The notes below the pieces were generated by a model. That model searched no databases. It was not told the origin of the DNA and was given only the letters and a program-made list of their open reading frames with translations. DNA of 64,000 nt, taken from the NCBI RefSeq assembly GCF_004634425.1, contig NZ_SBJL01000002.1, forward strand, positions 434,001-498,000, given 5' to 3'. A program made the position numbers and the translations under genes. Positions 1 to 64,000 of this stretch are shown in pieces; positions within the stretch are counted from its first letter, which is position 1; each line of letters opens with the position of its first letter. Source of the DNA: Vitreimonas flagellata. Its GTDB lineage: Bacteria; Pseudomonadota; Alphaproteobacteria; Caulobacterales; Aquidulcibacteraceae.

Positions 1-47
1 CCGCAAGCTTCGCCAGCAGCTTCGCGCGCGATCGCGTGAAGCGCTAA
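1..47 (+). CDS. possible 3' end of an upstream plus-strand gene (partial)
   Basis: An open frame from base 3 runs 14 codons (ASFASSFARDRVKR) to TAA at 45-47 and is cut by the window start. It is too short to assign a family. The reason for listing it is positional: its TAA overlaps the TAG of the convergent TetR gene as CTAA at 44-47, which is exactly the junction found at all five other convergent gene pairs of this window. It may still be chance. Confidence 0.35.
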   Translation, partial: ASFASSFARDRVKR

Positions 48-655
48 GGCTTCACGACCCGTTCCAGCACTTTCAGCACGCTATCCGCGCCTGCCAAGCG
101 CGACTCCATGCTTGCGCCGAAATGCTTGTCGAGTTTGCCTTCGAGCAAGAGTGTGGCGAGGCCGTGCACCATCGACCATGAGGCGAAGATGAGCGCGTGG
201 TCGCGTTCGCCTGTGCGCGCGATGGACACTTCGTCGACGATGTTCACGAGCACATCGAAGGACGATTGCGCGCAGGCCATGGCCTCTTCGTGTTTGTCTT
301 CGCGCACGAGTTCGGAGCGAAACATCAGTTTGAAATGCGCAGGATTGCTGAGCGCGAATTTCACGTAGGCGCGACCGAGCGCGTGGTAGCGGCAAGCAGG
401 ATCAGCGAGCCCTTCGGTGGCGGCGAGGCTATCGGCGCGCAGGCGCTCGAAGCCTTCGGCGACGATGGCGGCGAGGATGGCTTCGCGGTCGGGGAAGTGA
501 TGATAGGGCGCCTGGTGACTGACGCCGGCGCGACGCGCGACCTCGCGCATGCTGAACCCTTCGAGCCCCTCAGCCGTAAGCAAATCCAGACTCGCGTCGA
601 GCAGCGCGCGGCGGGGTTCGACGGTGCGCGGGGCGGGTTTGGTCGCTGCTGTCAC
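44..655 (-). CDS. TetR/AcrR family transcriptional regulator
   Basis: Predicted repressor of 203 aa. The N-terminal TetR helix-turn-helix lies at about residues 12-60, with the recognition region FSMREVARRAGVSHQAPYHHF. The C-terminal ligand domain resembles the WHG (TetR_C_33) type. The frame stays open up to 775, but I place the start at the GTG at 655: the extra upstream residues have no TetR similarity and would cover the paired palindromes at 677-712, which look like the operator. No good Shine-Dalgarno precedes this GTG. The gene is divergent from the RND adaptor and permease that follow, so it probably controls that efflux unit and itself. The start codon is the least certain part. Confidence 0.85.
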   Translation of the reverse strand: MTAATKPAPRTVEPRRALLDASLDLLTAEGLEGFSMREVARRAGVSHQAPYHHFPDREAILAAIVAEGFERLRADSLAATEGLADPACRYHALGRAYVKFALSNPAHFKLMFRSELVREDKHEEAMACAQSSFDVLVNIVDEVSIARTGERDHALIFASWSMVHGLATLLLEGKLDKHFGASMESRLAGADSVLKVLERVVKP

Positions 656-676
656 GAAAACATCTTTCGCTAAAGG

Positions 677-712
677 CTTGACAGTGTCAAGTTTCGACCT
701 GACACTGTCTAG
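677..712. promoter_or_regulatory. double palindromic operator, probable TetR binding region
   Basis: The perfect 15-bp inverted repeat CTTGACAGTGTCAAG (677-691) is followed by a second, imperfect copy with core GACACTGTC (701-709). Their centres, 684 and 705, are 21 bp apart, or two helical turns. The first palindrome contains TTGACA on both strands. Read on the minus strand, TTGACA (690-685) is followed 17 bp later by AAAGAT (667-662), a plausible -35/-10 pair for the tetR gene. The element lies between the divergent tetR and efflux genes, as expected for an autoregulated TetR operator. Confidence 0.7.
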
Positions 713-801
713 CGCGTTCACGCCGAATTCGATCGCCGGTTCCAGATTAAGCTTGTGAATGCTGAATATTGTCAATATGCTTCACCGCAAATAGGTGGCC
801 T

Positions 802-1827
802 GTGCAGAAAGCGGCAGTTTTTCAAACCCTTGCATTGGCCGTGAGCGCTTTGGCGCTGGCTGCCTGCGGCGCGGCTGAGTCCGATGCGCCGGCCCAGGCC
901 GAAGGCCCGCTGGTTCAAGTGGTCGAAGTGGCCTCCGCCTCGGCGGCCGGCGCCATCCGGGCGAGCGGCCTGGTCGGCTACAAGCGCGAACCGCAACTTT
1001 CCTTCACGGCGCCAGGCATCGTCGGCGATCTGCTGGTGGATGCCGGCGACAGCGTGCGCCGCGGACAGCGCCTGGCCACGCTGCGCCGGACCAGCGGCGG
1101 CGCGAATGTGGATGAAGCCGCGCTCGCGCGCGCCAATGCCGAGCGCGATCTGGCGCGCACACAAGAACTCTACGATCGCGGTTTCGTCTCCGAAGCGCGC
1201 TTGGATGATGCGCGGCTCGCGGTGCAGCGCGCGAGCGATTCATCGGTGCTTGTGGCGCCAGCAGACGGCGTGATCCTGCGCCGCGCGGCCGAGACGTCGC
1301 AGACCGTCAACGCCGGCACGCCGATCCTGGTGTTTGGCGAGACGCGCTCGGGCATCGTCGTGCGCGCGCCTGTCGCCTCGTCCGAGGCGTCGCGCATTCG
1401 CGTGAATGATCAGGTGCAAGTGCGCGTGAACGAATTGGGCGTGACGCGCACGGGCCGCGTGGCGCGCGTTGGCGCCAAGGGCAATGACTCAACCGGCGCG
1501 TTCGAAGTTGAAGTTGAGATCGCGGATGCTTCGGGCTTGCGCTCCGGCATGGTGGCGGAAGTGGAGATTGCGGCGACGCCAGGTGCGGCGGCGACGGCGA
1601 CCTTGATGGTGCCGACGCTGTCGCTGCTCGATGCGCGCGCAGATCAGGGCATTGTGTTTGTCGTGGACGCGCAAGGCGTGGCGCGGCGGCGCGCGGTGAC
1701 GACCGCTGGCGTAACGCAAGCTGGCGTTATCGTGATCAGCGGGCTGGAGCCTGGTGATCGCGTGATCTCGGCAGGCGCTGCCTATGTGCGCGACGGCGAG
1801 ACCGTTCGTATCTCGGCCGGCACATAA
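802..1827 (+). CDS. RND efflux periplasmic adaptor lipoprotein (HlyD/MFP family)
   Basis: Membrane-fusion subunit of an RND pump, 341 aa. I chose the GTG at 802 because it puts a normal lipoprotein signal at the N-terminus (LALAVSALALAAC, lipid-modified Cys at residue 22). An AGGTGG lies at 793-798, with rather short spacing; an upstream in-frame TTG at 769 would add 11 unlikely residues. Recognisable parts are the split biotinyl-lipoyl domain (FTAPGIVGDLLVDAGDSVRRGQ and a second half near VLVAPADGVILRRA), a short hairpin, a beta-barrel and a membrane-proximal domain. The permease starts three bases after the stop codon. No outer-membrane channel is encoded with it. Confidence 0.9.
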   Translation: MQKAAVFQTLALAVSALALAACGAAESDAPAQAEGPLVQVVEVASASAAGAIRASGLVGYKREPQLSFTAPGIVGDLLVDAGDSVRRGQRLATLRRTSGGANVDEAALARANAERDLARTQELYDRGFVSEARLDDARLAVQRASDSSVLVAPADGVILRRAAETSQTVNAGTPILVFGETRSGIVVRAPVASSEASRIRVNDQVQVRVNELGVTRTGRVARVGAKGNDSTGAFEVEVEIADASGLRSGMVAEVEIAATPGAAATATLMVPTLSLLDARADQGIVFVVDAQGVARRRAVTTAGVTQAGVIVISGLEPGDRVISAGAAYVRDGETVRISAGT

Positions 1828-1830
1828 AAC

Positions 1831-4800
1831 ATGCAGGCCATTACCCGCTTCTTCGTTGATCGGTGGCAATTCACCGCGGTGCTGTTTGCGCTTTTGATCG
1901 CGCTCGGCTTCGGCGCGATCCAGGCGATTCCGAAATCGGAAGACCCGATCGTCGAATTTCCGGGCGTGGCGATCGCGGTCGTGCTGCCGGGCGCGGACGC
2001 CGAGCAGATGGAACGGCTGGTCGCCGTGCCGATCGAGAACGCGATCAATTCGATCGAGGACATTCAGGATCTGAATTCATCGAGCCGCGCGGGGCTCGCG
2101 GTGATTTCGGTGGAATTCGCTTGGGGCGCCGACCCCGAGGAGAAGTTCGGCGAAGTCGTGCGCGAGCTCAACGTGGTGCGCAATTCGCTGCCTGAAGGCA
2201 TCGTTTCGATCACCCCACGCCGCTTCAATCCAGCGCAGACCAGCATCGTGCAGATCGCTTTGGTGAGCGAGGACGCCTCGTTCCGGCAGATGGAGAGCTA
2301 CGCGAAAGCGCTGCGCGATTCCTTGGAGCGCGCGCCGGGCGTGCAGCAGGCGCAAGTGTGGGGCGCGCCACCTGCGGAAGTGCGAGTCGCTGCCGATCTG
2401 GATCGCTTGGCCGCGTATCGCTTGCCGCTGACAGCGGTGGCGGACGCGTTGCAGCGCGAGGGCGCGGACACGCCGATTGGCGCGGTCGAAGCCGGCGGGC
2501 GGCGCTTCAATGTGCAAGCATCGGGCTCGTTCAACAGTCTGGATGAAATTCGCGCGGTGCCGCTGCGCGCCGAGGGCGGCTCGGTCGTCACCGTGGGCGA
2601 CGTGGCCGAAGTGAATTGGGCCAATGACGAGCGTGCGCACATCACGCGCTACAATGGCCAGCGCGCGATCTTCGTCACGGCGCGGGCGCGCCTCGGCGAG
2701 AACATCTTCCCAGTGCTCGAAGGCGTGAACAGCCGCATCGATTCCTTCGAGACGACGCTGCCGAGCAACATCGTTCTCGAACGCGGCTTCAATCAATCCG
2801 AGACCGTCAGCCATCGGCTGGGCAGTCTGGGCCGCGATTTCGGCATTGCCATATTCCTTGTGCTGCTGACGCTGCTGCCCCTGGGCTTCCGCGCCTCGCT
2901 GGTGGTGATGGTGTCGATCCCGCTGTCGCTCTCCATCGGCGTGGTGGTGATGCACGCGATGGGCTATTCGCTGAACCAGCTCTCGATCGCCGGCTTCGTG
3001 CTGGCGCTGGGCTTGCTGGTCGACGACTCGATCGTCGTCACTGAAAATATTTCGCGCCGCTTGCGAGAAGGTTTGCCGCCCCGCGACGCCGCCATCGCCG
3101 GCGTCGAAGAAATCAACATTGCCGTTATCGGCTGTACAGCGACGCTACTGCTCGCCTTCCTCCCGATCATGGCCCTCCCCGAGGGAGCGGGCGCCTTCGT
3201 GCGCTCGCTCCCGCTCGCGGTGGTGGCGACGATCACGGCATCGCTCGTAGTCGCGCTCACGATCATCCCGTTCATGGCGGCGCACCTTCTGCCGAAGAGC
3301 GCGCAAGGCCATTCCAACGCGCTGCTCGATGGCGTGATGGGCGTGATCCACAATCTCTATCGCCCGGCGCTGCACTTTGCGCTGATGCATCCGCGCAAGA
3401 CGGTGTTCGCGGCGTTGGCTGGCTTTGTGCTGTCGCTGGGGCTCATCCCAAGCTTGGGCTTCTCACTCTTCCCTGAGAACGACAGCCCGTATTTCCTGGT
3501 CGAGATCGAAACACCGCAAGGCGCGGCCGTCAGCGAAACCGATCGCGCGGTGCGCTATGTCGATCAGGTGCTCTCGGAGTTTCCTGAGATCGAATGGCGG
3601 TTCTCGAATTCCGGTCGCGGCAATCCGCAGATTTTCTACAACGAGATTCCGCCCGAACAGATTTCCAATGTCGGCCAAGTCTATGCGCGCTTTGGCGAAT
3701 GGCATCGCACCGAAGGCATGGCCAAGCTTGAGGAAATTCGCGCGCGGCTTGATCAATATCCGGGGGCGCGCATCAATTTACGCCGCTTCACCAATGGCCC
3801 GCCGATCGAGGCGCCGATCGCGGTGCGCGTCAGCGGTGCGGACCTGGCCGCGGTGACGGAGCTGGCGGCGGAAGTCGAGCGCATCGTGCGCGAAACGCCC
3901 GGCACGCGTGATATTTCCAATCCGATGGCCGAGCGGCTGATCGATCTCGATCTCAACATCAACGAGGGCGCGGCCGCGTTGCGCGGCGTGCCAGCCGGCG
4001 CGGTGGATCAGAATTTGCGCATCGCCGTGGGCGGCGCGCAGGTGTCGCAATTCCGCGACCCGACGGGCGACGCGTTCCCGGTGGTGCTGCGCGCACCGCG
4101 TGACGACGTGATGGAAGTGTCCGATCTGTCGCGGCTCTATGTGTGGAATAGCCAAGGCGGCGCACTGCCGCTCTCGGATATTTCTAACCCGCGCATGGAA
4201 GCCGGCCCCGCTTCCATCGATCGCGTCGATCGTGAACGCACCGCTACGGTGAGCGCCTACACGCAGAGCGGCTACCTCACGAGTGCGGTGACGGCCGACG
4301 TGGCCGAGCGCCTGCAGGCGATCAATCTGCCGGCCGGTTACACGATCTCCTTCGGCGGCCAAGCCGAAGCGCAAGAGCGCAGCTTCTCCGGCCTTGGCCC
4401 CGCGATCATGATCGCGATCTTCGGCATCCTCGCTGTGCTGCTCTTGGAGTTTGGCTCGTTTGCAGTGATGACGGTGGTCGCGTTCGTGATCCCGTTCGGC
4501 ATCATGGGCGGCTTGATCGCGCTCTGGATCGGCGGCGAGTCGCTTTCGTTCACGGCCATCATCGGCTTCATTGCGCTCATCGGCATCGAGATCAAAAATT
4601 CGATCCTGCTGGTCGAGTTCGCCAACCAGATGCGGGCGCGCGGCGCACCGCTGGAGGAAGCGATCGAGCGCGCCGGCGAGGTGCGGTTTCTGCCGGTTCT
4701 GCTGACCAGCGCTACCGCTATCGGGGGGATGATTCCGCTGCTTCTGGAAGATTCTCCGCTTTTCTCGCCAATCGCGATGGTGCTCATTGGCGGCTTGATC

Positions 4801-4884
4801 AGTTCGACGCTAATTGCGCGGATCGTCACGCCCGCGATGTATCTGCTGCTGGCGCCAAAAGATCAGGCGGAAGCGGCAGCCTAA
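1831..4884 (+). CDS. RND efflux permease (AcrB/MdtB-like)
   Basis: Inner-membrane proton-driven transporter of 1017 aa, the usual length for the HAE/AcrB family. It shows the typical layout: one N-terminal membrane helix, a large periplasmic loop with porter repeats, helices 2-6, a second periplasmic loop, and helices 8-12. TM4 carries the proton-relay pair in GLLVDDSIVVTENI, and the C-terminal half ends with helices near FTAIIGFIALIGIEIKNSILL. The early sequence IPKSEDPIVEFPG is closer to the MdtB/VexF-like branch than to AcrB itself. Substrates cannot be read from sequence. It forms a two-gene unit with the adaptor and probably recruits a TolC-type channel encoded elsewhere. Confidence 0.93.
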   Translation: MQAITRFFVDRWQFTAVLFALLIALGFGAIQAIPKSEDPIVEFPGVAIAVVLPGADAEQMERLVAVPIENAINSIEDIQDLNSSSRAGLAVISVEFAWGADPEEKFGEVVRELNVVRNSLPEGIVSITPRRFNPAQTSIVQIALVSEDASFRQMESYAKALRDSLERAPGVQQAQVWGAPPAEVRVAADLDRLAAYRLPLTAVADALQREGADTPIGAVEAGGRRFNVQASGSFNSLDEIRAVPLRAEGGSVVTVGDVAEVNWANDERAHITRYNGQRAIFVTARARLGENIFPVLEGVNSRIDSFETTLPSNIVLERGFNQSETVSHRLGSLGRDFGIAIFLVLLTLLPLGFRASLVVMVSIPLSLSIGVVVMHAMGYSLNQLSIAGFVLALGLLVDDSIVVTENISRRLREGLPPRDAAIAGVEEINIAVIGCTATLLLAFLPIMALPEGAGAFVRSLPLAVVATITASLVVALTIIPFMAAHLLPKSAQGHSNALLDGVMGVIHNLYRPALHFALMHPRKTVFAALAGFVLSLGLIPSLGFSLFPENDSPYFLVEIETPQGAAVSETDRAVRYVDQVLSEFPEIEWRFSNSGRGNPQIFYNEIPPEQISNVGQVYARFGEWHRTEGMAKLEEIRARLDQYPGARINLRRFTNGPPIEAPIAVRVSGADLAAVTELAAEVERIVRETPGTRDISNPMAERLIDLDLNINEGAAALRGVPAGAVDQNLRIAVGGAQVSQFRDPTGDAFPVVLRAPRDDVMEVSDLSRLYVWNSQGGALPLSDISNPRMEAGPASIDRVDRERTATVSAYTQSGYLTSAVTADVAERLQAINLPAGYTISFGGQAEAQERSFSGLGPAIMIAIFGILAVLLLEFGSFAVMTVVAFVIPFGIMGGLIALWIGGESLSFTAIIGFIALIGIEIKNSILLVEFANQMRARGAPLEEAIERAGEVRFLPVLLTSATAIGGMIPLLLEDSPLFSPIAMVLIGGLISSTLIARIVTPAMYLLLAPKDQAEAAA

Positions 4885-4954
4885 GCCCTCACCTTACGGC
4901 GACTGGCGCGCGAGCAAATCGCGGTGCACAATGACGCCGGGAAGGATACGCGCG

Positions 4955-6148
4955 ATGACTGACGTACAGCTCGAGCAGTTCCGCAAAGACACGCGGGCCT
5001 GGCTTGAAGAAAATTGTCCCGCCTCGATGCGGTCGACGTTTACATCGGAAGACGAAATCGTTTGGGGCGGCAAGAAAGCGAAGTTCGCCAACCCGGACTC
5101 GAAGCTCTGGCTCGACCGCATGGCCGAGCGCGGCTGGACCGCGCCGACGTGGCCCAAGGAATATGGCGGCGGCGGCCTCAGCAAAGAAGAAAACCTCATT
5201 CTGCAGAGCGAGCTGAAGCGCATCAATGCACGCCAGCCGCTCTATTCATTCGGGCTTTGGATGCTGGGGCCTGTGCTGCTCGAATATGCCAACGAAGACC
5301 AGAAGAAACGCCATTTGCCGCCGGTGATCCGCGGCGAGATTCGCTGGTGCCAAGGCTATTCCGAACCGGGCGCGGGCTCCGACCTCGCCGGCCTGCAAAC
5401 CAAATGCGAAGACAAAGGCGACCATTGGCTGATCAACGGCCAAAAGATCTGGACCTCCTACGCGAACTACGCCGATTGGTGCTTCTGCCTCGTGCGCACC
5501 GATACGAGTGTGAAGCATGAAGGCATCAGCTTCATTCTGATCGACATGACTTCGCCGGGCGTGGAGACGCGGCCGATCAAACTGATCTCCGGCGCCTCGC
5601 CCTTCTGCGAGACCTTCTTCACCGATGTGAAGGTGCCGAAGGAGAACATGGTGGGCCGCCTGAATGGCGGCTGGGAAATCGCCAAGCGCCTGCTGCAATA
5701 TGAGCGCAGCAATATTTCGGGCTTCGGGTCGGGCGCACGCACCGATGTCGTCGATATCGCAAAGCAGAATGTCGGCCTCGATGAGGACGGCCGCTTGGAT
5801 GACCGCGATCTGCGCGCCCGCATCGCCGAGCATAAAATGTTCGAACGCGCCTACGCGCTGACGGCGCAACGCGCGGCGGAAGAAGCGAAGGCCGGCGGAA
5901 ACGTCAGCCACATCACCTCGATGTTCAAAGTTGCGGGCGCCACGCTGAACATCGAACGCTGCGAGCTGATGGTGGAAGCCGCGGGCTCGCGCGCGTTCGG
6001 CTGGGCTGGCGAAGGCTATTCGCCGGATGAACTGGCCGTCACGCGCGGCTGGCTGCGCTCCAAAGGCAATTCGATCGAGGGCGGCACGACTGAGGTGAAC
6101 CTCAACGTGGTCGCGAAACGCGTGCTGGGCTTGAGGGACACGCAATGA
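4955..6148 (+). CDS. acyl-CoA dehydrogenase (large partner of a two-gene pair)
   Basis: FAD-dependent alpha,beta-dehydrogenation of an acyl-CoA, 397 aa. Hallmarks are the FAD/substrate segment WCQGYSEPGAGSDLAGLQTK, the middle beta domain (GQKIWTSYANYADWCF), and a C-terminal helical domain with SIEGGTTEVNLNVVAKRVLG. The start is ATG 4955 behind GGAAGG at about 4940; the frame is open further upstream, but that part overlaps the permease gene and has no family similarity. The stop overlaps the start of the next acyl-CoA dehydrogenase (ATGA), so the two are probably translated together. Paired genes of this kind often form heteromeric dehydrogenases acting on bulky or steroid-type CoA esters; that substrate is only a suggestion. 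Confidence 0.9.
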   Translation: MTDVQLEQFRKDTRAWLEENCPASMRSTFTSEDEIVWGGKKAKFANPDSKLWLDRMAERGWTAPTWPKEYGGGGLSKEENLILQSELKRINARQPLYSFGLWMLGPVLLEYANEDQKKRHLPPVIRGEIRWCQGYSEPGAGSDLAGLQTKCEDKGDHWLINGQKIWTSYANYADWCFCLVRTDTSVKHEGISFILIDMTSPGVETRPIKLISGASPFCETFFTDVKVPKENMVGRLNGGWEIAKRLLQYERSNISGFGSGARTDVVDIAKQNVGLDEDGRLDDRDLRARIAEHKMFERAYALTAQRAAEEAKAGGNVSHITSMFKVAGATLNIERCELMVEAAGSRAFGWAGEGYSPDELAVTRGWLRSKGNSIEGGTTEVNLNVVAKRVLGLRDTQ

Positions 6149-7221
6149 CATTCACATTGAGCGAAGAGCAGACGCTGCTCAAAGATTCCGCGCGCGATTT
6201 TTGCCGCGAGCAAGCGCCGGTGACGCGCTTCCGCAAGATGCGCGACGACAAGAAGAACGGCCGCGATCCTGAATTGTGGGCCGAGATGGCGGCGATGGGC
6301 TGGGCTGGTATTCTTGTGCCGGAAGATTTCGGCGGCGCTGGCCTCGGCTATGTCGGTTTGGGCCTTGTGCTCGAACAGGCGGGCCGGACATTGGTCGCCT
6401 CGCCGCTGCACTCGACGGCTTTGGTGGGCGCGAGCGCGCTGCTGTTGGGCGGTTCAGACGCTCAGAAGCAGGAATGGCTGCCTAAGATCGCGGCGGGCGA
6501 AATCACGGTGGCGCTTGCTGTCGATGAAAGCGCCCACCACGCGCCGGCCAAGAGCAAGCTCAAGGTCGCCGGCGGCAAGATCAGCGGCGCGAAGAAATTC
6601 GTCGCCGACGGCCACATTGCCGATCTGCTGCTCGTTGTCGGCGGCGACGGGCTTTATCTGGTGAAAGCGGATGCGCCAGGCGTGACAAAGCGCGAGCTCA
6701 TTACGGTCGACAGCCGCGGCGCGGCGGATATCGATTTCGATAACGCGCCGACTGAAAAGCTGAATGGCGGCGCAAAGCTCGTCGAGCAAGTGCTGGATCG
6801 CGCGGCGATCGGCTTGGCGGCGGAAATGCTTGGCCAAGCGCAGGAAGCGTTCGAGATCACCAACGAATATCTCAAGACGCGCAAGCAATTCGGCCAATAT
6901 ATCGGCAGCTTCCAGGCATTGCAGCATCGCGCCGCGAAGATGTTCACCGAAATCGAGCTGACGCGTTCGTGCATCTTGGCAGCACTCGATGCGTTGGATC
7001 GCAATGCAGATGACGTGTCCGAGTACGCAAGCCTCGCAAAGGCGCGCGCGTCGGACATGCTGCACGTGGTCAGCAATGAATTCGTGCAGATGCATGGCGG
7101 CATCGGCATGACCGATGCGCATGATGCGGGCCTCTACATGAAGCGCGCGCGTGTGGCCGAAGCGCTTTACGGCGGGGCCACGTATCACCGCGATCGCTAT
7201 GCGACGCTGCTGGGCTTCTAG
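6145..7221 (+). CDS. acyl-CoA dehydrogenase (small partner)
   Basis: Second acyl-CoA dehydrogenase of the pair, 358 aa. The N-terminal helical domain includes EDFGGAGLGYVGLGLVLEQA, and the C-terminal flavin domain has RKQFGQYIGSFQALQHRAA and QMHGGIGMTDAHDAGLYMKR. The canonical SEPxxGSD flavin-binding stretch of the partner is not obvious here; the matching region reads ALAVDESAHHAPAKS. In known heteromers of this family one subunit is degraded at the FAD or catalytic site, so this subunit may be mainly structural. It starts at 6145, overlapping the partner by four bases, and ends in CTAG, overlapping the convergent aminotransferase. Confidence 0.88.
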   Translation: MTFTLSEEQTLLKDSARDFCREQAPVTRFRKMRDDKKNGRDPELWAEMAAMGWAGILVPEDFGGAGLGYVGLGLVLEQAGRTLVASPLHSTALVGASALLLGGSDAQKQEWLPKIAAGEITVALAVDESAHHAPAKSKLKVAGGKISGAKKFVADGHIADLLLVVGGDGLYLVKADAPGVTKRELITVDSRGAADIDFDNAPTEKLNGGAKLVEQVLDRAAIGLAAEMLGQAQEAFEITNEYLKTRKQFGQYIGSFQALQHRAAKMFTEIELTRSCILAALDALDRNADDVSEYASLAKARASDMLHVVSNEFVQMHGGIGMTDAHDAGLYMKRARVAEALYGGATYHRDRYATLLGF

Positions 7222-8366
7222 CCCAGCGCCCGCTTCGCTTTCGCCAACGCTTCAGCGCCGCGATCCAGCGTCTCGTTTCGCTTTGCGAAACAGAGACGCA
7301 CGATCTCGGGCGCGCCGGGGTTCGCGTAGAACGCCGCATACGGAATCGTCGCCACGCCATGTTCAATGGCGTGGCGCGCGAAGGCTTCGCTGCTGAGCGC
7401 GATGCCGGAGCGCGGTAGATCGATGCTCAGGAAGTACGCGCCTTGCGCCGGCAGCGTGGCGAAACCCTCCTGCTGCAACGCGTTCTGCAACCGGTCGCGA
7501 CCGCGCTGATAGTCAGCGCGCATATTCTCGAAATACGAGCGCTCCTTGCCAAGCCCGTAGGCGACGGCCGCTTGCAGGCCGGGCGGCGTAGTAAAGGTGA
7601 GGAATTGATGCGCGCGGGCGAAAGCTTCGGTGAGCTCCGGCGCGCCGCAGGCGAAGCCGACCTTCCAGCCGGTGAGTGAGAACATTTTGCCGGCGGAGCC
7701 AATCTTCAGCGTGCGCTCGCGTAAGTGATGCAGCATCGACGCGTGTTCGCGACCGTCGAAGAGCAATTCTTCCCAAACCTCGTCGCTGATCACGATGACA
7801 TTGTGCTGGCGGCAAAGCTCGGCGAGGGGCGCCAGGTCTTCGTGCCCCAGCACGGACGCGCTCGGATTGAGCGGCGTGTTTATCATAACGACGCGCGTCT
7901 TATCGTTGAACGCCGCCGCGAGCTTGTCCGCATCGAAGCGCCAGTGCGGCGGCTCCAGGCGCACATAGCGCGGCACGCCGCCAGCGCGCGCGATCATGGG
8001 CGGATAGGCGTCGTAGAACGGTTCGAACAGAATGACTTCGTCACCCGGCTGCACGAAGGCGAGCAATGCTGCAGCCAGCGCTTCGGTGGCGCCGGAGGTG
8101 ATCGTCACCTCACGCTGCCAATCGAGATCGATGTTCTGATGCGTCTTGTAGTGCGCGGCGACCGCCTCGCGCAGCGCCGGGATGCCGCGCATCGGCGGAT
8201 ATTGGTTCGGCCCATCGGTGAAGGCGCGCGCGGCTGCGTCGCGAATATCGCGCGGGCCGTCGTCCTCGGGAAACCCTTGGCCCAGATTGATGGCGCCCTT
8301 CTCCACCGCGAGGCGCGACATCACCTCGAAAATCGAGGTCGGCAGATTGGCGAAAATCGGATTCAT
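7218..8366 (-). CDS. class I/II PLP-dependent aminotransferase (methionine/kynurenine aminotransferase-like)
   Basis: Fold-type I aminotransferase of 382 aa, resembling the YbdL/kynurenine-oxoglutarate transaminase group. Visible motifs are NLGQGFPEDDGP and YPPMRGIPALREAVA near the N-terminus, NTPLNPSASVL as substrate loop, VISDEVWEELLFDG with the pyridine-contacting Asp, and the PLP lysine in SAGKMFSLTGWKVGFACG. It lies 12 bp downstream of hisC on the same strand, so it is the last gene of the histidine operon by position. Its role in histidine synthesis is unclear because a complete HisC is present. It ends tail to tail with the acyl-CoA dehydrogenase in a CTAG overlap. Confidence 0.88.
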   Translation of the reverse strand: MNPIFANLPTSIFEVMSRLAVEKGAINLGQGFPEDDGPRDIRDAAARAFTDGPNQYPPMRGIPALREAVAAHYKTHQNIDLDWQREVTITSGATEALAAALLAFVQPGDEVILFEPFYDAYPPMIARAGGVPRYVRLEPPHWRFDADKLAAAFNDKTRVVMINTPLNPSASVLGHEDLAPLAELCRQHNVIVISDEVWEELLFDGREHASMLHHLRERTLKIGSAGKMFSLTGWKVGFACGAPELTEAFARAHQFLTFTTPPGLQAAVAYGLGKERSYFENMRADYQRGRDRLQNALQQEGFATLPAQGAYFLSIDLPRSGIALSSEAFARHAIEHGVATIPYAAFYANPGAPEIVRLCFAKRNETLDRGAEALAKAKRALG

Positions 8367-8378
8367 GGGCGCGATGAT

Positions 8379-9473
8379 CTACGCCCGAAGGATCGCCCGC
8401 AAGGCCTGTTCGAGCGCCTGCATCTCTGCTTCCGTACCGATCGTGATGCGTAGACAATCCGGCATGGAATAATTCTGTAACCCACGCACCAGAATGCCGC
8501 GCTCCGCCAGCGCACGCTCGATCTCGAGCGCTATGAGCGGCGCGGACTTGGGTACGCGGACCGTCACGAAATTCGCGAAAGCCGGCAACGGCGTGAGCCC
8601 GAGTTCGCGGAGGAACGCGGAGAGCTGCGCACCACCTGCTTCGACGCGCGCAAGCGATCGCGCGGAGAAGTCCGTGTCATTCAAAGCTGCAATCGCCGCC
8701 GCTTGCGCGCCGCTGGAGGCGTTGAAGGGCAAACGGATCTTGTTGAGCGTTTGGATGATCGTGGGATTGGCATAGCCCCAGCCGAGGCGAAGCGCTGCCA
8801 GGCCATAGAGCTTCGAGAACGTGCGCGTGACGATGATGTTGGACGCGTTGCGCGCGAGCTCGAAACCGGAATCGAAATCGCTGTGGCGCTCCGCAAACTC
8901 GGCATAGGCGCCATCGAGGATGAGCAGCACGTTTTCAGGAAGCGCAGCGTGCAGGCGTTTGATTTCGGCAAACGGAATGAACGTGCCGGTCGGGCTCGCC
9001 GGATTGGCGACGAACATCATGCGCGTGCGTGGCGTGATTGCGGCAAGCATCGCGTCAACGTCGACGGTGTAATCGCGTTCCGGCGCTGAGATCACGTTGG
9101 CCCCCGCCGCGCGCGCGGCGATGGCCCAAGCGGCGAAGGCGAATTGCGGCTGCACCATCTCGTCGCCGGGATTGAGGTACGCTTGGGCTGCCATCGAGAA
9201 GATTTCGTCCGAACCCGTGCCGAAAATGAGCTGCGCTGGTTCAAGACTATGTTTTTGCGCAAGCGCTTCTCGCAAGGCGTTGGCTTGCGGGTCTGGATAG
9301 ACGTGCAGCACGTTGGCGAGCGCGCGATACGCTTCCGATGCAGCGGGGCTGCAGCCGAGCGCGTTTTCGTTGGCGGAAATCTTGATCGGCTTGTCGAAGC
9401 CGGCGGCTTTGGCTTTGCCGGCCTTGTACGGCTCGATCTCGGCGATCGTGGGTTTGGCGATGGGGCCGCTCAT
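8379..9473 (-). CDS. hisC: histidinol-phosphate aminotransferase
   Basis: PLP enzyme converting imidazole acetol phosphate and glutamate to L-histidinol phosphate, 364 aa. Conserved elements include [62 protein letters not shown] and the Schiff-base lysine in [20 protein letters not shown]. It ends with [19 protein letters not shown], the C-terminal arginine region of the family. It overlaps hisIE by four bases. This is the intact HisC of the cluster, in contrast to the degenerate HisC-like part fused to HisB. Confidence 0.93.
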
Positions 9474-10084
9474 AATTTCTTCTCGCGCCCGGCCAGAACT
9501 TGCATCACATCTTCAAACGACGCGCCCCGCGCGTGCAGCAGCACGCCCAGATGATAGAGCAAATCCGCGGCTTCGTTGCAGAGTTCTTGGCTGTCGCCCA
9601 CAGCGCCAGCGAGCGCGGTTTCGACGCCCTCCTCGCCGACCTTTTGCGCAATGCGCTTAGGACCGCGTGCGATGAGTTTCGCGGTCCAGCTTTCTTCCGG
9701 CGAGGCGGTCGCGCGTTCGGCGATCGTGCGTTCGAGCGCGCCGAGTTGGCCGATGCCGCGCGTCAGCTCCGTGCCGAAGCATGTCTCATTGCCCAGATGG
9801 CAGGCCGGGCCGTGCGGTTCGGCGCGCAACAGCAACGTATCGCCGTCGCAATCGAGGCTCATCGATCGCACTTTGATGCGATGGCCTGATGTTTCACCCT
9901 TACGCCAACGACCGCCGCGCGAGCGCGAGAAGAACGTGGCTTCGCCGCTTTGAAGCGTTTCATCGAGCGCCGCGCGATCCATGTAGGCGAGCATCAACAC
10001 TTGCAGCGTTGCTGCATCCTGCACGATCGCGGGTACGAGGCCGCCGCCTTTGTCGAAATCGACTTTGCTTGGATCAAAGCTCAT
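9470..10084 (-). CDS. hisIE: bifunctional phosphoribosyl-AMP cyclohydrolase / phosphoribosyl-ATP pyrophosphatase
   Basis: Fused HisI-HisE protein of 204 aa catalysing steps 2 and 3 of histidine synthesis. The HisI half (about 1-110) has [32 protein letters not shown], the metal-binding [11 protein letters not shown] and HGPACHLG. The HisE half (about 112-204) has the helical MazG-like pattern [20 protein letters not shown] followed by [17 protein letters not shown]. It overlaps hisF and hisC by four bases on either side. In many alphaproteobacteria hisI and hisE are separate genes, so the fusion is a useful lineage marker. Confidence 0.93.
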
Positions 10085-10848
10085 GTGCGCACCTCAAAGC
10101 CGCCGGCGCGCGTAGCAAGCTTGGCTTCGCCGATGCTGACCTTGTTGAAATGAAAAATGCTCGCCGCCAGCGCGCCCGAGACGTCGGCGCCGGCGAACAC
10201 TTCGGGAAAATGCCGCGCAGCGCCGGCGCCGCCGGAGGCGATCAACGGGATGGAGAGCAATTTACGCGCGGCGGCGAGTTGCGCGATATCGTAGCCGTCG
10301 CGCGTGCCGTCCTTATCCATGCAATTCAACACGATTTCGCCGGCGCCACGCTCTTGCGCTTCCACGATCCAGTCGAGCGTGTGGCGTGAAGTCCGGCGGA
10401 TCGTGTTCACATCGCCTGTGTATTGATAGATCGACCATTCGCCATTTTCGCTGCGGCTGTCGACGCCGAGCACGACGCATTGCGAACCCGCGACGTTGGC
10501 CAGTTCGGTGATGAATTCAGGGCGTTCGAGCGCCGGCGAATTGATCGAGACTTTATCGGCGCCGTGTTCGAGGCACGCTATCGCTTGCTCCAGCGTTCGA
10601 ATGCCGCCGGCGACACACAAGGGAACGTCCAGCACGCGGGCCACGCGCGCGAGCCAAGCGTAATCGATAGTGCGCCCCTCGGCGGACGCGGCGATGTCGT
10701 AGATCACGATCTCATCGGCGCCCTCGTCGCGATAGCGCAGTGCGAGCTCGGCGGGATCGCCGGCGTCGGTGTGACCTTCGAAGCGCACGCCTTTAACGAC
10801 GCGACCGCCTTTTACATCGAGGCACGCGATGATGCGTCTAGCCGGCAA
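10081..10848 (-). CDS. hisF: imidazole glycerol phosphate synthase, cyclase subunit
   Basis: (beta/alpha)8-barrel synthase subunit that joins ammonia from HisH to PRFAR, giving IGP and AICAR, 255 aa. Catalytic aspartates lie in [15 protein letters not shown] and [14 protein letters not shown]. The frame is open to 10896, but the protein should begin [15 protein letters not shown] at 10848 with GGAGGA five bases upstream fits this exactly and lies 11 bp inside the end of hisA. I therefore call a TTG start with translational coupling to hisA. It overlaps hisIE by four bases. Confidence 0.93.
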
Positions 10849-11563
10849 GGGCGTCCTCCAAGGTGAAACGGCGTTCGTAGAGCGCGCGACCGACAATGGC
10901 GCCGGCGGCGTTTGTGCCGCGCAGTGTGGTGAGATCGTCGAGCGTGGCGACGCCGCCCGAGGCTTGCACGTCGAGGTCGGGACGCGCGGCGATGATGGTT
11001 TGCATCAGTTCGACGTTCGGGCCCGCGAGAATGCCGTCGCGCGAGACGTCGGTGACGAGGATGTGCTTCAATGCGCCGGGGGGATAAAACGCGAGCGCCT
11101 CTTCGATCGTGGCGCCGCCGCCTGCGGTCCAGCCGCCGACGACGACTTCGAACGCGCCGTCGTCGCGCCGCTTCACATCGAAGGCGCAACAAATGCGCTC
11201 GGCACCGAAGGCTTCTATCCAGGCACGCACATCTTGTGGGCGCTTCACGGCGGCGGAGCCGATGACGACACGGGCGACGCCCGCGTCGAGCAGCGCTTCG
11301 ACATGTGCGCGTTCGCGCACGCCGCCGCCACTTTGGATGCGCACGTCAGCGCTGCGTGCGAGTTCGCCGATGAGCTCGTATTGGGCTGGGCTGCCCTGCT
11401 TGGCGCCATCGAGATCAACGATGTGCACCCATTGCGCGCCGGCCTGCGCGAACGCCGCGAGCTGCTTGCGCGGATCGCCATAGCGTGTGGAATCATCGAA
11501 GCGGCCCTGCACGAGGCGCACGCACACGCCGTCTTGCAGATCGATGGCGGGATAGATCAGCAT
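10838..11563 (-). CDS. hisA: ProFAR isomerase (HisA)
   Basis: 1-(5-phosphoribosyl)-5-[(5-phosphoribosylamino)methylideneamino]imidazole-4-carboxamide isomerase, 241 aa, a beta/alpha barrel. The N-terminal catalytic Asp is in MLIYPAIDLQDGVCVRLVQG. The second acid is in VTDVSRDGILAGPNVELM, and the phosphate loops follow GGVRERAHVEALLDAGVARV and QASGGVATLDDL. The start is ATG 11563, since family members begin MLIYPAIDL; the open frame continues upstream inside hisH and is spurious there. The start overlaps the hisH stop by seven bases. Confidence 0.94.
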   Translation of the reverse strand: MLIYPAIDLQDGVCVRLVQGRFDDSTRYGDPRKQLAAFAQAGAQWVHIVDLDGAKQGSPAQYELIGELARSADVRIQSGGGVRERAHVEALLDAGVARVVIGSAAVKRPQDVRAWIEAFGAERICCAFDVKRRDDGAFEVVVGGWTAGGGATIEEALAFYPPGALKHILVTDVSRDGILAGPNVELMQTIIAARPDLDVQASGGVATLDDLTTLRGTNAAGAIVGRALYERRFTLEDALAG

Positions 11564-12153
11564 GGCAGGCTCAAGAAGTTCTCGAGAATGCGCGCGCCGA
11601 CGGCGCTGGAGCGTTCGGGGTGAAACTGGCAGCCGTACGCGTTGCCGCGATTGACGATGGCGGCGAAGCGTTGGCCGTACGCTGCGCTGGCGATGGTATT
11701 GGCATCGATCGGGCAGACATAAGAGTGCACGAAGTAGGCGTAAGCGCCGTCTTCGACGCCTTCGAGCAATGCATTGTCTTGTTCGATCTTGAGCTTGCTC
11801 CAGCCCATGTGCGGCGCCGGCGCCTCCTTTGATGCGGGCAAGCGCGTGACACGGCCGGGCAGAAGCGCGAGCCCCTCCGCGTCGCCCTCTTCGCTGGACT
11901 CGAAGAGCAATTGTTGGCCGAGGCATACGCCGAGCAATGGGCGTTTGAAGGCGCGCAGCACGTCGCGGAGACCCTTTTTCGCGATGAGATCCATCGCGTG
12001 CGCGGCGGCGCCGACGCCCGGCAAAATGATGCGTTCGGCACCACCGATGCGCGCAGGATCGTCGGTGAGCGTTGCGGGTGCGTTCAGGCGCTCCAATGCG
12101 AACATCACCGACGCGGTGTTGCCGACTCCCAGCTTCACAACCACGGTCGACAT
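11557..12153 (-). CDS. hisH: imidazole glycerol phosphate synthase, glutaminase subunit
   Basis: Class I glutamine amidotransferase partner of HisF, 198 aa. The nucleophile Cys77 is in LLGVCLGQQLLFE, and the His/Glu of the triad is in YGCQFHPERSSAVG. The oxyanion region LPGVGAAAHAM is present. One oddity is the first strand, VVVKLGVGNTASV, where most HisH proteins have an acidic residue (for example IDYGxGN) in place of the KLG. It overlaps hisB by one base and hisA by seven. Confidence 0.92.
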   Translation of the reverse strand: MSTVVVKLGVGNTASVMFALERLNAPATLTDDPARIGGAERIILPGVGAAAHAMDLIAKKGLRDVLRAFKRPLLGVCLGQQLLFESSEEGDAEGLALLPGRVTRLPASKEAPAPHMGWSKLKIEQDNALLEGVEDGAYAYFVHSYVCPIDANTIASAAYGQRFAAIVNRGNAYGCQFHPERSSAVGARILENFLSLPC

Positions 12154-13574
12154 CAGATCGAGCCTTTGGTCGACGGCACGCGATCGCCTTCGATGCGCAC
12201 GGCTTGGCGCAATGCGCGGCCGAAGGCTTTGAAGCAGGCTTCGGTTTTGTGGTGATCGTTTTCGCCGGTGACGGAGACGTGGATCGCCGCGCCCATGCTT
12301 TGCGCGAGCGAGCGGAAAACGTGCTCGGTCATTTCGGTGGGATATTCACCGAGCAAAGGCGCGTCGAATTTGCCGTCGAACATCAAGTACGGCCGGCCGC
12401 CAAGATCGACGGAGACTTTTGCCTCCGCCTCGTCCATCGGCAACACGAAGCCGAAGCGCGCGATGCCGCGGCGTGCGCCGAGCGCCTCTTTCAAGGCTTG
12501 GCCGAGCGCGAGCGCTGCATCTTCGATGGAGTGGTGTGTGTCGACGTCGAGATCGCCGGCGCAGGTGAGCGCGAGCGTGAAGCCGCCGTGCGTGGCGATC
12601 TGCGAGAGCATGTGATCGTAGAAGCCGACGCCTGTGTTGATCTGTGGCGTGGTTTCGGAATCGAGATCGATTTGTGCGACGATGCGTGTTTCGAGCGTTT
12701 CGCGAACGACCTCGCTGCGGCGTGCGCTGGATTTGACTTCGACGCCGAACGCGGCAAGCGCGCGGTCGTTGGTTTCGGGCTTGAAGCTGATGGGCAGACG
12801 CAGCGTGTTGGCGTCGAGCCATTCGGCATCGATGGCGAATTTTCGAAGCGCGGCGCGTGCTTCTTCCGGGTTTTCCACCTGGAGCGATACGGCGGGGCCC
12901 TCTTCTGCGCGCGCGTTCAGCGCTTTTGCGACGCGGGCGCGCTCAACTTTCACCTGTTCGACGCGGAGCGCGTTGGCGTTGACACGGGCAGGATCGAGTG
13001 CGGCGAGCGCGAGTTTGATAATGGGCGTTGGCAGCGCGTCAGGTTCGAGCACGTCGCGCAGCTTGGCGATCGTGGCGGGTGCGGCAATGGCTGCGCCGCA
13101 GGGCGCGCCGGCTAGGCCATAGGCTTGGGCGAGCGAACGGAGAACGATGACGTTATCTTGCTGCGCGGCGAACGCGGCGAGCGACGCGCGATCGGCGAAT
13201 TCGATGGCGCTTTCGTCGATGACGAGCAGCGCGGGCGCGATCTGCTCGGCTTTCGTGCGTGCTTCCGCTTCGCTCAGCGGGGTAACGATCGCGGCGCCGG
13301 CGCCTGCGTCGTCGTTCACGAGATCGAGGCCAGAGATGCGGGCGAGAGTCTGCAGCGCCTGCGTGCGAGGCGCGGAGACCTTGACGAAGCCATCGAGCGC
13401 GACGCTGCGAAACACCAGTTCGATGCCGTGTAGCGCACCACGCACGGGCAGCACGGCGCCTTCATCGACGCCGTACATCTCCGCCATGCGCTGTTGCAGC
13501 GCTTTGGGCGATTGCGGTGGGGCGTCGAGGCCGTCGCCATTGGCGACGAGCGGCGGGAACGGCGCGCGCATCAT
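12153..13574 (-). CDS. hisB: imidazoleglycerol-phosphate dehydratase with N-terminal degenerate HisC-like domain
   Basis: Fusion of 473 aa. Residues about 285-473 are a complete HisB (IGP dehydratase) domain with both metal motifs, THHSIEDAALALG (346-358) and ENDHHKTEACFKAFG (438-452). Residues about 1-278 align by eye with the fold of E. coli-type HisC: VLPVRGALHGIELVFRS, LLVIDESAIEFADRASLAAF and NVIVLRSLAQAYGLAG. The aminotransferase site is broken. The PLP lysine position is Gln150 (LAQAYGLAG instead of LSKAF), the phosphate Arg position is Pro158, the Tyr of DEAYIEF is Ala123, and the SPNNPTG loop is missing; Asp120 is kept. It is therefore probably a non-catalytic domain on an active dehydratase. 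E. coli HisB carries an unrelated phosphatase domain instead. It overlaps hisD by four bases and hisH by one. Confidence 0.88.
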   Translation of the reverse strand: MMRAPFPPLVANGDGLDAPPQSPKALQQRMAEMYGVDEGAVLPVRGALHGIELVFRSVALDGFVKVSAPRTQALQTLARISGLDLVNDDAGAGAAIVTPLSEAEARTKAEQIAPALLVIDESAIEFADRASLAAFAAQQDNVIVLRSLAQAYGLAGAPCGAAIAAPATIAKLRDVLEPDALPTPIIKLALAALDPARVNANALRVEQVKVERARVAKALNARAEEGPAVSLQVENPEEARAALRKFAIDAEWLDANTLRLPISFKPETNDRALAAFGVEVKSSARRSEVVRETLETRIVAQIDLDSETTPQINTGVGFYDHMLSQIATHGGFTLALTCAGDLDVDTHHSIEDAALALGQALKEALGARRGIARFGFVLPMDEAEAKVSVDLGGRPYLMFDGKFDAPLLGEYPTEMTEHVFRSLAQSMGAAIHVSVTGENDHHKTEACFKAFGRALRQAVRIEGDRVPSTKGSI

Positions 13575-14860
13575 TGCACCCGCACGTCGGCGGCGCGGGC
13601 GTGCGCCTCTAAGCCTTCGAGCCGCGCCAGGCGCGCAGCGGCGGGCGCGAGCGCACGAGCGCCCTGCTCGTTCATTTCTTGCACGACGAAGCTCTTCATA
13701 AACGACGCGACATTGACGCCGCTCCAGGCGCGCGCGGCGCCATCGGTGGGAAGCACGTGGCTTGGGCCGCAGATGTAGTCGCCGAACGTCTCGGCGCTCC
13801 AGGCGCCGACGAAGATTGCTCCGGCGTTGTTGAGCTGCGCAATGAGCGGTTCGGTGTTGGCGACTTGCAGCGACAAGTGCTCTGGCGCGTAAGCGTTCGA
13901 GACGTCCGCCGCTTCGCTGGCGTCACGCACGCGGATGAGGCGCGCCTGCGCGAGCGAGGCCTGCGCGATTTCGGCGCGCGGGAGTGATGGCGTTTGCAGT
14001 TCGAGCTCACGCGCGACGGCGCTGACGATGGCGTCCGATGTTGCGACGAGAACGACTTGCGCGTCAGTATCGTGCTCAGCTTGGCTGAGCAGATCAGCGG
14101 CGACGATGCGCGGATCGGCGCCATCGTCGGCGATGACCATGAGTTCGCTGGGGCCGGCGGGCACGTCGATCACTGGGCCGCCGGGCAGCGAGGCGGCGTA
14201 GCGTTTGGCTTCAGTGACGAAGGCGTTGCCGGGGCCGAAGATTTTTTCGGCTTTGGGCACACCGGCGCCGAACGTGAGCGCGGCGATGGCTTGTGCGCCG
14301 CCGACGAGTGAGAGCGTTTCGATGCCGCAGGCGGCGGCGGCGGCGATGATCATCGGGTGCGGCGCGCCATCGCCTTTGCCCGGCGGCGTGACGACGATGC
14401 GTTCGCGTACGCCGGCGACACGCGCGGGTGCGGCGAGCATGATGAGCGTTGAAAAAAGCGGCGCGGTGCCGCCGGGAATGTAGAGACCGCAACTGGCGAT
14501 CGCGCGCCACACACGGCGGCAGCGCACACCGGCGCGAACTTCGATCTCTTGCGTCTTGGGTTTGATGGCTTCGTGGTAGCGCGTGACGTTGTCGATGGCG
14601 ATGGCGAGCGCTTCGAGGTCTTCGCGCGTGAGCTTGGCGCGCGCAGCGTCCACAACGCTGGCGTTGAGCGCGAGCGTTTGCGGCGCGCGCTTGTCGATGG
14701 TTTCGGACCAGCGCTTGACCGCCGCCTCGCCTTCACGCTCCACGTCATCGAAAATACGGCGCACAACGTCCGCGACTTCATTGTCGCGGCGGCGCGCAGG
14801 CCGTGCGAGCGCGGCTTGGCGCTCGGCGGCGTTCAGATTGCTCCACTCGAACCGCTTCAT
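13571..14860 (-). CDS. hisD: histidinol dehydrogenase
   Basis: NAD-dependent zinc enzyme performing the last two oxidations from histidinol to histidine, 429 aa, of normal length. Conserved stretches are YIPGGTAPLFSTLIMLA, IFGPGNAFVTEAKR, DVPAGPSELMVIADDGADP, LLSQAEHDTDAQ, AYAPEHLSLQ and the zinc/substrate segment GPSHVLPTDGAARAWSGV. It sits one base after hisG and overlaps the hisB fusion gene by four bases, so it is tightly within the operon. Confidence 0.95.
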   Translation of the reverse strand: MKRFEWSNLNAAERQAALARPARRRDNEVADVVRRIFDDVEREGEAAVKRWSETIDKRAPQTLALNASVVDAARAKLTREDLEALAIAIDNVTRYHEAIKPKTQEIEVRAGVRCRRVWRAIASCGLYIPGGTAPLFSTLIMLAAPARVAGVRERIVVTPPGKGDGAPHPMIIAAAAACGIETLSLVGGAQAIAALTFGAGVPKAEKIFGPGNAFVTEAKRYAASLPGGPVIDVPAGPSELMVIADDGADPRIVAADLLSQAEHDTDAQVVLVATSDAIVSAVARELELQTPSLPRAEIAQASLAQARLIRVRDASEAADVSNAYAPEHLSLQVANTEPLIAQLNNAGAIFVGAWSAETFGDYICGPSHVLPTDGAARAWSGVNVASFMKSFVVQEMNEQGARALAPAAARLARLEGLEAHARAADVRVQ

Positions 14861-14861
14861 C

Positions 14862-15737
14862 TCACATCATCTTTTCGATCGGCAGCACAAGAATGGCGCT
14901 GGCGCCGGCGGCTTTAAGTTCTTCGAGCGTTTCCCAGAACACGGATTCTTGGCAAACGGCGTGCACGGCGACCATGTCGTCGCTGCCCGCGAGCGGTGTG
15001 ACGGTTGGCGAGCCGGCGCCTGGCAGGATCGCACTGATCTTGGGCAACACAGCGCGCGGCGCGTTCATCATCACGTATTTGGCGCCGCGGCAGGATGTGA
15101 CGCCTTTGAAGCGCTGCACGACGCTTTCGGCGACTTTCTCCAATTCCGGATCGATTTTCCTCGGCGCGCGGATCAGCACGGCTTCGCTGCGAAGCACGGT
15201 ATCGAGTGGGGCCAAGCCATTGGCTTCGAGCGTGGCGCCCGTTGAAACGAGATCGCAGATGGCGTTGGCGAGCTTCAAGCGCGGGGCGACTTCGACGGCG
15301 CCGCGCATGGTAATGATGTCCGCCGTGACGCCGTTTTCCGTAAGGAAACGATTGAGGACATGCGGATAGGTCGTGGCGATGCGCAGGCCTTGCAGCGAAC
15401 GAGGGCCATTGTAGGCAAAGCCAATCGGTGCGGCGAGTCTCAGATCGCATTTGCCAAAGCCGAGCGCCATCACTTGCTCAGGTTCGGCGCTGCGGCCGTC
15501 TTCGCGCTCTTCGAGCACGTTGAGGCCGACGATACCGAGATCAGCGACGCCGTCGCCAACGAAGGTAGGGATGTCGTCATCGCGCACGCGCAGGAGATCG
15601 ATCGGCGCGTTCTCGATGCGATAGAGCAATTCGTTCGCGCCCTTGAGGACGCGCAGGCCCGCCGCTTCGAGTAATTCGAGGCTCTTGTCGGCGAGGCGGC
15701 CACTCTTCTGAATGGCGATGCGGAGACGTGCGGACAT
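14862..15737 (-). CDS. hisG: ATP phosphoribosyltransferase, long form
   Basis: First and feedback-regulated step of histidine synthesis, 291 aa. The length and C-terminal part (RGAKYVMMNAPRAVLPKISA through AVCQESVFWETLEELKAAGA) identify the long HisG form, which has its own ACT-like regulatory domain and does not need HisZ. The catalytic part shows IAIQKSGRLADKSLELLEAA and the PRPP loop around DLVSTGATLEANGL. It follows the YerC-like regulator gene after a one-base gap. Confidence 0.94.
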   Translation of the reverse strand: MSARLRIAIQKSGRLADKSLELLEAAGLRVLKGANELLYRIENAPIDLLRVRDDDIPTFVGDGVADLGIVGLNVLEEREDGRSAEPEQVMALGFGKCDLRLAAPIGFAYNGPRSLQGLRIATTYPHVLNRFLTENGVTADIITMRGAVEVAPRLKLANAICDLVSTGATLEANGLAPLDTVLRSEAVLIRAPRKIDPELEKVAESVVQRFKGVTSCRGAKYVMMNAPRAVLPKISAILPGAGSPTVTPLAGSDDMVAVHAVCQESVFWETLEELKAAGASAILVLPIEKMM

Positions 15738-15738
15738 T

Positions 15739-16038
15739 TTAGGCGGCTTTCAAACGATCGAGGATGCGGCGATAGCCGCGATACGGCATGTCTTTGAGGA
15801 AGCGCGCGACGCGCGTGACGGTCGCGGTGCTGGCTGTCGCGACCTTGGCGATGTCGCGATAGGAAAGCTCGCCTTGGTCTAGGAGACGCGCGACGTGCCA
15901 GCGTTCGTTGAGCGCTTTGAGTTCGCTGGGCGTGCAGAGATCGGCGAGAAACGCCTCAGCTTCCTTGCGGTCACGGAGCGAGAGGATCGCGTCATAGACG
16001 TCGGGGCGCAGCGCGCCGGATTGAGCTTGTTTTGCCAT
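15739..16038 (-). CDS. YerC/YecD family TrpR-like regulator heading the his operon
   Basis: Small all-helical DNA-binding protein of 99 aa in the TrpR superfamily. The helix-turn-helix is near SYRDIAKVATASTATVTRVARFL (about residues 60-82), preceded by the TrpR-like LCTPSELKALNERWHVARLL. It is the first gene of the histidine operon and ends one base before hisG. YerC-type proteins in Gram-positive bacteria have been proposed as histidine-operon repressors (HisR). By position this one is a candidate autoregulated his repressor, possibly with histidine as co-repressor; that function is inferred. Confidence 0.85.
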   Translation of the reverse strand: MAKQAQSGALRPDVYDAILSLRDRKEAEAFLADLCTPSELKALNERWHVARLLDQGELSYRDIAKVATASTATVTRVARFLKDMPYRGYRRILDRLKAA

Positions 16039-16120
16039 TGTGGCTCTGTGCTACTACGTTAAAACACGCGACGCAAGCAGCCAAGCTGCCCGATGGCGGT
16101 ATTATATTGTTTTTATTCGC
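16039..16120 (-). promoter_or_regulatory. his operon upstream region with weak palindrome
   Basis: An 82-bp gap lies between the his operon start and the DSD1-like gene upstream on the same strand. At 16048-16067 there is an imperfect 20-bp dyad, GTGCTACTAC facing GTTAAAACAC, with 6 of 10 pairs matching. It sits about 10-30 bp before the ATG of the YerC-like gene and could be its operator. I found no convincing -35/-10 pair. Support is weak. Confidence 0.3.
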
Positions 16121-17257
16121 TTATCTGGAGCGGCCGCGGGCGGTCACGGGCCAGATGTCGACCAACGTGCCATCGCGAACGACATGGTAGGCGTCGTAGA
16201 GGTTCACGGTCGGGTCGCAGTGCGGAACGGCGAGCGTGACGAGATCGCCGAGCTTGAATTCGTGGCCGGGCGCGATGAGGGCTGCGTGTTCGTCGCCCAT
16301 GAAGAAGAAGGCGGAGGTCGTCGGTGCGCCATCGACAATGGTGGGCAAGCCGCCGTCGGTGGACATGGATTTGAAGCCGGAATCGAGCGTGGCCATGCTT
16401 TGTGCGTTGGCGCTGATGATGCGTGCGTCGATGAAGAGCGAGGTTTCAAATCCGGGCGCGCCTTCGCCGGTGATGTCGCATTCGTTGTATTGGCGATCCA
16501 TGAACACGTAGGAGCCGGTTTGCAGCTCGTTGAAGACGCCGAGATCGGCGTCGATGCGATGTGTGCCGGTGCCGCCGCCGGTGATGAATTCCGGCGCGAG
16601 GCCCTCGCCTTCGAGCAATGAAACGATGCCGCTGAGATAGAGCGTGCGCTCTTCGATGGCGCTACGGCGATCAGCGAAGGATTCGATGTGCTGTTGCTGG
16701 CCGCAGTAAAATTGCACGCCGCGATATTTGAGCGACGGCAACGCCGCGATGCGTTGCGCGAGATCGAGCGCCGCTTCCGGCGATGCAACGCCCGTGCGGC
16801 GGATACCAGGATCAATGTCGACGATCACTTGCAGCACGATATGCGCTTTCGACGCAGCCGTGGCGAGCGCATCGACATTGGCTGGATTGTCAACGGCGAC
16901 ACGCAGCGATTTGATGCGCGAGGCGAGCGAGATGAGGCGCGCGATGGCTTGCGGTGTGACAACCGGTGACGTGATCAAGATGTCGTCAATGCCGCCTTGC
17001 GCCAGCGCCTCGGCTTCACCGAGTTTGGCGCAACATACGCCGACCGCGCCGGCATCGATCTGCATTTGCGCGATGTGGGCGCTCTTGTGGGTTTTCGCGT
17101 GCGGACGGAGCGCGACCTTATGTTGGCGCGCGAACGCAGCCATCGCGTCGATGTTGCGCTTCAGCGCATCACCATCGACGACGAGCACCGGTGTGTTGAG
17201 TTCGGCACGCGAGCCTTGTTGGCCGATGAGCGCGCTGTGCAGATTGATGTCAGACAT
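16121..17257 (-). CDS. DSD1-type PLP enzyme (D-threonine aldolase / 3-hydroxy-D-aspartate aldolase-like)
   Basis: Fold-type III (alanine-racemase-like) PLP protein of 378 aa. The N-terminal barrel contains the PLP lysine in LRPHAKTHKSAHIA and the strands VLQVIVDIDPGIRRTGV and GVQFYCGQQQH. The C-terminal part has the metal site of the D-threonine aldolase/D-serine dehydratase family (VPHCDPTVNLYDAYHVV). Members cleave or dehydrate D-hydroxy amino acids with a divalent metal; the exact substrate cannot be set from sequence. Its start overlaps the stop of the aldonolactone oxidase gene by one base (TAATG), so the two are co-expressed. Confidence 0.87.
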   Translation of the reverse strand: MSDINLHSALIGQQGSRAELNTPVLVVDGDALKRNIDAMAAFARQHKVALRPHAKTHKSAHIAQMQIDAGAVGVCCAKLGEAEALAQGGIDDILITSPVVTPQAIARLISLASRIKSLRVAVDNPANVDALATAASKAHIVLQVIVDIDPGIRRTGVASPEAALDLAQRIAALPSLKYRGVQFYCGQQQHIESFADRRSAIEERTLYLSGIVSLLEGEGLAPEFITGGGTGTHRIDADLGVFNELQTGSYVFMDRQYNECDITGEGAPGFETSLFIDARIISANAQSMATLDSGFKSMSTDGGLPTIVDGAPTTSAFFFMGDEHAALIAPGHEFKLGDLVTLAVPHCDPTVNLYDAYHVVRDGTLVDIWPVTARGRSR

Positions 17258-18528
17258 TAAGCAGGCTCCGGGCCGAACAGCGGCGCGAGATGTGTGTTGA
17301 GAAATTTTCCGTTTGGGTCATGCGCGGCGCGCACGTCACGGAAGATTTGGGCTTGCGGATACAGCGCATCGACATCGCGGCGCGTGAGCGTGTGACGTTT
17401 TGCCCAGTGCGGGCGGCCGCCGTGAGCGCGGAAGATCTGCTCGGCTTCGACGAAAAGCGCGCGCCATTTCATTTTGGCGTATTGGTGCATCGAGATCGAA
17501 ACGCACGGCCCCTTGTTGAAGGGGCTCAACCAAATGTCGTCCGCGGCGGTGGTGCGGAATTCGAACGGGAATGTGACGGGCAGATTGCGCTTCTTGATCC
17601 AGGCGATCACTTCGCGAAGGGCTGCCCAACCCGCGTCGCGCGGAATTTCGTATTCCATCTCCTCGAAGCGTACGGTGCGATCGGACGGGAAGATTTGATA
17701 GGCGGGGCCGACGCGGCGTTGGCGGACGCCGGGCGGCACGATGGCAGGTTGCAGCAGAGATGTCAGGAAGGGCGCGACTGAGCACACATCGCAAACCATG
17801 CGAAAGGCGCTCTCGTCCATGTCGTTCTTCTGCTCGAGCGGCCCCTCGCCCGGCACGGGATTGAGGCGCTTCAGCACGACCCTCTTGCCGTACGGAAAGA
17901 CGAAGAATTCGACGTGACGATTGTTGGCCGCCATCTCATCCCAATTTTCGGCCACCCAATCGAGCGGATGCGATTCCAGTTTTTCTTCCAAATGATAGGC
18001 CGGCAGCACGTCGATCTCGATGCGCGTGGCGATTCCCACCATGCCGAGCGCTAAACGCTGCGCTTCGTAGAGATCGCGGTTTTCGTCGGCGCTACATGTA
18101 ACGATGGAGCCGTCGGCCAACATCATGCGAAACGCGCGCGCTGCGGTGGAGAGCGAGCCGAGTTGTGCGCCGGTGCCGTGTGTGCCGGTGCCGATCGCGC
18201 CGGCGAGGGATTGCGGGTTCACGTCGCCCTGGTTGATGAGCGACACGCCTTCAGCCCAAAGCGCTTCGGTGAGCTTGGCGAGACTCCAGCCAGCGGGGGC
18301 CCAGACGCGCGATTTGTCGGCGTTGAATTCGATTGCGCCTTCAAGTTCGGAAAGCTGCAACAATGCGCCATCAGTTTCGCAGAGCGGCATGAAGGAATGG
18401 CCGGCGCCAGTGACGCGCACAGTGCTGGCCTCGCGCACAATGCGCGCCATTTCGTCTTCGGTTTTGGGTTTCGCGACCAGCGCGGGGCGCGCTTTGACGC
18501 TGCCTGACCAATTCGCCCATTCCGCCAT
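17257..18528 (-). CDS. FAD-linked aldonolactone oxidase (gulono-/arabinono-1,4-lactone oxidase-like)
   Basis: VAO/PCMH-type flavoprotein of 423 aa. The N-terminal FAD domain has VRVTGAGHSFMPLCETDG and INQGDVNPQSLAGAIGTGTH. The C-terminal ALO domain ends AHDPNGKFLNTHLAPLFG, a typical terminal motif of gulonolactone/arabinonolactone oxidases. The expected reaction is oxidation of an aldonolactone by O2 or another acceptor. It is co-transcribed with the DSD1-like gene through a one-base overlap, a pairing whose pathway I do not recognise. Confidence 0.87.
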   Translation of the reverse strand: MAEWANWSGSVKARPALVAKPKTEDEMARIVREASTVRVTGAGHSFMPLCETDGALLQLSELEGAIEFNADKSRVWAPAGWSLAKLTEALWAEGVSLINQGDVNPQSLAGAIGTGTHGTGAQLGSLSTAARAFRMMLADGSIVTCSADENRDLYEAQRLALGMVGIATRIEIDVLPAYHLEEKLESHPLDWVAENWDEMAANNRHVEFFVFPYGKRVVLKRLNPVPGEGPLEQKNDMDESAFRMVCDVCSVAPFLTSLLQPAIVPPGVRQRRVGPAYQIFPSDRTVRFEEMEYEIPRDAGWAALREVIAWIKKRNLPVTFPFEFRTTAADDIWLSPFNKGPCVSISMHQYAKMKWRALFVEAEQIFRAHGGRPHWAKRHTLTRRDVDALYPQAQIFRDVRAAHDPNGKFLNTHLAPLFGPEPA

Positions 18529-18590
18529 GCGCCGCGCCCCTCTTTATGGGCGCAAAGTGCAATATTACGCGGCGCGCGCCAAGCGGCGCG

Positions 18591-19220
18591 TTAGCCGCAA
18601 GCAGCGCCGCCGCCTTGCGGGCAATGCAGAAGAATCTCGAACAGCGGGCGCAGCGCGTCGAGATAATCTTCCTTCTTCAGGCTTGGGTTTTTCACGCCGC
18701 GAATGACCCAGCCATCGATCAGCATGGCGATCATGTCGATGCGCGCTTCGATCTTGTCGTCTTCGACGGCGCCGTTGCGTAACAGCACGTCTTTCAAATG
18801 CCCGCGCATGACGCCATCGACCACGCGCACGATTTCGCCGATACGGGGATTGCGCGCGGCTTCGGCGAGAAACTCAAGCGAGAGCGCGGCTTGCTCGGGC
18901 GCGACAACCTTTTCGATGTGAAAGCGTGCGACTTCCATCATCTCTTCGAGCAGATCGCCGTTACGCGCGCGCACTTCGGCCATGCGCTTCGACCATTCGG
19001 CGAGCTTCTGCTCCACGATGGCGGCGATCACCGCCTCCTTGTTTTCAAAATAGCGGTAAATCTGGCCGACGCTCATGCCGGCTTCGGTCGCGATCGAGGA
19101 CATGCTGGCGCTGTGGAAGCCCTCGTTGTTGAAACACTTGGCGGCAGCGTCCAGCACCTGGGCGCGGCGCAGGTCCGCCTTACTTAATTCAGTGGTCGTG
19201 ACGGGCTCGGCCGAATCCAT
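18591..19220 (-). CDS. TetR/AcrR family repressor of the adjacent RND pump
   Basis: 209 aa. The N-terminal helix-turn-helix is in FHSASMSSIATEAGMSVGQ with the following YRYFENKEAVIAAIV (about residues 38-75). The remainder is a helical ligand domain, with TetR_C-like VAPEQAALSLEFLAEAARNP. It is divergent from a complete adaptor/permease/outer-membrane-channel operon, with a perfect palindrome between them at 19297-19316. The arrangement matches AcrR/NalC-type control of efflux. The C-terminus ends with a short Gly/Cys tail (PQGGGAACG). Confidence 0.92.
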   Translation of the reverse strand: MDSAEPVTTTELSKADLRRAQVLDAAAKCFNNEGFHSASMSSIATEAGMSVGQIYRYFENKEAVIAAIVEQKLAEWSKRMAEVRARNGDLLEEMMEVARFHIEKVVAPEQAALSLEFLAEAARNPRIGEIVRVVDGVMRGHLKDVLLRNGAVEDDKIEARIDMIAMLIDGWVIRGVKNPSLKKEDYLDALRPLFEILLHCPQGGGAACG

Positions 19221-19296
19221 CGCGTTTCCTCTCTAATTTTTTAGCACCCTAGCGCTCTTGACTTAGCGCAAAGGAACCCTCATTTCCCTCACATAT

Positions 19297-19316
19297 GAGA
19301 ATGAACGCTCATTCTC
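19297..19316. promoter_or_regulatory. TetR operator for the tripartite RND operon
   Basis: GAGAATGA and TCATTCTC form a perfect inverted repeat separated by ACGC. It lies 76 bp before the tetR ATG and 64 bp before the adaptor ATG, in the only intergenic space between them. Size and symmetry fit a TetR-family operator of the AcrR/TtgR kind. Confidence 0.75.
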
Positions 19317-19380
19317 AACCTTTGTGTGTTGTTTTTATGTGTGTTTCGTAAACGCACATGAAAGAAGCGGGGACTTCAAA

Positions 19381-20508
19381 ATGTCATATCGTGTGGTAGC
19401 CGGCGCAAGCCTGGTCAGCCTCGCGGCCCTTTTGGCGGCTTGCGGCGGGCCGGCGGGCGCGGAAGGCGCAGCCCCTCCGGCGCCGGAAGTCGGGATCGTC
19501 GAGATCGCCCCGCAACACTATGAAGTGACGCTCCGGCTGGCTGGCCGGGTCGCCGCCTTCGAGACCTCGGAAGTCCGCCCCCAGATTGGCGGCATCGTCC
19601 GTGCCCGCCGGTTTGAAGAAGGCGCGACGGTGCGCGCCGGCCAGGTGCTCTACGAGATCGACGCCGGCCCCGCCCAAACGCAGCTCTCCAGCGCAAGTGC
19701 GGCGGCGGCTTCGGCCCGTGCGCGCTTTGAGCGCTACCAGCAACTGATCGAGATCGGCGCCATCAGCCAACAAGAATTGGACGACGCCCGCGCGGCCTCC
19801 GACCAAGCCTCCGCGGCTTTGGATAACGCCCGCATCAGCGTGAATTACACGCGCGTGACGGCGCCGATCAGCGGCATTATCGGCGCATCGAGCGTGACGC
19901 CGGGCGCGTTGGCGACGCCGGCGCAAGCCGAGCCGTTCGCCGTGATCCAAAACATTGACCGCGTGTACGTCGACATGACGCAATCGAGCGCGGACATGCT
20001 GCGCTTGCGCCAAGCCTTGGCGCAGAGCGGCCAAACGCACGCGCAGGTTCGCCTGATCATGCCGGACGGCAGCGAGTACGTGCACCAAGGCGAATTGCAA
20101 TTCTCGGAAGTGACCGTGAACCAAACCACCGGCACGGTGCGTTTGCGCGCGGTCTTCCCGAATCCCGACCACATGCTCCTCCCCGGCATGTTCGTGCAGG
20201 CGCGCCTGATTGAAGGCGTGAACCAGCAAGCGATCCTCGCGCCGCAACAAGGCGTCACGCGCAATGCGCGCGGCGAAGCTGTCGCGATGGTGCTGAACCG
20301 CGAAAACGTGGTTGAGCAGCGCGTGATCGAAACGGGCGCGACCGCTGGCGACCAATGGGTGGTGACGGCCGGTCTCAATCCGGGCGACCGCCTGATCGTC
20401 GATGGCTTGCAACGCATTCGTCCGGGCGCGCAGGCGACGCCCGTAAACATTGAAGCTGAACAATCAACGCAAGAAGGCGCTCTGCCGATCCGCGGGCGCA
20501 ACGGCTAA
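19381..20508 (+). CDS. RND efflux periplasmic adaptor lipoprotein (AcrA/MexA-like)
   Basis: 375 aa. The start is ATG 19381: it is followed directly by a lipoprotein signal with lipobox LAAC (Cys21), while an upstream in-frame extension has no signal features. The lipoyl halves (VRPQIGGIVRARRFEEGATV and VTAPISGIIGASSVTPG) flank a long coiled-coil hairpin with YQQLIEIGAISQQELDDARA. The beta-barrel and membrane-proximal domains end at about residue 355. The pattern is close to AcrA/MexA of HAE1 pumps. The permease follows after 15 bp. Confidence 0.94.
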   Translation: MSYRVVAGASLVSLAALLAACGGPAGAEGAAPPAPEVGIVEIAPQHYEVTLRLAGRVAAFETSEVRPQIGGIVRARRFEEGATVRAGQVLYEIDAGPAQTQLSSASAAAASARARFERYQQLIEIGAISQQELDDARAASDQASAALDNARISVNYTRVTAPISGIIGASSVTPGALATPAQAEPFAVIQNIDRVYVDMTQSSADMLRLRQALAQSGQTHAQVRLIMPDGSEYVHQGELQFSEVTVNQTTGTVRLRAVFPNPDHMLLPGMFVQARLIEGVNQQAILAPQQGVTRNARGEAVAMVLNRENVVEQRVIETGATAGDQWVVTAGLNPGDRLIVDGLQRIRPGAQATPVNIEAEQSTQEGALPIRGRNG

Positions 20509-20523
20509 CAACGGCTAGATTTC

Positions 20524-23500
20524 ATGTCACGGTTTTTTATTGAACGCCCCATCTTCGCATGGGTGTTGGCGATCGTTGTCGCGCTCATGGGCGTGCTCTC
20601 GATCACGCAGCTGCCGGTCTCACAATATCCAGAGATCGCCCCGCCCGCGGTGACGATCACGGCGTCCTATCCGGGCGCTTCGGCGCAGACGGTCGAAGAT
20701 TCGGTCACGCAGGTGATCGAGCAGCAGATGAACGGCATCGACAATCTGCGCTATATGTCAGCCTCAAGCGACAGCTCCGGCACGGCGACGCTCACGCTGA
20801 CGTTCGACCAAGGCGCCGACCCTGACATCGCGCAGGTGCAGGTGCAGAATAAATTGCAGAACGCGCTGCCGCTTCTGCCACAAGCGGTGCAGCAGCAAGG
20901 CGTGCAGGTCGCGAAATCCGCGAACAGCTTCCTGATGGTTGTCGGTGTTGTTTCGGATGATCCGAACACGACTTCGAACGATCTAGGCGATTTCATTTCG
21001 TCGTCGTTGCGCGATGAGATCAGCCGCGTCGAGGGTGTCGGCGAGGTTCAAACCTTCGGCTCGCCCTACGCAATGCGCATCTGGCTCGACCCGAACGCGC
21101 TGCTCTCCTATTCGCTGACGCCGGCTGATGTCGCCGCCGCCGTGCGCGCGCAGAACGCGGAAGTGTCCGCCGGCCAGATCGGCGGCACACCGTATGTCGA
21201 CGGCCAGCAATTGAACGCGACGGTGACGTCGCAATCGCTGCTGACGACGCCGGAAGAATTCCAACAAATCCTGGTCCGCACCATGCCGGACGGCGCGACC
21301 GTGCGTCTGCAGGATGTGGCGCGCGTCGAACTCGGCGCCGAAAGCTACATGATGGAAGGCCGTTTCAACGGTCGGCCGGCCGCGGGCATGGGCATTCGTC
21401 TGGCCTCAGGCGCCAATGCCGTGGCCACGGCCGAAGCCGTGCGCCATCGCTTGGACGAACTCTCCGCGAACTTCCCGACCGGCGTGCGCACCGTTGTGCC
21501 GTACGACACGACGCCGTTCGTTGAGAAGTCGATCGAAGAGGTGGTCAAGACGCTGATCGAAGCCTTCGTGCTCGTCTTCATCGTCATGTTCCTGTTCCTG
21601 CAAAACTGGCGCGCGACCTTGATCACCACGGTGACGGTGCCGGTGGTATTGCTAGGCACGTTCGCCGTGCTTTCGGTGCTCGGCTTCTCGATCAATACGC
21701 TCACCATGTTCGCGATGGTGTTGGCGATCGGCCTCTTGGTCGATGACGCGATCGTCGTGGTGGAAAACGTCGAACGGGTGATGCGCGAGGAGCATCTCTC
21801 GGCCAAGGAAGCCACCAAGAAATCGATGCAACAGATCACTGGCGCGCTGATTGGTATCGCGCTCGTGCTCTCGGCCGTGTTCATTCCGATGGCCTTCTTC
21901 CCAGGCTCCACCGGCGTAATCTATCGCCAATTTTCGGTGACGGTCGTCTCGGCTATGGCGCTTTCAGTGCTGGTCGCGCTGACGCTGACGCCGGCATTGA
22001 CCGCCACGTTGCTCAAGCACACGCCGCCGCCGCCGGAAGGCTCGCGCCTGGGCAAGTTCTTCAACGGCTTCAATCGCGGCTTCGAGAACGTCGCCAATCG
22101 CTATGCGGGCATCGTCACGCGTACCCTTGCGCCGAAAGCCGGCAAGCGCGTGCTGGGTCTCTATGCTGTGATCCTGGTCGCGCTTGGGCTGCTGACGGCG
22201 CGCCTACCCTCGTCCTTCTTCCCGGAAGAAGACCAAGGCTTCTTCATTACCATCGTGCAGCTGCCGTCCGGCGCCACCGCCGAACGCACGCGTGCGGTGA
22301 TGGAGCAGATCGAAACCTATCTGCTGGAAGACGAAGGCGAAGCGGTCGACTCGGCGTTCTCCGTGATCGGCTTCGGCTTTGCCGGCGTCGGCCAGAACCA
22401 GGGCATCGTGTTCGTGAACATGAAGGATTGGTCCGAACGCGGCACGGGCGCCAACAGCGCGCAAGCCGTGGTGCAACGCGCGTTTGGCCGCTTCAGCCAA
22501 ATCCGCGATGCGATGGTGTTCCCGATTATCCCGCCGGCCGTGTCCGAACTCGGCATCGCCTCGGGCTTCGACATGCACTTGACCAACCTCACCGGCATGG
22601 AGCGCGAGCAATTCCTCGGCATGCGCGATCAATTGCTGGGTGCGGCGGCGCTTGATCAACGCCTGCAGCAGGTGCGTCCGAACGGTCAGGAAGATACGCC
22701 GCAATTGCAGCTCGACATCGACCACCACGCGGCCTCTGCGCTCGGTGTCTCCGTCGCCGACGTCAACAACACGCTCTCAGCAGCGTGGGGCGGCCAATAC
22801 ATCAACGATTTCGTTGATCGCGGCCGCGTCAAGCGCGTCTATATGCAAGGCGATGCGCCCTACCGCATGGTTCCGGAAGATCTGAATTCTTGGTACGTGC
22901 GCAACGGCCAAGGCGAGATGGCGCCATTCTCGGCATTCTCCAGCTCGCGCTGGATTTCGGCGCCGCCCCGGCTGGAGCGCTTCAACGGCGCGCCGTCCTT
23001 CAACATCCAAGGCCAAGGCGCGCCGGGCGTGAGCTCCGGCACGGCGATGGACCGGATGGAAGCCTTGGCTGACGAATTGCCGCCGGGCACGGGTCTGCAA
23101 TGGGCGGGCATGTCGTACGAAGAACGCCTCTCAGGCTCGCAGGCGCCGCTGCTCTATGCGCTCTCGTTGCTGGTCGTCTTCCTCTGCTTGGCTGCGCTCT
23201 ATGAAAGCTGGACCATTCCGCTTTCGGTGCTCGTAGTCGTGCCGCTTGGCCTCTTGGGCGCGGTGTTGGCGGCGAATCTGCGCGGTTTGTCGAACGACAT
23301 CTATTTCCAAGTCGGCCTGCTGACGACGATGGGCTTGGCCGCGAAGAACGCGATCCTGATCGTCGAATTCGCACGCTCGCTCGCACAGCAAGGCATGGAT
23401 TGGGCGGACGCCGCACTCGAAGCCGCGAAGCTGCGCTTGCGGCCGATCCTGATGACGTCGTTTGCGTTCACGTGCGGCGTGCTGCCGCTCGCGATCGCCA

Positions 23501-23682
23501 CGGGCGCGGGCTCGGGCGCGCAAAACGCCATCGGCACCGGCGTGATCGGCGGCATGTTGGCGGCGACTTTGCTCGTCACCGTGCTGACGCCGTTCTTCTT
23601 CGTCCTCGTGAGCCGCATGTTCGCGCGACGCCCCAAGCCGGCCGACGCGACCAATGCGACGCCGCAAATCGGAAACGCGTAA
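20524..23682 (+). CDS. RND multidrug efflux permease (AcrB/MexB-like, HAE1)
   Basis: 1052 aa, normal for AcrB. It begins [20 protein letters not shown], the standard HAE1 start. TM4 has the proton-relay aspartates in [17 protein letters not shown]. The porter domain shows [20 protein letters not shown], and the C-terminal half ends with [12 protein letters not shown]-like helices ([20 protein letters not shown]). It works as a trimer pumping drugs or lipophilic compounds from periplasm or membrane into the channel. The next gene starts directly after its stop (TAAATG). Confidence 0.95.
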
Positions 23683-25077
23683 ATGAGAAGTCTCCTCCTC
23701 CCCACGCTGGCGGCTGTGCTGCTCGCCGGCTGCGTGTCTCTCGACCCGCACTACGAAACGCCGGCGGCGCCGACGCCCGAAGCTTGGCCGCAAGGCGCGG
23801 CTTATGAGGCTCCGGTCGCTGATGCGAACACTGCGTTGCCAGCTTGGCGCGATTTCTATGCTGACGCGAAGCTGCGCCAAGTGATCGAACTTGCGCTCGA
23901 TCAGAACCGCGATCTGCGTATCGCCGCGCTCAATATTGAGCGCGCGCGGGCGGCGCATCGCATTCAGCGCTCGGAGCTATTGCCAAGCGTTGATGGCTCG
24001 GTGTCGGGTACGTCGCAAGAACTGCCGATCTCGATGGGCGGTACAGGCGAGACGACGCGGCAATATTCCGCGACCGTGGGCGTGACGGCGTTCGAGCTCG
24101 ATTTCTTCGGCCGCGTGCGCAGTTTGAACCGCGCGGCGCTGCAGACTTATCTGGCGACAGAAGACGCCCGCGACAGCGCGCAGATCAGCCTGATCTCCGA
24201 AGTGGCGTCGCTCTATTTCGTCTATGCGGGCGACACCGAGCTGTTGCGCTTGGCGCAGGAGACGTTGGACGCGCAACGACAGAGCTTTGATCTGACCAAT
24301 CGTCGTTTTGAAGCGGGTGCGGCGTCCATGCTGGACGTCCGCCGCGCGCAGACGACGGTGGAGACGGCGCGGGCCGACGTGGCGCGCTATACGACGCTGG
24401 TGGCGCAAGATGAGAACGCGCTGGCGTTTCTCGTGGGCGGCGCGGTGCCGGAAGAATTGAAGCCGACGTCGATCGATGCGGTGACTTTCGGGACTGAGAC
24501 GCTGCCGCCCGGCCTTCCCTCCGAGGTGCTGCTGGCGCGGCCGGACATTCGCGCGGCGGAACACAATCTGCGCGCGTCGAACGCCAATATTGGCGCGGCG
24601 CGGGCGGCGTTCTTTCCGAGCGTCTCGATCGCGGGCTCAAGCGGCGAGATCGATTCCACGTTCGAGAATTTGTTCAATGGCGCCGGCGACATCTGGTCGT
24701 TCACGCCGCGCGTAACCATTCCGTTGTTCGACGCGGGCGCCCGTCGTGGGCAGCTTGGCGTCGCAAATGCGGATCGCGACATTGCGGTGGCGCGCTACGA
24801 GCAATCGATCCAAGTGGCGTTCCGCGAAGTGTCGGACGCACTGGCCGAATACGGCACGATCGATGAGCAAGTCGATGCGCGCCAATCGCTCGCGGAAGCG
24901 GCGACGGATACGTATCGCATGTCCGAAGCGCGCTATCGCCAAGGCATCGACAATTATCTGAGCCTGCTCGATGCGCAGCGCGAGCTCTACACCGCGCAAC
25001 AGGCATTGGTCGGCGCCCGCGTGCAGCGCGCCACGAACTTCGTGACGCTCTACAAGGCGTTGGGCGGCGGGATCTAA
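23683..25077 (+). CDS. outer-membrane efflux channel lipoprotein (NodT/OprM family)
   Basis: 464 aa. Signal peptide and lipobox LLAGC (Cys17), followed by VSLDPHYETPAAPTPEAWP, as in NodT-family channels. Two TolC-type repeats follow; the second contains LARPDIRAAEHNLRASNANI, and RRFEAGAASMLDVRRAQTTV lies in the first. It completes the tripartite pump. The gene begins on the base after the permease stop, and its TAA overlaps the convergent downstream gene as CTAA (25074-25077), so no terminator separates them. Confidence 0.94.
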   Translation: MRSLLLPTLAAVLLAGCVSLDPHYETPAAPTPEAWPQGAAYEAPVADANTALPAWRDFYADAKLRQVIELALDQNRDLRIAALNIERARAAHRIQRSELLPSVDGSVSGTSQELPISMGGTGETTRQYSATVGVTAFELDFFGRVRSLNRAALQTYLATEDARDSAQISLISEVASLYFVYAGDTELLRLAQETLDAQRQSFDLTNRRFEAGAASMLDVRRAQTTVETARADVARYTTLVAQDENALAFLVGGAVPEELKPTSIDAVTFGTETLPPGLPSEVLLARPDIRAAEHNLRASNANIGAARAAFFPSVSIAGSSGEIDSTFENLFNGAGDIWSFTPRVTIPLFDAGARRGQLGVANADRDIAVARYEQSIQVAFREVSDALAEYGTIDEQVDARQSLAEAATDTYRMSEARYRQGIDNYLSLLDAQRELYTAQQALVGARVQRATNFVTLYKALGGGI

Positions 25078-25913
25078 GCCGCGCTCGGGATTGGCTGCGT
25101 CGCGATCACGATCGTGCGCGCCAATCCCGCGTCGCGGTGATGCAGCGCTGCGCGATATTCGGGGACGTTCTCCATTGAGAGAATGGCGGGCGGATTGGGA
25201 TAGCGCATCGCGGCGACATCATCCCAGACGCCGACGCATGGCCCTGCTTTCGCAGGCCGAACGATCTCCAGAACTTTGCCGTAGAAGATGAGCGCGCCGC
25301 CGGTGCGATAGACGGTCTTCATCGCGACTCTGCCATAGCGCTGGTAGGCGGTAGCGCCCGTGCTGGGGCGGCCATCGGCGTATTTCGCGACAGGATGATA
25401 GCTGAGGAAGTTCACCATTGTTGGTGAGTAGGTGGGCGGACGCATCAGCAGTGCGGCGATGGATTCGTTGCTCGGCATGACGTCCTTGCGGAATTCGACA
25501 CCGTCGATGCTGCGGATGACATCGCCCTGGGGTTTGCCGAAAATGCCGAGCGTGCACAGCGTGCGGAGGATGCCGAGTGCGAAACTGGGTGGCGCAAACA
25601 TCGAGATGCGCGCGACGAAAGCATCTTCAACGTCATCGAGCGCCAGCGGCGTCTCCCCCGCTTTGCCGCCGGCGAGGATATAGAAGCGGCTCCAATAGCC
25701 TTCATCGCCGCCGATGAGCGGAAAATCCGCGCCGCCGCTCCAGCGGACTTGCACGCCAGGCGCAAGGCGCGGCGGCCGCGCGCCACGTAAGGCCACGAAC
25801 CACGCGGGATCGTCGCTCTTCACGCCGAACACGGGTTCAAACGCGCCCGTGATCCAGATAGCGCCAATCGCGAGGATGAGCGCGATGGCGACCGCGAGAA
25901 CTAGTTCGACCAA
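25074..25913 (-). CDS. membrane-anchored protein with DUF1330/NIPSNAP-like domains
   Basis: 279 aa, function unknown. Residues about 3-23 form one membrane helix (LVLAVAIALILAIGAIWI). The rest looks soluble and would face the periplasm. The C-terminal half resembles a DUF1330/NIPSNAP ferredoxin-like fold: MVNFLSYHPVAKYADGRP followed by GATAYQRYG, then YPNPPAILSMENVPEYRAAL and HHRDAGLARTIVIATQPI. The N-terminal half (about 50-150) resembles a second, more diverged copy. It is the last gene of the MBL-sulfatase operon, overlapping the sulfatase by 13 bp, so it may serve the same substrate. I cannot assign an activity. Confidence 0.7.
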   Translation of the reverse strand: MVELVLAVAIALILAIGAIWITGAFEPVFGVKSDDPAWFVALRGARPPRLAPGVQVRWSGGADFPLIGGDEGYWSRFYILAGGKAGETPLALDDVEDAFVARISMFAPPSFALGILRTLCTLGIFGKPQGDVIRSIDGVEFRKDVMPSNESIAALLMRPPTYSPTMVNFLSYHPVAKYADGRPSTGATAYQRYGRVAMKTVYRTGGALIFYGKVLEIVRPAKAGPCVGVWDDVAAMRYPNPPAILSMENVPEYRAALHHRDAGLARTIVIATQPIPSAA

Positions 25914-27541
25914 TAGATGTATTCCTGTTCTTCAGTCCAAGGCGCGTTGAGCGGCACGTCGATGCGCACCGGGCCTTCGAGGAGCGCGGGCCACAGCGGC
26001 GGCGGCAGGTTGGCGTTGTGCTCTTCGATCAAAGCGCGCAATTCGGCGACACGTTGCGGTTCTTGCGCGGAAAGATCGCGCTGCTCGTAGGGATCGGTGC
26101 GCAGATTGAAGAGCCAGACGCGGTCTGGCGTTTCCGAAACTTGCAGCTTCCAATCACCGGCGCGGACGACGCGATACGGGCCGGAGCGCCAGAAGAGCAC
26201 GTCGTGACGCGGCGCCCCCTGCTCACCGCGCAACATCGGCAGAAGATTGATGCCATCGACGGGGCGTTCGATTGGCGCACCTGCGGCGGCCGCCGCGGTG
26301 GCGAAGATGTCCATGTGCGTCGCGGGGCCTTCGACCACCGTGCCCGCCGGCAAGCGGCCGGGCCAACGCGCGAAGAAGGGCGTGCGGATGCCGCCTTCGA
26401 AGAACGTCGCCTTCCAGCCGCGGAACGGGCGATTGAGGTTGGGGAGACCAACATACCAGGCGCCGCCATTGTCGCTGGTGAAGATCACGAGTGTGTTGTC
26501 GTCAATGCCATTGTCGCGCAGCGCTTGCATAACGGCGCCGACGCCGCGATCGAGCGCGCGGATCATGGCGCCATAGACGCGCTCAGTGTGATCCGGGATG
26601 TTGCTTAGCGCGTCGTAATCTTCGCGCGAGGCTTGCAGCGGTGTGTGCGGCGCGTTGAAGGCGAGATACATGAAGAACGGCCGATTGCGGTTCGCTTCGA
26701 TGGCGCTGACCGCTTGGTTGGCGAAGTAATCGGTGACGTAGCCTTCGGGGCGGAAGCGTTGGCCGCCATTCCATTGCACCGCGTACGGCAAGTTCGCCCA
26801 GAGGAAGCGATCGATCGGATCGAACGAGACTTCAGCGTTGACGACGTTGGGATCGTTGGCCGGCAAGAACATGCCGGCGCCCGCCATGAAGCCGAGGCTT
26901 TCATCAAAGCCCTGCGCTTCGGGACGCATCGCGGCCGTCTCGCCCAAATGCCATTTGCCGATATGCATGGTGTGATAGCCGCGCCCTTGCAGCAATTCGG
27001 CGATCGTCGTTTCGCTGGGCGGCAGGCCGAGCGTTTCGAGCGGCGGCACATCCTTCACGCGCTCTTCGTGGAAGATCGGGCGACGCAGCGCATTTTCGTC
27101 GCCATGTGAAAGATAGCGCGAGAACGCGACGGGCGCGGAGGTGAATTCAAAGCCGAAGCGCCACGGATAGCGCCCCGTCATCATCGCGGCGCGCGAGGGT
27201 GAGCACGTGGCGTTGGCGGCGTACGCAATATCGACGCTCACGCCTTGGCTTGCGAGCGCATCGATGTTTGGCGTTTGCACCACACCGCCGGCGACGCCGC
27301 CATTGCGCGAAATATCGTTAAAGCCGAGATCGTCGGCGACGATGACGATGATGTTCGGCGGGCGCTCGCCCTCCGGCGCCGTGGCCGGTCCTTGCACCCA
27401 ATTCACCGGCTGCGTGTCGGCGATCGGATCGCGGATGTTGGAGATGAGGCCCGGCAGATAATAGGCATATTGCTTGAACAGGAAGTAGCCGCCGACGCCA
27501 AGCGCGACGAGGACGCCGAGAACGATTGCGAGCCGTTTCAT
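25901..27541 (-). CDS. Cys-type sulfatase, membrane-anchored
   Basis: 546 aa arylsulfatase-family hydrolase. An N-terminal membrane helix (about 3-22) anchors it facing the periplasm. Metal and active-site elements are PNIIVIVADDLGFNDIS and the sulfatase signature CSPSRAAMMTGRYP with Cys113, the residue converted to formylglycine in active enzymes. Further motifs are HIGKWHLG and VIFTSDNGG. The substrate is a sulfate ester but is not defined by sequence. A formylglycine-generating-enzyme-like gene lies 3.6 kb away at 30261-31160. It sits between the MBL hydrolase gene (10-bp gap) and the DUF1330-like gene (13-bp overlap). Confidence 0.92.
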   Translation of the reverse strand: MKRLAIVLGVLVALGVGGYFLFKQYAYYLPGLISNIRDPIADTQPVNWVQGPATAPEGERPPNIIVIVADDLGFNDISRNGGVAGGVVQTPNIDALASQGVSVDIAYAANATCSPSRAAMMTGRYPWRFGFEFTSAPVAFSRYLSHGDENALRRPIFHEERVKDVPPLETLGLPPSETTIAELLQGRGYHTMHIGKWHLGETAAMRPEAQGFDESLGFMAGAGMFLPANDPNVVNAEVSFDPIDRFLWANLPYAVQWNGGQRFRPEGYVTDYFANQAVSAIEANRNRPFFMYLAFNAPHTPLQASREDYDALSNIPDHTERVYGAMIRALDRGVGAVMQALRDNGIDDNTLVIFTSDNGGAWYVGLPNLNRPFRGWKATFFEGGIRTPFFARWPGRLPAGTVVEGPATHMDIFATAAAAAGAPIERPVDGINLLPMLRGEQGAPRHDVLFWRSGPYRVVRAGDWKLQVSETPDRVWLFNLRTDPYEQRDLSAQEPQRVAELRALIEEHNANLPPPLWPALLEGPVRIDVPLNAPWTEEQEYIYWSN

Positions 27542-27551
27542 ACGTCTCTCC

Positions 27552-28637
27552 TCAACGCATATGATGTGAGCGGACGAGGCCGCCGTCGCGCGGCAGCGAA
27601 ATTACGTCGCCATCGCGCATCGCCCAGACCGGGCCGGCATAGGTCGTGCGCGCGGCGCGAACGAAGACTTGGTCGAGTCCTGGAATTGGCGTGGGCGGCA
27701 GCAGATGCGTCAGCGCGAGCGCGCCTGCGCCAGCCTCGGTCGCGACGGCGCCCGCGTCTTCCGGGCTCGTATGATAGTCGAGGATGTCGTGGAAGATTGT
27801 GCCGACGTTGCGGCGATCATTGCTGTTCGCCGCGTCCTGCATGATGGCGTTGAGCTCAGTTGAGATCGCTTCATGCACGAGCAAATCGGCGCCGCGCGCC
27901 GCTTGCGCGACGGAGTCAGCGCGCGAGGTGTCGCCGCTGACGACGATGGAGCGGCCGGCGTACTCGATGCGATAGCCGAAGGCGTTGTCGACGGGCGCGT
28001 GATCGACGGGAAACGCAATGATGCGCACGCCGTTCGCGTCATAGACGACGAGATCATTGGCGCCTTCAGGAATCGCGAATTCGGTGGCGGCCATGCCGAA
28101 GCCGCTTGCCGGCACGATCTCTGGGCCGTGATGGGCCATGCGGTAGCCGCTATCGATCGTGTAGGCTTCATTGAGACCCGCGGCGACGCGCGAAGTGCCA
28201 ATGGGGCCTGCGACGTCAAGCGGCGTGGTGGAGGCCGCGCCCGCCCAATGTTGCAGCGCGAGTGGCGCGAGGCCGTCGAAATGATCAGAGTGCAGGTGCG
28301 TGAGAAACACGCGCTCGATGTCGCCCGCGTTGACGCCCATCAGCGCGAGCGTCTCGGCCGCGCCCTCGCCTGCGTCGAACACGAACACGCGTTCGCCCGC
28401 GATCACGGCAAAGCACGGGCCGGCGCGGCTGCGATCAGGCAGCGGCGAGCCGGTGCCGCAGAACACCGCGTGCAAGCCCTCGGGGAGTTCAGCCTTGAGC
28501 GCGGCGCCGACGCCCGCGCCTGCAGCGCGGCGCAGGATGTTGGTGGCGATATCGGCTCTGAACCAAAAGATTGCCGCCGCGCCAGCGCTCAACAGCGCCA
28601 GCACGACGAGCCAGATGATCCCGGTGCGGGATGTCAT
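27552..28637 (-). CDS. MBL-fold metallo-hydrolase, membrane-anchored
   Basis: 361 aa. An N-terminal membrane helix (about 8-25) is followed by a metallo-beta-lactamase fold. Metal ligands are in FLTHLHSDHFDGLAPLAL, the Asp of VVSGDTSRAD, and a C-terminal His in ALTHLLPPTPI. The overall pattern resembles RNase Z-like and AtsA-type arylsulfatase MBL proteins. AtsA-type members hydrolyse sulfate esters, so its position directly before a Cys-type sulfatase is suggestive, but the reaction is unproven. It is the first gene of the three-gene minus-strand operon, divergent from haloalkane dehalogenase. Confidence 0.85.
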   Translation of the reverse strand: MTSRTGIIWLVVLALLSAGAAAIFWFRADIATNILRRAAGAGVGAALKAELPEGLHAVFCGTGSPLPDRSRAGPCFAVIAGERVFVFDAGEGAAETLALMGVNAGDIERVFLTHLHSDHFDGLAPLALQHWAGAASTTPLDVAGPIGTSRVAAGLNEAYTIDSGYRMAHHGPEIVPASGFGMAATEFAIPEGANDLVVYDANGVRIIAFPVDHAPVDNAFGYRIEYAGRSIVVSGDTSRADSVAQAARGADLLVHEAISTELNAIMQDAANSNDRRNVGTIFHDILDYHTSPEDAGAVATEAGAGALALTHLLPPTPIPGLDQVFVRAARTTYAGPVWAMRDGDVISLPRDGGLVRSHHMR

Positions 28638-28698
28638 GGGCTTCCTCCCCTAAACGCCAGCCGATTGGATTCACGCTTGACGCCGGCGCCATTCTTTC

Positions 28699-28713
28699 GG
28701 CACTCTTAGTGCC
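28699..28713. promoter_or_regulatory. palindrome in the divergent MBL/dehalogenase promoter region
   Basis: GGCACT-CTT-AGTGCC is a perfect inverted repeat with a 3-base centre. It lies in the 132-bp gap between the divergent MBL operon and haloalkane dehalogenase genes, 57 bp before the dehalogenase ATG. A TATATAAG stretch starts three bases after it and may be the -10 region. The TetR gene downstream of the dehalogenase is the obvious candidate to bind here. Confidence 0.5.
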
Positions 28714-28769
28714 ACTATATAAGCCGCACGCCGCAAAGCGGTCAATCCCAAAGCGGTACGGAGGAAAAC

Positions 28770-29675
28770 ATGCAGGTTCTGCGCACGCCCGAGGAACGCT
28801 TCGCCAATCTGCCGGACTTCCCCTATAAGCCGCATTACACTGAGATTTCAGACGCTTCGGGTGTCACCTTGCGCATCGCCGCCATCGATGAAGGCCCGCG
28901 CGATGCGGCGCCCGTGCTGCTGTTGCATGGCGAACCGACCTGGTCGTTTCTTTATCGCAAGATCATCGCCAAGCTTGTGGCCGCAGGTCATCGCGTCGTC
29001 GCGCCGGATCTCGTCGGCTTTGGTCGCTCAGACAAACCGACGGAGCGGAACGACTATACGTACGAGCGGCACGTGAAGTGGATGAGCGATTGGCTCGTCG
29101 CCAATGAGCTGCGCGACATCACGCTGTTCTGCCAGGATTGGGGTGGGCTGATTGGCTTGCGCTTGGTCGCGGCGATGCCGGAGCGGTTTGCGCGCGTTGT
29201 CGCGGCAAACACGTTTCTGCCGGCGGGTACGGGCGCCACGCCTGCGTTTGAAGCGTGGTTGCAATTCAGCCAAAGCGTGCCGGTGTTTCCGACGCCGATG
29301 ATCGTCAATGGCGGCGCCGTACGTGCGTTAAGCCAAGCCGAACAGGATGCGTACGAGGCGCCCTATCCGGACGAAAGCTACAAGGCGGGTGCGCGCCAGT
29401 TTCCGGCTTTGGTGCCGGTGAAGCCAGATATGCCGTCCGTGCCGGAAAATCTGGCGGCGTGGAAGGTGCTTGAGAATTTCAAGAAGCCATTCCTCACGGC
29501 GTTCAGCGATCAAGATCCGATCACGCGCGGCGGCGACGCGCGCTTGCAGGAACGCATTCCCGGCACAAAGGGCCAAGCGCACACGACGATCCAGAATGGC
29601 GGGCACTTCCTGCAGGAGGACCAACCCGATGCGATCGCTGAACTGATCGATACCTTTATCAAAAGCACACGCTAG
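28770..29675 (+). CDS. haloalkane dehalogenase (HLD-I, DhlA-like)
   Basis: 301 aa alpha/beta-hydrolase that would cleave carbon-halogen bonds by an Asp nucleophile. The opening [19 protein letters not shown] and the [14 protein letters not shown] oxyanion region resemble Xanthobacter DhlA. The nucleophile is Asp123 followed by Trp124 ([10 protein letters not shown]), the acid probably Asp249 (FSDQDPIT) and the base His279 (NGGHFLQED). A cap Trp near 163 (EAWLQF) may be the second halide-binding residue. It has a good RBS (GGAGGAAAAC before ATG) and is followed after 10 bp by a TetR gene. The natural substrate is unknown. Confidence 0.88.
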
Positions 29676-29685
29676 ATTGAGAGTC

Positions 29686-30264
29686 GTGAGCACGACCGAA
29701 CCACAGATCGATGGGCGCAAAAAGCGCGCCGATGACAATCGTCGCCGCATCGCGCTGGCGATGTTGGAATTGGTGCGCGCGGGCGAAACGAAACCGAGCG
29801 CCGACCAAGTGGCGGAAGCCGCGGGCGTTGGCCGCCGCACCGTGTTTCGCTTGTTCGACGACATGGAGGGCGTCTATCGCGAGATGCACGCGGAAATGAC
29901 ATCGCGTCTGGCGCCGATGTTTGCCGCACCCTTTGCGGCCACGACTTGGCGCGAACGCGTGGATGAATTGATCGAACGCCGCGCGCGCATGTTCGAGGAG
30001 ATGCTGCCGATCAAGACAGCGTCGGATGCGCATCGCTACGCGTCGGAATTCCTGCAGGATGAGCACCGCAAGATCACCAAACTGCAGCGCAACACCATGC
30101 TGGCCGTGCTGCCGCAAAGCATCGCCTCGCAGACCGACCGTGTGAATGCGCTGGAGCTGACGCTGAGCTTTGAAGCCTGGCGCCGACTGCGGTTGGAGCA
30201 AAAGCTAACAACCAAACAAGCCATCGCCACGTTGCGCTTCATGGCGCAAACGCTTCTGCCCTAA
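29686..30264 (+). CDS. TetR family regulator next to haloalkane dehalogenase
   Basis: 192 aa from GTG 29686; a TTG nine bases earlier is an alternative start. The helix-turn-helix is in PSADQVAEAAGVGRRTVFRLF (about residues 38-58). The remainder is helical with no family I can name. It is transcribed with the dehalogenase (10-bp gap) and may bind the palindrome at 28699-28713, controlling both the dehalogenase unit and the divergent MBL-sulfatase operon. Its TAA overlaps the convergent FGE-like gene as CTAA. Confidence 0.85.
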   Translation: MSTTEPQIDGRKKRADDNRRRIALAMLELVRAGETKPSADQVAEAAGVGRRTVFRLFDDMEGVYREMHAEMTSRLAPMFAAPFAATTWRERVDELIERRARMFEEMLPIKTASDAHRYASEFLQDEHRKITKLQRNTMLAVLPQSIASQTDRVNALELTLSFEAWRRLRLEQKLTTKQAIATLRFMAQTLLP

Positions 30265-31160
30265 TCATCCGCGAGGGTGCGGAAGCCAATATGCGACATG
30301 CCAAGACCAGGATCGCCGGGTTGGCGCGAGCCGCTGCGGAAGCGCGCACAGAAATTTTGTGCGCAGAGATTTGAGCCGCCTTTGATCACGCGCGGCTGTT
30401 CGCCGCTCGGGCGGCCGACATCGTTCGGTGTGACACCGTCTTCGTAAAGATCGCTGGTCCATTCCCAGACATTGCCGATCATGTCGTAGAGCCCGCGCGC
30501 ATTGGGCGGAAAGCAGCCGATGGGCGCGAGGCCTTGGTGACCGTCTTCCCCGCTATCGCTGATCGGGAAGAAGCCCTGCCAAGTATTCGCGACCGGACGG
30601 CCTTCTGCGTCGAACGCTTCGGCGCCGACATCTTCGGGCGCAGGCGCTTCACCGCGCATGGCGAATTCCCATTCATTCTCTGTCGGCAACCGCCGCCCCG
30701 CCCATGCAGCGTAGGCAGCCGCGTCTTCGTAGGCGACCATCGTCACCGGATAGCGCTCGCGGCCTTCAATCGATGAGCCAACGCCTTCTGGGTGTCGCCA
30801 ATCGGCGTTCGCATCGAGACGCCAACCGCCTTGTTGGCGATCGAAGATCGCTGCGCCGAGGCGTTGGCCATCAGGGCCATTGCGCTCGGCGACTGTGATG
30901 TAATTGGTCGCCGCGAAGAAGGCGGCGAATTGCTGGTTGGTGACTTCGTGCGCGTCGATCGAGAACGGCCGCACCTCACCCGCGCCGCCGACGCGCTCCT
31001 CCGGTTCGAAAGCCGCTGCGCCGCGCGCGACCTGCCCGCCTTCGACATGAATCTGCGCGCCAATCTGCACATCGGCGCCGCATTGGGCGACGATAACGCG
31101 TTCTTCCGTGCAGGCGCCGAGTGTGATCAACGCGAGAAGTGTGGTCGCAAGTGTACGCAT
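30261..31160 (-). CDS. formylglycine-generating-enzyme family lipoprotein
   Basis: 299 aa, FGE-sulfatase (SUMF1) fold. The start is ATG 31160, giving a lipoprotein signal with lipobox LGAC (Cys17); the frame is open further upstream but overlaps the neighbouring gene. Family motifs are VGGAGEVRPFSIDAHEVTNQ, PVTMVAYEDAAAYAAWAG, RRLPTENEWEFAMRG, GLYDMIGNVWEWTSD and GGSNLCAQNFCARFRSGSRQ. The last holds both copper/substrate cysteines of true FGEs, so it may convert sulfatase Cys to formylglycine rather than be an inert relative. Export as a lipoprotein is notable, since it would then act on sulfatases outside the cytoplasm. It is last in the oxoprolinase operon. Confidence 0.86.
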   Translation of the reverse strand: MRTLATTLLALITLGACTEERVIVAQCGADVQIGAQIHVEGGQVARGAAAFEPEERVGGAGEVRPFSIDAHEVTNQQFAAFFAATNYITVAERNGPDGQRLGAAIFDRQQGGWRLDANADWRHPEGVGSSIEGRERYPVTMVAYEDAAAYAAWAGRRLPTENEWEFAMRGEAPAPEDVGAEAFDAEGRPVANTWQGFFPISDSGEDGHQGLAPIGCFPPNARGLYDMIGNVWEWTSDLYEDGVTPNDVGRPSGEQPRVIKGGSNLCAQNFCARFRSGSRQPGDPGLGMSHIGFRTLADD

Positions 31161-31167
31161 GGCGCGC

Positions 31168-32172
31168 TTATAGCCCATCGAGCGCGAGGGTGGCGAAGGT
31201 GGCGAGCCAGTGTTCGCCCATGTAATCGCCGGCGACGTGGGCGAGGCTCGCGTCGAGATGCGTTGTCGCAGCGGCTTCGGCGCGGGCTTTGAGGGGGTGC
31301 GCCTCGGGGAGCGTTTGGCCGATGGCGCGCCAGCACCAGGCGCGGGAGAAATTGAGGCCATCGAGATGGGCGATCTTGCCGTCGGTGCGATCGCTGACGT
31401 GGGCCGGCGCGAAGAGCGACGCTGGCGCGCCTTCGGCGGCGCGCGGCAGAAAATCGGCGAACCACGCGCGGAACGCTTCGGGCGCCAGAAAACGCCGCAT
31501 GCACTCGGCTTCCATGAGCGTCGCTGACAGGAAATCATCCTGACTTGGCTCCCACGCTTGCGCGCCGCGATCGTCGCCGTACCAAGAGATCGCCTTGTCG
31601 CGCATCAAGGCCAAAAGCGCGCCATCGTTGTGCTCGGCGTAATCGGCGGCGAGGCGAAGGGCGAAGGCGGTCGAGCTGTGCACGCCGGTCCGGACGGGGT
31701 AGGTCGAGATCGGCAGGAAGTCGGCAAAGCGTTGCGCGAATTTTTCCGCAAGCGGCCGCATATGCAGCGCGGCGCGGGCGCCGGGGCCGTCCTTGTGTTG
31801 ATCGAGTTCGGCTTGCAGCGCGAGCACCCACGCCCAGCCGTAGGGCCGCTCGAAGCCGCGCGCACCGGGGCGATCGAGATAGGCGCATTCGGCAGCGACG
31901 TTTGCCGGGGTGATGACGCTATCGAACAATTCGGTGATCGCGGCTGCGGAAACGAGCGCCGGATGACGGCGCAAAGCACGCGCGAGCAGCCAATAGCCAT
32001 GCACGCACGAATGCCAATCAAAGCTGCCGTAGAAAATCGGATGCAGTGCGCGCGGCCCCTGCACGTCCGCCGCGCCTGACATGACGTGATCGAGCTTGTT
32101 CGGATATTCGCGCCCCACATGCGCGAGTGCGAGTTGCGCGAAACGATCGGCGATGTCTGCGGTGAATGTCAT
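31168..32172 (-). CDS. DUF2891 family protein
   Basis: 334 aa, predicted soluble and all-helical (alpha/alpha-barrel-like). Recognised by LHPIFYGSFDWHSCVHGYW near the start, RPYGWAWVLALQAEL, TYPVRTGVHSSTAFAL, WYGDDRGAQAWEPSQDDFLS and LNFSRAWCWRAI. These conserved Trp/His/Asp positions look like a catalytic pocket, but no reaction is known to me for the family. It overlaps the DUF979 transporter gene by four bases, which ties it to the 5-oxoproline operon. Confidence 0.82.
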   Translation of the reverse strand: MTFTADIADRFAQLALAHVGREYPNKLDHVMSGAADVQGPRALHPIFYGSFDWHSCVHGYWLLARALRRHPALVSAAAITELFDSVITPANVAAECAYLDRPGARGFERPYGWAWVLALQAELDQHKDGPGARAALHMRPLAEKFAQRFADFLPISTYPVRTGVHSSTAFALRLAADYAEHNDGALLALMRDKAISWYGDDRGAQAWEPSQDDFLSATLMEAECMRRFLAPEAFRAWFADFLPRAAEGAPASLFAPAHVSDRTDGKIAHLDGLNFSRAWCWRAIGQTLPEAHPLKARAEAAATTHLDASLAHVAGDYMGEHWLATFATLALDGL

Positions 32173-33134
32173 GGGAAGGCCAGGAATCGCATGAGGATGA
32201 TGTTGGCGATCAGCAACGGGATCGCGGTGGGGATTTGTGCGCGGATGACGCCGTTGAGCGCGGCCTTGCGATCCGGCAACTCAAGCAAGTTCGCGGGCAC
32301 GACGTTGAAGTTCGCGGCCATCGGCGTCATCAGCGTGCCGCAGAAGCCCGCGAGCATGCCGATGGCGCACACGCGCGCCGGATCGCCGCCGAGCGCGACA
32401 ACCACGAACGGCAAGCCGACGGCCGCCGTCATCACCGGAAACGCGGCGAACGCATTGCCCATGATGATGGTGAAGAGCGCCATGCCGACGCAATACGCGA
32501 TCACGGCAATCGTGCGCGAGGTCTCCAGCCCCGGCACATATTGCGAGAAGATCGTGCCAACTTGTTCACCGACGCCGGCGGCAAGAAACACCGCGCCAAG
32601 CGAGGCCAGCATCTGGGGCAGGATTGCCGCCCAGCCGACGGAATCCATCAGCCGCCGCCCCTCTTGCAACGGCGCAAGCAGCGGCGGTCTCAGCCAGAGC
32701 ATGACCACGGCGACGGCTATCAACACGCCGAGCGCGAGTGAGATGAGCGTGGCTTGCGTTGGCTGAATGAGAGCCGCGCCCCATTCCGTCTCTTTCGCGG
32801 CGAGTGTGCCGATCAGTGCAGCAGCGGGAATGATCAACGCCGGCAGGAACAGCAGATTGCCGCGACGCTCGGCGCTGGCGCGGCGTTCCTCTGGCGTCGT
32901 GGTTTTCGGCTTGCCGATACCCAAGCCGAAAGCTGCCAGCACAACGAGGCCAAGCGCGAGCAGGCCATTGCCGAAATCACCAATGCGGTCTCCCAACAGG
33001 AAGCTCAGCGCGAGCAAGCCCCAGAACGCGGCATTGCGCAGGCGGCGCGCATTGGCTTGGTCAAGTGCGGAAAGGATGGCGAGTGCGGCGAAGAAAAGCC
33101 CGCCAACGATATAGATGTGCGGCAGCGTGATCAT
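32169..33134 (-). CDS. DUF979 family membrane subunit (putative 5-oxoproline transporter)
   Basis: 321 aa from ATG 33134, chosen because family members begin MITLPHIYIVGGL and a GAGG lies upstream; the longer frame adds a charged non-family stretch. About nine hydrophobic segments are visible, for example ALAILSAL, SLALGVLIAVAVVMLWL and VIAYCVGMALFTIIMGNAFA. DUF979 proteins occur with DUF969 partners and pyroglutamate-handling genes and have been named 5-oxoproline transporter subunits. The adjacent DUF969 gene (ATGA overlap) and 5-oxoprolinase support that here. Confidence 0.85.
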   Translation of the reverse strand: MITLPHIYIVGGLFFAALAILSALDQANARRLRNAAFWGLLALSFLLGDRIGDFGNGLLALGLVVLAAFGLGIGKPKTTTPEERRASAERRGNLLFLPALIIPAAALIGTLAAKETEWGAALIQPTQATLISLALGVLIAVAVVMLWLRPPLLAPLQEGRRLMDSVGWAAILPQMLASLGAVFLAAGVGEQVGTIFSQYVPGLETSRTIAVIAYCVGMALFTIIMGNAFAAFPVMTAAVGLPFVVVALGGDPARVCAIGMLAGFCGTLMTPMAANFNVVPANLLELPDRKAALNGVIRAQIPTAIPLLIANIILMRFLAFP

Positions 33135-33859
33135 GGGGCGACCTCGCTCTGCGCGGGCTTCGCTTCGAGCACGCGTTTGAGTCGGCGATCCAACAACCAC
33201 AGGCGCAAGCTATGAATCAGCAGCGCCGCGATCGCGGTTGGGATCGCCCAGATCGAGAGCTGGAGCGGTTCGACGATGATGCCGTTCTGTTCGAGGAAGC
33301 CTTTGATCAGCAGGATCGAGGCGATAGCGATGAAGATGTCTTCGCCGAAGAAAAGCGCGATATTGTCGGCGCTCGCGGCGTGGGCGCGGATGAGATAGCG
33401 CTCGCGATCGGGTAGCGCGCCATATTTGGATTCAGCCGCGCCTTCCGCCATCGGCGCCACGAGCGGGCGCACCATTTGCGCGTGACCGCCGAGCGAGGTG
33501 AGACCGAGCGCTGCGGCGGCTTGGCGGATCACGAAATAGAGCCAGAGCAGGCGGCCCGTGGTTGCGGCTTTCACGTTGGCGATGGCGATGCGTGCGCGCT
33601 CTTGCAGGCCGGCGCGTTCGAGCAAGCCGATGGCGGCGAGCACGACCCAGACGATGCTGACATAGCGGCTATCGTTAAAGGCTTTGCCAAACGCGGCGAT
33701 CGTCGCGAGCGCGGCATCGTACATCATTTGCAGATCAGCGTCCGGCGTCCACGCGGCCGCGAGCCCGGTGGTGAGCGCTGCCGCCATGACCACGACGAGC
33801 GGATTGGCGCGCAGGGCAAAGCCGAGCACGACCACGCCTATTCCCAATAAGACCAGCAT
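33131..33859 (-). CDS. DUF969 family membrane subunit (putative 5-oxoproline transporter)
   Basis: 242 aa from ATG 33859; the residues encoded upstream in the same frame overlap the oxoprolinase gene and are discarded. Hydrophobic segments include MLVLLGIGVVVLGFALR, VVVMAAALTTGLAAAW, YVSIVWVVLAAIGLLE, FIAIASILLIKGFLE and IWAIPTAIAALLIHSL. The family motif GLTSLGGHAQMVRPLVAPMA is present. It forms a probable two-subunit carrier with DUF979, next to the enzyme that would consume the imported 5-oxoproline. Confidence 0.86.
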   Translation of the reverse strand: MLVLLGIGVVVLGFALRANPLVVVMAAALTTGLAAAWTPDADLQMMYDAALATIAAFGKAFNDSRYVSIVWVVLAAIGLLERAGLQERARIAIANVKAATTGRLLWLYFVIRQAAAALGLTSLGGHAQMVRPLVAPMAEGAAESKYGALPDRERYLIRAHAASADNIALFFGEDIFIAIASILLIKGFLEQNGIIVEPLQLSIWAIPTAIAALLIHSLRLWLLDRRLKRVLEAKPAQSEVAP

Positions 33860-33878
33860 GCGCCCCCGCTCCCGTCCC

Positions 33879-36800
33879 TCAAACCTTACCGTAGCCGCCG
33901 CCGCCCGGCGTTTCGATATGGAAAACGTCGCCGGGTAGCATTTGCGCTTGGCCGGTTGCGGCGAGTTCAACGACGCTGCTGTCCGCACGCTCAACGCGAT
34001 TGACCCCCGGCGCGCCGTCGCCTCCGCCGCTCAAGCCGAACGGCTTGGTGCTGCGCCGGTTGGCGAGCATGGCCGCCATCATTGGCTCGCGAAAGCGCAA
34101 CCGGCGAATGGCGCCGTCGCCGCCCTTGTGTACGCCGCCGCCGCCCGAGCCGCGGCGCACGGCGAATTGCTCGATCAGAATTGGGAAACGGGACTCAAGC
34201 ACCTCAGGATCGGTGAGGCGCGAATTGGTCATGTGCGTTTGCACGACAGCCGCGCCGTCGAAATCCGGACCTGCGCCTGAGCCGCCGCAAATGGTTTCGT
34301 AATATTGGCGCTTGTCGTCGCCGAAAGTGAAATTGTTCATGGTGCCTTGAGACGCCGCCAGCACGCCGAGCGCACCATACAGCGCATCGACAACGATCTG
34401 GCTGGTTTCAACATTGCCCGCAACGACGGCAGCGCCGCGCTTGGGATTGAGCAGCGAACCTTCGGGCACGATGATGTCGATGGGTTTCAGGCAGCCTTCG
34501 TTGAGCGGGATGTTGTCTTCAACCAACGTGCGGAACACATAGAGCGTGGCGGCGCGCGTGATAGCGATGGGCGCATTGAAATTGCTGGGATGCTGCGGGC
34601 TCGTGCCGGTGAAATCCACGTGCACGCGGCGCGTGACATAGTTCGGTGTGATGGCGACGCGCACGATCGCGCCATTGTCCATCGCGACCTCGAACTTGCC
34701 GGCCTCGATCGTATCGATGACGCGCCTGATCTGCTCTTCGGCATTGTCCTGCACGTGGCGCATGTAAGCCGCGACCCCTTCGCCGCCGTAATGGCTGACC
34801 ATGCGGCGCAATTCTTCGCCGCCGCGCACGCAGGCGGCGATCTGGGCGTTGAGATCGGCGATGTTGCGGTCGATGTTGCGTGCGGGGTGCGGGCCGGCGC
34901 TGAACAGCGCGCGCACCTCGCTTTCGCGCAGCTCGCCTTGCTCGACTAAGAGAAAATTCTCGATCAGCACACCTTCGTCTTCGATGCGCGTGCTGTTGGG
35001 CGGCATCGAGCCAGGCGTGATGCCGCCGATATCGGCATGGTGACCGCGCGCGGCGGTGAAGAATGCGGGCGCGGTCTCGCCGGGCAGGAACACAGGCGCG
35101 ATCAGTGTGATGTCGGGCAAATGTGTGCCGCCAGCGTGTGGCGCGTTCAGCATGAAGATGTCGCCCGCTTTGATCGTCTCGCCGCGTTGGCGGATAATCT
35201 CGCGCACGCTGTCGCTCATGGAGCCCAGATGCACCGGGATATGCGGCGCGTTGGCGACGAGACCGCCGCTCGCATCGAACACGGCGCAGGAAAAATCGAG
35301 CCGCTCTTTGATGTTCACCGATGACGCCGTGGCCTGCAGCGCCAGGCCCATCTCCTCGGCGACGGCCATGAAACGATTGTTGAACACTTCGAGCAGGATC
35401 GGATCGACGTCCGTGCCGATAGCGCAGCGTTCGCTACGTGGCTGCGCGCGGGTGATGATGAGATCGCCACCCGCGCTCATGCGAGCGCGCCACTCGGCGT
35501 CGACGAAGGTGGTTGCGCCCTGCTCCAGAATGAGCGCCGGGCCGTCGATCTCCGCGCCGGCGGTAAGCGCTCTGCGTTGATAGACGGGCGCTGTGTGTGC
35601 GGCGCCATTGGCGCGGAGCGTGACGCGCGCCAGCGGGTCGCTTTGCTTTGCGGATTGCGGCGCCGCCATCTGCGTGCTCTGCGCCGCCGGCGCGATGGCT
35701 TCGGCGGTGAGCGAAGCGACGATGATCGCGCGTGTGGGATCGACAAAGCCGAAGCGGCGCAGATGCGCCTCGGCGAACGCAGCGCTGAGTGTGCCTGGAT
35801 CGGCGTAGGCGATCGGTAGTGCGGAATCGGCGCCTTCGTATTTGAGGTTGGCGATGAGATTGACCTGTGGCGCGGCTACGCCCTGCGCGATCAGCGCCGC
35901 ACGCGCGCGTTGCGCCAATTCGTCTGCGCGCGCTTTGAGATCGTGCGCATCGGTCAGTGATTGCTCGACCGTCGCCTCCGTCATCGCGCGGACGTCGGCG
36001 AGACCCATGCCCCATGCGGAAAGCAGACCGGCGAGCGGATGCAGCAACACGGCATTGGCGCCGACTGCGTCGGCCACAGCGCAGGCGTGTTGCCCGCCCG
36101 CGCCGCCGAAGGCCACGAGCGCATATTCGGCCGGATCATAGCCGCGCTGGATCGAAATCTTCTTGATCGCCTCGGCCATGTTAGCGTTGGCGATAGTGAG
36201 AAAGCCTTCGGCGAGTTCCTCGGCGCTGATGTCGGCGTTAGTCGCGAGCTGGATCTCGGCGCGCAGCGCTTCGAAGCGTTGCGCGACAACACTAGCGTCG
36301 AGCGGCAGATCGGCGTTCGGGCCGAAAATGGCGGGGAAAAATTCCGGACGCACACGACCGAGCAGGACATTGCAATCCGTGATCGTGAGCGGTCCGCCGC
36401 GCCGATAGCACGCTGGCCCAGGATTGGCGCCGGCGGAGTGCGGGCCGACGCGCAGGCGCGCGCCATCGAAGAAACAGACGGAGCCGCCGCCTGCTGCAAC
36501 GGTGTGAACTTGCAGCATCGGCGCGGCCAAGCGCACGCCGGCGACGACGCTTTCGTGCGTGCGCTCGAACGCGCCCGCATAGTGCGAGACATCGGTTGAA
36601 GTGCCGCCCATGTCGAAGCCGAGCGCACGCTCGAAGCCGGCGCGGCGCGCAGCGGCGGCCATGCCGACGACTCCACCCGCAGGGCCGGACAGCACCGCGT
36701 CGCGGCCCCGAAACGCATTGGCGTGCGCGAGGCCGCCATTGGATTGCATGAAATGCAACGCCGCCGTCACGCCTTTGGGAAAAGCGGCGACGAATTGATC

Positions 36801-37457
36801 GATATAGGCGCGCAGCACGGGCGAGAGATATGCGTCGGCGACGCTCGTATCCGTGCGCGGCACGTACTTGATGAGGCCGCTCACTTCGGAGCTGACCGAG
36901 ATTTGGGTAAAGCCGATGTCGCGCGCAATGGCGGCGATACGCTGCTCGTGCGCCGGGTACGCCCAGCCATGCAGGCAGGCGATCGCCGCGGCGCGAATGC
37001 CTTCATTGTACGCGGCGAGCAATTCGGCGCGGACATGATCTTCTTCGAGCGGCGTCAGCACTTCGCCTTCGGCGCTGACGCGCTCGCGCGCTTCGATCAC
37101 GCGCTTCTGCAGCAGATCAGGTTTGATGATGTGCCGCGCGAAAATGTCCGGCCGCGCTTGCACGCCGATTTCGAGCAGATCGGCGAAACCCTCGGTAACG
37201 ACCAACACAACATCGGCGCCCTTGCGCTCCAGCAGTGCATTGGTGGCGACTGTGGTGCCGAGCTTCACCGCCTCGATGTCGCCCCACTCGGCGCCGTGCT
37301 CGGCGAGGATGAGGCGGATGGCTTCGAGTGCTGCATCCTGATAGCGCTCGGGGTTCACGGAGAGCAATTTGCGGATGTGCTCGCCGCCGTCCGGCGCGCG
37401 GGCGACCACGTCCGTAAACGTACCGCCCCGATCGATCCAAAATTGCCAACCGCTCAT
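33879..37457 (-). CDS. 5-oxoprolinase (ATP-hydrolysing) / hydantoinase A-B fusion
   Basis: 1192 aa, the full length of fused HyuA-HyuB oxoprolinases. Likely reaction: 5-oxo-L-proline + ATP + 2 H2O to L-glutamate. The HyuA part (about 1-680) starts [21 protein letters not shown] and has [18 protein letters not shown] and [18 protein letters not shown], the sugar-kinase-like ATP site. The HyuB part (about 700-1190) has [20 protein letters not shown] and ends [36 protein letters not shown]. Hydantoin hydrolysis is the alternative, but the transporter genes downstream favour oxoproline. It is first in the five-gene operon. Confidence 0.92.
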
Positions 37458-37514
37458 GGCTCGACATGAGCGGAGGTGTACGCGTGGATCAATAGGGTTT
37501 CGGCGCCTGACCGG

Positions 37515-38570
37515 TCAGGCCGCCCAGACGTTGCGGACGTGGCCGTCCGTGTAGGCGAGGATTTGGCGCGCACCACCGGGCCAAGTGTGGAAGTCGACGA
37601 CGAAGCGGAGGCCGTTGTCGATGCCATCGGTGACGGCTTCGGGTTCGAGGCGGACCCAGGCGATGGGCGCGGAGGATGTGGCCTTGGCGCCAGCTTCTTG
37701 AATGGCGCTGACGATGGCTTCGCGCGCCTCGCGTGGCGGATATTGCAGGAACACGGAATGATAGACGATCGTGGCGGCGTCCTTGGCACGCGTCGCTAGC
37801 TTTTGCGCGAGCCATTGCGCAGCGTCGGCGCGATCAACGCGCGTGTCGTGCTGAAGCGCCAGCGCTACGGCGCCGTCGAAGCGCGTGAGGCGATCGGCTT
37901 GATCGGGCCAAATGTAGGATTTGAGTTGGAGGCGCGCGGCTTCGTCGCGAATGTCGAGCGGATTGAGATCGCAGGCGGCGCGATTGCGGATCGCGATGGA
38001 TGAGAGCGGCGGCGGGGCGCCGTTCCAATCGGTGTCGATCACGACCGGACTGCCCTGCCCCCAACTCCAATTTTGTGTGCGATACGCGAAGCGATCCCAA
38101 TTGAGATTGAGACCAGCGCTGGCGCCAATCTCGAGCGTATCGATCGGGCCTTTCCAATGTTGCGCGAACGCGAGGAAGCCGGCGAGCAATGCGATGGCGC
38201 GGCGCGTCTCGTTGGTTTGCGGCGGCGATTTGATAAAGTCCTGCACCCAGGCGCGCTCGCGTTCGAGACATGCGCGGGCGACCGGCCAGATCTCGTCCAG
38301 GCGCCAATCGGGATTCTGCGCAGGATAAAGCGCGTGCAGCGCGGGATCGCGTTTGGAGAGCGAAGCAGAGTGCAACGCGCCCGCGAGGCGGAGCGCGAGT
38401 GCGTCCGCGCGCGGGTTGGTGGGCCAATCGCCGATGATCTGCGCGGTCGGGCCGTTGGCCTCGATGTCGTCAGCCATGCGCGTGACAAGATCGCCGGTGA
38501 AGGGCGAACCGTATTCGGCGCAGAAGCGCGCCTGCTCGCGAAAATGGTCGGTAACGCGTTCGTCGCTCAT
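37515..38570 (-). CDS. DUF2332 family protein
   Basis: 351 aa from ATG 38570. The family pattern includes DHFREQARFCAEYGSPFTGDL, LALRLAGALHSASLSKRDPAL, TLEIGASAGLNLNWDRFAYR (a methyltransferase-like nucleotide loop), TIVYHSVFLQYPPREARE and a C-terminal WPGGARQILAYTDGHV. It looks like a class I methyltransferase fold without a known substrate. No Shine-Dalgarno is visible; upstream lies a palindromic repeat ending only nine bases from the ATG, which may supply promoter-like TATAT. The 57-bp gap to the oxoprolinase start leaves co-transcription with it possible. Confidence 0.82.
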   Translation of the reverse strand: MSDERVTDHFREQARFCAEYGSPFTGDLVTRMADDIEANGPTAQIIGDWPTNPRADALALRLAGALHSASLSKRDPALHALYPAQNPDWRLDEIWPVARACLERERAWVQDFIKSPPQTNETRRAIALLAGFLAFAQHWKGPIDTLEIGASAGLNLNWDRFAYRTQNWSWGQGSPVVIDTDWNGAPPPLSSIAIRNRAACDLNPLDIRDEAARLQLKSYIWPDQADRLTRFDGAVALALQHDTRVDRADAAQWLAQKLATRAKDAATIVYHSVFLQYPPREAREAIVSAIQEAGAKATSSAPIAWVRLEPEAVTDGIDNGLRFVVDFHTWPGGARQILAYTDGHVRNVWAA

Positions 38571-38578
38571 GTCGCTAT

Positions 38579-38645
38579 ATATGGATCGCCAGCGTCTCGC
38601 CGGCAAACACCGGCGCTGGCCGGCGGGGACGCCGGCGGTCCATAT
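38579..38645. repeat. REP-like palindromic intergenic element
   Basis: Two inverted arms of 26-27 bp (38579-38604 and 38619-38645) match except for three substitutions and one indel. Both begin ATATGGA with CGCC, GCGTC and GCCGGC blocks. The 14-base centre can extend a smaller GCCGG/CCGGC hairpin. The element fills almost all the space between the thiolase stop and the DUF2332 start. It has no U-tract, so it looks more like a REP/mobile palindrome than an ordinary terminator, though it could stop transcription. Confidence 0.65.
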
Positions 38646-38648
38646 TAT

Positions 38649-39806
38649 TTAGCGCTCCACCGCCAGCGCGATGCCTTCGCCGCCGCCGATGCAGAGCGAA
38701 GCGACGCCGCGCTTGGCGTTTTGCGCTTCCATCGCCGCGAGCAGCGTCACGAGAATGCGGGCGCCCGAGGCGCCGATCGGGTGACCGAGGGCGCAGGCGC
38801 CGCCGTTGACATTGATGATGTCGTGGCTGATGCCGAGTTCTTTCATCGCGATCATCGGCACGATGGCGAAGGCTTCGTTGATCTCCCAGAGATCGACGTC
38901 GCTCGTCTTCCAACCAGCGCGCGCGAGCGCCTTTTGGATCGCGGGCACAGGCGCTGTGGTGAATTTGGCCGGCTCATGCGCGTGCGAGCTTTGCGCCACG
39001 ATGCGCGCGATGATCTTCTTGCCCTGCTTCTCGGCATCGGACTTGCGCATGAGCACGAGTGCGGCCGCGCCATCGGAAATGGCGGACGCGTTGGCCGCGG
39101 TGACCGTGCCGTCCGGCGTAAACGCTGGCTTCAAAGTCGGGATTTTATCGGGGCGCGCTTTGCGCGGCAGTTCGTCGGCGTCGATGCTGCCCGCTTTTGA
39201 CACGATCGGCGCGATCTCACGCTTGAAGCGACCTTCGGCGGTGGCGGCTTGCGCGCGGCGCAGCGTTTCAAGCGCGTAGGCGTCCTGCGATTCACGCGAG
39301 AATTGGTATTCCTTGGCGGTGGCGTCGGCGAACACGCCCATGGCCAAGCCTTCGTAGGCGTCTTCGAGGCCATCGAGCGCCATGTGGTCGAACAATTTGT
39401 CGTGGCCGTACTTTTGGCCGCCGCGGTGCTTCGACATCAGGAACGGCGCGCGCGTCATGCTTTCCATGCCGCCGGCGACAACGCTATTGGCTTCGCCCGC
39501 GAGCAAAGCTTGTCGCGCCATCGCGACCGCTTGCAGGCCCGAGCCACACATCTTGTTGAGTGTCACCGCTTCGGTGCTTTGCGCGAGGCCAGCTTTGAGC
39601 GCGGCCTGACGCGCCGGCGCTTGGCCTTGGCCAGCGCCCAATACATTGCCCATGAGAATTTGATCAGCGCCGCCCGTGCCGGCTTCGGCGATGGCGGCTT
39701 TCACGGCGACCGCGCCCATTTCGGGTGCGGCGATGTTGGCGAGATCGCCCAAGAGGCCGCCCATCGGCGTGCGGGCCATACCAACGATGACGATATCTTC
39801 GCTCAT
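38649..39806 (-). CDS. acetyl-CoA acetyltransferase (thiolase II family)
   Basis: 385 aa from ATG 39806, preceded by GAGGAA. Catalyses thiolytic or biosynthetic Claisen exchange of acetyl-CoA and acyl-CoA. The acyl-accepting Cys lies in LNKMCGSGLQAVAMARQALL, the His in GGACALGHPIGASGARIL and the second Cys in GVASLCIGGGEGIALAVER. The upstream open frame runs antisense over other sequence and is not coding. It lies 26 bp after a hotdog thioesterase gene on the same strand, forming a small acyl-CoA unit behind a MarR-type operator. Confidence 0.92.
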   Translation of the reverse strand: MSEDIVIVGMARTPMGGLLGDLANIAAPEMGAVAVKAAIAEAGTGGADQILMGNVLGAGQGQAPARQAALKAGLAQSTEAVTLNKMCGSGLQAVAMARQALLAGEANSVVAGGMESMTRAPFLMSKHRGGQKYGHDKLFDHMALDGLEDAYEGLAMGVFADATAKEYQFSRESQDAYALETLRRAQAATAEGRFKREIAPIVSKAGSIDADELPRKARPDKIPTLKPAFTPDGTVTAANASAISDGAAALVLMRKSDAEKQGKKIIARIVAQSSHAHEPAKFTTAPVPAIQKALARAGWKTSDVDLWEINEAFAIVPMIAMKELGISHDIINVNGGACALGHPIGASGARILVTLLAAMEAQNAKRGVASLCIGGGEGIALAVER

Positions 39807-39832
39807 GATTTCCTCTTCTCCGTCGCGGGCGT

Positions 39833-40330
39833 TCAGCCGCGCGCCTCGCTTGAACTTGGGCGCAACACCATAAGGGTCGATGTGCCGTGCGCCAACAATT
39901 TGCCTCTGGAATCCGTCAGCGTTCCCTCGGCGGTAATGATGGTGCGGCCGCGGGCGACCACCCGGCCCTCGGCGCGAACTTGGCCCGTCGCGGGCGTGAT
40001 GGCCCGTACAAAATTCACCTTTGTTTCGACAGTCGTGTACCCGACGCCCGCCGGCAGCGTGGTGTGGGCGGCGCAGCCGGTGCAACTATCGATCAAGGTG
40101 AGCGCCCAGCCGCCGTGGACGATGCCGAGCGGATTGAGAATGCGGTCGGACGGCTCGCCCACGAAGACGGCCTTGCCGTCCTCTACTTCTGCGAGCGTGA
40201 AACCGAGCGTCTTGGCGATGGAGGGCGCGTCATGCTGGCCATCGATCAGGAGCTGCATCGCCTGCAGGCCGGGTACGCTCATCAGGCGCTGGGCCGCGGC
40301 TTGCGCGTCAAACTTCTCGGTATCGGCCAT
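39833..40330 (-). CDS. PaaI-family hotdog thioesterase
   Basis: 165 aa from ATG 40330. Hotdog-fold acyl-CoA thioesterase with the family core NPLGIVHGGWALTLIDSCTG (the HGG loop holds the catalytic region) and the strands TVETKVNFVRAITPATGQVR and VARGRTIITAEGTLTDSRGK. It hydrolyses an aryl- or acyl-CoA not definable from sequence. It is the first gene of the thioesterase-thiolase unit and is divergent from a MarR regulator, with a palindrome starting 16 bp upstream of its ATG. Confidence 0.88.
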   Translation of the reverse strand: MADTEKFDAQAAAQRLMSVPGLQAMQLLIDGQHDAPSIAKTLGFTLAEVEDGKAVFVGEPSDRILNPLGIVHGGWALTLIDSCTGCAAHTTLPAGVGYTTVETKVNFVRAITPATGQVRAEGRVVARGRTIITAEGTLTDSRGKLLAHGTSTLMVLRPSSSEARG

Positions 40331-40345
40331 CTGGACTTGCCTTGA

Positions 40346-40357
40346 TTGTATATACAA
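40346..40357. promoter_or_regulatory. MarR-type operator palindrome
   Basis: TTGTATATACAA is a perfect 12-bp palindrome in the 67-bp gap between the divergent thioesterase (ATG at 40330) and marR (ATG at 40398) genes. MarR-family sites are commonly TTG-N6-CAA-like, which this fits exactly. A single dimer here could block both genes. Confidence 0.7.
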
Positions 40358-40397
40358 GTATCGTGGTCACGTAGAACCCGGATGCGCCGCCGTCAAG

Positions 40398-40853
40398 ATG
40401 CCGAAACGATCTTCCCAACCCATGCTGACACGGATCAGCGCCGATGAGGCGGCGCCCTGCCTCTATCTGCGCATGCGCATGGCGACGAAGCGGCTGCTGG
40501 CGCTCTACGAAGCGCGCATGCAAGAGAGCGGCGTGACCATGTCGCAATTCGGCATGCTCGTCGCGACGGCGGAGGAGCCGGAGCTGACCATGTCGCGGCT
40601 GGCGGAGAAGCGTGAGCTTTCACTATCGACTTTATCGCGCACCCTGCGACCTCTGGAAGAGTTGGGTTGGTTGGAGATTTTCACGGATTCTGAAAACGGC
40701 CGCGTGCGGCGCGTGCGTTTGACGCGGGAGGGTCGCGCTAAAGTGAAAGCGGCGTACGCGTGCTGGAAGCGCGCGCAAGCCGAAGCGGCGGAGATCGTGT
40801 CGCCGCGCGATGTGGAGCGGGTGTTGCGGGCGACGGAGGGTTTGCCGACGTAG
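40398..40853 (+). CDS. MarR family transcriptional regulator
   Basis: 151 aa from ATG 40398; an ATG at 40422 is an alternative. Winged helix-turn-helix: MSQFGMLVATAEEPELTMSR, LAEKRELSLSTLSRTLRPLE (recognition helix) and LGWLEIFTDSENGRVRRVRL (wing), flanked by dimerisation helices. It is divergent from the PaaI thioesterase-thiolase unit with a TTG-N6-CAA palindrome in between, so it probably represses that unit and itself in response to an aromatic or acyl compound. Confidence 0.88.
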   Translation: MPKRSSQPMLTRISADEAAPCLYLRMRMATKRLLALYEARMQESGVTMSQFGMLVATAEEPELTMSRLAEKRELSLSTLSRTLRPLEELGWLEIFTDSENGRVRRVRLTREGRAKVKAAYACWKRAQAEAAEIVSPRDVERVLRATEGLPT

Positions 40854-40875
40854 CCGACGCCGGTAAGATGCGATT

Positions 40876-41508
40876 GTGGCGTACCTCCTGCAAAGAGACC
40901 TCGAATGCCGGTCGCATATCGTCGACTACGAGCCGCCGATGAGGCTGACGCAGATGGGCGCCAAGATTGCGCTCGGCTTCAAACTCACGGACGAAGAGCG
41001 CGCAAACCTTCCCGGACGCGTTCACGTTGGCTGTGCGCCAACACGCACCAAGACGTTTATCTATGGCTTGAGCATAGGCCCGTTCATTTTGCCTCCCGCT
41101 GCGTATCGCGAACTTATGAACCTTGAGCCCACAGGACATGTGTTCCACGAACTCGAAGCTGTGCATGACGGCGTTTCGCTCGGACCTCACTTTCTGCAGC
41201 TCGAAGCGCCAATCATCGATTGCGTCGATGTCGACCGCACGACGTTCTCACGTGGCGGACGCGCTTACATAGAGGAAGTGCTGGCAAGCCCTCCTGGCCC
41301 AGACGGACAGCCACTTCGGTTGTCACTCGACTTCGCACAACGTGTCAGTTTGATCGGCTCCGCCATCGCGGGTCGCCATTGGTGGCGAGCCCCCTCATCC
41401 TACAGCTGGCAGCAGCTTTGCTCTGCACGCTTGGTGCAATCATGGAGGTCAGCTGGGGTCGCCGGCGTTCGATTAGAGCAGTGTTACACGTCGGATCGAA
41501 CTCACTAA
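40876..41508 (+). CDS. Imm11/DUF1629-like protein (possible orphan immunity protein)
   Basis: 210 aa from GTG 40876, 22 bp after marR. The C-terminal half has the layout of Imm11 (DUF1629) proteins: HFLQLEAPIIDCVDVDRTTF, an I-x-GRHWWRAP segment, then CSARLVQSWRSAGVAGVRLE, where many members read L..AL..AGLTGL. No signal peptide or membrane segment. It uses AGA, AGG-type and CTC codons more than its neighbours and seems less GC-rich, hinting at separate ancestry. No toxin gene is visible nearby. The TAA overlaps the convergent hydrolase gene as CTAA. The family call is by eye and tentative. Confidence 0.55.
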   Translation: MAYLLQRDLECRSHIVDYEPPMRLTQMGAKIALGFKLTDEERANLPGRVHVGCAPTRTKTFIYGLSIGPFILPPAAYRELMNLEPTGHVFHELEAVHDGVSLGPHFLQLEAPIIDCVDVDRTTFSRGGRAYIEEVLASPPGPDGQPLRLSLDFAQRVSLIGSAIAGRHWWRAPSSYSWQQLCSARLVQSWRSAGVAGVRLEQCYTSDRTH

Positions 41509-42272
41509 GCCACGAACTGCACGACGCGTTCAATGATGGCGCGGTCTTGGGCGATCATGCGATGGCCTAGACCGTCGCAGAGCATCAGTTCAGAACCCGG
41601 CCATGCATCGGCGATCGCTTTCGCATTGTCCCATTCGACGGCGTCGTCATCGAGCGAATGGATGATGAGCGCTTCGGTTTTGAAGGCCTTCGCGACTTCG
41701 GCCAGATCGAACACCGAGTGCTCGGAGCCGACTTCTTCGGCGTACAGCTCGCGCGCGCGATTGACGACGTCCTCCGAGAGGCCGCGTTCCTCGGCGACGT
41801 GAAACCAGCGGCGATTGCGGCCGCGCGGCGATGCGATCAGCACCGCGCGGCGGACATTGAGGCCTTTCGATAATGCGAGCGACGTCGCCGGGCCACCGAA
41901 CGAATGCGTCACGACGCTATCGATGGGCCCGAGTTGATCGACGACGGCCTGGATCGCGGCAGCAGCGCGCGGTGGCGTGCAGCGATCGCCTTCGGAATGG
42001 CCATGGCCTGGCAGATCAAGCGCGACGATTGCGATGCCGAGCTCACTCAAGGCTTGAATGAGCGGCGACCAGAGCGCGTTGTCGTCCTGCCAGCCATGCA
42101 CGAGGAGCACGGCCGGCCCTTCGCCCAGGCGCCACGCGGCGATTTTGCCGTGTGGTGTCTCGATCTCGACGCTCTGCGCATCGCGCAGCGGCTCGGCGAG
42201 ACGCACGCGTGCACGGCGCTTCGGCGTCATGACGTCTTTGAGCAATGTGCGGGCTTCGTCGTCGAGGCTCAC
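41505..42272 (-). CDS. alpha/beta-fold hydrolase
   Basis: 255 aa. Oxyanion strand [19 protein letters not shown], nucleophile Ser in [16 protein letters not shown], acid Asp in [15 protein letters not shown] and His in [15 protein letters not shown]. The fold is that of serine esterases/lipases of the small hydrolase type; the substrate is unknown. It overlaps mnmA by four bases (ATGA), so it is read from the mnmA transcript. Confidence 0.86.
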
Positions 42273-43444
42273 TTGGTCTCCGTCGCCATGATCCAGCCGC
42301 CGCCAAGCACGCGCGACGTTTGCGGATCATAGAACACGGCGGCTTGGCCCGGCGCAACGCCCTCTTCGGGCGTCGCTAGGTCAACATGCCAGCCGACGCC
42401 GACACGCAAAGTTGCGGGCGCAGGCTCGCGGGTGGAGCGGACGCGGACGAGGATTTCGCGACCGTCGAGCGCATCTTCGTTGGCCACGGCTTCGCCGATC
42501 CAGTTCACCTCTTTCAGCGCGATGCGTGTGACGCCGAGCGCTTCGCGCGGGCCGACGATGACGCGTTTGTTGGGCGCGTCGAGCTTTACAACGAAGAGCG
42601 GCTCGCCGGTGGCGATGCCAAGGCCGCGGCGTTGGCCGACGGTGAAATTGATCACGCCATTGTGCGTACCCATCACGCGGCCATCGACGTGAACGATCTC
42701 GCCGGGCTCGATCGCGCCGGGGCGCAGTTTTTCGACCACGGCTTGGTATTTGCCGTTGGGCACGAAGCAAATGTCTTGGCTATCCGGCTTTTCCGCGACG
42801 CGCAGGCCAAGCTCGGCGGCAAGTTCGCGCACTTGCGTCTTCGGCAAACCGCCGAGTGGAAAGCGCAGATAGTCGAGCTGCGCGCGTGTGGTGGCGAACA
42901 GGAAATAAGTTTGATCGCGGCTCGCATCCGCGGCGCGGTGCAGTTCGGGGCCGGCTTCACCATCGATGCGTTGCACGTAATGGCCCGTCGCCAAGCAATC
43001 GGCGCCGAGATCCTCGGCGACGCGCTTCAGATCGGCGAACTTCACGGTTTGATTGCAGCGCACGCACGGGATCGGCGTAGCGCCCGCCAGATACGTGTCG
43101 GCGAAATCTTCCATCACCGCGTTGCGGAAACGACTTTCGTAATCGAGCACGTAATGCGGGATGCCGACGCTGTCGGCGACGCGGCGCGCATCGTGGATGT
43201 CTTGGCCGGCACAGCAGGAGCCAGCTTTGTTGATGGCGGCGCCGTGGTCGTAGAGCTGCAGCGTGACGCCGATGACGTCGTAACCCTCCCGCTTCAGCAA
43301 TGCGGCGACCACGGAGCTATCCACGCCGCCGGACATGGCGGCGACGACGCGGGTTTGCGACGGCGGCTTGGCGAAGCCGAGAGAATTGAGAGGAACGCCA
43401 TGCGGCGCTGCGCCGGCGGGCCGGCTATCGGAAATCGTTGTCAT
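42269..43444 (-). CDS. mnmA: tRNA-specific 2-thiouridylase
   Basis: 391 aa. Adds sulfur to U34 of tRNA Lys/Glu/Gln using ATP and a persulfide relay. The PP-loop is in [20 protein letters not shown]; the catalytic cysteines are in [16 protein letters not shown] and [16 protein letters not shown]. The C-terminal barrel ends [20 protein letters not shown]. An N-terminal extension of about 30 residues (rich in Pro/Gly) precedes the PP-loop. The RBS GGAAGG lies just before the ATG, next to a small GC hairpin at 43457-43473. Confidence 0.95.
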
Positions 43445-43561
43445 TTGTCCTTCCCACCGGGTTCAAGGCCCGGAGCGAAGGGGCTGATATAAAGCCTGAA
43501 ATCCTCAGCGCCTAGGGTGTTCTCGCCGCCCGTTACAGGGGCGCCACTTTCGGCGGAGCCG

Positions 43562-44485
43562 CTAGATAAAATCGAGCAGCGAGAGCCTTGAGAGCTCCGC
43601 GAAGGTTTTCGCCGAGGCCTCGTACTGCAAGGTCAACGTGGAAAGCCGCATGGCGACCTCGCCGCCGTCGGCGTCGGCCTGCTCGCCGATCTCCTTTTTG
43701 ATGAGATCGGAGCGTTCTTGGAGACGGATATCCTCGATTTCGTAGCGCTTCTGCAATTGGCCAGTGCGGGCTTGTTCGTTGGTGAACAAAACAGCTTGGG
43801 CGCTCAGCGCGTCGGCGATTTGCAGCAATTCATTCTGCTGGGAGAGCGAGATCGGCTGGCCGATCGTACCGCCGCTGGCGTCGAGCAACGCTTTCAATTC
43901 GCGCATCGCGTCGAACAAGGGTTGGGACAGTTCGGAGGCCTTCGCCGCCATCACGGTGGGCGAACCTGCGCCGAGGTCGACGACCTGGTGGCGCTCCGCT
44001 TCATCAAAGAGCGCATCCGGCGTGATCGCGGTGGCCAGCTCATCGAGCGTGTCGATGCGCACCGGGTTGCCCTCCTGACGCTCGCCAGCAAACATCGGCT
44101 GGCCGTTCCACGTTTCGTTCAACGCCTGCACGACGCTGGCGAACGAAAGCTCCAGCTCGGTAACAATGCCGCGCCCGTCGTTGGCGCTGATGGCTTCCCG
44201 GATTGATTGCGACAGCGCGGTGGACGCGTCGGCGACTTGGCCGAGAGCTGCGCCCTGAACGCCGAAGCGCGCCTGCATCTGCTGCAACAGCGACGCGCGC
44301 GAATCCGATTGCGTCATCAGGGTGCGCGCCGAGAGCAAACGACTCGATGCGCCGCCGAAGCCTTTGAGGTCGTGATGCTTCGCCCCAGTCGACATCTGCC
44401 GATTGAGCTCGGTCATTTGATCGGTGATCCGACGCAGGTCGGACATGGATTGATTAATGAAGGCGAGTGTGACAGCGCCGGTCAT
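43562..44485 (-). CDS. flgL: flagellar hook-filament junction protein FlgL
   Basis: 307 aa flagellin-fold protein. The N-terminal helix INQSMSDLRRITDQMTELNR and the C-terminal LTLQYEASAKTFAELSRLSL form the paired D0/D1 coiled helices of FlgL/flagellin. There is no long hypervariable filament domain, and it follows flgK after 13 bp, which favours FlgL over a flagellin. It is expected to be secreted by the flagellar export apparatus. Expression probably depends on the sigma-54 promoter(s) before flgK. Confidence 0.9.
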   Translation of the reverse strand: MTGAVTLAFINQSMSDLRRITDQMTELNRQMSTGAKHHDLKGFGGASSRLLSARTLMTQSDSRASLLQQMQARFGVQGAALGQVADASTALSQSIREAISANDGRGIVTELELSFASVVQALNETWNGQPMFAGERQEGNPVRIDTLDELATAITPDALFDEAERHQVVDLGAGSPTVMAAKASELSQPLFDAMRELKALLDASGGTIGQPISLSQQNELLQIADALSAQAVLFTNEQARTGQLQKRYEIEDIRLQERSDLIKKEIGEQADADGGEVAMRLSTLTLQYEASAKTFAELSRLSLLDFI

Positions 44486-44498
44486 GAGCGAATCCTAA

Positions 44499-46655
44499 TC
44501 ATCGGACACCCAGCGTCAGCAGGACGTCCATCATTTCCGTTGCGGCTTGAATGACGCGCGCCGAGGCGGCGTATGAGTTTTGGTAGACGGTCATCTTCAT
44601 GAGCTCGTCGTCCATATTCACGCTTTCTACTGATGCCCGGCGATCGGCGGCGGCATTGTAAACCGCCGTGGCCGCCACATAAGCGCGATCGGCGTCCGAC
44701 GACATACGCCCGGCCTCACCGCCCAGGCGGGCAGCGTAATTGGCGAGCGTCGTGGTTTGCGCCGTGAGCGCGCCATTAGCGGCGAAACTGCGTTGCGTGT
44801 CGCGCATGGCCAGAAGCGCCGATGCGCCGCGATTGTCGCTGCCCTCAATCAGGCGATCGCCGATATCGACACTCATGTCGGGCTTGCCGACGGCAAGCAG
44901 GAGCGGATTGTTGGCGATACGCTGCGAGACTTGCACATCGATGCCGCGCGCCATGGTTGAGGCGCCGGAGAGACCATTGAGCGCAGTGAAGGAAATGCCG
45001 GTGCCGCCGCGCTGCGTGGAATCGTTCAGGAGTTCGACCGTGTAGCCGGCGCCAGAGGCGAACCTGACTTGGCTCGTGTTCGGGTCTTGCGAGAACGTGC
45101 CGTAATCGCCGAGGCCGGCGGCGCCGGCGGCGTTGAGTTCGGACACGAGATCGTTCCAGCTGGCGCCAGGCGCGGCGAGACCGCCGGCGATGGCGATCGT
45201 GCGCGAGCCAACGATGCGGCCAAGGCTATCACGCACTTGATACGTGATCTCGCCGCCGGCGTTGAAGCCGTGCGCGTCGCCGCCCTGAATACCGTGTTCG
45301 AAGAACATCGGCGTCGGACGCGAGACGATGTCGTTCATGCCGAAGAAGTGCGAGAAGCCGCGGCCAGCGCGATCGCTGGGGTCGGTCGCATCCTGTTGGA
45401 TCGCGATGCCGCCATTGTTGGTGACGTTCATCGACAGGATGCCGCCAGTGAAATTCGCGGAGCCCGGCGGATTGGCGGCGCCGAGAGCATTGTTCAGCGC
45501 CGTCACGAAATCATTGATGCTGCCGCCTGCGAAACTGTAGTTCGCGACGGGATCTTCGCCGGTGATCGTGCCCGTATCGAAATCGACGGTGAGGCGTTGC
45601 GAGAGATTTCCGCTCGCATCGGTCACGCCGATGATGGCATTGCCGGTGAAGCCCAACGAATCCGTGCCGAGCAAGCCGGTCTGACGCCCCGTCAGACTCG
45701 ACGGCGCGGGAGAGGCGGTGCTGTCATTGTGCGCTTCGTTCAGCGCATCGCCGAGTTCAGCCGCGAAGCCGCCAAGCGCTTCAGCGAGCGCCGGCAGATC
45801 GATATCGCGCGCCTGGATCAGACCACGAATTTCACCGCCCTGCAGCATGGGCTCGAGATTGGTGTTGGCGCCGAGCTGGGGGTTGATAAGGATCACGCCA
45901 TGCGTGCCGAAGCTTGCGTCGTTCGGCGCATAGGAAAGTTGCGCCGCGTAAGCGCCGACGAGCAGCGCCCCGCCGCTGGTGCGGATGTGCACGCCGCCCA
46001 TGTTCTGCTCGGTGACGCGCACCTCCATGAGCTGCGACAGGCGATCGACGAGCGCCGATTGCGCATTCTCCGCCGCCGTCGCGTCAGCGCCGGTGTTCTT
46101 GGTCAACGCGATCTCGGTGTTGAGATCGGCGATGCGGTTCATCAGGTCTTGCGCCTCGTCGACGCCGTCGGCGATGCGTTGATCGGATTCAGCGATCAGC
46201 GATTGGATCGTCTCGCCGATGCGGCTGACCTCGGAATACATCGCCTGCAGCGAAGAGATGGCGTCGCCGCGGCGCAGCGCCGATGAAGAATCGAGGCCAA
46301 GGTCTTCGAGTGCGGCCCAGAAATTATCGAGCTGCGCGAACATCGAGGAGTCGCCGTTCGGATCACCCCACGCCTCTTGCGCGCGTGTCAGCAGATCGGC
46401 GCGGGCGGCCGCACTCGCTTGACTGGCGGAGGCGATATAGCTCGCGGTGGAGAGAAACTTGTCAGCGGCGCGGGTCACGGATTCCACGCGCACGCCGCCG
46501 CTGTAGCCGGGCAGCACGAGCGGCGAGAGCTTAACCTCAGAGCGGACGTACCCGGGCGTGTTGGCGTTGGCGATGTTCTGCGAAACGTTGCCGAGCGCCA
46601 CCTGCGACGCGCGCAAGCCTGAGAGGCCGGTCAGCAGGACGGATGAAATGCTCAT
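44499..46655 (-). CDS. flgK: flagellar hook-associated protein FlgK (HAP1)
   Basis: 718 aa. The N-terminal rod-like motif GLSGLRASQVALGNVSQNIA plus NANTPGYVR is diagnostic. The C-terminal FlgK end is VNMDDELMKMTVYQNSYAAS with ARVIQAATEMMDVLLTLGV. The middle contains long beta-rich decoration domains. It joins hook and filament outside the cell. It is first in the flgK-flgL unit and divergent from fliK, with two candidate sigma-54 promoters in its leader. Confidence 0.94.
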   Translation of the reverse strand: MSISSVLLTGLSGLRASQVALGNVSQNIANANTPGYVRSEVKLSPLVLPGYSGGVRVESVTRAADKFLSTASYIASASQASAAARADLLTRAQEAWGDPNGDSSMFAQLDNFWAALEDLGLDSSSALRRGDAISSLQAMYSEVSRIGETIQSLIAESDQRIADGVDEAQDLMNRIADLNTEIALTKNTGADATAAENAQSALVDRLSQLMEVRVTEQNMGGVHIRTSGGALLVGAYAAQLSYAPNDASFGTHGVILINPQLGANTNLEPMLQGGEIRGLIQARDIDLPALAEALGGFAAELGDALNEAHNDSTASPAPSSLTGRQTGLLGTDSLGFTGNAIIGVTDASGNLSQRLTVDFDTGTITGEDPVANYSFAGGSINDFVTALNNALGAANPPGSANFTGGILSMNVTNNGGIAIQQDATDPSDRAGRGFSHFFGMNDIVSRPTPMFFEHGIQGGDAHGFNAGGEITYQVRDSLGRIVGSRTIAIAGGLAAPGASWNDLVSELNAAGAAGLGDYGTFSQDPNTSQVRFASGAGYTVELLNDSTQRGGTGISFTALNGLSGASTMARGIDVQVSQRIANNPLLLAVGKPDMSVDIGDRLIEGSDNRGASALLAMRDTQRSFAANGALTAQTTTLANYAARLGGEAGRMSSDADRAYVAATAVYNAAADRRASVESVNMDDELMKMTVYQNSYAASARVIQAATEMMDVLLTLGVR

Positions 46656-46772
46656 GGCCGCGCTCCCGGCAGAAAGCGCCCGGCGCCCGGTCGATTTTGC
46701 CGACCTTCAGATAGCTCTACGCACGCGCGTGGCGGGCGTTTAAGCGGTTGATGTAACACGCTTTTCTCCGTC

Positions 46773-46787
46773 GCAACCCATGTGCCG
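46773..46787 (-). promoter_or_regulatory. sigma-54-type promoter of flgK, proximal
   Basis: On the minus strand the sequence is CGGCACATGGGTTGC, that is GG-N10-GC with GGCAC at -24 and TTGC at -12, close to the TGGCACG-N4-TTGC consensus. Transcription would start near 46761, about 106 bases before the flgK ATG. Confidence 0.6.
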
Positions 46788-46823
46788 GCGCGGCCGACGC
46801 AGAAAGGGTCAGGAAGCAACATC

Positions 46824-46838
46824 GCAAGGATGGGGCCA
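46824..46838 (-). promoter_or_regulatory. sigma-54-type promoter of flgK, distal
   Basis: Minus-strand TGGCCCCATCCTTGC has the invariant GG-N10-GC spacing, TGGC at -24 and TTGC at -12. It would start near 46812. It lies only 10 bp from the 19-bp palindrome, which is close for an enhancer, so the proximal site may be the one in use. Confidence 0.5.
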
Positions 46839-46847
46839 AGGTTAATG

Positions 46848-46866
46848 GCCGGCAGGACTTGCCGGC
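46848..46866. promoter_or_regulatory. 19-bp palindrome, candidate FlbD enhancer
   Basis: GCCGGCA-GGACT-TGCCGGC is a perfect inverted repeat with 7-bp arms. It lies about 95 bp from the proximal flgK start and 130 bp from the predicted fliK start, suitable for a shared upstream activator site. Caulobacter FlbD binds near-palindromic ftr elements of about this length; the match to that consensus is from memory and needs checking. Confidence 0.5.
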
Positions 46867-46961
46867 TGATGTGGGCGGTTTTTGCCGGGGCGACGGGCTA
46901 CACTGGACGAGCGCCTCGCCTATTCCATTGTCTTTACATGATTTTTTCTTGGTAAACGGCG

Positions 46962-46976
46962 TGGCCCGAGCCTTGC
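46962..46976 (+). promoter_or_regulatory. sigma-54-type promoter of fliK-flgD-flgE
   Basis: TGGCCCGAGCCTTGC matches the sigma-54 pattern TGGCxCG-N4-TTGC with exact GG-N10-GC spacing. Transcription would begin near 46988, about 29 bases before the fliK ATG. The site overlaps a small inverted repeat, CCGAGC-CTT-GCTCGG. Confidence 0.7.
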
Positions 46977-47016
46977 TCGGCGCTTCGAGCCGCATTGCGT
47001 GCGGTTTGGGGGATCT

Positions 47017-48570
47017 ATGAGCTACGCCGCCGAGGCCATCGTGAGCGCTGCGCCGCCGCCGTCGAAACCGGCGGCGCCGAAAAGTGCGCCGCATCCTCAA
47101 GATGCGAGCGCGCCCAGCTTTGACGACCACCTCGCCGCTGAAACCGCGGAAGCCACCGCGCAAGCCGCACCGCCGGCCCGTGACGGAAATACACGCGAAG
47201 AAGCGGCGCCAGACGCCAACGATGAGCCTGCCGAGACCGAAGCGACCACCGAGGCTGCGCTACGGCCAGCGCCACAAACACCGCCGCCCGTTGCGGCGCC
47301 CGTGCTGGTGCAATTGATCGCCCAGACCAACGTCGCGTCCGCGACGGATGCGGATGCAGCGCCTACGCCTGTCGCACCTATCGCGCCTGAGGCGCCGATC
47401 GATGCGGCGCCGCCGACGCCCGCCCCGATCAATTCCGCGGCGCCCGTGGATACAAGTACGCCGCAAGCTGACGACGTCGCCGCAAGCGCACCGGCGCCGG
47501 CTAAACCGGACAATGCGAAGCCGGAGGCGGCGCCGACAGCCAAGGCAAGCGAGACGAATGCCGCGCCGGCGAACGTGGCGATGAACGCGCCAGCGCCTAC
47601 CTCCGATCAAAGCCCAGCAATCGCGAGCGCTGAATCGACGCAAAAGAAAGAGGCGCAAGCAACACCGCCGCCACAGATCGTTGCGCAAGCTACCCCGACG
47701 CCACGCGCGCAAGCGGCGCGCGTTGAACCAAACACGGAGAGCGCAGAGACAAGCGACGATGCATCGGCGCCAACCACCGCGCCCGCAGCTGCTCCGCCGG
47801 TCGCGCGCGTAGCGCCGGAGACGTCATCACTCGCGGCCGCGCCTACAGCACCGCCTAATGCGCCGGCGGAACCAGCGGAGAAGATCGTCACGAAGAGCGA
47901 CGATGCTTCGACGCAGGAGAAATTCGAGGCCGTATTAGAAAAATCCGCGCCGCGCGGCGAAGCGAAGGCTGAGGCGGCGCGCGCGAATGTTGCCAACGCG
48001 CCGATCGTGGCGGCAGATGCCAGCGGCGCCGTGAGCTCAAATGCCGGCGCCGATACGAGCACAGTGATCGCGCCATCCGTCAGCGCGTTGAGTGCGGCGA
48101 CGACGCATGCAGCCGCGCAAACGCAAGCCCTGAGCGCCGAGCACTTAGCCCGAAGCGCCCCACCCTCAGCGCAAGTCGCGCGTGAGATCGTGCGCCAGTT
48201 CGATGGCGAGTCGACGCGCTTTGAATTGCGTCTCGATCCGCCCGAGCTTGGTCGCGTTGAGGTGAAGCTGGAGATCACGCGCGATCACAAAGTGACGGCG
48301 GTGATCGCGGCCGATAGCCCACAGGCGCTGACGGAATTGGCGCGGCACGCGCGCGAGTTGGAGCAAAATCTGCAATCGGCAGGCCTTGAGCTCAGCGACA
48401 ACGGGCTTTCCTTTGATCTGCGGCAAAGCCGCGAAGATGCGCAGGACGGCGATGGCGAGCGCGGCTCGCGCGGCGGCGGCGAAGACGAAACTTTGGAACA
48501 GACCGCGCCGCTGGCGCGGCCGATTGGACTTGAACGCTGGCGCGGCGCCCGCGTCGATGTGATGGCGTGA
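47017..48570 (+). CDS. fliK: flagellar hook-length control protein FliK
   Basis: 517 aa from ATG 47017 (GGGGGA upstream; a GTG at 46999 is less likely). Residues about 1-370 are a long, low-complexity Ala/Pro/Thr/Glu-rich region, the secreted ruler part. The C-terminal Flg_hook domain (about 385-470) is clear: FELRLDPPELGRVEVKLEIT, ADSPQALTELARHARELEQN and LQSAGLELSDNGLSFDLRQS. It stops hook growth by switching the export gate. It is followed after 10 bp by flgD and belongs to the hook operon with flgE. Confidence 0.88.
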   Translation: MSYAAEAIVSAAPPPSKPAAPKSAPHPQDASAPSFDDHLAAETAEATAQAAPPARDGNTREEAAPDANDEPAETEATTEAALRPAPQTPPPVAAPVLVQLIAQTNVASATDADAAPTPVAPIAPEAPIDAAPPTPAPINSAAPVDTSTPQADDVAASAPAPAKPDNAKPEAAPTAKASETNAAPANVAMNAPAPTSDQSPAIASAESTQKKEAQATPPPQIVAQATPTPRAQAARVEPNTESAETSDDASAPTTAPAAAPPVARVAPETSSLAAAPTAPPNAPAEPAEKIVTKSDDASTQEKFEAVLEKSAPRGEAKAEAARANVANAPIVAADASGAVSSNAGADTSTVIAPSVSALSAATTHAAAQTQALSAEHLARSAPPSAQVAREIVRQFDGESTRFELRLDPPELGRVEVKLEITRDHKVTAVIAADSPQALTELARHARELEQNLQSAGLELSDNGLSFDLRQSREDAQDGDGERGSRGGGEDETLEQTAPLARPIGLERWRGARVDVMA

Positions 48571-48580
48571 GGATTGAGCG

Positions 48581-49261
48581 ATGGTTGATTTCAGCACGAT
48601 CAATTCGAACAATGGCGTCGGCGCAACAACGACGACGAATTCACAAACAGCGTCAGACGCCACGTCGCTGGCCAACAATTTCGATACGTTCTTGACGTTG
48701 CTGACGGCGCAGCTGCAGAACCAAGACCCGCTCGCGCCAATGGATTCGACGCAATTCACGCAGCAGCTGGTGCAGTTCAGCCAGGTCGAACAACAGATCC
48801 GCACCAACCAGCAAATGGAATCGCTGGTCGGCCAATTCCAAGCGGCGTCTGCGAGTGCTGCCCTCTCCTATCTCGGCAAGGACGCGATCATCGAAGCGGA
48901 CGAGACGTATCTCGCCAGCGGCGAAGCGAATTGGGCGTATGTGCTGCCAGATGGCGGCGCCGATAGCGTAAAGATCACCGTACGCGATAGCGCCGGCCGC
49001 GCCGTTTACACCACTGAAGATCAACCGATCACAGAGGGCGAGCATTTGTTCACTTGGAATGGCGTGAAGACCAATGGTGAGACCGCCGCGGATGGCGTGT
49101 ATACGATTGAGATCGAAGCGCAGGCGAACGGCGAAGATGTCGACACCATCGTTCGCGTTCGAGAAACCATCATGGGCGTAGATTTCTCAGGAACATCGCC
49201 TTCGATCATCACACCATCGGGCATGCGGACGTTCGACAAGATCAGATCCGTGCTCGGGTGA
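48581..49261 (+). CDS. flgD: flagellar hook capping protein FlgD
   Basis: 226 aa. The N-terminal family motif NNFDTFLTLLTAQLQNQDPL with APMDSTQFTQQLVQFSQVEQ is unmistakable. The C-terminal FlgD tudor/Ig-like part contains FTWNGVKTNGETAADGVYTI. It caps the growing hook and guides assembly of FlgE, the product of the downstream gene. The 109-bp gap to flgE holds no clear promoter. Confidence 0.95.
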   Translation: MVDFSTINSNNGVGATTTTNSQTASDATSLANNFDTFLTLLTAQLQNQDPLAPMDSTQFTQQLVQFSQVEQQIRTNQQMESLVGQFQAASASAALSYLGKDAIIEADETYLASGEANWAYVLPDGGADSVKITVRDSAGRAVYTTEDQPITEGEHLFTWNGVKTNGETAADGVYTIEIEAQANGEDVDTIVRVRETIMGVDFSGTSPSIITPSGMRTFDKIRSVLG

Positions 49262-49370
49262 TTGAATAAAAGCGCTAGCCGAACGCCGGCGCTCACAACA
49301 CGCGCAGAAGCGCTCCATTCGCAACTATTGATGCCGCGGCGCGAGCAACGCCCGGCGATGGAGCTGGACT

Positions 49371-50672
49371 ATGTCTATCTATACCGCACTGCGCGCGGGC
49401 GTCTCTGGCCTCACCGCCAACTCGAGCGCGCTCGCCGCCATCTCCGACAACATCGCCAACGTGAACACTGTTGGCTACAAGCGCTCGGGCGTGGAATTCT
49501 CCGCGCTCGTCAACGCGCAGAATTCCAACACGACGTACAACGCAGGTGGCGTGCTGCCGCTGACGCGTCAGCAAATCTCGCTGCAGGGCTCGCTTGAGCA
49601 ATCGCGCTCAACGACGGACTTGGCGATTTCGGGCGACGGCTTCTTTATCGTTTCGCCAAACTCGAGCCAGCTTTCGAATGGCGGCTCGGTGTTGTTCACG
49701 CGCGCCGGTTCATTCACGATCGACGCCGATGGCTACATGGTCAACGCGCAGGGCATGTATCTGCAAGGTTGGCCGGTCAACAGCGACGGCAGCGTTATCT
49801 CCTCGCCCACGTCGCTGTCGGCGATCGAGCCGATCAACATCTCGGGCGTCGGCGGTTTGGCTGAAGCGTCAGCCAATGTACGCCTGAACGCGAACTTGAA
49901 CTCGGACCAGACCGCCTATGCCGCTGCCTACACGGCCGGCGATCTCGCGCTGGGCAACGTCACGCCGCATTTCGAGAGTTCGCTCGAAGTCTATGACTCG
50001 CTCGGCGCGCCGCGCACGATCTCGTTCGGCTTCCTGAAGACGGGCCCGAACCAGTGGGAAGTTGAAGTCTATGCCCGCCCGGACTCGAACATCACAGGCG
50101 GCGGCGCCACAGGCGGTCTGCTGGCGACCGGTCAGGTCACCTACAACACCGACGGTACGGTCAACACGGTCGATCCCGGCCTGGAAAACTTCACCATCAA
50201 CTGGGCGACCAGCACCGGCGCTGCGCCGCAGGATCTGAGCCTGGACGTGTCTGGCGTGGCCCAAAACGCCAAGAGCTTCGGCATCACCTCAGTCAACGTG
50301 GACGGCGTGCCGCCGGGCGATCTCGTCGGCCTCATCCTCGAAGGCGACGGCTTCCTCACGGCGCAATTCTCGAACGGTCGCGCCCGCGCGCTCTATCAAA
50401 TCCCGCTCGCCACGTTTGTGAACCCGAACGGCTTGGCGCCTGACCGAGGCGGCGCCTTCCGCACCACCTTGGATTCCGGCCTCTACAACATCAACGCCGC
50501 AAACGCGGGCGGCGCAGGCCGCATCGTGTCGGGCGCACTTGAAGCGTCGAACGTCGATCTCGCACAGGAATTCACGAACCTCATCACGACACAACGCGCC
50601 TACTCCGCCGCGTCACGCATCATCACCACCGCCGACCAAATGCTCGAAGAGCTTCTGATGGTGAAACGCTAA
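49371..50672 (+). CDS. flgE: flagellar hook protein FlgE
   Basis: 433 aa. N-terminal rod/hook motif SIYTALRAGVSGLTANSSAL and ISDNIANVNTVGYKRS; central FlaE-type domain; C-terminal SGALEASNVDLAQEFTNLIT plus TQRAYSAASRIITTADQMLE. It polymerises to form the external hook. ATG 49371 has GGAG nine bases before it. It is probably transcribed from the sigma-54 promoter before fliK. Confidence 0.95.
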   Translation: MSIYTALRAGVSGLTANSSALAAISDNIANVNTVGYKRSGVEFSALVNAQNSNTTYNAGGVLPLTRQQISLQGSLEQSRSTTDLAISGDGFFIVSPNSSQLSNGGSVLFTRAGSFTIDADGYMVNAQGMYLQGWPVNSDGSVISSPTSLSAIEPINISGVGGLAEASANVRLNANLNSDQTAYAAAYTAGDLALGNVTPHFESSLEVYDSLGAPRTISFGFLKTGPNQWEVEVYARPDSNITGGGATGGLLATGQVTYNTDGTVNTVDPGLENFTINWATSTGAAPQDLSLDVSGVAQNAKSFGITSVNVDGVPPGDLVGLILEGDGFLTAQFSNGRARALYQIPLATFVNPNGLAPDRGGAFRTTLDSGLYNINAANAGGAGRIVSGALEASNVDLAQEFTNLITTQRAYSAASRIITTADQMLEELLMVKR

Positions 50673-50757
50673 AACAAAAGAACTGAGGTAAGAAACGAGT
50701 AAGAGAATCCGTGTACTAATTTAGGACACGCGCCTTATCAGATTTCATCTCTGATCT

Positions 50758-50773
50758 TAGTCGTTTCTTAGCC
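50758..50773 (+). promoter_or_regulatory. CtrA-like box upstream of sciP
   Basis: TTAG-N7-TTAGC has the 7-base spacing of a CtrA box (TTAA-N7-TTAAC), with A-to-G changes at the fourth base of each half. It lies 45 bp before the sciP ATG. The same 145-bp gap also has a GANTC site (50706-50710) and an inverted repeat ATCAGA-N7-TCTGAT (50738-50756). Confidence 0.4.
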
Positions 50774-50817
50774 CATCCAATCTATGGTGGTGTGGAAGAA
50801 ACAAGGAGAAAGGCGCC

Positions 50818-51102
50818 ATGCAGAAGCAACGCCGCTATGATGGGATGGTGATGGGTCCTGATGGGAACCCGCTCACTTTGGACGATCTGCCGCCGGCTGG
50901 CACCACGCGTTGGGTGATCCGTCGCAAGGCAGAAGTGGTCGCTGCTGTGCGCGGCGGTCTCTTGACGATGGAAGACGCTTGCGCGCGTTACGGCCTCTCT
51001 GAAGAAGAGTTCGACGGTTGGCGTAAGTCGATCGAGAAGCACGGTCTGCCGGGTCTGCGCACGACGCGCATCCAGCATTATCGCGGCGCGCCGACTCAAT
51101 AA
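50818..51102 (+). CDS. sciP: CtrA inhibitor SciP (DUF1153)
   Basis: 94 aa small helix-turn-helix protein of the DUF1153 family. In Caulobacter SciP binds CtrA and blocks its activation of promoters in swarmer cells. The whole length matches the family: GPDGNPLTLDDLPPAGTTRW, VIRRKAEVVAAVRGGLLTME, DACARYGLSEEEFDGWRKSI and EKHGLPGLRTTRIQHYR. ATG 50818 is preceded by AAGGAGAAAGG. It lies between flgE and the fliF operon, and a hairpin terminator follows it. Confidence 0.93.
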   Translation: MQKQRRYDGMVMGPDGNPLTLDDLPPAGTTRWVIRRKAEVVAAVRGGLLTMEDACARYGLSEEEFDGWRKSIEKHGLPGLRTTRIQHYRGAPTQ

Positions 51103-51142
51103 GTCGCGCGCGGAGCGCCTCTCCGATCACGCTTTTCTACAG

Positions 51143-51170
51143 GGCCCTCGCCTCACCGGCGGGGGCCTTT
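51143..51170 (+). terminator. intrinsic terminator after sciP
   Basis: GGCCCTCGCC and GGCGGGGGCC form a 10-bp stem with one G-T wobble around a 5-base loop, followed by TTT. It lies 41 bp after the sciP stop and before the fliF promoter. The U-tract is short, so efficiency may be modest. Confidence 0.75.
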
Positions 51171-51187
51171 GCGCGCAAACATTATGC

Positions 51188-51203
51188 TTAACGATCTCTT
51201 CAC
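51188..51203 (+). promoter_or_regulatory. CtrA box upstream of the fliF operon
   Basis: TTAA-CGATCTC-TTCAC matches the CtrA consensus TTAA-N7-TTAAC with one mismatch. It lies about 90-105 bp before the fliF GTG, behind the sciP terminator. The fliF operon is a known CtrA target in Caulobacter. Confidence 0.65.
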
Positions 51204-51290
51204 GCCCCGATGGGCAATTTCTGCCGACCGGCGAGATTTGCCCACCTGATTTGGGGCGGTCCCGCGCGTGTTTGCGGACGAGGCTGGGGC

Positions 51291-52889
51291 GTGAACGGAT
51301 TTTTCGATCTGATTCTGAAAGCGGGACCGACGCGGCTGATCGCGGCGCTCGGCATCACGGCTGTCGCCGCCGCCCTCATCTTCACGCTCGTCGTGCGCAT
51401 GGGCGCCGAAGAGAAAGCCCTGCTCTTCTCTGGCGTGGAGATGCGCGAAGCCGGCGAGATCACGCAGCGCCTGGAAGCCGCCGACATTCCCTACGAGCTG
51501 CGCGGCGACGGCTCTTCGATCTTCGTGGCGCGCTCGCGCGTGCTGGAAGCGCGGATGATGCTGTCAGCCGAGGGCCTGCCCTCTCAGGGCTCGATCGGCT
51601 ATGAGATTTTCGACGAGCCGGATGCGCTCGGCCAAACCCAGTTCCAGCAGAACATCAACCGCCTGCGCGCACTCGAAGGCGAGCTGGCGCGCACCATCGG
51701 TTCGCTCGACGGCATCGCCGCAGCGCGTGTGCACTTGGTGTTGCCGGAGCGGCAATTGTTCTCGCGCGAAACTGAGCAGCCCTCCGCGTCGATCGTGCTG
51801 CGCCTACGCCGCGACGAACTCAACGCCAGCCAAGTGCGCGCCATCCGAAATTTGGTGGCCAGCGCCACGCCGGGGCTGACCACAAGCCGCGTAACGATCG
51901 TCGATGAGACGGGCCGCCTGCTCGCTGCCGCGCAAACCGAAGAAGGCGCGGTCGCGGAAGGCATCGATTCCCGCCAGACGGCGATGGAAGAGCGCGTGCG
52001 CCGCACGGTGACGGACATTGTTGAAGGCGTCGTCGGCCAAGGCAATGCACGCGTGCAAGTCACGGCAGAAATGGATTTCAACCGCGTCAGCGAAACATCC
52101 GAGCGCTTCGATCCTGAAGGTCGCGTGGTGCGCTCGACCTCGACGACGGAAGAAACCTCCTCCAGCGGCGATCGCCCGCAGGCCGCAACAGCCGGCGCAA
52201 ACGTGCCAGACCCAACAGGCGCGGGCTCCGGCGACGGCGCGCAGGATACGAATGAATCGAGCCAAGAAACCGTCAATTATGAAATTTCGCGCACCACGCG
52301 CACGGAAGTGAGCGAGGGCGGACGCATCCGCAGGCTCTCGGTTGCGGTCGCCGTTGACGGTGTGACAACGCCGGGCGCTGACGGCGCCGAACCGAGCTAC
52401 GCACCCCGTTCGGAAGAAGAGATGCAGCGCCTGCTCGCGTTGGTGCGCTCGGCCGTCGGCTTCAACGCCGAGCGCGGCGACGTGGTCGAAGTCGTCAACA
52501 CACAATTCGCGCGCATGCCGGTGGGCGAAGAGCCGGCCGAGCCGGGCTTCCTCGACAATTTCGATACGATGCGGATCATCGAGCTGGTTGCGGCTCTCAT
52601 GGCCTCACTTGCGTTCGTCTTCTTCGTACTGCGCCCGCTGATCACCGGCCTGATGCGTGGCGGCCAAAACGCGCCGGCCAGTTTGCCGGGCGCCGCGCCC
52701 GCGCTGCCCGGCCCTGCCGGCGCCGCGGCAGCCCTGCCGCCGCCCGAACCCGAAGACGACGCGATCGATATCGCCCAGATTCAGGGTCGCGTGCGCGCAT
52801 CGTCCGTCAAGAAGGTCGCCGACGTGGTTGAGAAGCACCCCGATGAATCGGTGCAAATCATTCGCGGCTGGCTCAACAACGCGTTGTAA
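51291..52889 (+). CDS. fliF: flagellar MS-ring protein FliF
   Basis: 532 aa from GTG 51291, placed by GAGGCTGGGG upstream and by the family start just before the first membrane helix ([19 protein letters not shown]). The ring-building motifs include [20 protein letters not shown] and [21 protein letters not shown] second membrane helix ([20 protein letters not shown]) is followed by the FliG-binding tail ending [13 protein letters not shown]. It forms the inner-membrane base of the flagellum and starts the fliF-G-H-N-flbD-flhA operon. Confidence 0.95.
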
Positions 52890-52891
52890 TC

Positions 52892-53956
52892 ATGAACGCT
52901 GTCGCCAAACCCGCTGCGACCGAAGTCGCCAAGCCCGCAGCAACCGAGGGCAAGCCGGATATTTCGCGCTACACCGGCGCGGAGAAAGCCGCGATCATCC
53001 TCATGTGCCTTGGCGAAACCGCCAAGCCGCTCTGGGAGATGCTCGACGAAGAAGAAATCAAGGAAGTCTCGCAAGCGATGTCGTCGCTGGGCTTGGTGCC
53101 TGCGGCGACGGTCGAGACATTGGTGATCGAGTTCGTGACGAAGATGTCCGGCTCGGGCGCACTGATGGGCTCCTACGAGCAGACGCAACGCATGCTGCAG
53201 GCCTTTCTCCCGAAGGAGAAGGTCGAGACACTGATGGAAGAAATCCGCGGCCCGGCCGGCCGCAACATCTGGGACAAGCTGGCCAACGTCAACGAGACCG
53301 TGCTCGCGAGCTATTTGAAGAACGAATACCCGCAAACGGTCGCGGTCGTGTTGGCGAAGGTGCGGCCGGAACACGCGGCAAAGGTACTCGCCGAGCTGCC
53401 GGAAGACTTCGCCGCCGAGTGCGTACAACGCATGTTGGCGATGGAGCCGGTGCAGCGCGAAATTCTGGAAAAGATCGAGCTCACGCTGCGTACGGAATTC
53501 ATGTCGAACCTGGCGCGCACCTCCAAGCGCGACAGTCACGAAATGATGGCCGAGATTTTCAACAATTTCGACCGCGCTACTGAAGGTCGCTTCATCGGCG
53601 CGCTCGAAGAACGCAATCGCGAAGCCGCCGACCGTATTCGCGCGCTGATGTTCGTGTTTGAGGACCTGAACAAACTCGACGCAGGCGGCGTGCAAACATT
53701 GTTGCGCTCGGTCGACAAATCCGATCTCGCCATCGCGCTGAAAGGCGCGTCGGATGCGCTGCGCACCCTCTTCTTCTCCAATATGTCCGAACGCGGCGGC
53801 AAGATTCTGAAGGAAGAAATGGCCGGCATGGGTCCGGTGCGGTTGAAGGATGTCGATGCCGCGCAGACGCGCATGGTCGCGCTGGCCAAGGACCTCGCGG
53901 CGCGCGGCGAGATCGTCTTGTCCGACGGCAAGGCCGAAGACGAGCTGATCTATTGA
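52892..53956 (+). CDS. fliG: flagellar motor switch protein FliG
   Basis: 354 aa. N-terminal FliF-binding domain ([20 protein letters not shown]), middle EHPQ-like region as [20 protein letters not shown], and the C-terminal torque domain with the conserved charged helix around [18 protein letters not shown], then [20 protein letters not shown]. It begins two bases after the fliF stop and overlaps fliH by one base (TGATG). Confidence 0.95.
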
Positions 53957-54564
53957 TGGCCAACATTCGCAAATACGCCTTCGACACTGAGTTCACGCCG
54001 GATGGCGGCATCCTCAGTACGGCGCCGAAGAAGTTCGAGGCCGAAGAGGTGGAGGCTGAACGGAAAGCTGCGTACAAGAAGGGCGCCGATGACGCGCTCG
54101 CCGCAGCGGAGCGACAAACGGCGGCGGCGCTGCAAGCGCTCGCCGACAAGATGACGACGATCATCACCAAGCTCGAGGGCGAAAGTCGCGCGATGCGCGA
54201 AGAGGCGGCGCGTGTGGCGCTGGCGGCCTCCCGCAAGATCGCCGGCGCAGCCCTCGACGCCTATGGCGAAGAGCGCGCGATCAGCGCGATCGAAGCCGTG
54301 ATGGATTCGCTGCGGCACAATCCGCGCCTGATCGTGAAGCTGGCGCCCGAAGCCTGCGAGACATTGAAGCCGCGCATCGAGGCGATGGCCGATCAGCATG
54401 GCTATGGCGGCGCTATCTTGGTGCGGGCGCAGCCAGGCATGCGCGCGGGTGAAGTGAGCATCGATTGGTCGGACGGGATCATCAGCATGAACCCGGACGA
54501 CACCGCCAAACACATTGAAGATTTGATCGAAGCCGCGCTTGCGGCCCCGACGACGCATTCGTGA
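53956..54564 (+). CDS. fliH: FliH-like export regulator (FlbE)
   Basis: 202 aa. The middle is a long charged helix with alanine-rich coiled coil (EEVEAERKAAYKKGADDALA through TIITKLEGESRAMREEAARV), and the C-terminal globular part is that of FliH/V-type ATPase subunit E. Operon position between fliG and fliN is that of flbE in Caulobacter. It should bind and restrain the ATPase FliI. It starts within the fliG stop (TGATG), so it is translationally coupled. Confidence 0.82.
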   Translation: MANIRKYAFDTEFTPDGGILSTAPKKFEAEEVEAERKAAYKKGADDALAAAERQTAAALQALADKMTTIITKLEGESRAMREEAARVALAASRKIAGAALDAYGEERAISAIEAVMDSLRHNPRLIVKLAPEACETLKPRIEAMADQHGYGGAILVRAQPGMRAGEVSIDWSDGIISMNPDDTAKHIEDLIEAALAAPTTHS

Positions 54565-54571
54565 GGACGAC

Positions 54572-54895
54572 ATGAGTGATTTGAAGCTCGACGAATTTGC
54601 GCCAACACCGATGGACACGCCCGTCGGCGAGAGCATGGAGCGCTCCGCGTCCGATCTCGCCGCCGTCTATGACGTGCCGGTGAACATCCAAGCGGTGCTC
54701 GGCCGTTCCAGCATGGAAGTCGCGTCCCTGCTCCGTCTCTCGCGCGGCTCGGTGATCGAACTCGATCGCAAGGTTGGCGAGGCGATCGACATTTACGTGA
54801 ACAACCGCCTCGTGGCGCGCGGCGAAGTTGTTGTCGTCGATGATCGCCTGGGCGTGACCATGACGGAAATCATCAAGGACGGCGATTCCGCCTAA
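54572..54895 (+). CDS. fliN: flagellar motor switch protein FliN
   Basis: 107 aa from ATG 54572, behind GAGGAC; an upstream extension of the frame runs into fliH and is rejected. The SpoA/SURF1-like domain covers about residues 30-105: VYDVPVNIQAVLGRSSMEVA, LLRLSRGSVIELDRKVGEAI and NNRLVARGEVVVVDDRLGVT. It builds the cytoplasmic C-ring with FliG and FliM; fliM is not in this window. Confidence 0.94.
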   Translation: MSDLKLDEFAPTPMDTPVGESMERSASDLAAVYDVPVNIQAVLGRSSMEVASLLRLSRGSVIELDRKVGEAIDIYVNNRLVARGEVVVVDDRLGVTMTEIIKDGDSA

Positions 54896-54915
54896 GGGTC
54901 GGGATCTCGAGGAGA

Positions 54916-56274
54916 ATGAGTATGCGTTTGCTGATCGTTGGCCCGCTCGGAGGACAAATCTCCGCCGCCACGCAGATCGCCATGAAGCATGGCGCCAAGG
55001 TCGCGCATGTCGATACGATCGAACAAGCAACAACAGCCTTGCGCGCCGGCAAGGGCGCCGATCTGCTCATGGTAGATGCGCGGCTCGATATCGCGGCGTT
55101 GATCGCGGCGAACGAGGCCGAACATATCGTCGTACCGGTGGTGGCCGCGGGCGTCGGAATCGATCCGATGATGGCGGCGCGTGCGATCCGCCAAGGCGCG
55201 CGCGAATATATCTCCCTGCCGCCGGATGCAGAGCTGATCGCCGCCGTACTCGCGGCCGTCTGCGACGACGATAAGCCCATGATCGTCGAAGACGCGGCGA
55301 TGAAACAGGTGATCGCGCTCGCCGACCAGATCGCAGGTTCGGACGCCTCGATCATGATCACCGGCGAGAGCGGCGTCGGCAAGGAAGTCGTGGCGCATTA
55401 CGTGCACAAGAAGTCCAAGCGCAAAGATAAGCCGTTTATCGCCGTGAATTGCGCAGCGATCCCGGAGCAATTGCTGGAGAGCGAATTGTTCGGCCACGAG
55501 AAAGGCGCCTTCACCGGCGCTGTGGCGCGACGCATCGGCAAGTTCGAGGAAGCAGATGGCGGCACGCTGCTGCTCGACGAAATCTCGGAGATGGATCTAC
55601 GGCTGCAATCGAAGTTGCTGCGCGCATTGCAGGAACGTGTGATCGATCGTGTCGGCGGATCAAAGCCGGTGCCGGTGAACATCCGCATCCTGGCCACGTC
55701 AAACCGCGACATGAGCCAGATGGTGCGCGCCGGCGAATTCCGCGAAGACTTGCTCTATCGCCTCAACGTCGTGAACTTGCGCATTCCGCCACTACGCGAG
55801 CGCAAGGACGACGCGGCCGCTCTGTCGCAATTCTTTATCGACAAATATGCGCGTGCGAACGGCCGCCCTGCCCGCCGCTTGTCCAAGGAAGCGCTGGCCC
55901 AAGTCCAAGCGCATTCGTGGCCGGGGAACGTGCGCGAGCTCGAAAACGCGATGCACCGCGCGGTTCTGCTGGCGAACAGTGAAGATGTCGGCGCCGACGC
56001 GATCCGTGCGCCGGACGGCGCCCCGGTTGGCGCACGTGATGCAACCGGTGCTGCGATCGAAGCGGCGCAGGAAGCGGCGCGCCATCTGGTCGGTCGTACG
56101 GTCGCGGAAGTGGAGCAGGATCTAATCCTGGAAACGCTGACGCATTGCCTTGGCAATCGCACGCATGCCGCACACATCCTTGGCATTTCGATCCGCACGC
56201 TGCGCAACAAGCTGAAGCAATATTCGGACGAAGGCCTGCGCATCCCGCCGCCGCCGACCGGTCAAGCTGCCTAA
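54916..56274 (+). CDS. flbD: sigma-54-dependent flagellar activator FlbD
   Basis: 452 aa NtrC-type activator. The AAA+ domain (about 130-370) has Walker A GESGVGKE, the sigma-54 contact loop KGAFTGA, Walker B GTLLLDEISE and SWPGNVRELENAMHRAVL. A Fis-type helix-turn-helix (NRTHAAHILGISIRTLRNKL) ends the protein. The receiver-like N-terminus is degenerate: the acidic pair expected near residues 8-10 reads VGP and the conserved Lys near YISLPPD is missing, though Asp54 is present. In Caulobacter FlbD is likewise unusual and is controlled by FliX. It should act on the sigma-54 promoters before flgK and fliK. Confidence 0.92.
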   Translation: MSMRLLIVGPLGGQISAATQIAMKHGAKVAHVDTIEQATTALRAGKGADLLMVDARLDIAALIAANEAEHIVVPVVAAGVGIDPMMAARAIRQGAREYISLPPDAELIAAVLAAVCDDDKPMIVEDAAMKQVIALADQIAGSDASIMITGESGVGKEVVAHYVHKKSKRKDKPFIAVNCAAIPEQLLESELFGHEKGAFTGAVARRIGKFEEADGGTLLLDEISEMDLRLQSKLLRALQERVIDRVGGSKPVPVNIRILATSNRDMSQMVRAGEFREDLLYRLNVVNLRIPPLRERKDDAAALSQFFIDKYARANGRPARRLSKEALAQVQAHSWPGNVRELENAMHRAVLLANSEDVGADAIRAPDGAPVGARDATGAAIEAAQEAARHLVGRTVAEVEQDLILETLTHCLGNRTHAAHILGISIRTLRNKLKQYSDEGLRIPPPPTGQAA

Positions 56275-56292
56275 CAAAGAAACGACAACTAA

Positions 56293-58389
56293 ATGACTGA
56301 CGCAGCGCAACCTCAGGGCCAGGCACTTTCGTTCGACATTCTGCGTGGCTTTGTCATGCGCGGCGAAATCGGCTTGGCCGTTGGCGTGCTTGGCATTCTG
56401 GCGATCATGCTGGTGCCGCTGCCACCGCTGCTGCTGGATTTCCTGCTTGCGATCTCCATCACGTCTTCGATCCTCGTGCTGATGACAGCGTTGATGATCA
56501 AGAAGCCACTGGAATTCACCGCCTTCCCGGCCGTGCTGCTGCTCACCACGCTGCTGCGGTTGGCGCTGAACATCGCGACAACGCGTTTGATCCTGGGCAA
56601 CGGCCAAAGCGGTGAACATGCGGCGGGCGACGTGATCGCGGCGTTTGCGCAATTCGTCATGGGCGGCGAATTCGTGATCGGCGTGATCGTGTTCGCGATC
56701 CTGGTGATCGTGAACTTCGTCGTTATCACCAAGGGTTCGACGCGCATCGCCGAAGTCGCGGCGCGCTTCACCTTGGACGCGATGCCCGGCAAACAGATGG
56801 CGATCGACGCCGACCTTTCCGCTGGCTTGATCAACGACACGCAGGCGCGCGAACGCCGCAAGGCGCTCGAAGACGAAAGCGCATTCTTCGGCGCGATGGA
56901 CGGCGCCTCGAAATTCGTGCGCGGTGATGCGATCGCGGGCTTGTTGATCGTGTTCATCAACATCATCGGCGGCATCATCATCGGCGTCGTTTCGCACGGC
57001 ATGGATTTCGCCGAGGCCGGCCACACCTATACGCTGCTCACGGTCGGCGACGGCCTGGTGTCGCAAATCCCCGCGCTCATCATCTCTGTCGCCGCAGGCC
57101 TGCTGGTGACGAAAGCCGGCGTCGATGGCGCAGCGGACAAGGCGCTGGTGAAGCAGCTCGCCTCCTACCCTGTCGTGCTGGGCGTAGTTTCGGCGTGCGC
57201 GTTCGCGATGGGCATTCTGCCGGGCATGCCGATCATTCCATTCTGGATCTTGGCAGGCGCATCGGGCCTGCTCGCGTGGCGCTTGCGTGAAGCGAGCCGC
57301 GTGACGGCGGAAGCGGCGGCTGTTGCTGCGGCCTCGCCCGCTGAAGCGCCGATTGAGGAAACACCGCAAGCATCGCTGGCGATGGACGATGTGCGCATCG
57401 AACTCGGCTTCTCGCTGCTGCCACTGATCAACGATGTCCAAGGCCGTCGCCTCACCGATCAGATCAAGGCGTTGCGCAAAACGCTGGCGCAAGAATACGG
57501 CTTCGTGATGCCGAGCGTGCGCATCCTGGACAACGTGCAACTCGCCGCCGATCGCTACCAAATCCGCATTCGCGAGATGGAAGCCGGTGAAGGCAAGCTG
57601 AAGATGGGCGGCCTGTTGGCGATGGATCCGACTGGCGCCGGCATCGCCATTCCGGGCGACAAAGTGAAAGAACCGGCATTCGGCCTCGACGCGGTGTGGA
57701 TCGACGAGCGCGCGCGCGAAGAAGCGAGCTTCCGCGGCTACACCGTGGTTGATCCGGCCACCGTGCTCGCAACGCACCTCACCGAGATCATCAAGGAGCA
57801 CATGAACGAGCTGCTCACGTTCTCGGAAGTGAAGAAGCTTGTGAAAGAGCTGCCGAAGGACACGCAGCAATTGCTCGACGACGTCGCGCCAGCGCATATC
57901 TCATGGTCCGGCGTGCAGCGCATTCTGCAAAACTTGCTCAAAGAGCGCGTTTCCATTCGCGATCTCGGTGCGATCATCGAGGCGATCGCCGAAGCGGCGC
58001 CGGCGATGCACGATCTGGTGCTCATCACCGAGCACGTCCGCGCCCGCCTCGCGCGCCAGATCTGCCACCAGCATCGCAACGGCGAAGGATCGCTGCCGAT
58101 CATCTCGCTCTCACCAACTTGGGAGCAGGCATTCTCGGAATCGGTCGTGGGCGAAGGCCAAAGCCGCCAGCTCGCTTTGCCGCCGTCGAAGCTTCATGAC
58201 TTTGTCGCCGACGTGCGCTCTGCGTTCGAGCGTGCGGCGAAGGCTGGCGAAACACCGGTGCTGCTCACCTCCCCTGGCATCCGCCCCTTCGTGCGCTCGT
58301 TGATCGAACGCTTCCGCCCGTCAACGGCCGTGCTCGGCCAAGGCGAAGTGCATGCGAAGGTGCGGCTCAAAGCGATGGGCCAAGTCTGA
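56293..58389 (+). CDS. flhA: flagellar export gate protein FlhA
   Basis: 698 aa, normal length. About eight membrane helices in the first 330 residues, including ILAIMLVPLPPLLLDFLLAI and ALIISVAAGLLVTKAGV. The FHIPEP signature appears as TTLLRLALNIATTRLILGNG and the conserved cytoplasmic DAMPGKQMAIDADLSAGLIN. The C-terminal cytosolic domain binds export chaperones. It is the last gene of the fliF operon, with no U-rich terminator visible before the next gene. Confidence 0.95.
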   Translation: MTDAAQPQGQALSFDILRGFVMRGEIGLAVGVLGILAIMLVPLPPLLLDFLLAISITSSILVLMTALMIKKPLEFTAFPAVLLLTTLLRLALNIATTRLILGNGQSGEHAAGDVIAAFAQFVMGGEFVIGVIVFAILVIVNFVVITKGSTRIAEVAARFTLDAMPGKQMAIDADLSAGLINDTQARERRKALEDESAFFGAMDGASKFVRGDAIAGLLIVFINIIGGIIIGVVSHGMDFAEAGHTYTLLTVGDGLVSQIPALIISVAAGLLVTKAGVDGAADKALVKQLASYPVVLGVVSACAFAMGILPGMPIIPFWILAGASGLLAWRLREASRVTAEAAAVAAASPAEAPIEETPQASLAMDDVRIELGFSLLPLINDVQGRRLTDQIKALRKTLAQEYGFVMPSVRILDNVQLAADRYQIRIREMEAGEGKLKMGGLLAMDPTGAGIAIPGDKVKEPAFGLDAVWIDERAREEASFRGYTVVDPATVLATHLTEIIKEHMNELLTFSEVKKLVKELPKDTQQLLDDVAPAHISWSGVQRILQNLLKERVSIRDLGAIIEAIAEAAPAMHDLVLITEHVRARLARQICHQHRNGEGSLPIISLSPTWEQAFSESVVGEGQSRQLALPPSKLHDFVADVRSAFERAAKAGETPVLLTSPGIRPFVRSLIERFRPSTAVLGQGEVHAKVRLKAMGQV

Positions 58390-58408
58390 GCCGCAGCATC
58401 ACTCGCAA

Positions 58409-58424
58409 TTAAGCGCGCGTTAAC
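58409..58424 (+). promoter_or_regulatory. consensus CtrA box before the FlhG-like gene
   Basis: TTAA-GCGCGCG-TTAAC is an exact match to the CtrA consensus TTAA-N7-TTAAC. It lies 20 bp after the flhA stop and 56 bp before the ATG of the ATPase gene, a position suitable for activation at -35 or for repression. It gives the gene its own cell-cycle promoter separate from the fliF operon. Confidence 0.75.
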
Positions 58425-58479
58425 CAAAAGAACTAGCCGCGCTAACGGTAAGTGAACCCTTATCAGCGCATATCGAGGC

Positions 58480-59292
58480 ATGACCGGCGCAACCGCCATG
58501 TCCGAAACGCCGCTGCCGCGCACGCGCGCAGCGCCGATTTACGCCGTCGCTTCCGGTAAGGGCGGCGTCGGCAAGACGTGGCTGTCGACCATGCTCTCGA
58601 TCGCGTTCGGCCGTGCGGGCCATCGTTCGCTGCTGGTCGATTGCGATCTGGGCTTGGCGAACGTCGACGTGCAGCTCGGCATCCGCGCGCAGCACGACCT
58701 CGCTTCCGTCATTCGCGGCTTTCATGAACTGAACGCGGCGGTGACGCCGGTGTTGGGCGGTCCGGGTCGCAATGGCGGCTTCGATCTGATCGCAGGCCGT
58801 TCTGGCACCGGCGAACTCGGCGCCACCAAGATTGAAGAAGTCGCGCGCATCGCCAACGCGCTGAAGCTGCACGACATCTCGGCGCACTACGACCGCATCA
58901 TTCTCGATCTCGCCGCCGGCATCGACCCGACCGTGCTGCGCTTTGCGCGCGCCGCGGACAAAATGATCCTGGTGACGAACGAAGAACCGACGGCGCTGAC
59001 TGATGCCTACGCCATGATCAAGGTCATGCGCCTGCAAGGGTCGCAGATCGTGCCGTGGGTCGTCGTCAATCAGGCCGAGAACCGGATGAAGGGCAAAAAG
59101 GTCTTCGACCAATTCGCCCTCGCCTGTAACGAGTATCTGGGCTTCAAGCCGAAATTCGCCGGCGCAATCACCCGCGACCCGCGTGTGCCTGATTCAATCC
59201 GCGCACAAACACCGCTGCCGATCCGCCATCCGCAGAGCCAGGCGTATGAAGACGTTATCCGCGTTGTGGAAACGCTGAACGCCGGCGTCTAG
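58480..59292 (+). CDS. MinD/ParA-family ATPase, FlhG/FleN-like
   Basis: 270 aa. Deviant Walker A in VASGKGGVGKTWLSTMLSIA, switch DCDLGLANVDVQLGI and Walker B-like DRIILDLAAGIDPTVL. The NEEPTALTDAYAMIKVM stretch is typical of FlhG/YlxH, which control flagellar number and place. Start ATG 58480 is chosen; ATG 58498 is possible. No flhF partner is in the window. It sits between flhA and fliJ and has a perfect CtrA box upstream. A role in flagellar placement is likely but inferred. The TAG overlaps the convergent fliJ as CTAG. Confidence 0.83.
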   Translation: MTGATAMSETPLPRTRAAPIYAVASGKGGVGKTWLSTMLSIAFGRAGHRSLLVDCDLGLANVDVQLGIRAQHDLASVIRGFHELNAAVTPVLGGPGRNGGFDLIAGRSGTGELGATKIEEVARIANALKLHDISAHYDRIILDLAAGIDPTVLRFARAADKMILVTNEEPTALTDAYAMIKVMRLQGSQIVPWVVVNQAENRMKGKKVFDQFALACNEYLGFKPKFAGAITRDPRVPDSIRAQTPLPIRHPQSQAYEDVIRVVETLNAGV

Positions 59293-59708
59293 CCGTTCGG
59301 CTGCCGCGCCGCCCGCATCGTCGCGAACTCATCCAGCTCCGCGGACTCGCGCTTTTCCTGCGTGAGCTTTTGGCGCCTCTCCTCAAGCTCGATCAGCCGT
59401 TCGAATTTGCGCGCTTCGACGTGTGCTTCCGCGATCAAGGTACGCAGACGCTCGATCTCCTCATTGATCACCACGCGTTCGGCTTCGAGCGCGCGGCGAC
59501 GCTGGGCGGCAAGCACAGCGAAGCCACTATAGGCTCGCGCGGAATCGTAATCGAGCATGGCGAGCTGCTGTTCTGCGCGCAGCGTCTGCTCGTGGCCAAG
59601 CATACGCTCCTCGCAATCGCGCAGACGCGACATCTGATCGGCCAAAGCGCGTTGCAGCGTGTCGAGATCGCGACGCGCGAGCTTCAGGAGGGTGCGGAAA
59701 GCCTTCAT
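59289..59708 (-). CDS. fliJ: flagellar export chaperone/stalk protein FliJ
   Basis: 139 aa, almost entirely a charged coiled coil ([60 protein letters not shown]), the expected form of FliJ. It overlaps fliI by four bases and follows it on the same strand, the standard fliIJ pair. It links the FliI ring to FlhA during export. Confidence 0.85.
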
Positions 59709-61024
59709 TGCAGCGCCTCAGCAAGCATGGCGAAACTCTCATCGAAACTGGTTTGCTCGTGGCGGCCTTGGCTGAGCAGACGCTCCAACGCCGGGCGCAC
59801 GCGCACGGCTTCGTCCACTTGCGGATCGGCGCCCGGCTTATACGCGCCAATGCGGATCAGCTCTTCCATCTCTTCGTAGAGCGAAAGCGACGCACGCGCG
59901 CGCGAGAGCAGCGCATTTTCCTCGTCCGTGTGACACATCGGCATGAGACGCGAGATGCTCTTCAGCACGTTCACGGCCGGATAGCGGCCGCGCTCGGCGA
60001 TTGCGCGTTCCATGACAATGTGGCCGTCGAGAATACCGCGCACGGCGTCGGCGATCGGTTCGTTGTGATCGTCACCATCAACGAGCACAGTGAAGAGCGC
60101 GGTGATCGACCCCTTCTCGCCTTCGTGTCCAGGCCCAGCGCGCTCGAGCAGCTTGGGCAATTCGGCGAAGACGGACGGCGTGTAGCCCTTGGTCGTCGGC
60201 GGCTCGCCGACCGAGAGGCCAATCTCGCGCTGCGCCATTGCAAGACGGGTGACGGAATCCACCAGCAGCAACACATCCAAGCCTTCGTCGCGGAAATGTT
60301 CGGCGACAGCGCAAGCCATGTGCGGCGCGAGGCGACGACGGGCGGCGGCTTCGTCCGACGTGGCCACAACGACAACGGACCGCGCACGGCCCTCTTCGCC
60401 TAACGTATCCTCGATGAATTCCTTCACCTCGCGGCCGCGCTCGCCGACCAGACCGATCACGATGACATCCGCCTTGGCGCCGCGCGCCAACATCGACATC
60501 AGCACCGACTTACCGACGCCGGAGCCCGCGAACACGCCCATGCGTTGTCCACGGCAGAGGGCGGCAAACATGTTGAGGCAGCGCACACCGACATCCAGTC
60601 GATCGCCCACGCGCGCACGGCCATGCGCGGATGGCGGCGCGGCCCGCACGAGGCGCGGTTTCAAGCCTTGCGGAAGCGGCCCTGCGCCATCCACAGGCTG
60701 ACCGAAGCAATCGATGACGCGGCCAAGCCACGCGCGCGACGGGCGCACCATCGGCGCTGAACCTTCGAGCGTGACGCGGGCGCCGGGGCGAATGGCTTCG
60801 ATCGAATCATAAGGCGCCAGCAAAGCGCGATCGCCGCGGAAGCCGACGATCTCGCCGCGTGTGATCTGCGATCCGTGAATCGTCGCGCGCGCGCCGAGCG
60901 CCAGCGCTTCCTGCGGGCCGGTCGCTTCGACCAGGAACCCTGACAGACCTGTCACGCGCCCTTCGAAGCGGCGCGGATCGAGTGCGTCGATGTCTGCAGC
61001 GATGCGTGAGAGAAGTGTTGGCAT
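59705..61024 (-). CDS. fliI: flagellum-specific ATPase FliI
   Basis: 439 aa from ATG 61024; the frame is open to 61072 but family members begin near [18 protein letters not shown]1-beta-like ATPase: Walker [18 protein letters not shown], Walker [21 protein letters not shown], and [20 protein letters not shown]. It energises flagellar protein export with FliH and FliJ. Upstream lies the shared control region with ctrA, including a GTTAA half-site at 61133-61137 on its promoter side. Confidence 0.94.
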
Positions 61025-61342
61025 TGAGCCCGCGTGTTTCCTCACACCTTCTGCATTTTTATGGTGAACCAAAACCTAATGCGCAGCGCTTGTGCTGCAT
61101 GGCTCGTTCGTGCGCCGATTCAAAACGTCGCGGTTAAAAATGTGTTCTAGTCCGTTTGTGACTCTTGCTCGCACACGCGAACACTGATTCACACGTCTTA
61201 ACGGAAGTTGCTGAGGGCGGGCGCAAACAAACAAAGCAAGCGCGCAGGTAAGAAATCTTACCGCCGTTAACGTTTTAATCACGGGTCGCAACGATTCTGT
61301 GGATTAACGTTGCCGAGATGTTGCGCCGACGGGGAGCATGTA
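61025..61342. promoter_or_regulatory. divergent fliI / ctrA control region
   Basis: 318 bp without a gene. It holds four GANTC sites (61117-61121, 61160-61164, 61186-61190, 61293-61297), about four times chance expectation for this GC content. It also has TTAAC half-sites on the ctrA strand at 61198, 61267 and 61304 and a GTTAA at 61133 (fliI side), plus a 16-bp palindrome at 61247-61262. GANTC methylation and CtrA binding control ctrA transcription in Caulobacter, so this is very likely the ctrA promoter region. I cannot place the start sites. Confidence 0.75.
61247..61262. promoter_or_regulatory. palindrome in the ctrA promoter region
   Basis: GGTAAGA-AA-TCTTACC is an inverted repeat with 7-bp arms and a 2-base centre, 81 bp before the ctrA ATG. 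It is directly followed by CGCCGTTAACG, which holds a CtrA half-site. It looks like a dimeric operator for a regulator I cannot name. Confidence 0.5.
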
Positions 61343-62065
61343 ATGCGAGTCTTGTTGATTGAAGACGATAGCGCGACGGCGCAGGGCATTGAGCTGATGC
61401 TCAAGTCCGAAGGCTTCAACATCTACTCAACGGATCTTGGCGAGGAAGGTATCGACCTCGGTAAGCTCTATGATTACGACATCATCGTGCTCGACCTCAC
61501 ATTGCCCGACATGCACGGATACGAAGTGTTGAAGCAACTCCGGGTCGCGCGGGTGAACACCCCGATCCTGATCCTCTCGGGCACCGCCGATATCGACACG
61601 AAGGTCCGCGGCCTCGGCTACGGCGCCGACGATTACATGACCAAGCCCTTCAACAAGGACGAGCTGATCGCCCGCATCAACGCAATCGTCCGCCGCTCGA
61701 AGGGTCACGCTCATTCCGTTATCAGAACGGGCGACATCACCGTGAACCTCGACGCCAAGACCGTCGAAGTCACCGGCCAGCGCGTCCATCTGACGGGCAA
61801 AGAATACCAAATGCTGGAGCTGCTCTCGCTCCGCAAAGGCACGACCCTCACCAAAGAGATGTTCCTGAACCATCTCTATGGCGGCATGGACGAGCCGGAA
61901 CTGAAGATCATCGACGTGTTCATCTGCAAGCTACGCAAGAAGCTGGCGGCGGCCACGGGCGGCGAGCACTACATCGAGACGGTGTGGGGCCGCGGCTATG
62001 TCTTGCGCGACCCGCAAGAGATGGGCTCGACGGCGACCGTGACGTCGGGCGTCGCGGCGGCGTAA
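61343..62065 (+). CDS. ctrA: cell-cycle master response regulator CtrA
   Basis: 240 aa OmpR-family regulator from ATG 61343, with GGGGAG six bases before it. Receiver: [20 protein letters not shown], phosphoacceptor Asp51 in [17 protein letters not shown], and [20 protein letters not shown]. The winged helix includes [20 protein letters not shown] and [14 protein letters not shown], almost identical to Caulobacter CtrA as I recall it. It ends in alanines (GVAAA), like the C-terminal ClpXP degradation signal of CtrA. It should regulate fliF, sciP, the FlhG-like gene and itself. Confidence 0.96.
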
Positions 62066-62146
62066 CCGCCCTCCTCGCTTACAATTGAATCGCCACAACG
62101 GCTCATGCGGATGCGCGTGGGCCGTTGTTCGTTTAGGGTCGGCGCC

Positions 62147-63628
62147 ATGATGGATCGCCGCTCTCTTTTACTGGCTGGCGCCAGCGCGCTTTCGGCTTGC
62201 GCGACAGCGCCGCCTGCTGGCGAACCGATGAGCGATGGCGATTTCCGCGTGCTGGTCGACGGATGGGCGCAAGCTGATCGGCGCGAGCGCGCGGTTGAGA
62301 TCGCGGCGTTCGATCCACAACGGCTAAGCGCCGAGGGGCGCATTCTCTATGACGCGATTGCGCAAGGTTCGCAGGCCGATGGTTTGCTCGCGGCGTTTCC
62401 GTGGGGGCGCAGCGGCACGCCATACGTCGTCAGCCACCGCTACGGTGCGTACCGCCGCGCGAATGCGAGTGCGGCGGCGATCGATGCGGAGACCACGCAA
62501 CTCCGTGCTGACGCCGATGCAGGCATAATAGCGCCAGGCGCTGTGCTCGACGCCGCGATTGCGGCGGTCGACGCGGCGGCGGGGCGCGCAAGCGGCGCGG
62601 CGGCCGATGCAATGCGTCGGCAAAGTGCTGCATTGGCCGCGCTGCGCCCGCGATCGCGGATCGAGGCCGGCGTGTGGGCGCTGCCGGGCGGCGCCGATTT
62701 CTATGAATTGGCCCTGCAATTTCAGCTCGGCGAAGAGATTTCGCCGCGCACCACGCATCGGCAGGCGCAGGCTTATTGCCGCGAGCTGCAGCGCGAGGCC
62801 GATACGCTGCTGCGCACGCAAGGGCTGACGCGCGGCTCCGTGGGCGAGCGTTTGCGCGCGTTCGGAGCGGATGAGCGGCAGCTTTATGCGGACAGCGCCG
62901 ACGGTAAAGCGCATGCCGTGGCCGACATGAACGCGGCGCTCGCGCGTTTGCGACCCTTGCTGCGCGACGTGTTGGATGGCGCAGATGCGCCCGCCGAGGT
63001 GCGACTCGTGCCGCCGGAGGCGGAAGCGGACGGCATGGCCGGTCGGCGCGAGGGCGGCGTGTATCACGTCGACTTTGGCGCGATCCGATCGCGACCGCGC
63101 TGGACGCTGGCGACCGTCGCGTATCACGAGCTCGTACCCGGCCACATTCTGCAAGCGCCATTCGAGCACGCCGCACAAGCGCCTGCACTGCAGACACGCT
63201 ACGCGAGCGGCTACAGCGAAGGCTGGTCGATCTATGCGGAGCGTTTGGCGGATGAGGTCGGCGCCTACGCCGACGATCCCGCGAGCCGCATCGGCTATCT
63301 GCAATGGATGCTGTTTCGCTTCGGCCGCATCGTCGCGGACACCGGCATTCATGCGATGCGCTGGAGTCGCGAACGCGCGGTGCAGGAGCTGCGCGACCTG
63401 CAAGGCGACAGCATCGCATTCGTGAGCATCGAGGAAGACGTATTGCGCATGTGCGCCCAACCCGGCGCGGCGGCGGCGCAAGGGCTGGCGGCGATGCGGA
63501 TTGCAGAACTACGCACGCAAACGCGGCGCCGCTTAAGCGCACGCGATTTCCACGCGGCGATGCTGCGCCACGGCCCCCTCTCCCCACCGAGCTTGGCGCA
63601 AGCGGCACGTGCGGCAGGCGTTCACTAA
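62147..63628 (+). CDS. DUF885 family lipoprotein, putative metallopeptidase
   Basis: 493 aa from ATG 62147 (ATG 62150 also possible). The N-terminus has a twin-arginine-like MDRRSLLLAGASALSAC with lipobox Cys18. DUF885 proteins are helical metallopeptidase-like. The zinc motif is AYHELVPGHILQ (HExxPGH), and YASGYSEGWSIYAERLADEV supplies the second Glu region. The substrate is unknown. It begins 81 bp after ctrA; the gap (62066-62146) shows no clear regulatory element. Confidence 0.86.
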   Translation: MMDRRSLLLAGASALSACATAPPAGEPMSDGDFRVLVDGWAQADRRERAVEIAAFDPQRLSAEGRILYDAIAQGSQADGLLAAFPWGRSGTPYVVSHRYGAYRRANASAAAIDAETTQLRADADAGIIAPGAVLDAAIAAVDAAAGRASGAAADAMRRQSAALAALRPRSRIEAGVWALPGGADFYELALQFQLGEEISPRTTHRQAQAYCRELQREADTLLRTQGLTRGSVGERLRAFGADERQLYADSADGKAHAVADMNAALARLRPLLRDVLDGADAPAEVRLVPPEAEADGMAGRREGGVYHVDFGAIRSRPRWTLATVAYHELVPGHILQAPFEHAAQAPALQTRYASGYSEGWSIYAERLADEVGAYADDPASRIGYLQWMLFRFGRIVADTGIHAMRWSRERAVQELRDLQGDSIAFVSIEEDVLRMCAQPGAAAAQGLAAMRIAELRTQTRRRLSARDFHAAMLRHGPLSPPSLAQAARAAGVH

Positions 63629-63671
63629 AAACCCACTTGATTAGGCATTGCCACCGTTGTCATGTGCTCGC

Positions 63672-64000
63672 ATGCACAGCCCGATTTCTCGCCGCACCCT
63701 GCTCGCGCTCAGCGCCAGCGCCGCCGCCTTCCCAAGCGCCGCCTGCGCGACAATTCCCGCACCCGCGCCAACATCACACGGCTGGGTGCGTGGGCCATAT
63801 GGCGGCGCGGGTGGACGGATCGTGCGCGTCACCTCGCTCGCGACGGAAGGTCCAGGCTCGCTGGACGCGGCGCTACGCGAGGAAGGCCCGCGCATCATCG
63901 TGTTCGAAGTGGGCGGCGTGATCGATCTGAACGGCGAAGTGCTTGAGGTGCGCCAGCCCTTCGTCACCATCGCTGGTGAAACCGCGCCCGGCCCTGGCGT
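63672..64000 (+). CDS. pectate lyase-like secreted protein (polysaccharide lyase 1 type), partial at window end
   Basis: At least 109 codons read from ATG 63672 to the window edge without a stop. The start HSPISRRTLLALSASAAAF is a twin-arginine type signal. Then come GGAGGRIVRVTSLATEGPGS, LDAALREEGPRIIVFEVGGV, IDLNGEVLEV and FVTIAGETAPGPG, the N-terminal pattern of PL1 pectate lyases (GPGSL, IVFEVSGxI, TIAGxTAPG). It would cleave acidic polysaccharide outside the cytoplasm. The catalytic part lies beyond the window, so activity cannot be judged. Confidence 0.78.
   Translation, partial: MHSPISRRTLLALSASAAAFPSAACATIPAPAPTSHGWVRGPYGGAGGRIVRVTSLATEGPGSLDAALREEGPRIIVFEVGGVIDLNGEVLEVRQPFVTIAGETAPGPG

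Follow-up and report, generated by a model that had tools for sequence, protein, structure and literature searches.

What keeps an apparently dead enzyme domain in front of a working one? The question is raised by a his operon in a 64,000-nucleotide stretch of the Vitreimonas flagellata genome (the window), where HisB forms the rear part of a fusion protein whose front part resembles HisC. We analyzed this fusion together with its relatives, and propose that the front domain probably persists as a carrier of HisB.

The fusion gene and its operon

All genes of the operon lie on the minus strand. A TrpR-repressor-like gene (15739..16038) stands at its head, followed by hisG (14862..15737; Pfam HisG 162 bits, HisG_C 90 bits) and hisD (13571..14860), which overlaps the start of the fusion gene by 4 bases. 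HisD and the fusion are encoded here by a pair of genes that is a single gene in relatives with a HisD-HisB protein. The fusion ORF encodes the HisC-like domain (residues 1-283, 12726..13574) and the HisB (imidazoleglycerol-phosphate dehydratase) domain (residues 284-473 plus the stop codon, 12153..12725). Further downstream are hisH, a glutamine amidotransferase gene named from its Pfam class (GATase, 69 bits) and its place in the operon (11557..12153), hisA (10838..11563; Pfam His_biosynth 223 bits), hisF (10081..10896; His_biosynth 227 bits) and hisIE (9470..10084; PRA-CH 107 bits, PRA-PH 71 bits). hisA and hisF were told apart by gene order, and a longer hisA ORF (10838-11926) takes in an upstream in-frame stretch.

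The gene at 8379..9473 is a stand-alone, intact hisC of another HisC clade (hisC2), in agreement with the earlier note, which had placed a separate hisC in the same operon. The presence of hisC2 makes the fused HisC redundant. In the stand-alone HisC of the window, the usual NPxNPTG reads NPASPTG, with Ser replacing Asn; four relatives (G023, G005, G015 and G026) share this variant, and others retain the Asn.

The HisB part appears intact, as previously claimed: it scored 247.4 bits against the curated model NF002111 (cut-off 231) and carries both His-His-x-x-Glu metal motifs, HHSIED from residue 347 and HHKTEA from residue 441. The motif residues H347, H348, E351, H441, H442 and E445 are invariant across 23 aligned rows. 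The top-scoring model for the C-terminal part was NF003937 (HisNB) with 280 bits, below its cut-off of 443; it was matched at model positions 157-354 only, leaving the HisN phosphatase domain unmatched. The fusion thus differs from E. coli HisB (HisNB, histidinol-phosphatase/IGP dehydratase), as proposed before. Both proteins place an enzyme of the same pathway ahead of HisB, but the partner is HisN in E. coli and a HisC with its catalytic residues gone in the window. Furthermore, the window gene contains no ATG, GTG or TTG between codon 233 and an ATG at codon 322; the common start codons thus give no reason to expect a separate HisB from about residue 284 on.

Loss of catalytic residues and retention of the HisC fold

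The N-terminal domain matched the HisC model TIGR01141 with 80.7 bits, below the cut-off of 276.55, and keeps the fold type I aminotransferase fold, which upholds its proposed relationship to HisC. Genome G040, whose fused HisC is intact, served as the reference for a comparison at 12 positions of the HisC active site or arm. Three were kept (the Ala of the PLP-phosphate motif, the Asp of DExY and the Arg of RITIG), and the other nine were changed, including the Lys, the phosphate Arg, the Tyr and the Asp of GADE in the PLP-phosphate motif. As the earlier note had read them, the PLP lysine is Gln150, the phosphate arginine Pro158 and the tyrosine Ala123, and the NPTG segment is absent. The same note took the remnant to be full length, which it is not: the first 35 residues and internal pieces of 19, 7 and 3 residues are missing. 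Relative to HisC (TIGR01141; E. coli structures 1gew and 1fg3), the domain lacks the catalytic Lys, the phosphate Arg, the NPTG segment and the N-terminal arm.

Among relatives, Lys, phosphate Arg, Asp and Tyr are all present in 20/20 intact fusions. At the PLP-Lys position, Lys occurs in all 20 of these and in none of 45 other aligned fusions, two of which are gapped there. The change to Gln is not fixed: the position reads Q, L, I, A, Y or M across 10 Terricaulis-type genomes and is mostly Leu in the Brevundimonas type, with Leu in all 25 genomes read out of 41 with the dead fusion and, in a set of 43 rows (42 distinct) from a named scan plus three loci, Leu in 41, Met in one and Phe in one. 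Judging from these residues, the fused HisC domain is apparently catalytically dead.

Is such a domain free to drift? We estimated dN/dS by the Nei-Gojobori method, keeping pairs with dS under 1.2 in both HisB and HisD (858/861 Brevundimonas-type pairs from 42 rows, 2/3 among the window's kin, 10/10 in g51 and 5/45 among intact fusions). As the genes are GC-rich and the pairs non-independent, comparison between domains is safer than the absolute values. The Brevundimonas-type medians were 0.331 for the dead domain, 0.159 for HisB and 0.285 for HisD, and those of g51 were 0.289, 0.115 and 0.185, respectively. Between the window gene and G023, the values were about 0.15, 0.07 and 0.06, and in the five intact-fusion pairs the medians were 0.236 for the HisC domain, 0.145 for HisB and 0.202 for HisD. 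Thus the dN/dS of the domain is two to two and a half times that of HisB when the domain is dead, and 1.6 times when it is intact. Identity reaches at least 97% in 90 alignment columns of the 43 Brevundimonas-type rows (42 distinct). These results indicate that the dead domain is far from neutral and is under purifying selection. Its open reading frame proves nothing in this respect, because HisB lies downstream in the same ORF.

Relatives, origin and repeated inactivation

The survey covered 112 genomes, taken as first-listed loci or picked to cover every type, and is non-random. As the earlier note had anticipated, homologues share the fusion, in the Brevundimonas type, g51 and the Terricaulis type. 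Among 45 Brevundimonas-type genomes (g10), three gave no match, Peiella sedimenti (G139) has an intact fusion, and the 41 other fusions, among the matches listed, all align end to end from residue 3 to 472. Intact HisC-HisB also occurs in Sphingosinicella, Marinicaulis and Robiginitomaculum records. In all, 20 genomes have homologues that keep the lysine, but the window copy is no lone decay.

The window's genus, which includes records named Terricaulis and Hyphomonadaceae, comprised 30 genomes: 10 with the dead domain, 12 with HisD-HisB, one truncated, one with a native-type HisB and six with no HisB. HisD-HisB without any HisC remnant is thus found in 12 of the 23 genomes whose HisB is of the fusion's type, so the HisC domain is replaceable. 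The structural role suggested by the earlier note is plausible in view of the purifying selection and the 41/41 end-to-end matches among those listed, but not an indispensable one. Elsewhere, 21 genomes retain only about 190 residues of the domain, and G628 has a fusion-type HisB without any N-terminal domain. HisD, HisC and HisB share one ORF in Sphingomonas parva (L228:3901-7539(+)) and in an alphaproteobacterial MAG (L223:3670-7539(+)); in the former, each part scored above its curated cut-off, so three pathway enzymes in one polypeptide are possible.

Several genomes of the survey deserve separate mention. A genus-mate of the window (G009, L130) has an unfused native-type HisB with hisH, hisA, hisF and hisIE-like genes behind it, which places the two his operon types in the same genus. 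In Terricaulis sp. G015 (L205/L118), hisD is broken up into three reading frames, its beginning lying in one ORF with hisG; an error in sequencing or assembly may be the cause. The IGP dehydratase domain was absent from 11 of the 12 genomes searched for it: ten are 92-100% complete (G007, G021, G024, G025, G111, G242, G322, G355, G090 and G109, with G111, G242 and G322 under the Brevundimonas genus code) and the eleventh, G003, is 82% complete. The ten near-complete genomes may be histidine auxotrophs.

Gammaproteobacteria and related MAGs have the same operon order (TrpR-like, G, D, C, NB, H, A, F, IE). Their HisC is separate, and their HisB lies in most cases behind a HisN domain; a gene similar to the window's TrpR-like one also stands first in most gammaproteobacterial his operons fetched. 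The fused HisC groups with the HisC of these operons, and the stand-alone HisC proteins, from the window and from related genomes, lie across a branch of support 100. The fused HisC therefore belongs to the gammaproteobacterial-type operon and the second HisC to the other clade. Of two quick trees carrying SH-aLRT support only, the first was built with 15 Brevundimonas-type rows and the 4 unfused-HisB rows dropped; the second, a concatenated operon tree, comprised 55 rows (43 genomes and 12 named loci, hand-picked to represent all types). Forcing all inactivated operons together on the operon tree costs 288 log-likelihood units and is rejected (AU p 4e-6). Parsimony on the same tree needs four changes between alive and dead, so, if a lost active site never returns, at least four inactivations took place: in G129, in the family f4 clade of remnant and HisD-HisB forms, in G158, and one or more times in the clade of Brevundimonas type, g51 and the window's group. 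HisD-HisB emerged at least within the window's genus and within family f4, and a single origin in the former is not rejected (p 0.28).

We ran TIGR01141 on 73 genomes of the 112. Where the fused HisC is dead or gone, 51 of 53 genomes have a second HisC above the family cut-off, all but G016 (65% complete) and G124 (275.6 bits against 276.55); where the fusion is intact, 5 of 20 have one. The Fisher test gave p 1e-9, ignoring relatedness; with only three phylogenetically independent pairs, the association with redundancy cannot reach significance. The five intact fusions beside a second HisC indicate that redundancy does not always kill the domain at once.

Why the domain persists, and what it resembles

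Taking into account the tree placement, the repeated inactivation and the selection on the domain, we consider it somewhat more probable than not that a redundant fused HisC became a dead carrier of HisB, its fold kept for translational and structural reasons. The ancestor would have been a HisC-HisB enzyme of a gammaproteobacterial-type operon (TrpR-like, G, D, C, [N]B, H, A, F, IE) in which HisN was missing and HisC was joined straight to HisB, where elsewhere HisN and HisB are fused and HisC is separate. The host's HisC of the other clade may then have made the fused one redundant, and in at least four operon lineages it separately lost the cofactor lysine, the phosphate arginine, the PLP loop and the NPTG segment. 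Two constraints may explain why the domain is retained: behind it HisB lacks an independent translation start, and delivery of HisB would depend on a front end that is folded and soluble. Selection would then hold the fold and not the chemistry. In-frame deletions would shrink the domain from about 350 to 280 and then 190 residues, and in some lineages it would disappear, with HisB becoming fused to the upstream hisD. The bare HisB of G628 means that a carrier is not universally needed. Moreover, of 102 dead-fusion loci, a count in which some genomes figure more than once, 58 have a start-type codon (ATG, GTG or TTG) among the 40 codons that precede HisB, and 13 of these have an ATG; the translation argument is thus not watertight outside the window.

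HisB assembles as a 24-subunit complex; our structure model of the window fusion is a monomer. We tentatively entertain that gammaproteobacterial-type HisB has a carrier slot, its folding or oligomer assembly requiring a folded domain in front, which HisN, live HisC, dead HisC, the 190-residue remnant, HisD or HisD-HisC could fill interchangeably. Dead HisC would then be an enzyme turned assembly factor at least four times independently. G628 limits this reading too.

Alternatively, the domain may be a functionless remnant that is hard to remove, its slow change reflecting selection against a misfolded or toxic front end. The HisD-HisB forms lacking it, the 21 shortened remnants and the varied replacements of the lysine all fit this idea, and a remnant kept just from misfolding would look similar to a carrier. 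However, in the Brevundimonas type the dN/dS of the dead domain is near that of hisD and modestly above that of the intact HisC domain, and the 90 conserved columns and full-length alignments also speak against it; we regard it as rather unlikely.

An allosteric or sensory role, with dead HisC binding imidazole acetol phosphate or histidinol phosphate and tuning HisB, seems improbable. The conserved charged residues R45, D120, E121, R146, R259 and R271, together with R158 in the Brevundimonas type, could be a retained ligand site: across the three groups compared D120 is present in 40/40 dead rows, R259 occurs in 34/35 Terricaulis- and Brevundimonas-type rows, and position 158 is Arg in 25/25 Brevundimonas-type and 5/5 g51 rows. 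But that position is Pro in 10/10 Terricaulis-type rows, the RITIG Arg is absent in 5/5 g51 rows, and nine of the 12 positions are changed in the window. The PLP/substrate pocket is dismantled in different ways in different lineages, with the fold as the shared feature and no common pocket conserved, so the intermediate sensing raised in the earlier note is unlikely.

HisC enzymes are homodimers, and both genes lie in one operon here; the dead domain might thus pair with live stand-alone HisC and anchor it to HisB as a pathway complex, as the same note had also suggested. We find this very unlikely, since the two belong to clades split by the support-100 branch, are 20% identical, and the dead domain has lost its N-terminal arm; moreover, no second hisC was found next to the operon in the fetched loci of the Brevundimonas type, where it lies elsewhere. 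That the retained fold still works as HisC through unusual chemistry is hardly credible, given the lost Lys, phosphate Arg, Tyr, NPTG and GADE Asp and the full separate HisC.

Histidine biosynthesis is a textbook case for the origin and persistence of gene fusions. Related genomes show one and the same fused domain as intact, redundant, freshly dead, dead but conserved, shrunken and replaced. They give a stepwise record of an enzyme becoming a passive passenger or the carrier we favor, and make it testable, as is rarely the case, whether a dead domain persists as useful or as undroppable. Neither aminotransferase nor histidinol-phosphatase activity should be assigned to Brevundimonas-type HisB, and new multifunctional enzymes may be encoded by HisD-HisB and HisD-HisC-HisB genes.

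A dead enzyme relative kept in this pathway has a precedent in HisZ, which is related to histidyl-tRNA synthetase. HisZ differs in fold, forms a subunit of its own and has a known role as regulator of short HisG, whereas the dead HisC domain is fused and would act as a carrier. In the part of PMC8305728 drawn on here, the E. coli operon order is that of the window, and Balneolota HisB has a short N-terminal domain unlike HisN, with no recognised function; its origin is not known there, whereas the window domain is traced to HisC. The pathway-gene fusions listed in Fani et al. 2007 (hisNB, hisIE, HIS4 and HIS7; PMC1963479) resemble the window's in kind; its main text has 0 occurrences of the term hisC, and HisC-HisB, HisD-HisB and HisD-HisC-HisB are not among the fusions in the part drawn on here. 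Open-licence titles and abstracts yielded no description of HisC-HisB, HisD-HisB or a dead HisC on HisB, a result that may be wrong. Fusions of his genes and dead enzyme domains are already known; the combination and the graded series appear to be new.

A gammaproteobacterial MAG (L214:6905-7918(+)) carries HisB behind a degenerate HisN-like domain, which gave no Pfam phosphatase match. The first Asp of its HAD motif reads Gln, and here too the partner in front of HisB may be dead.
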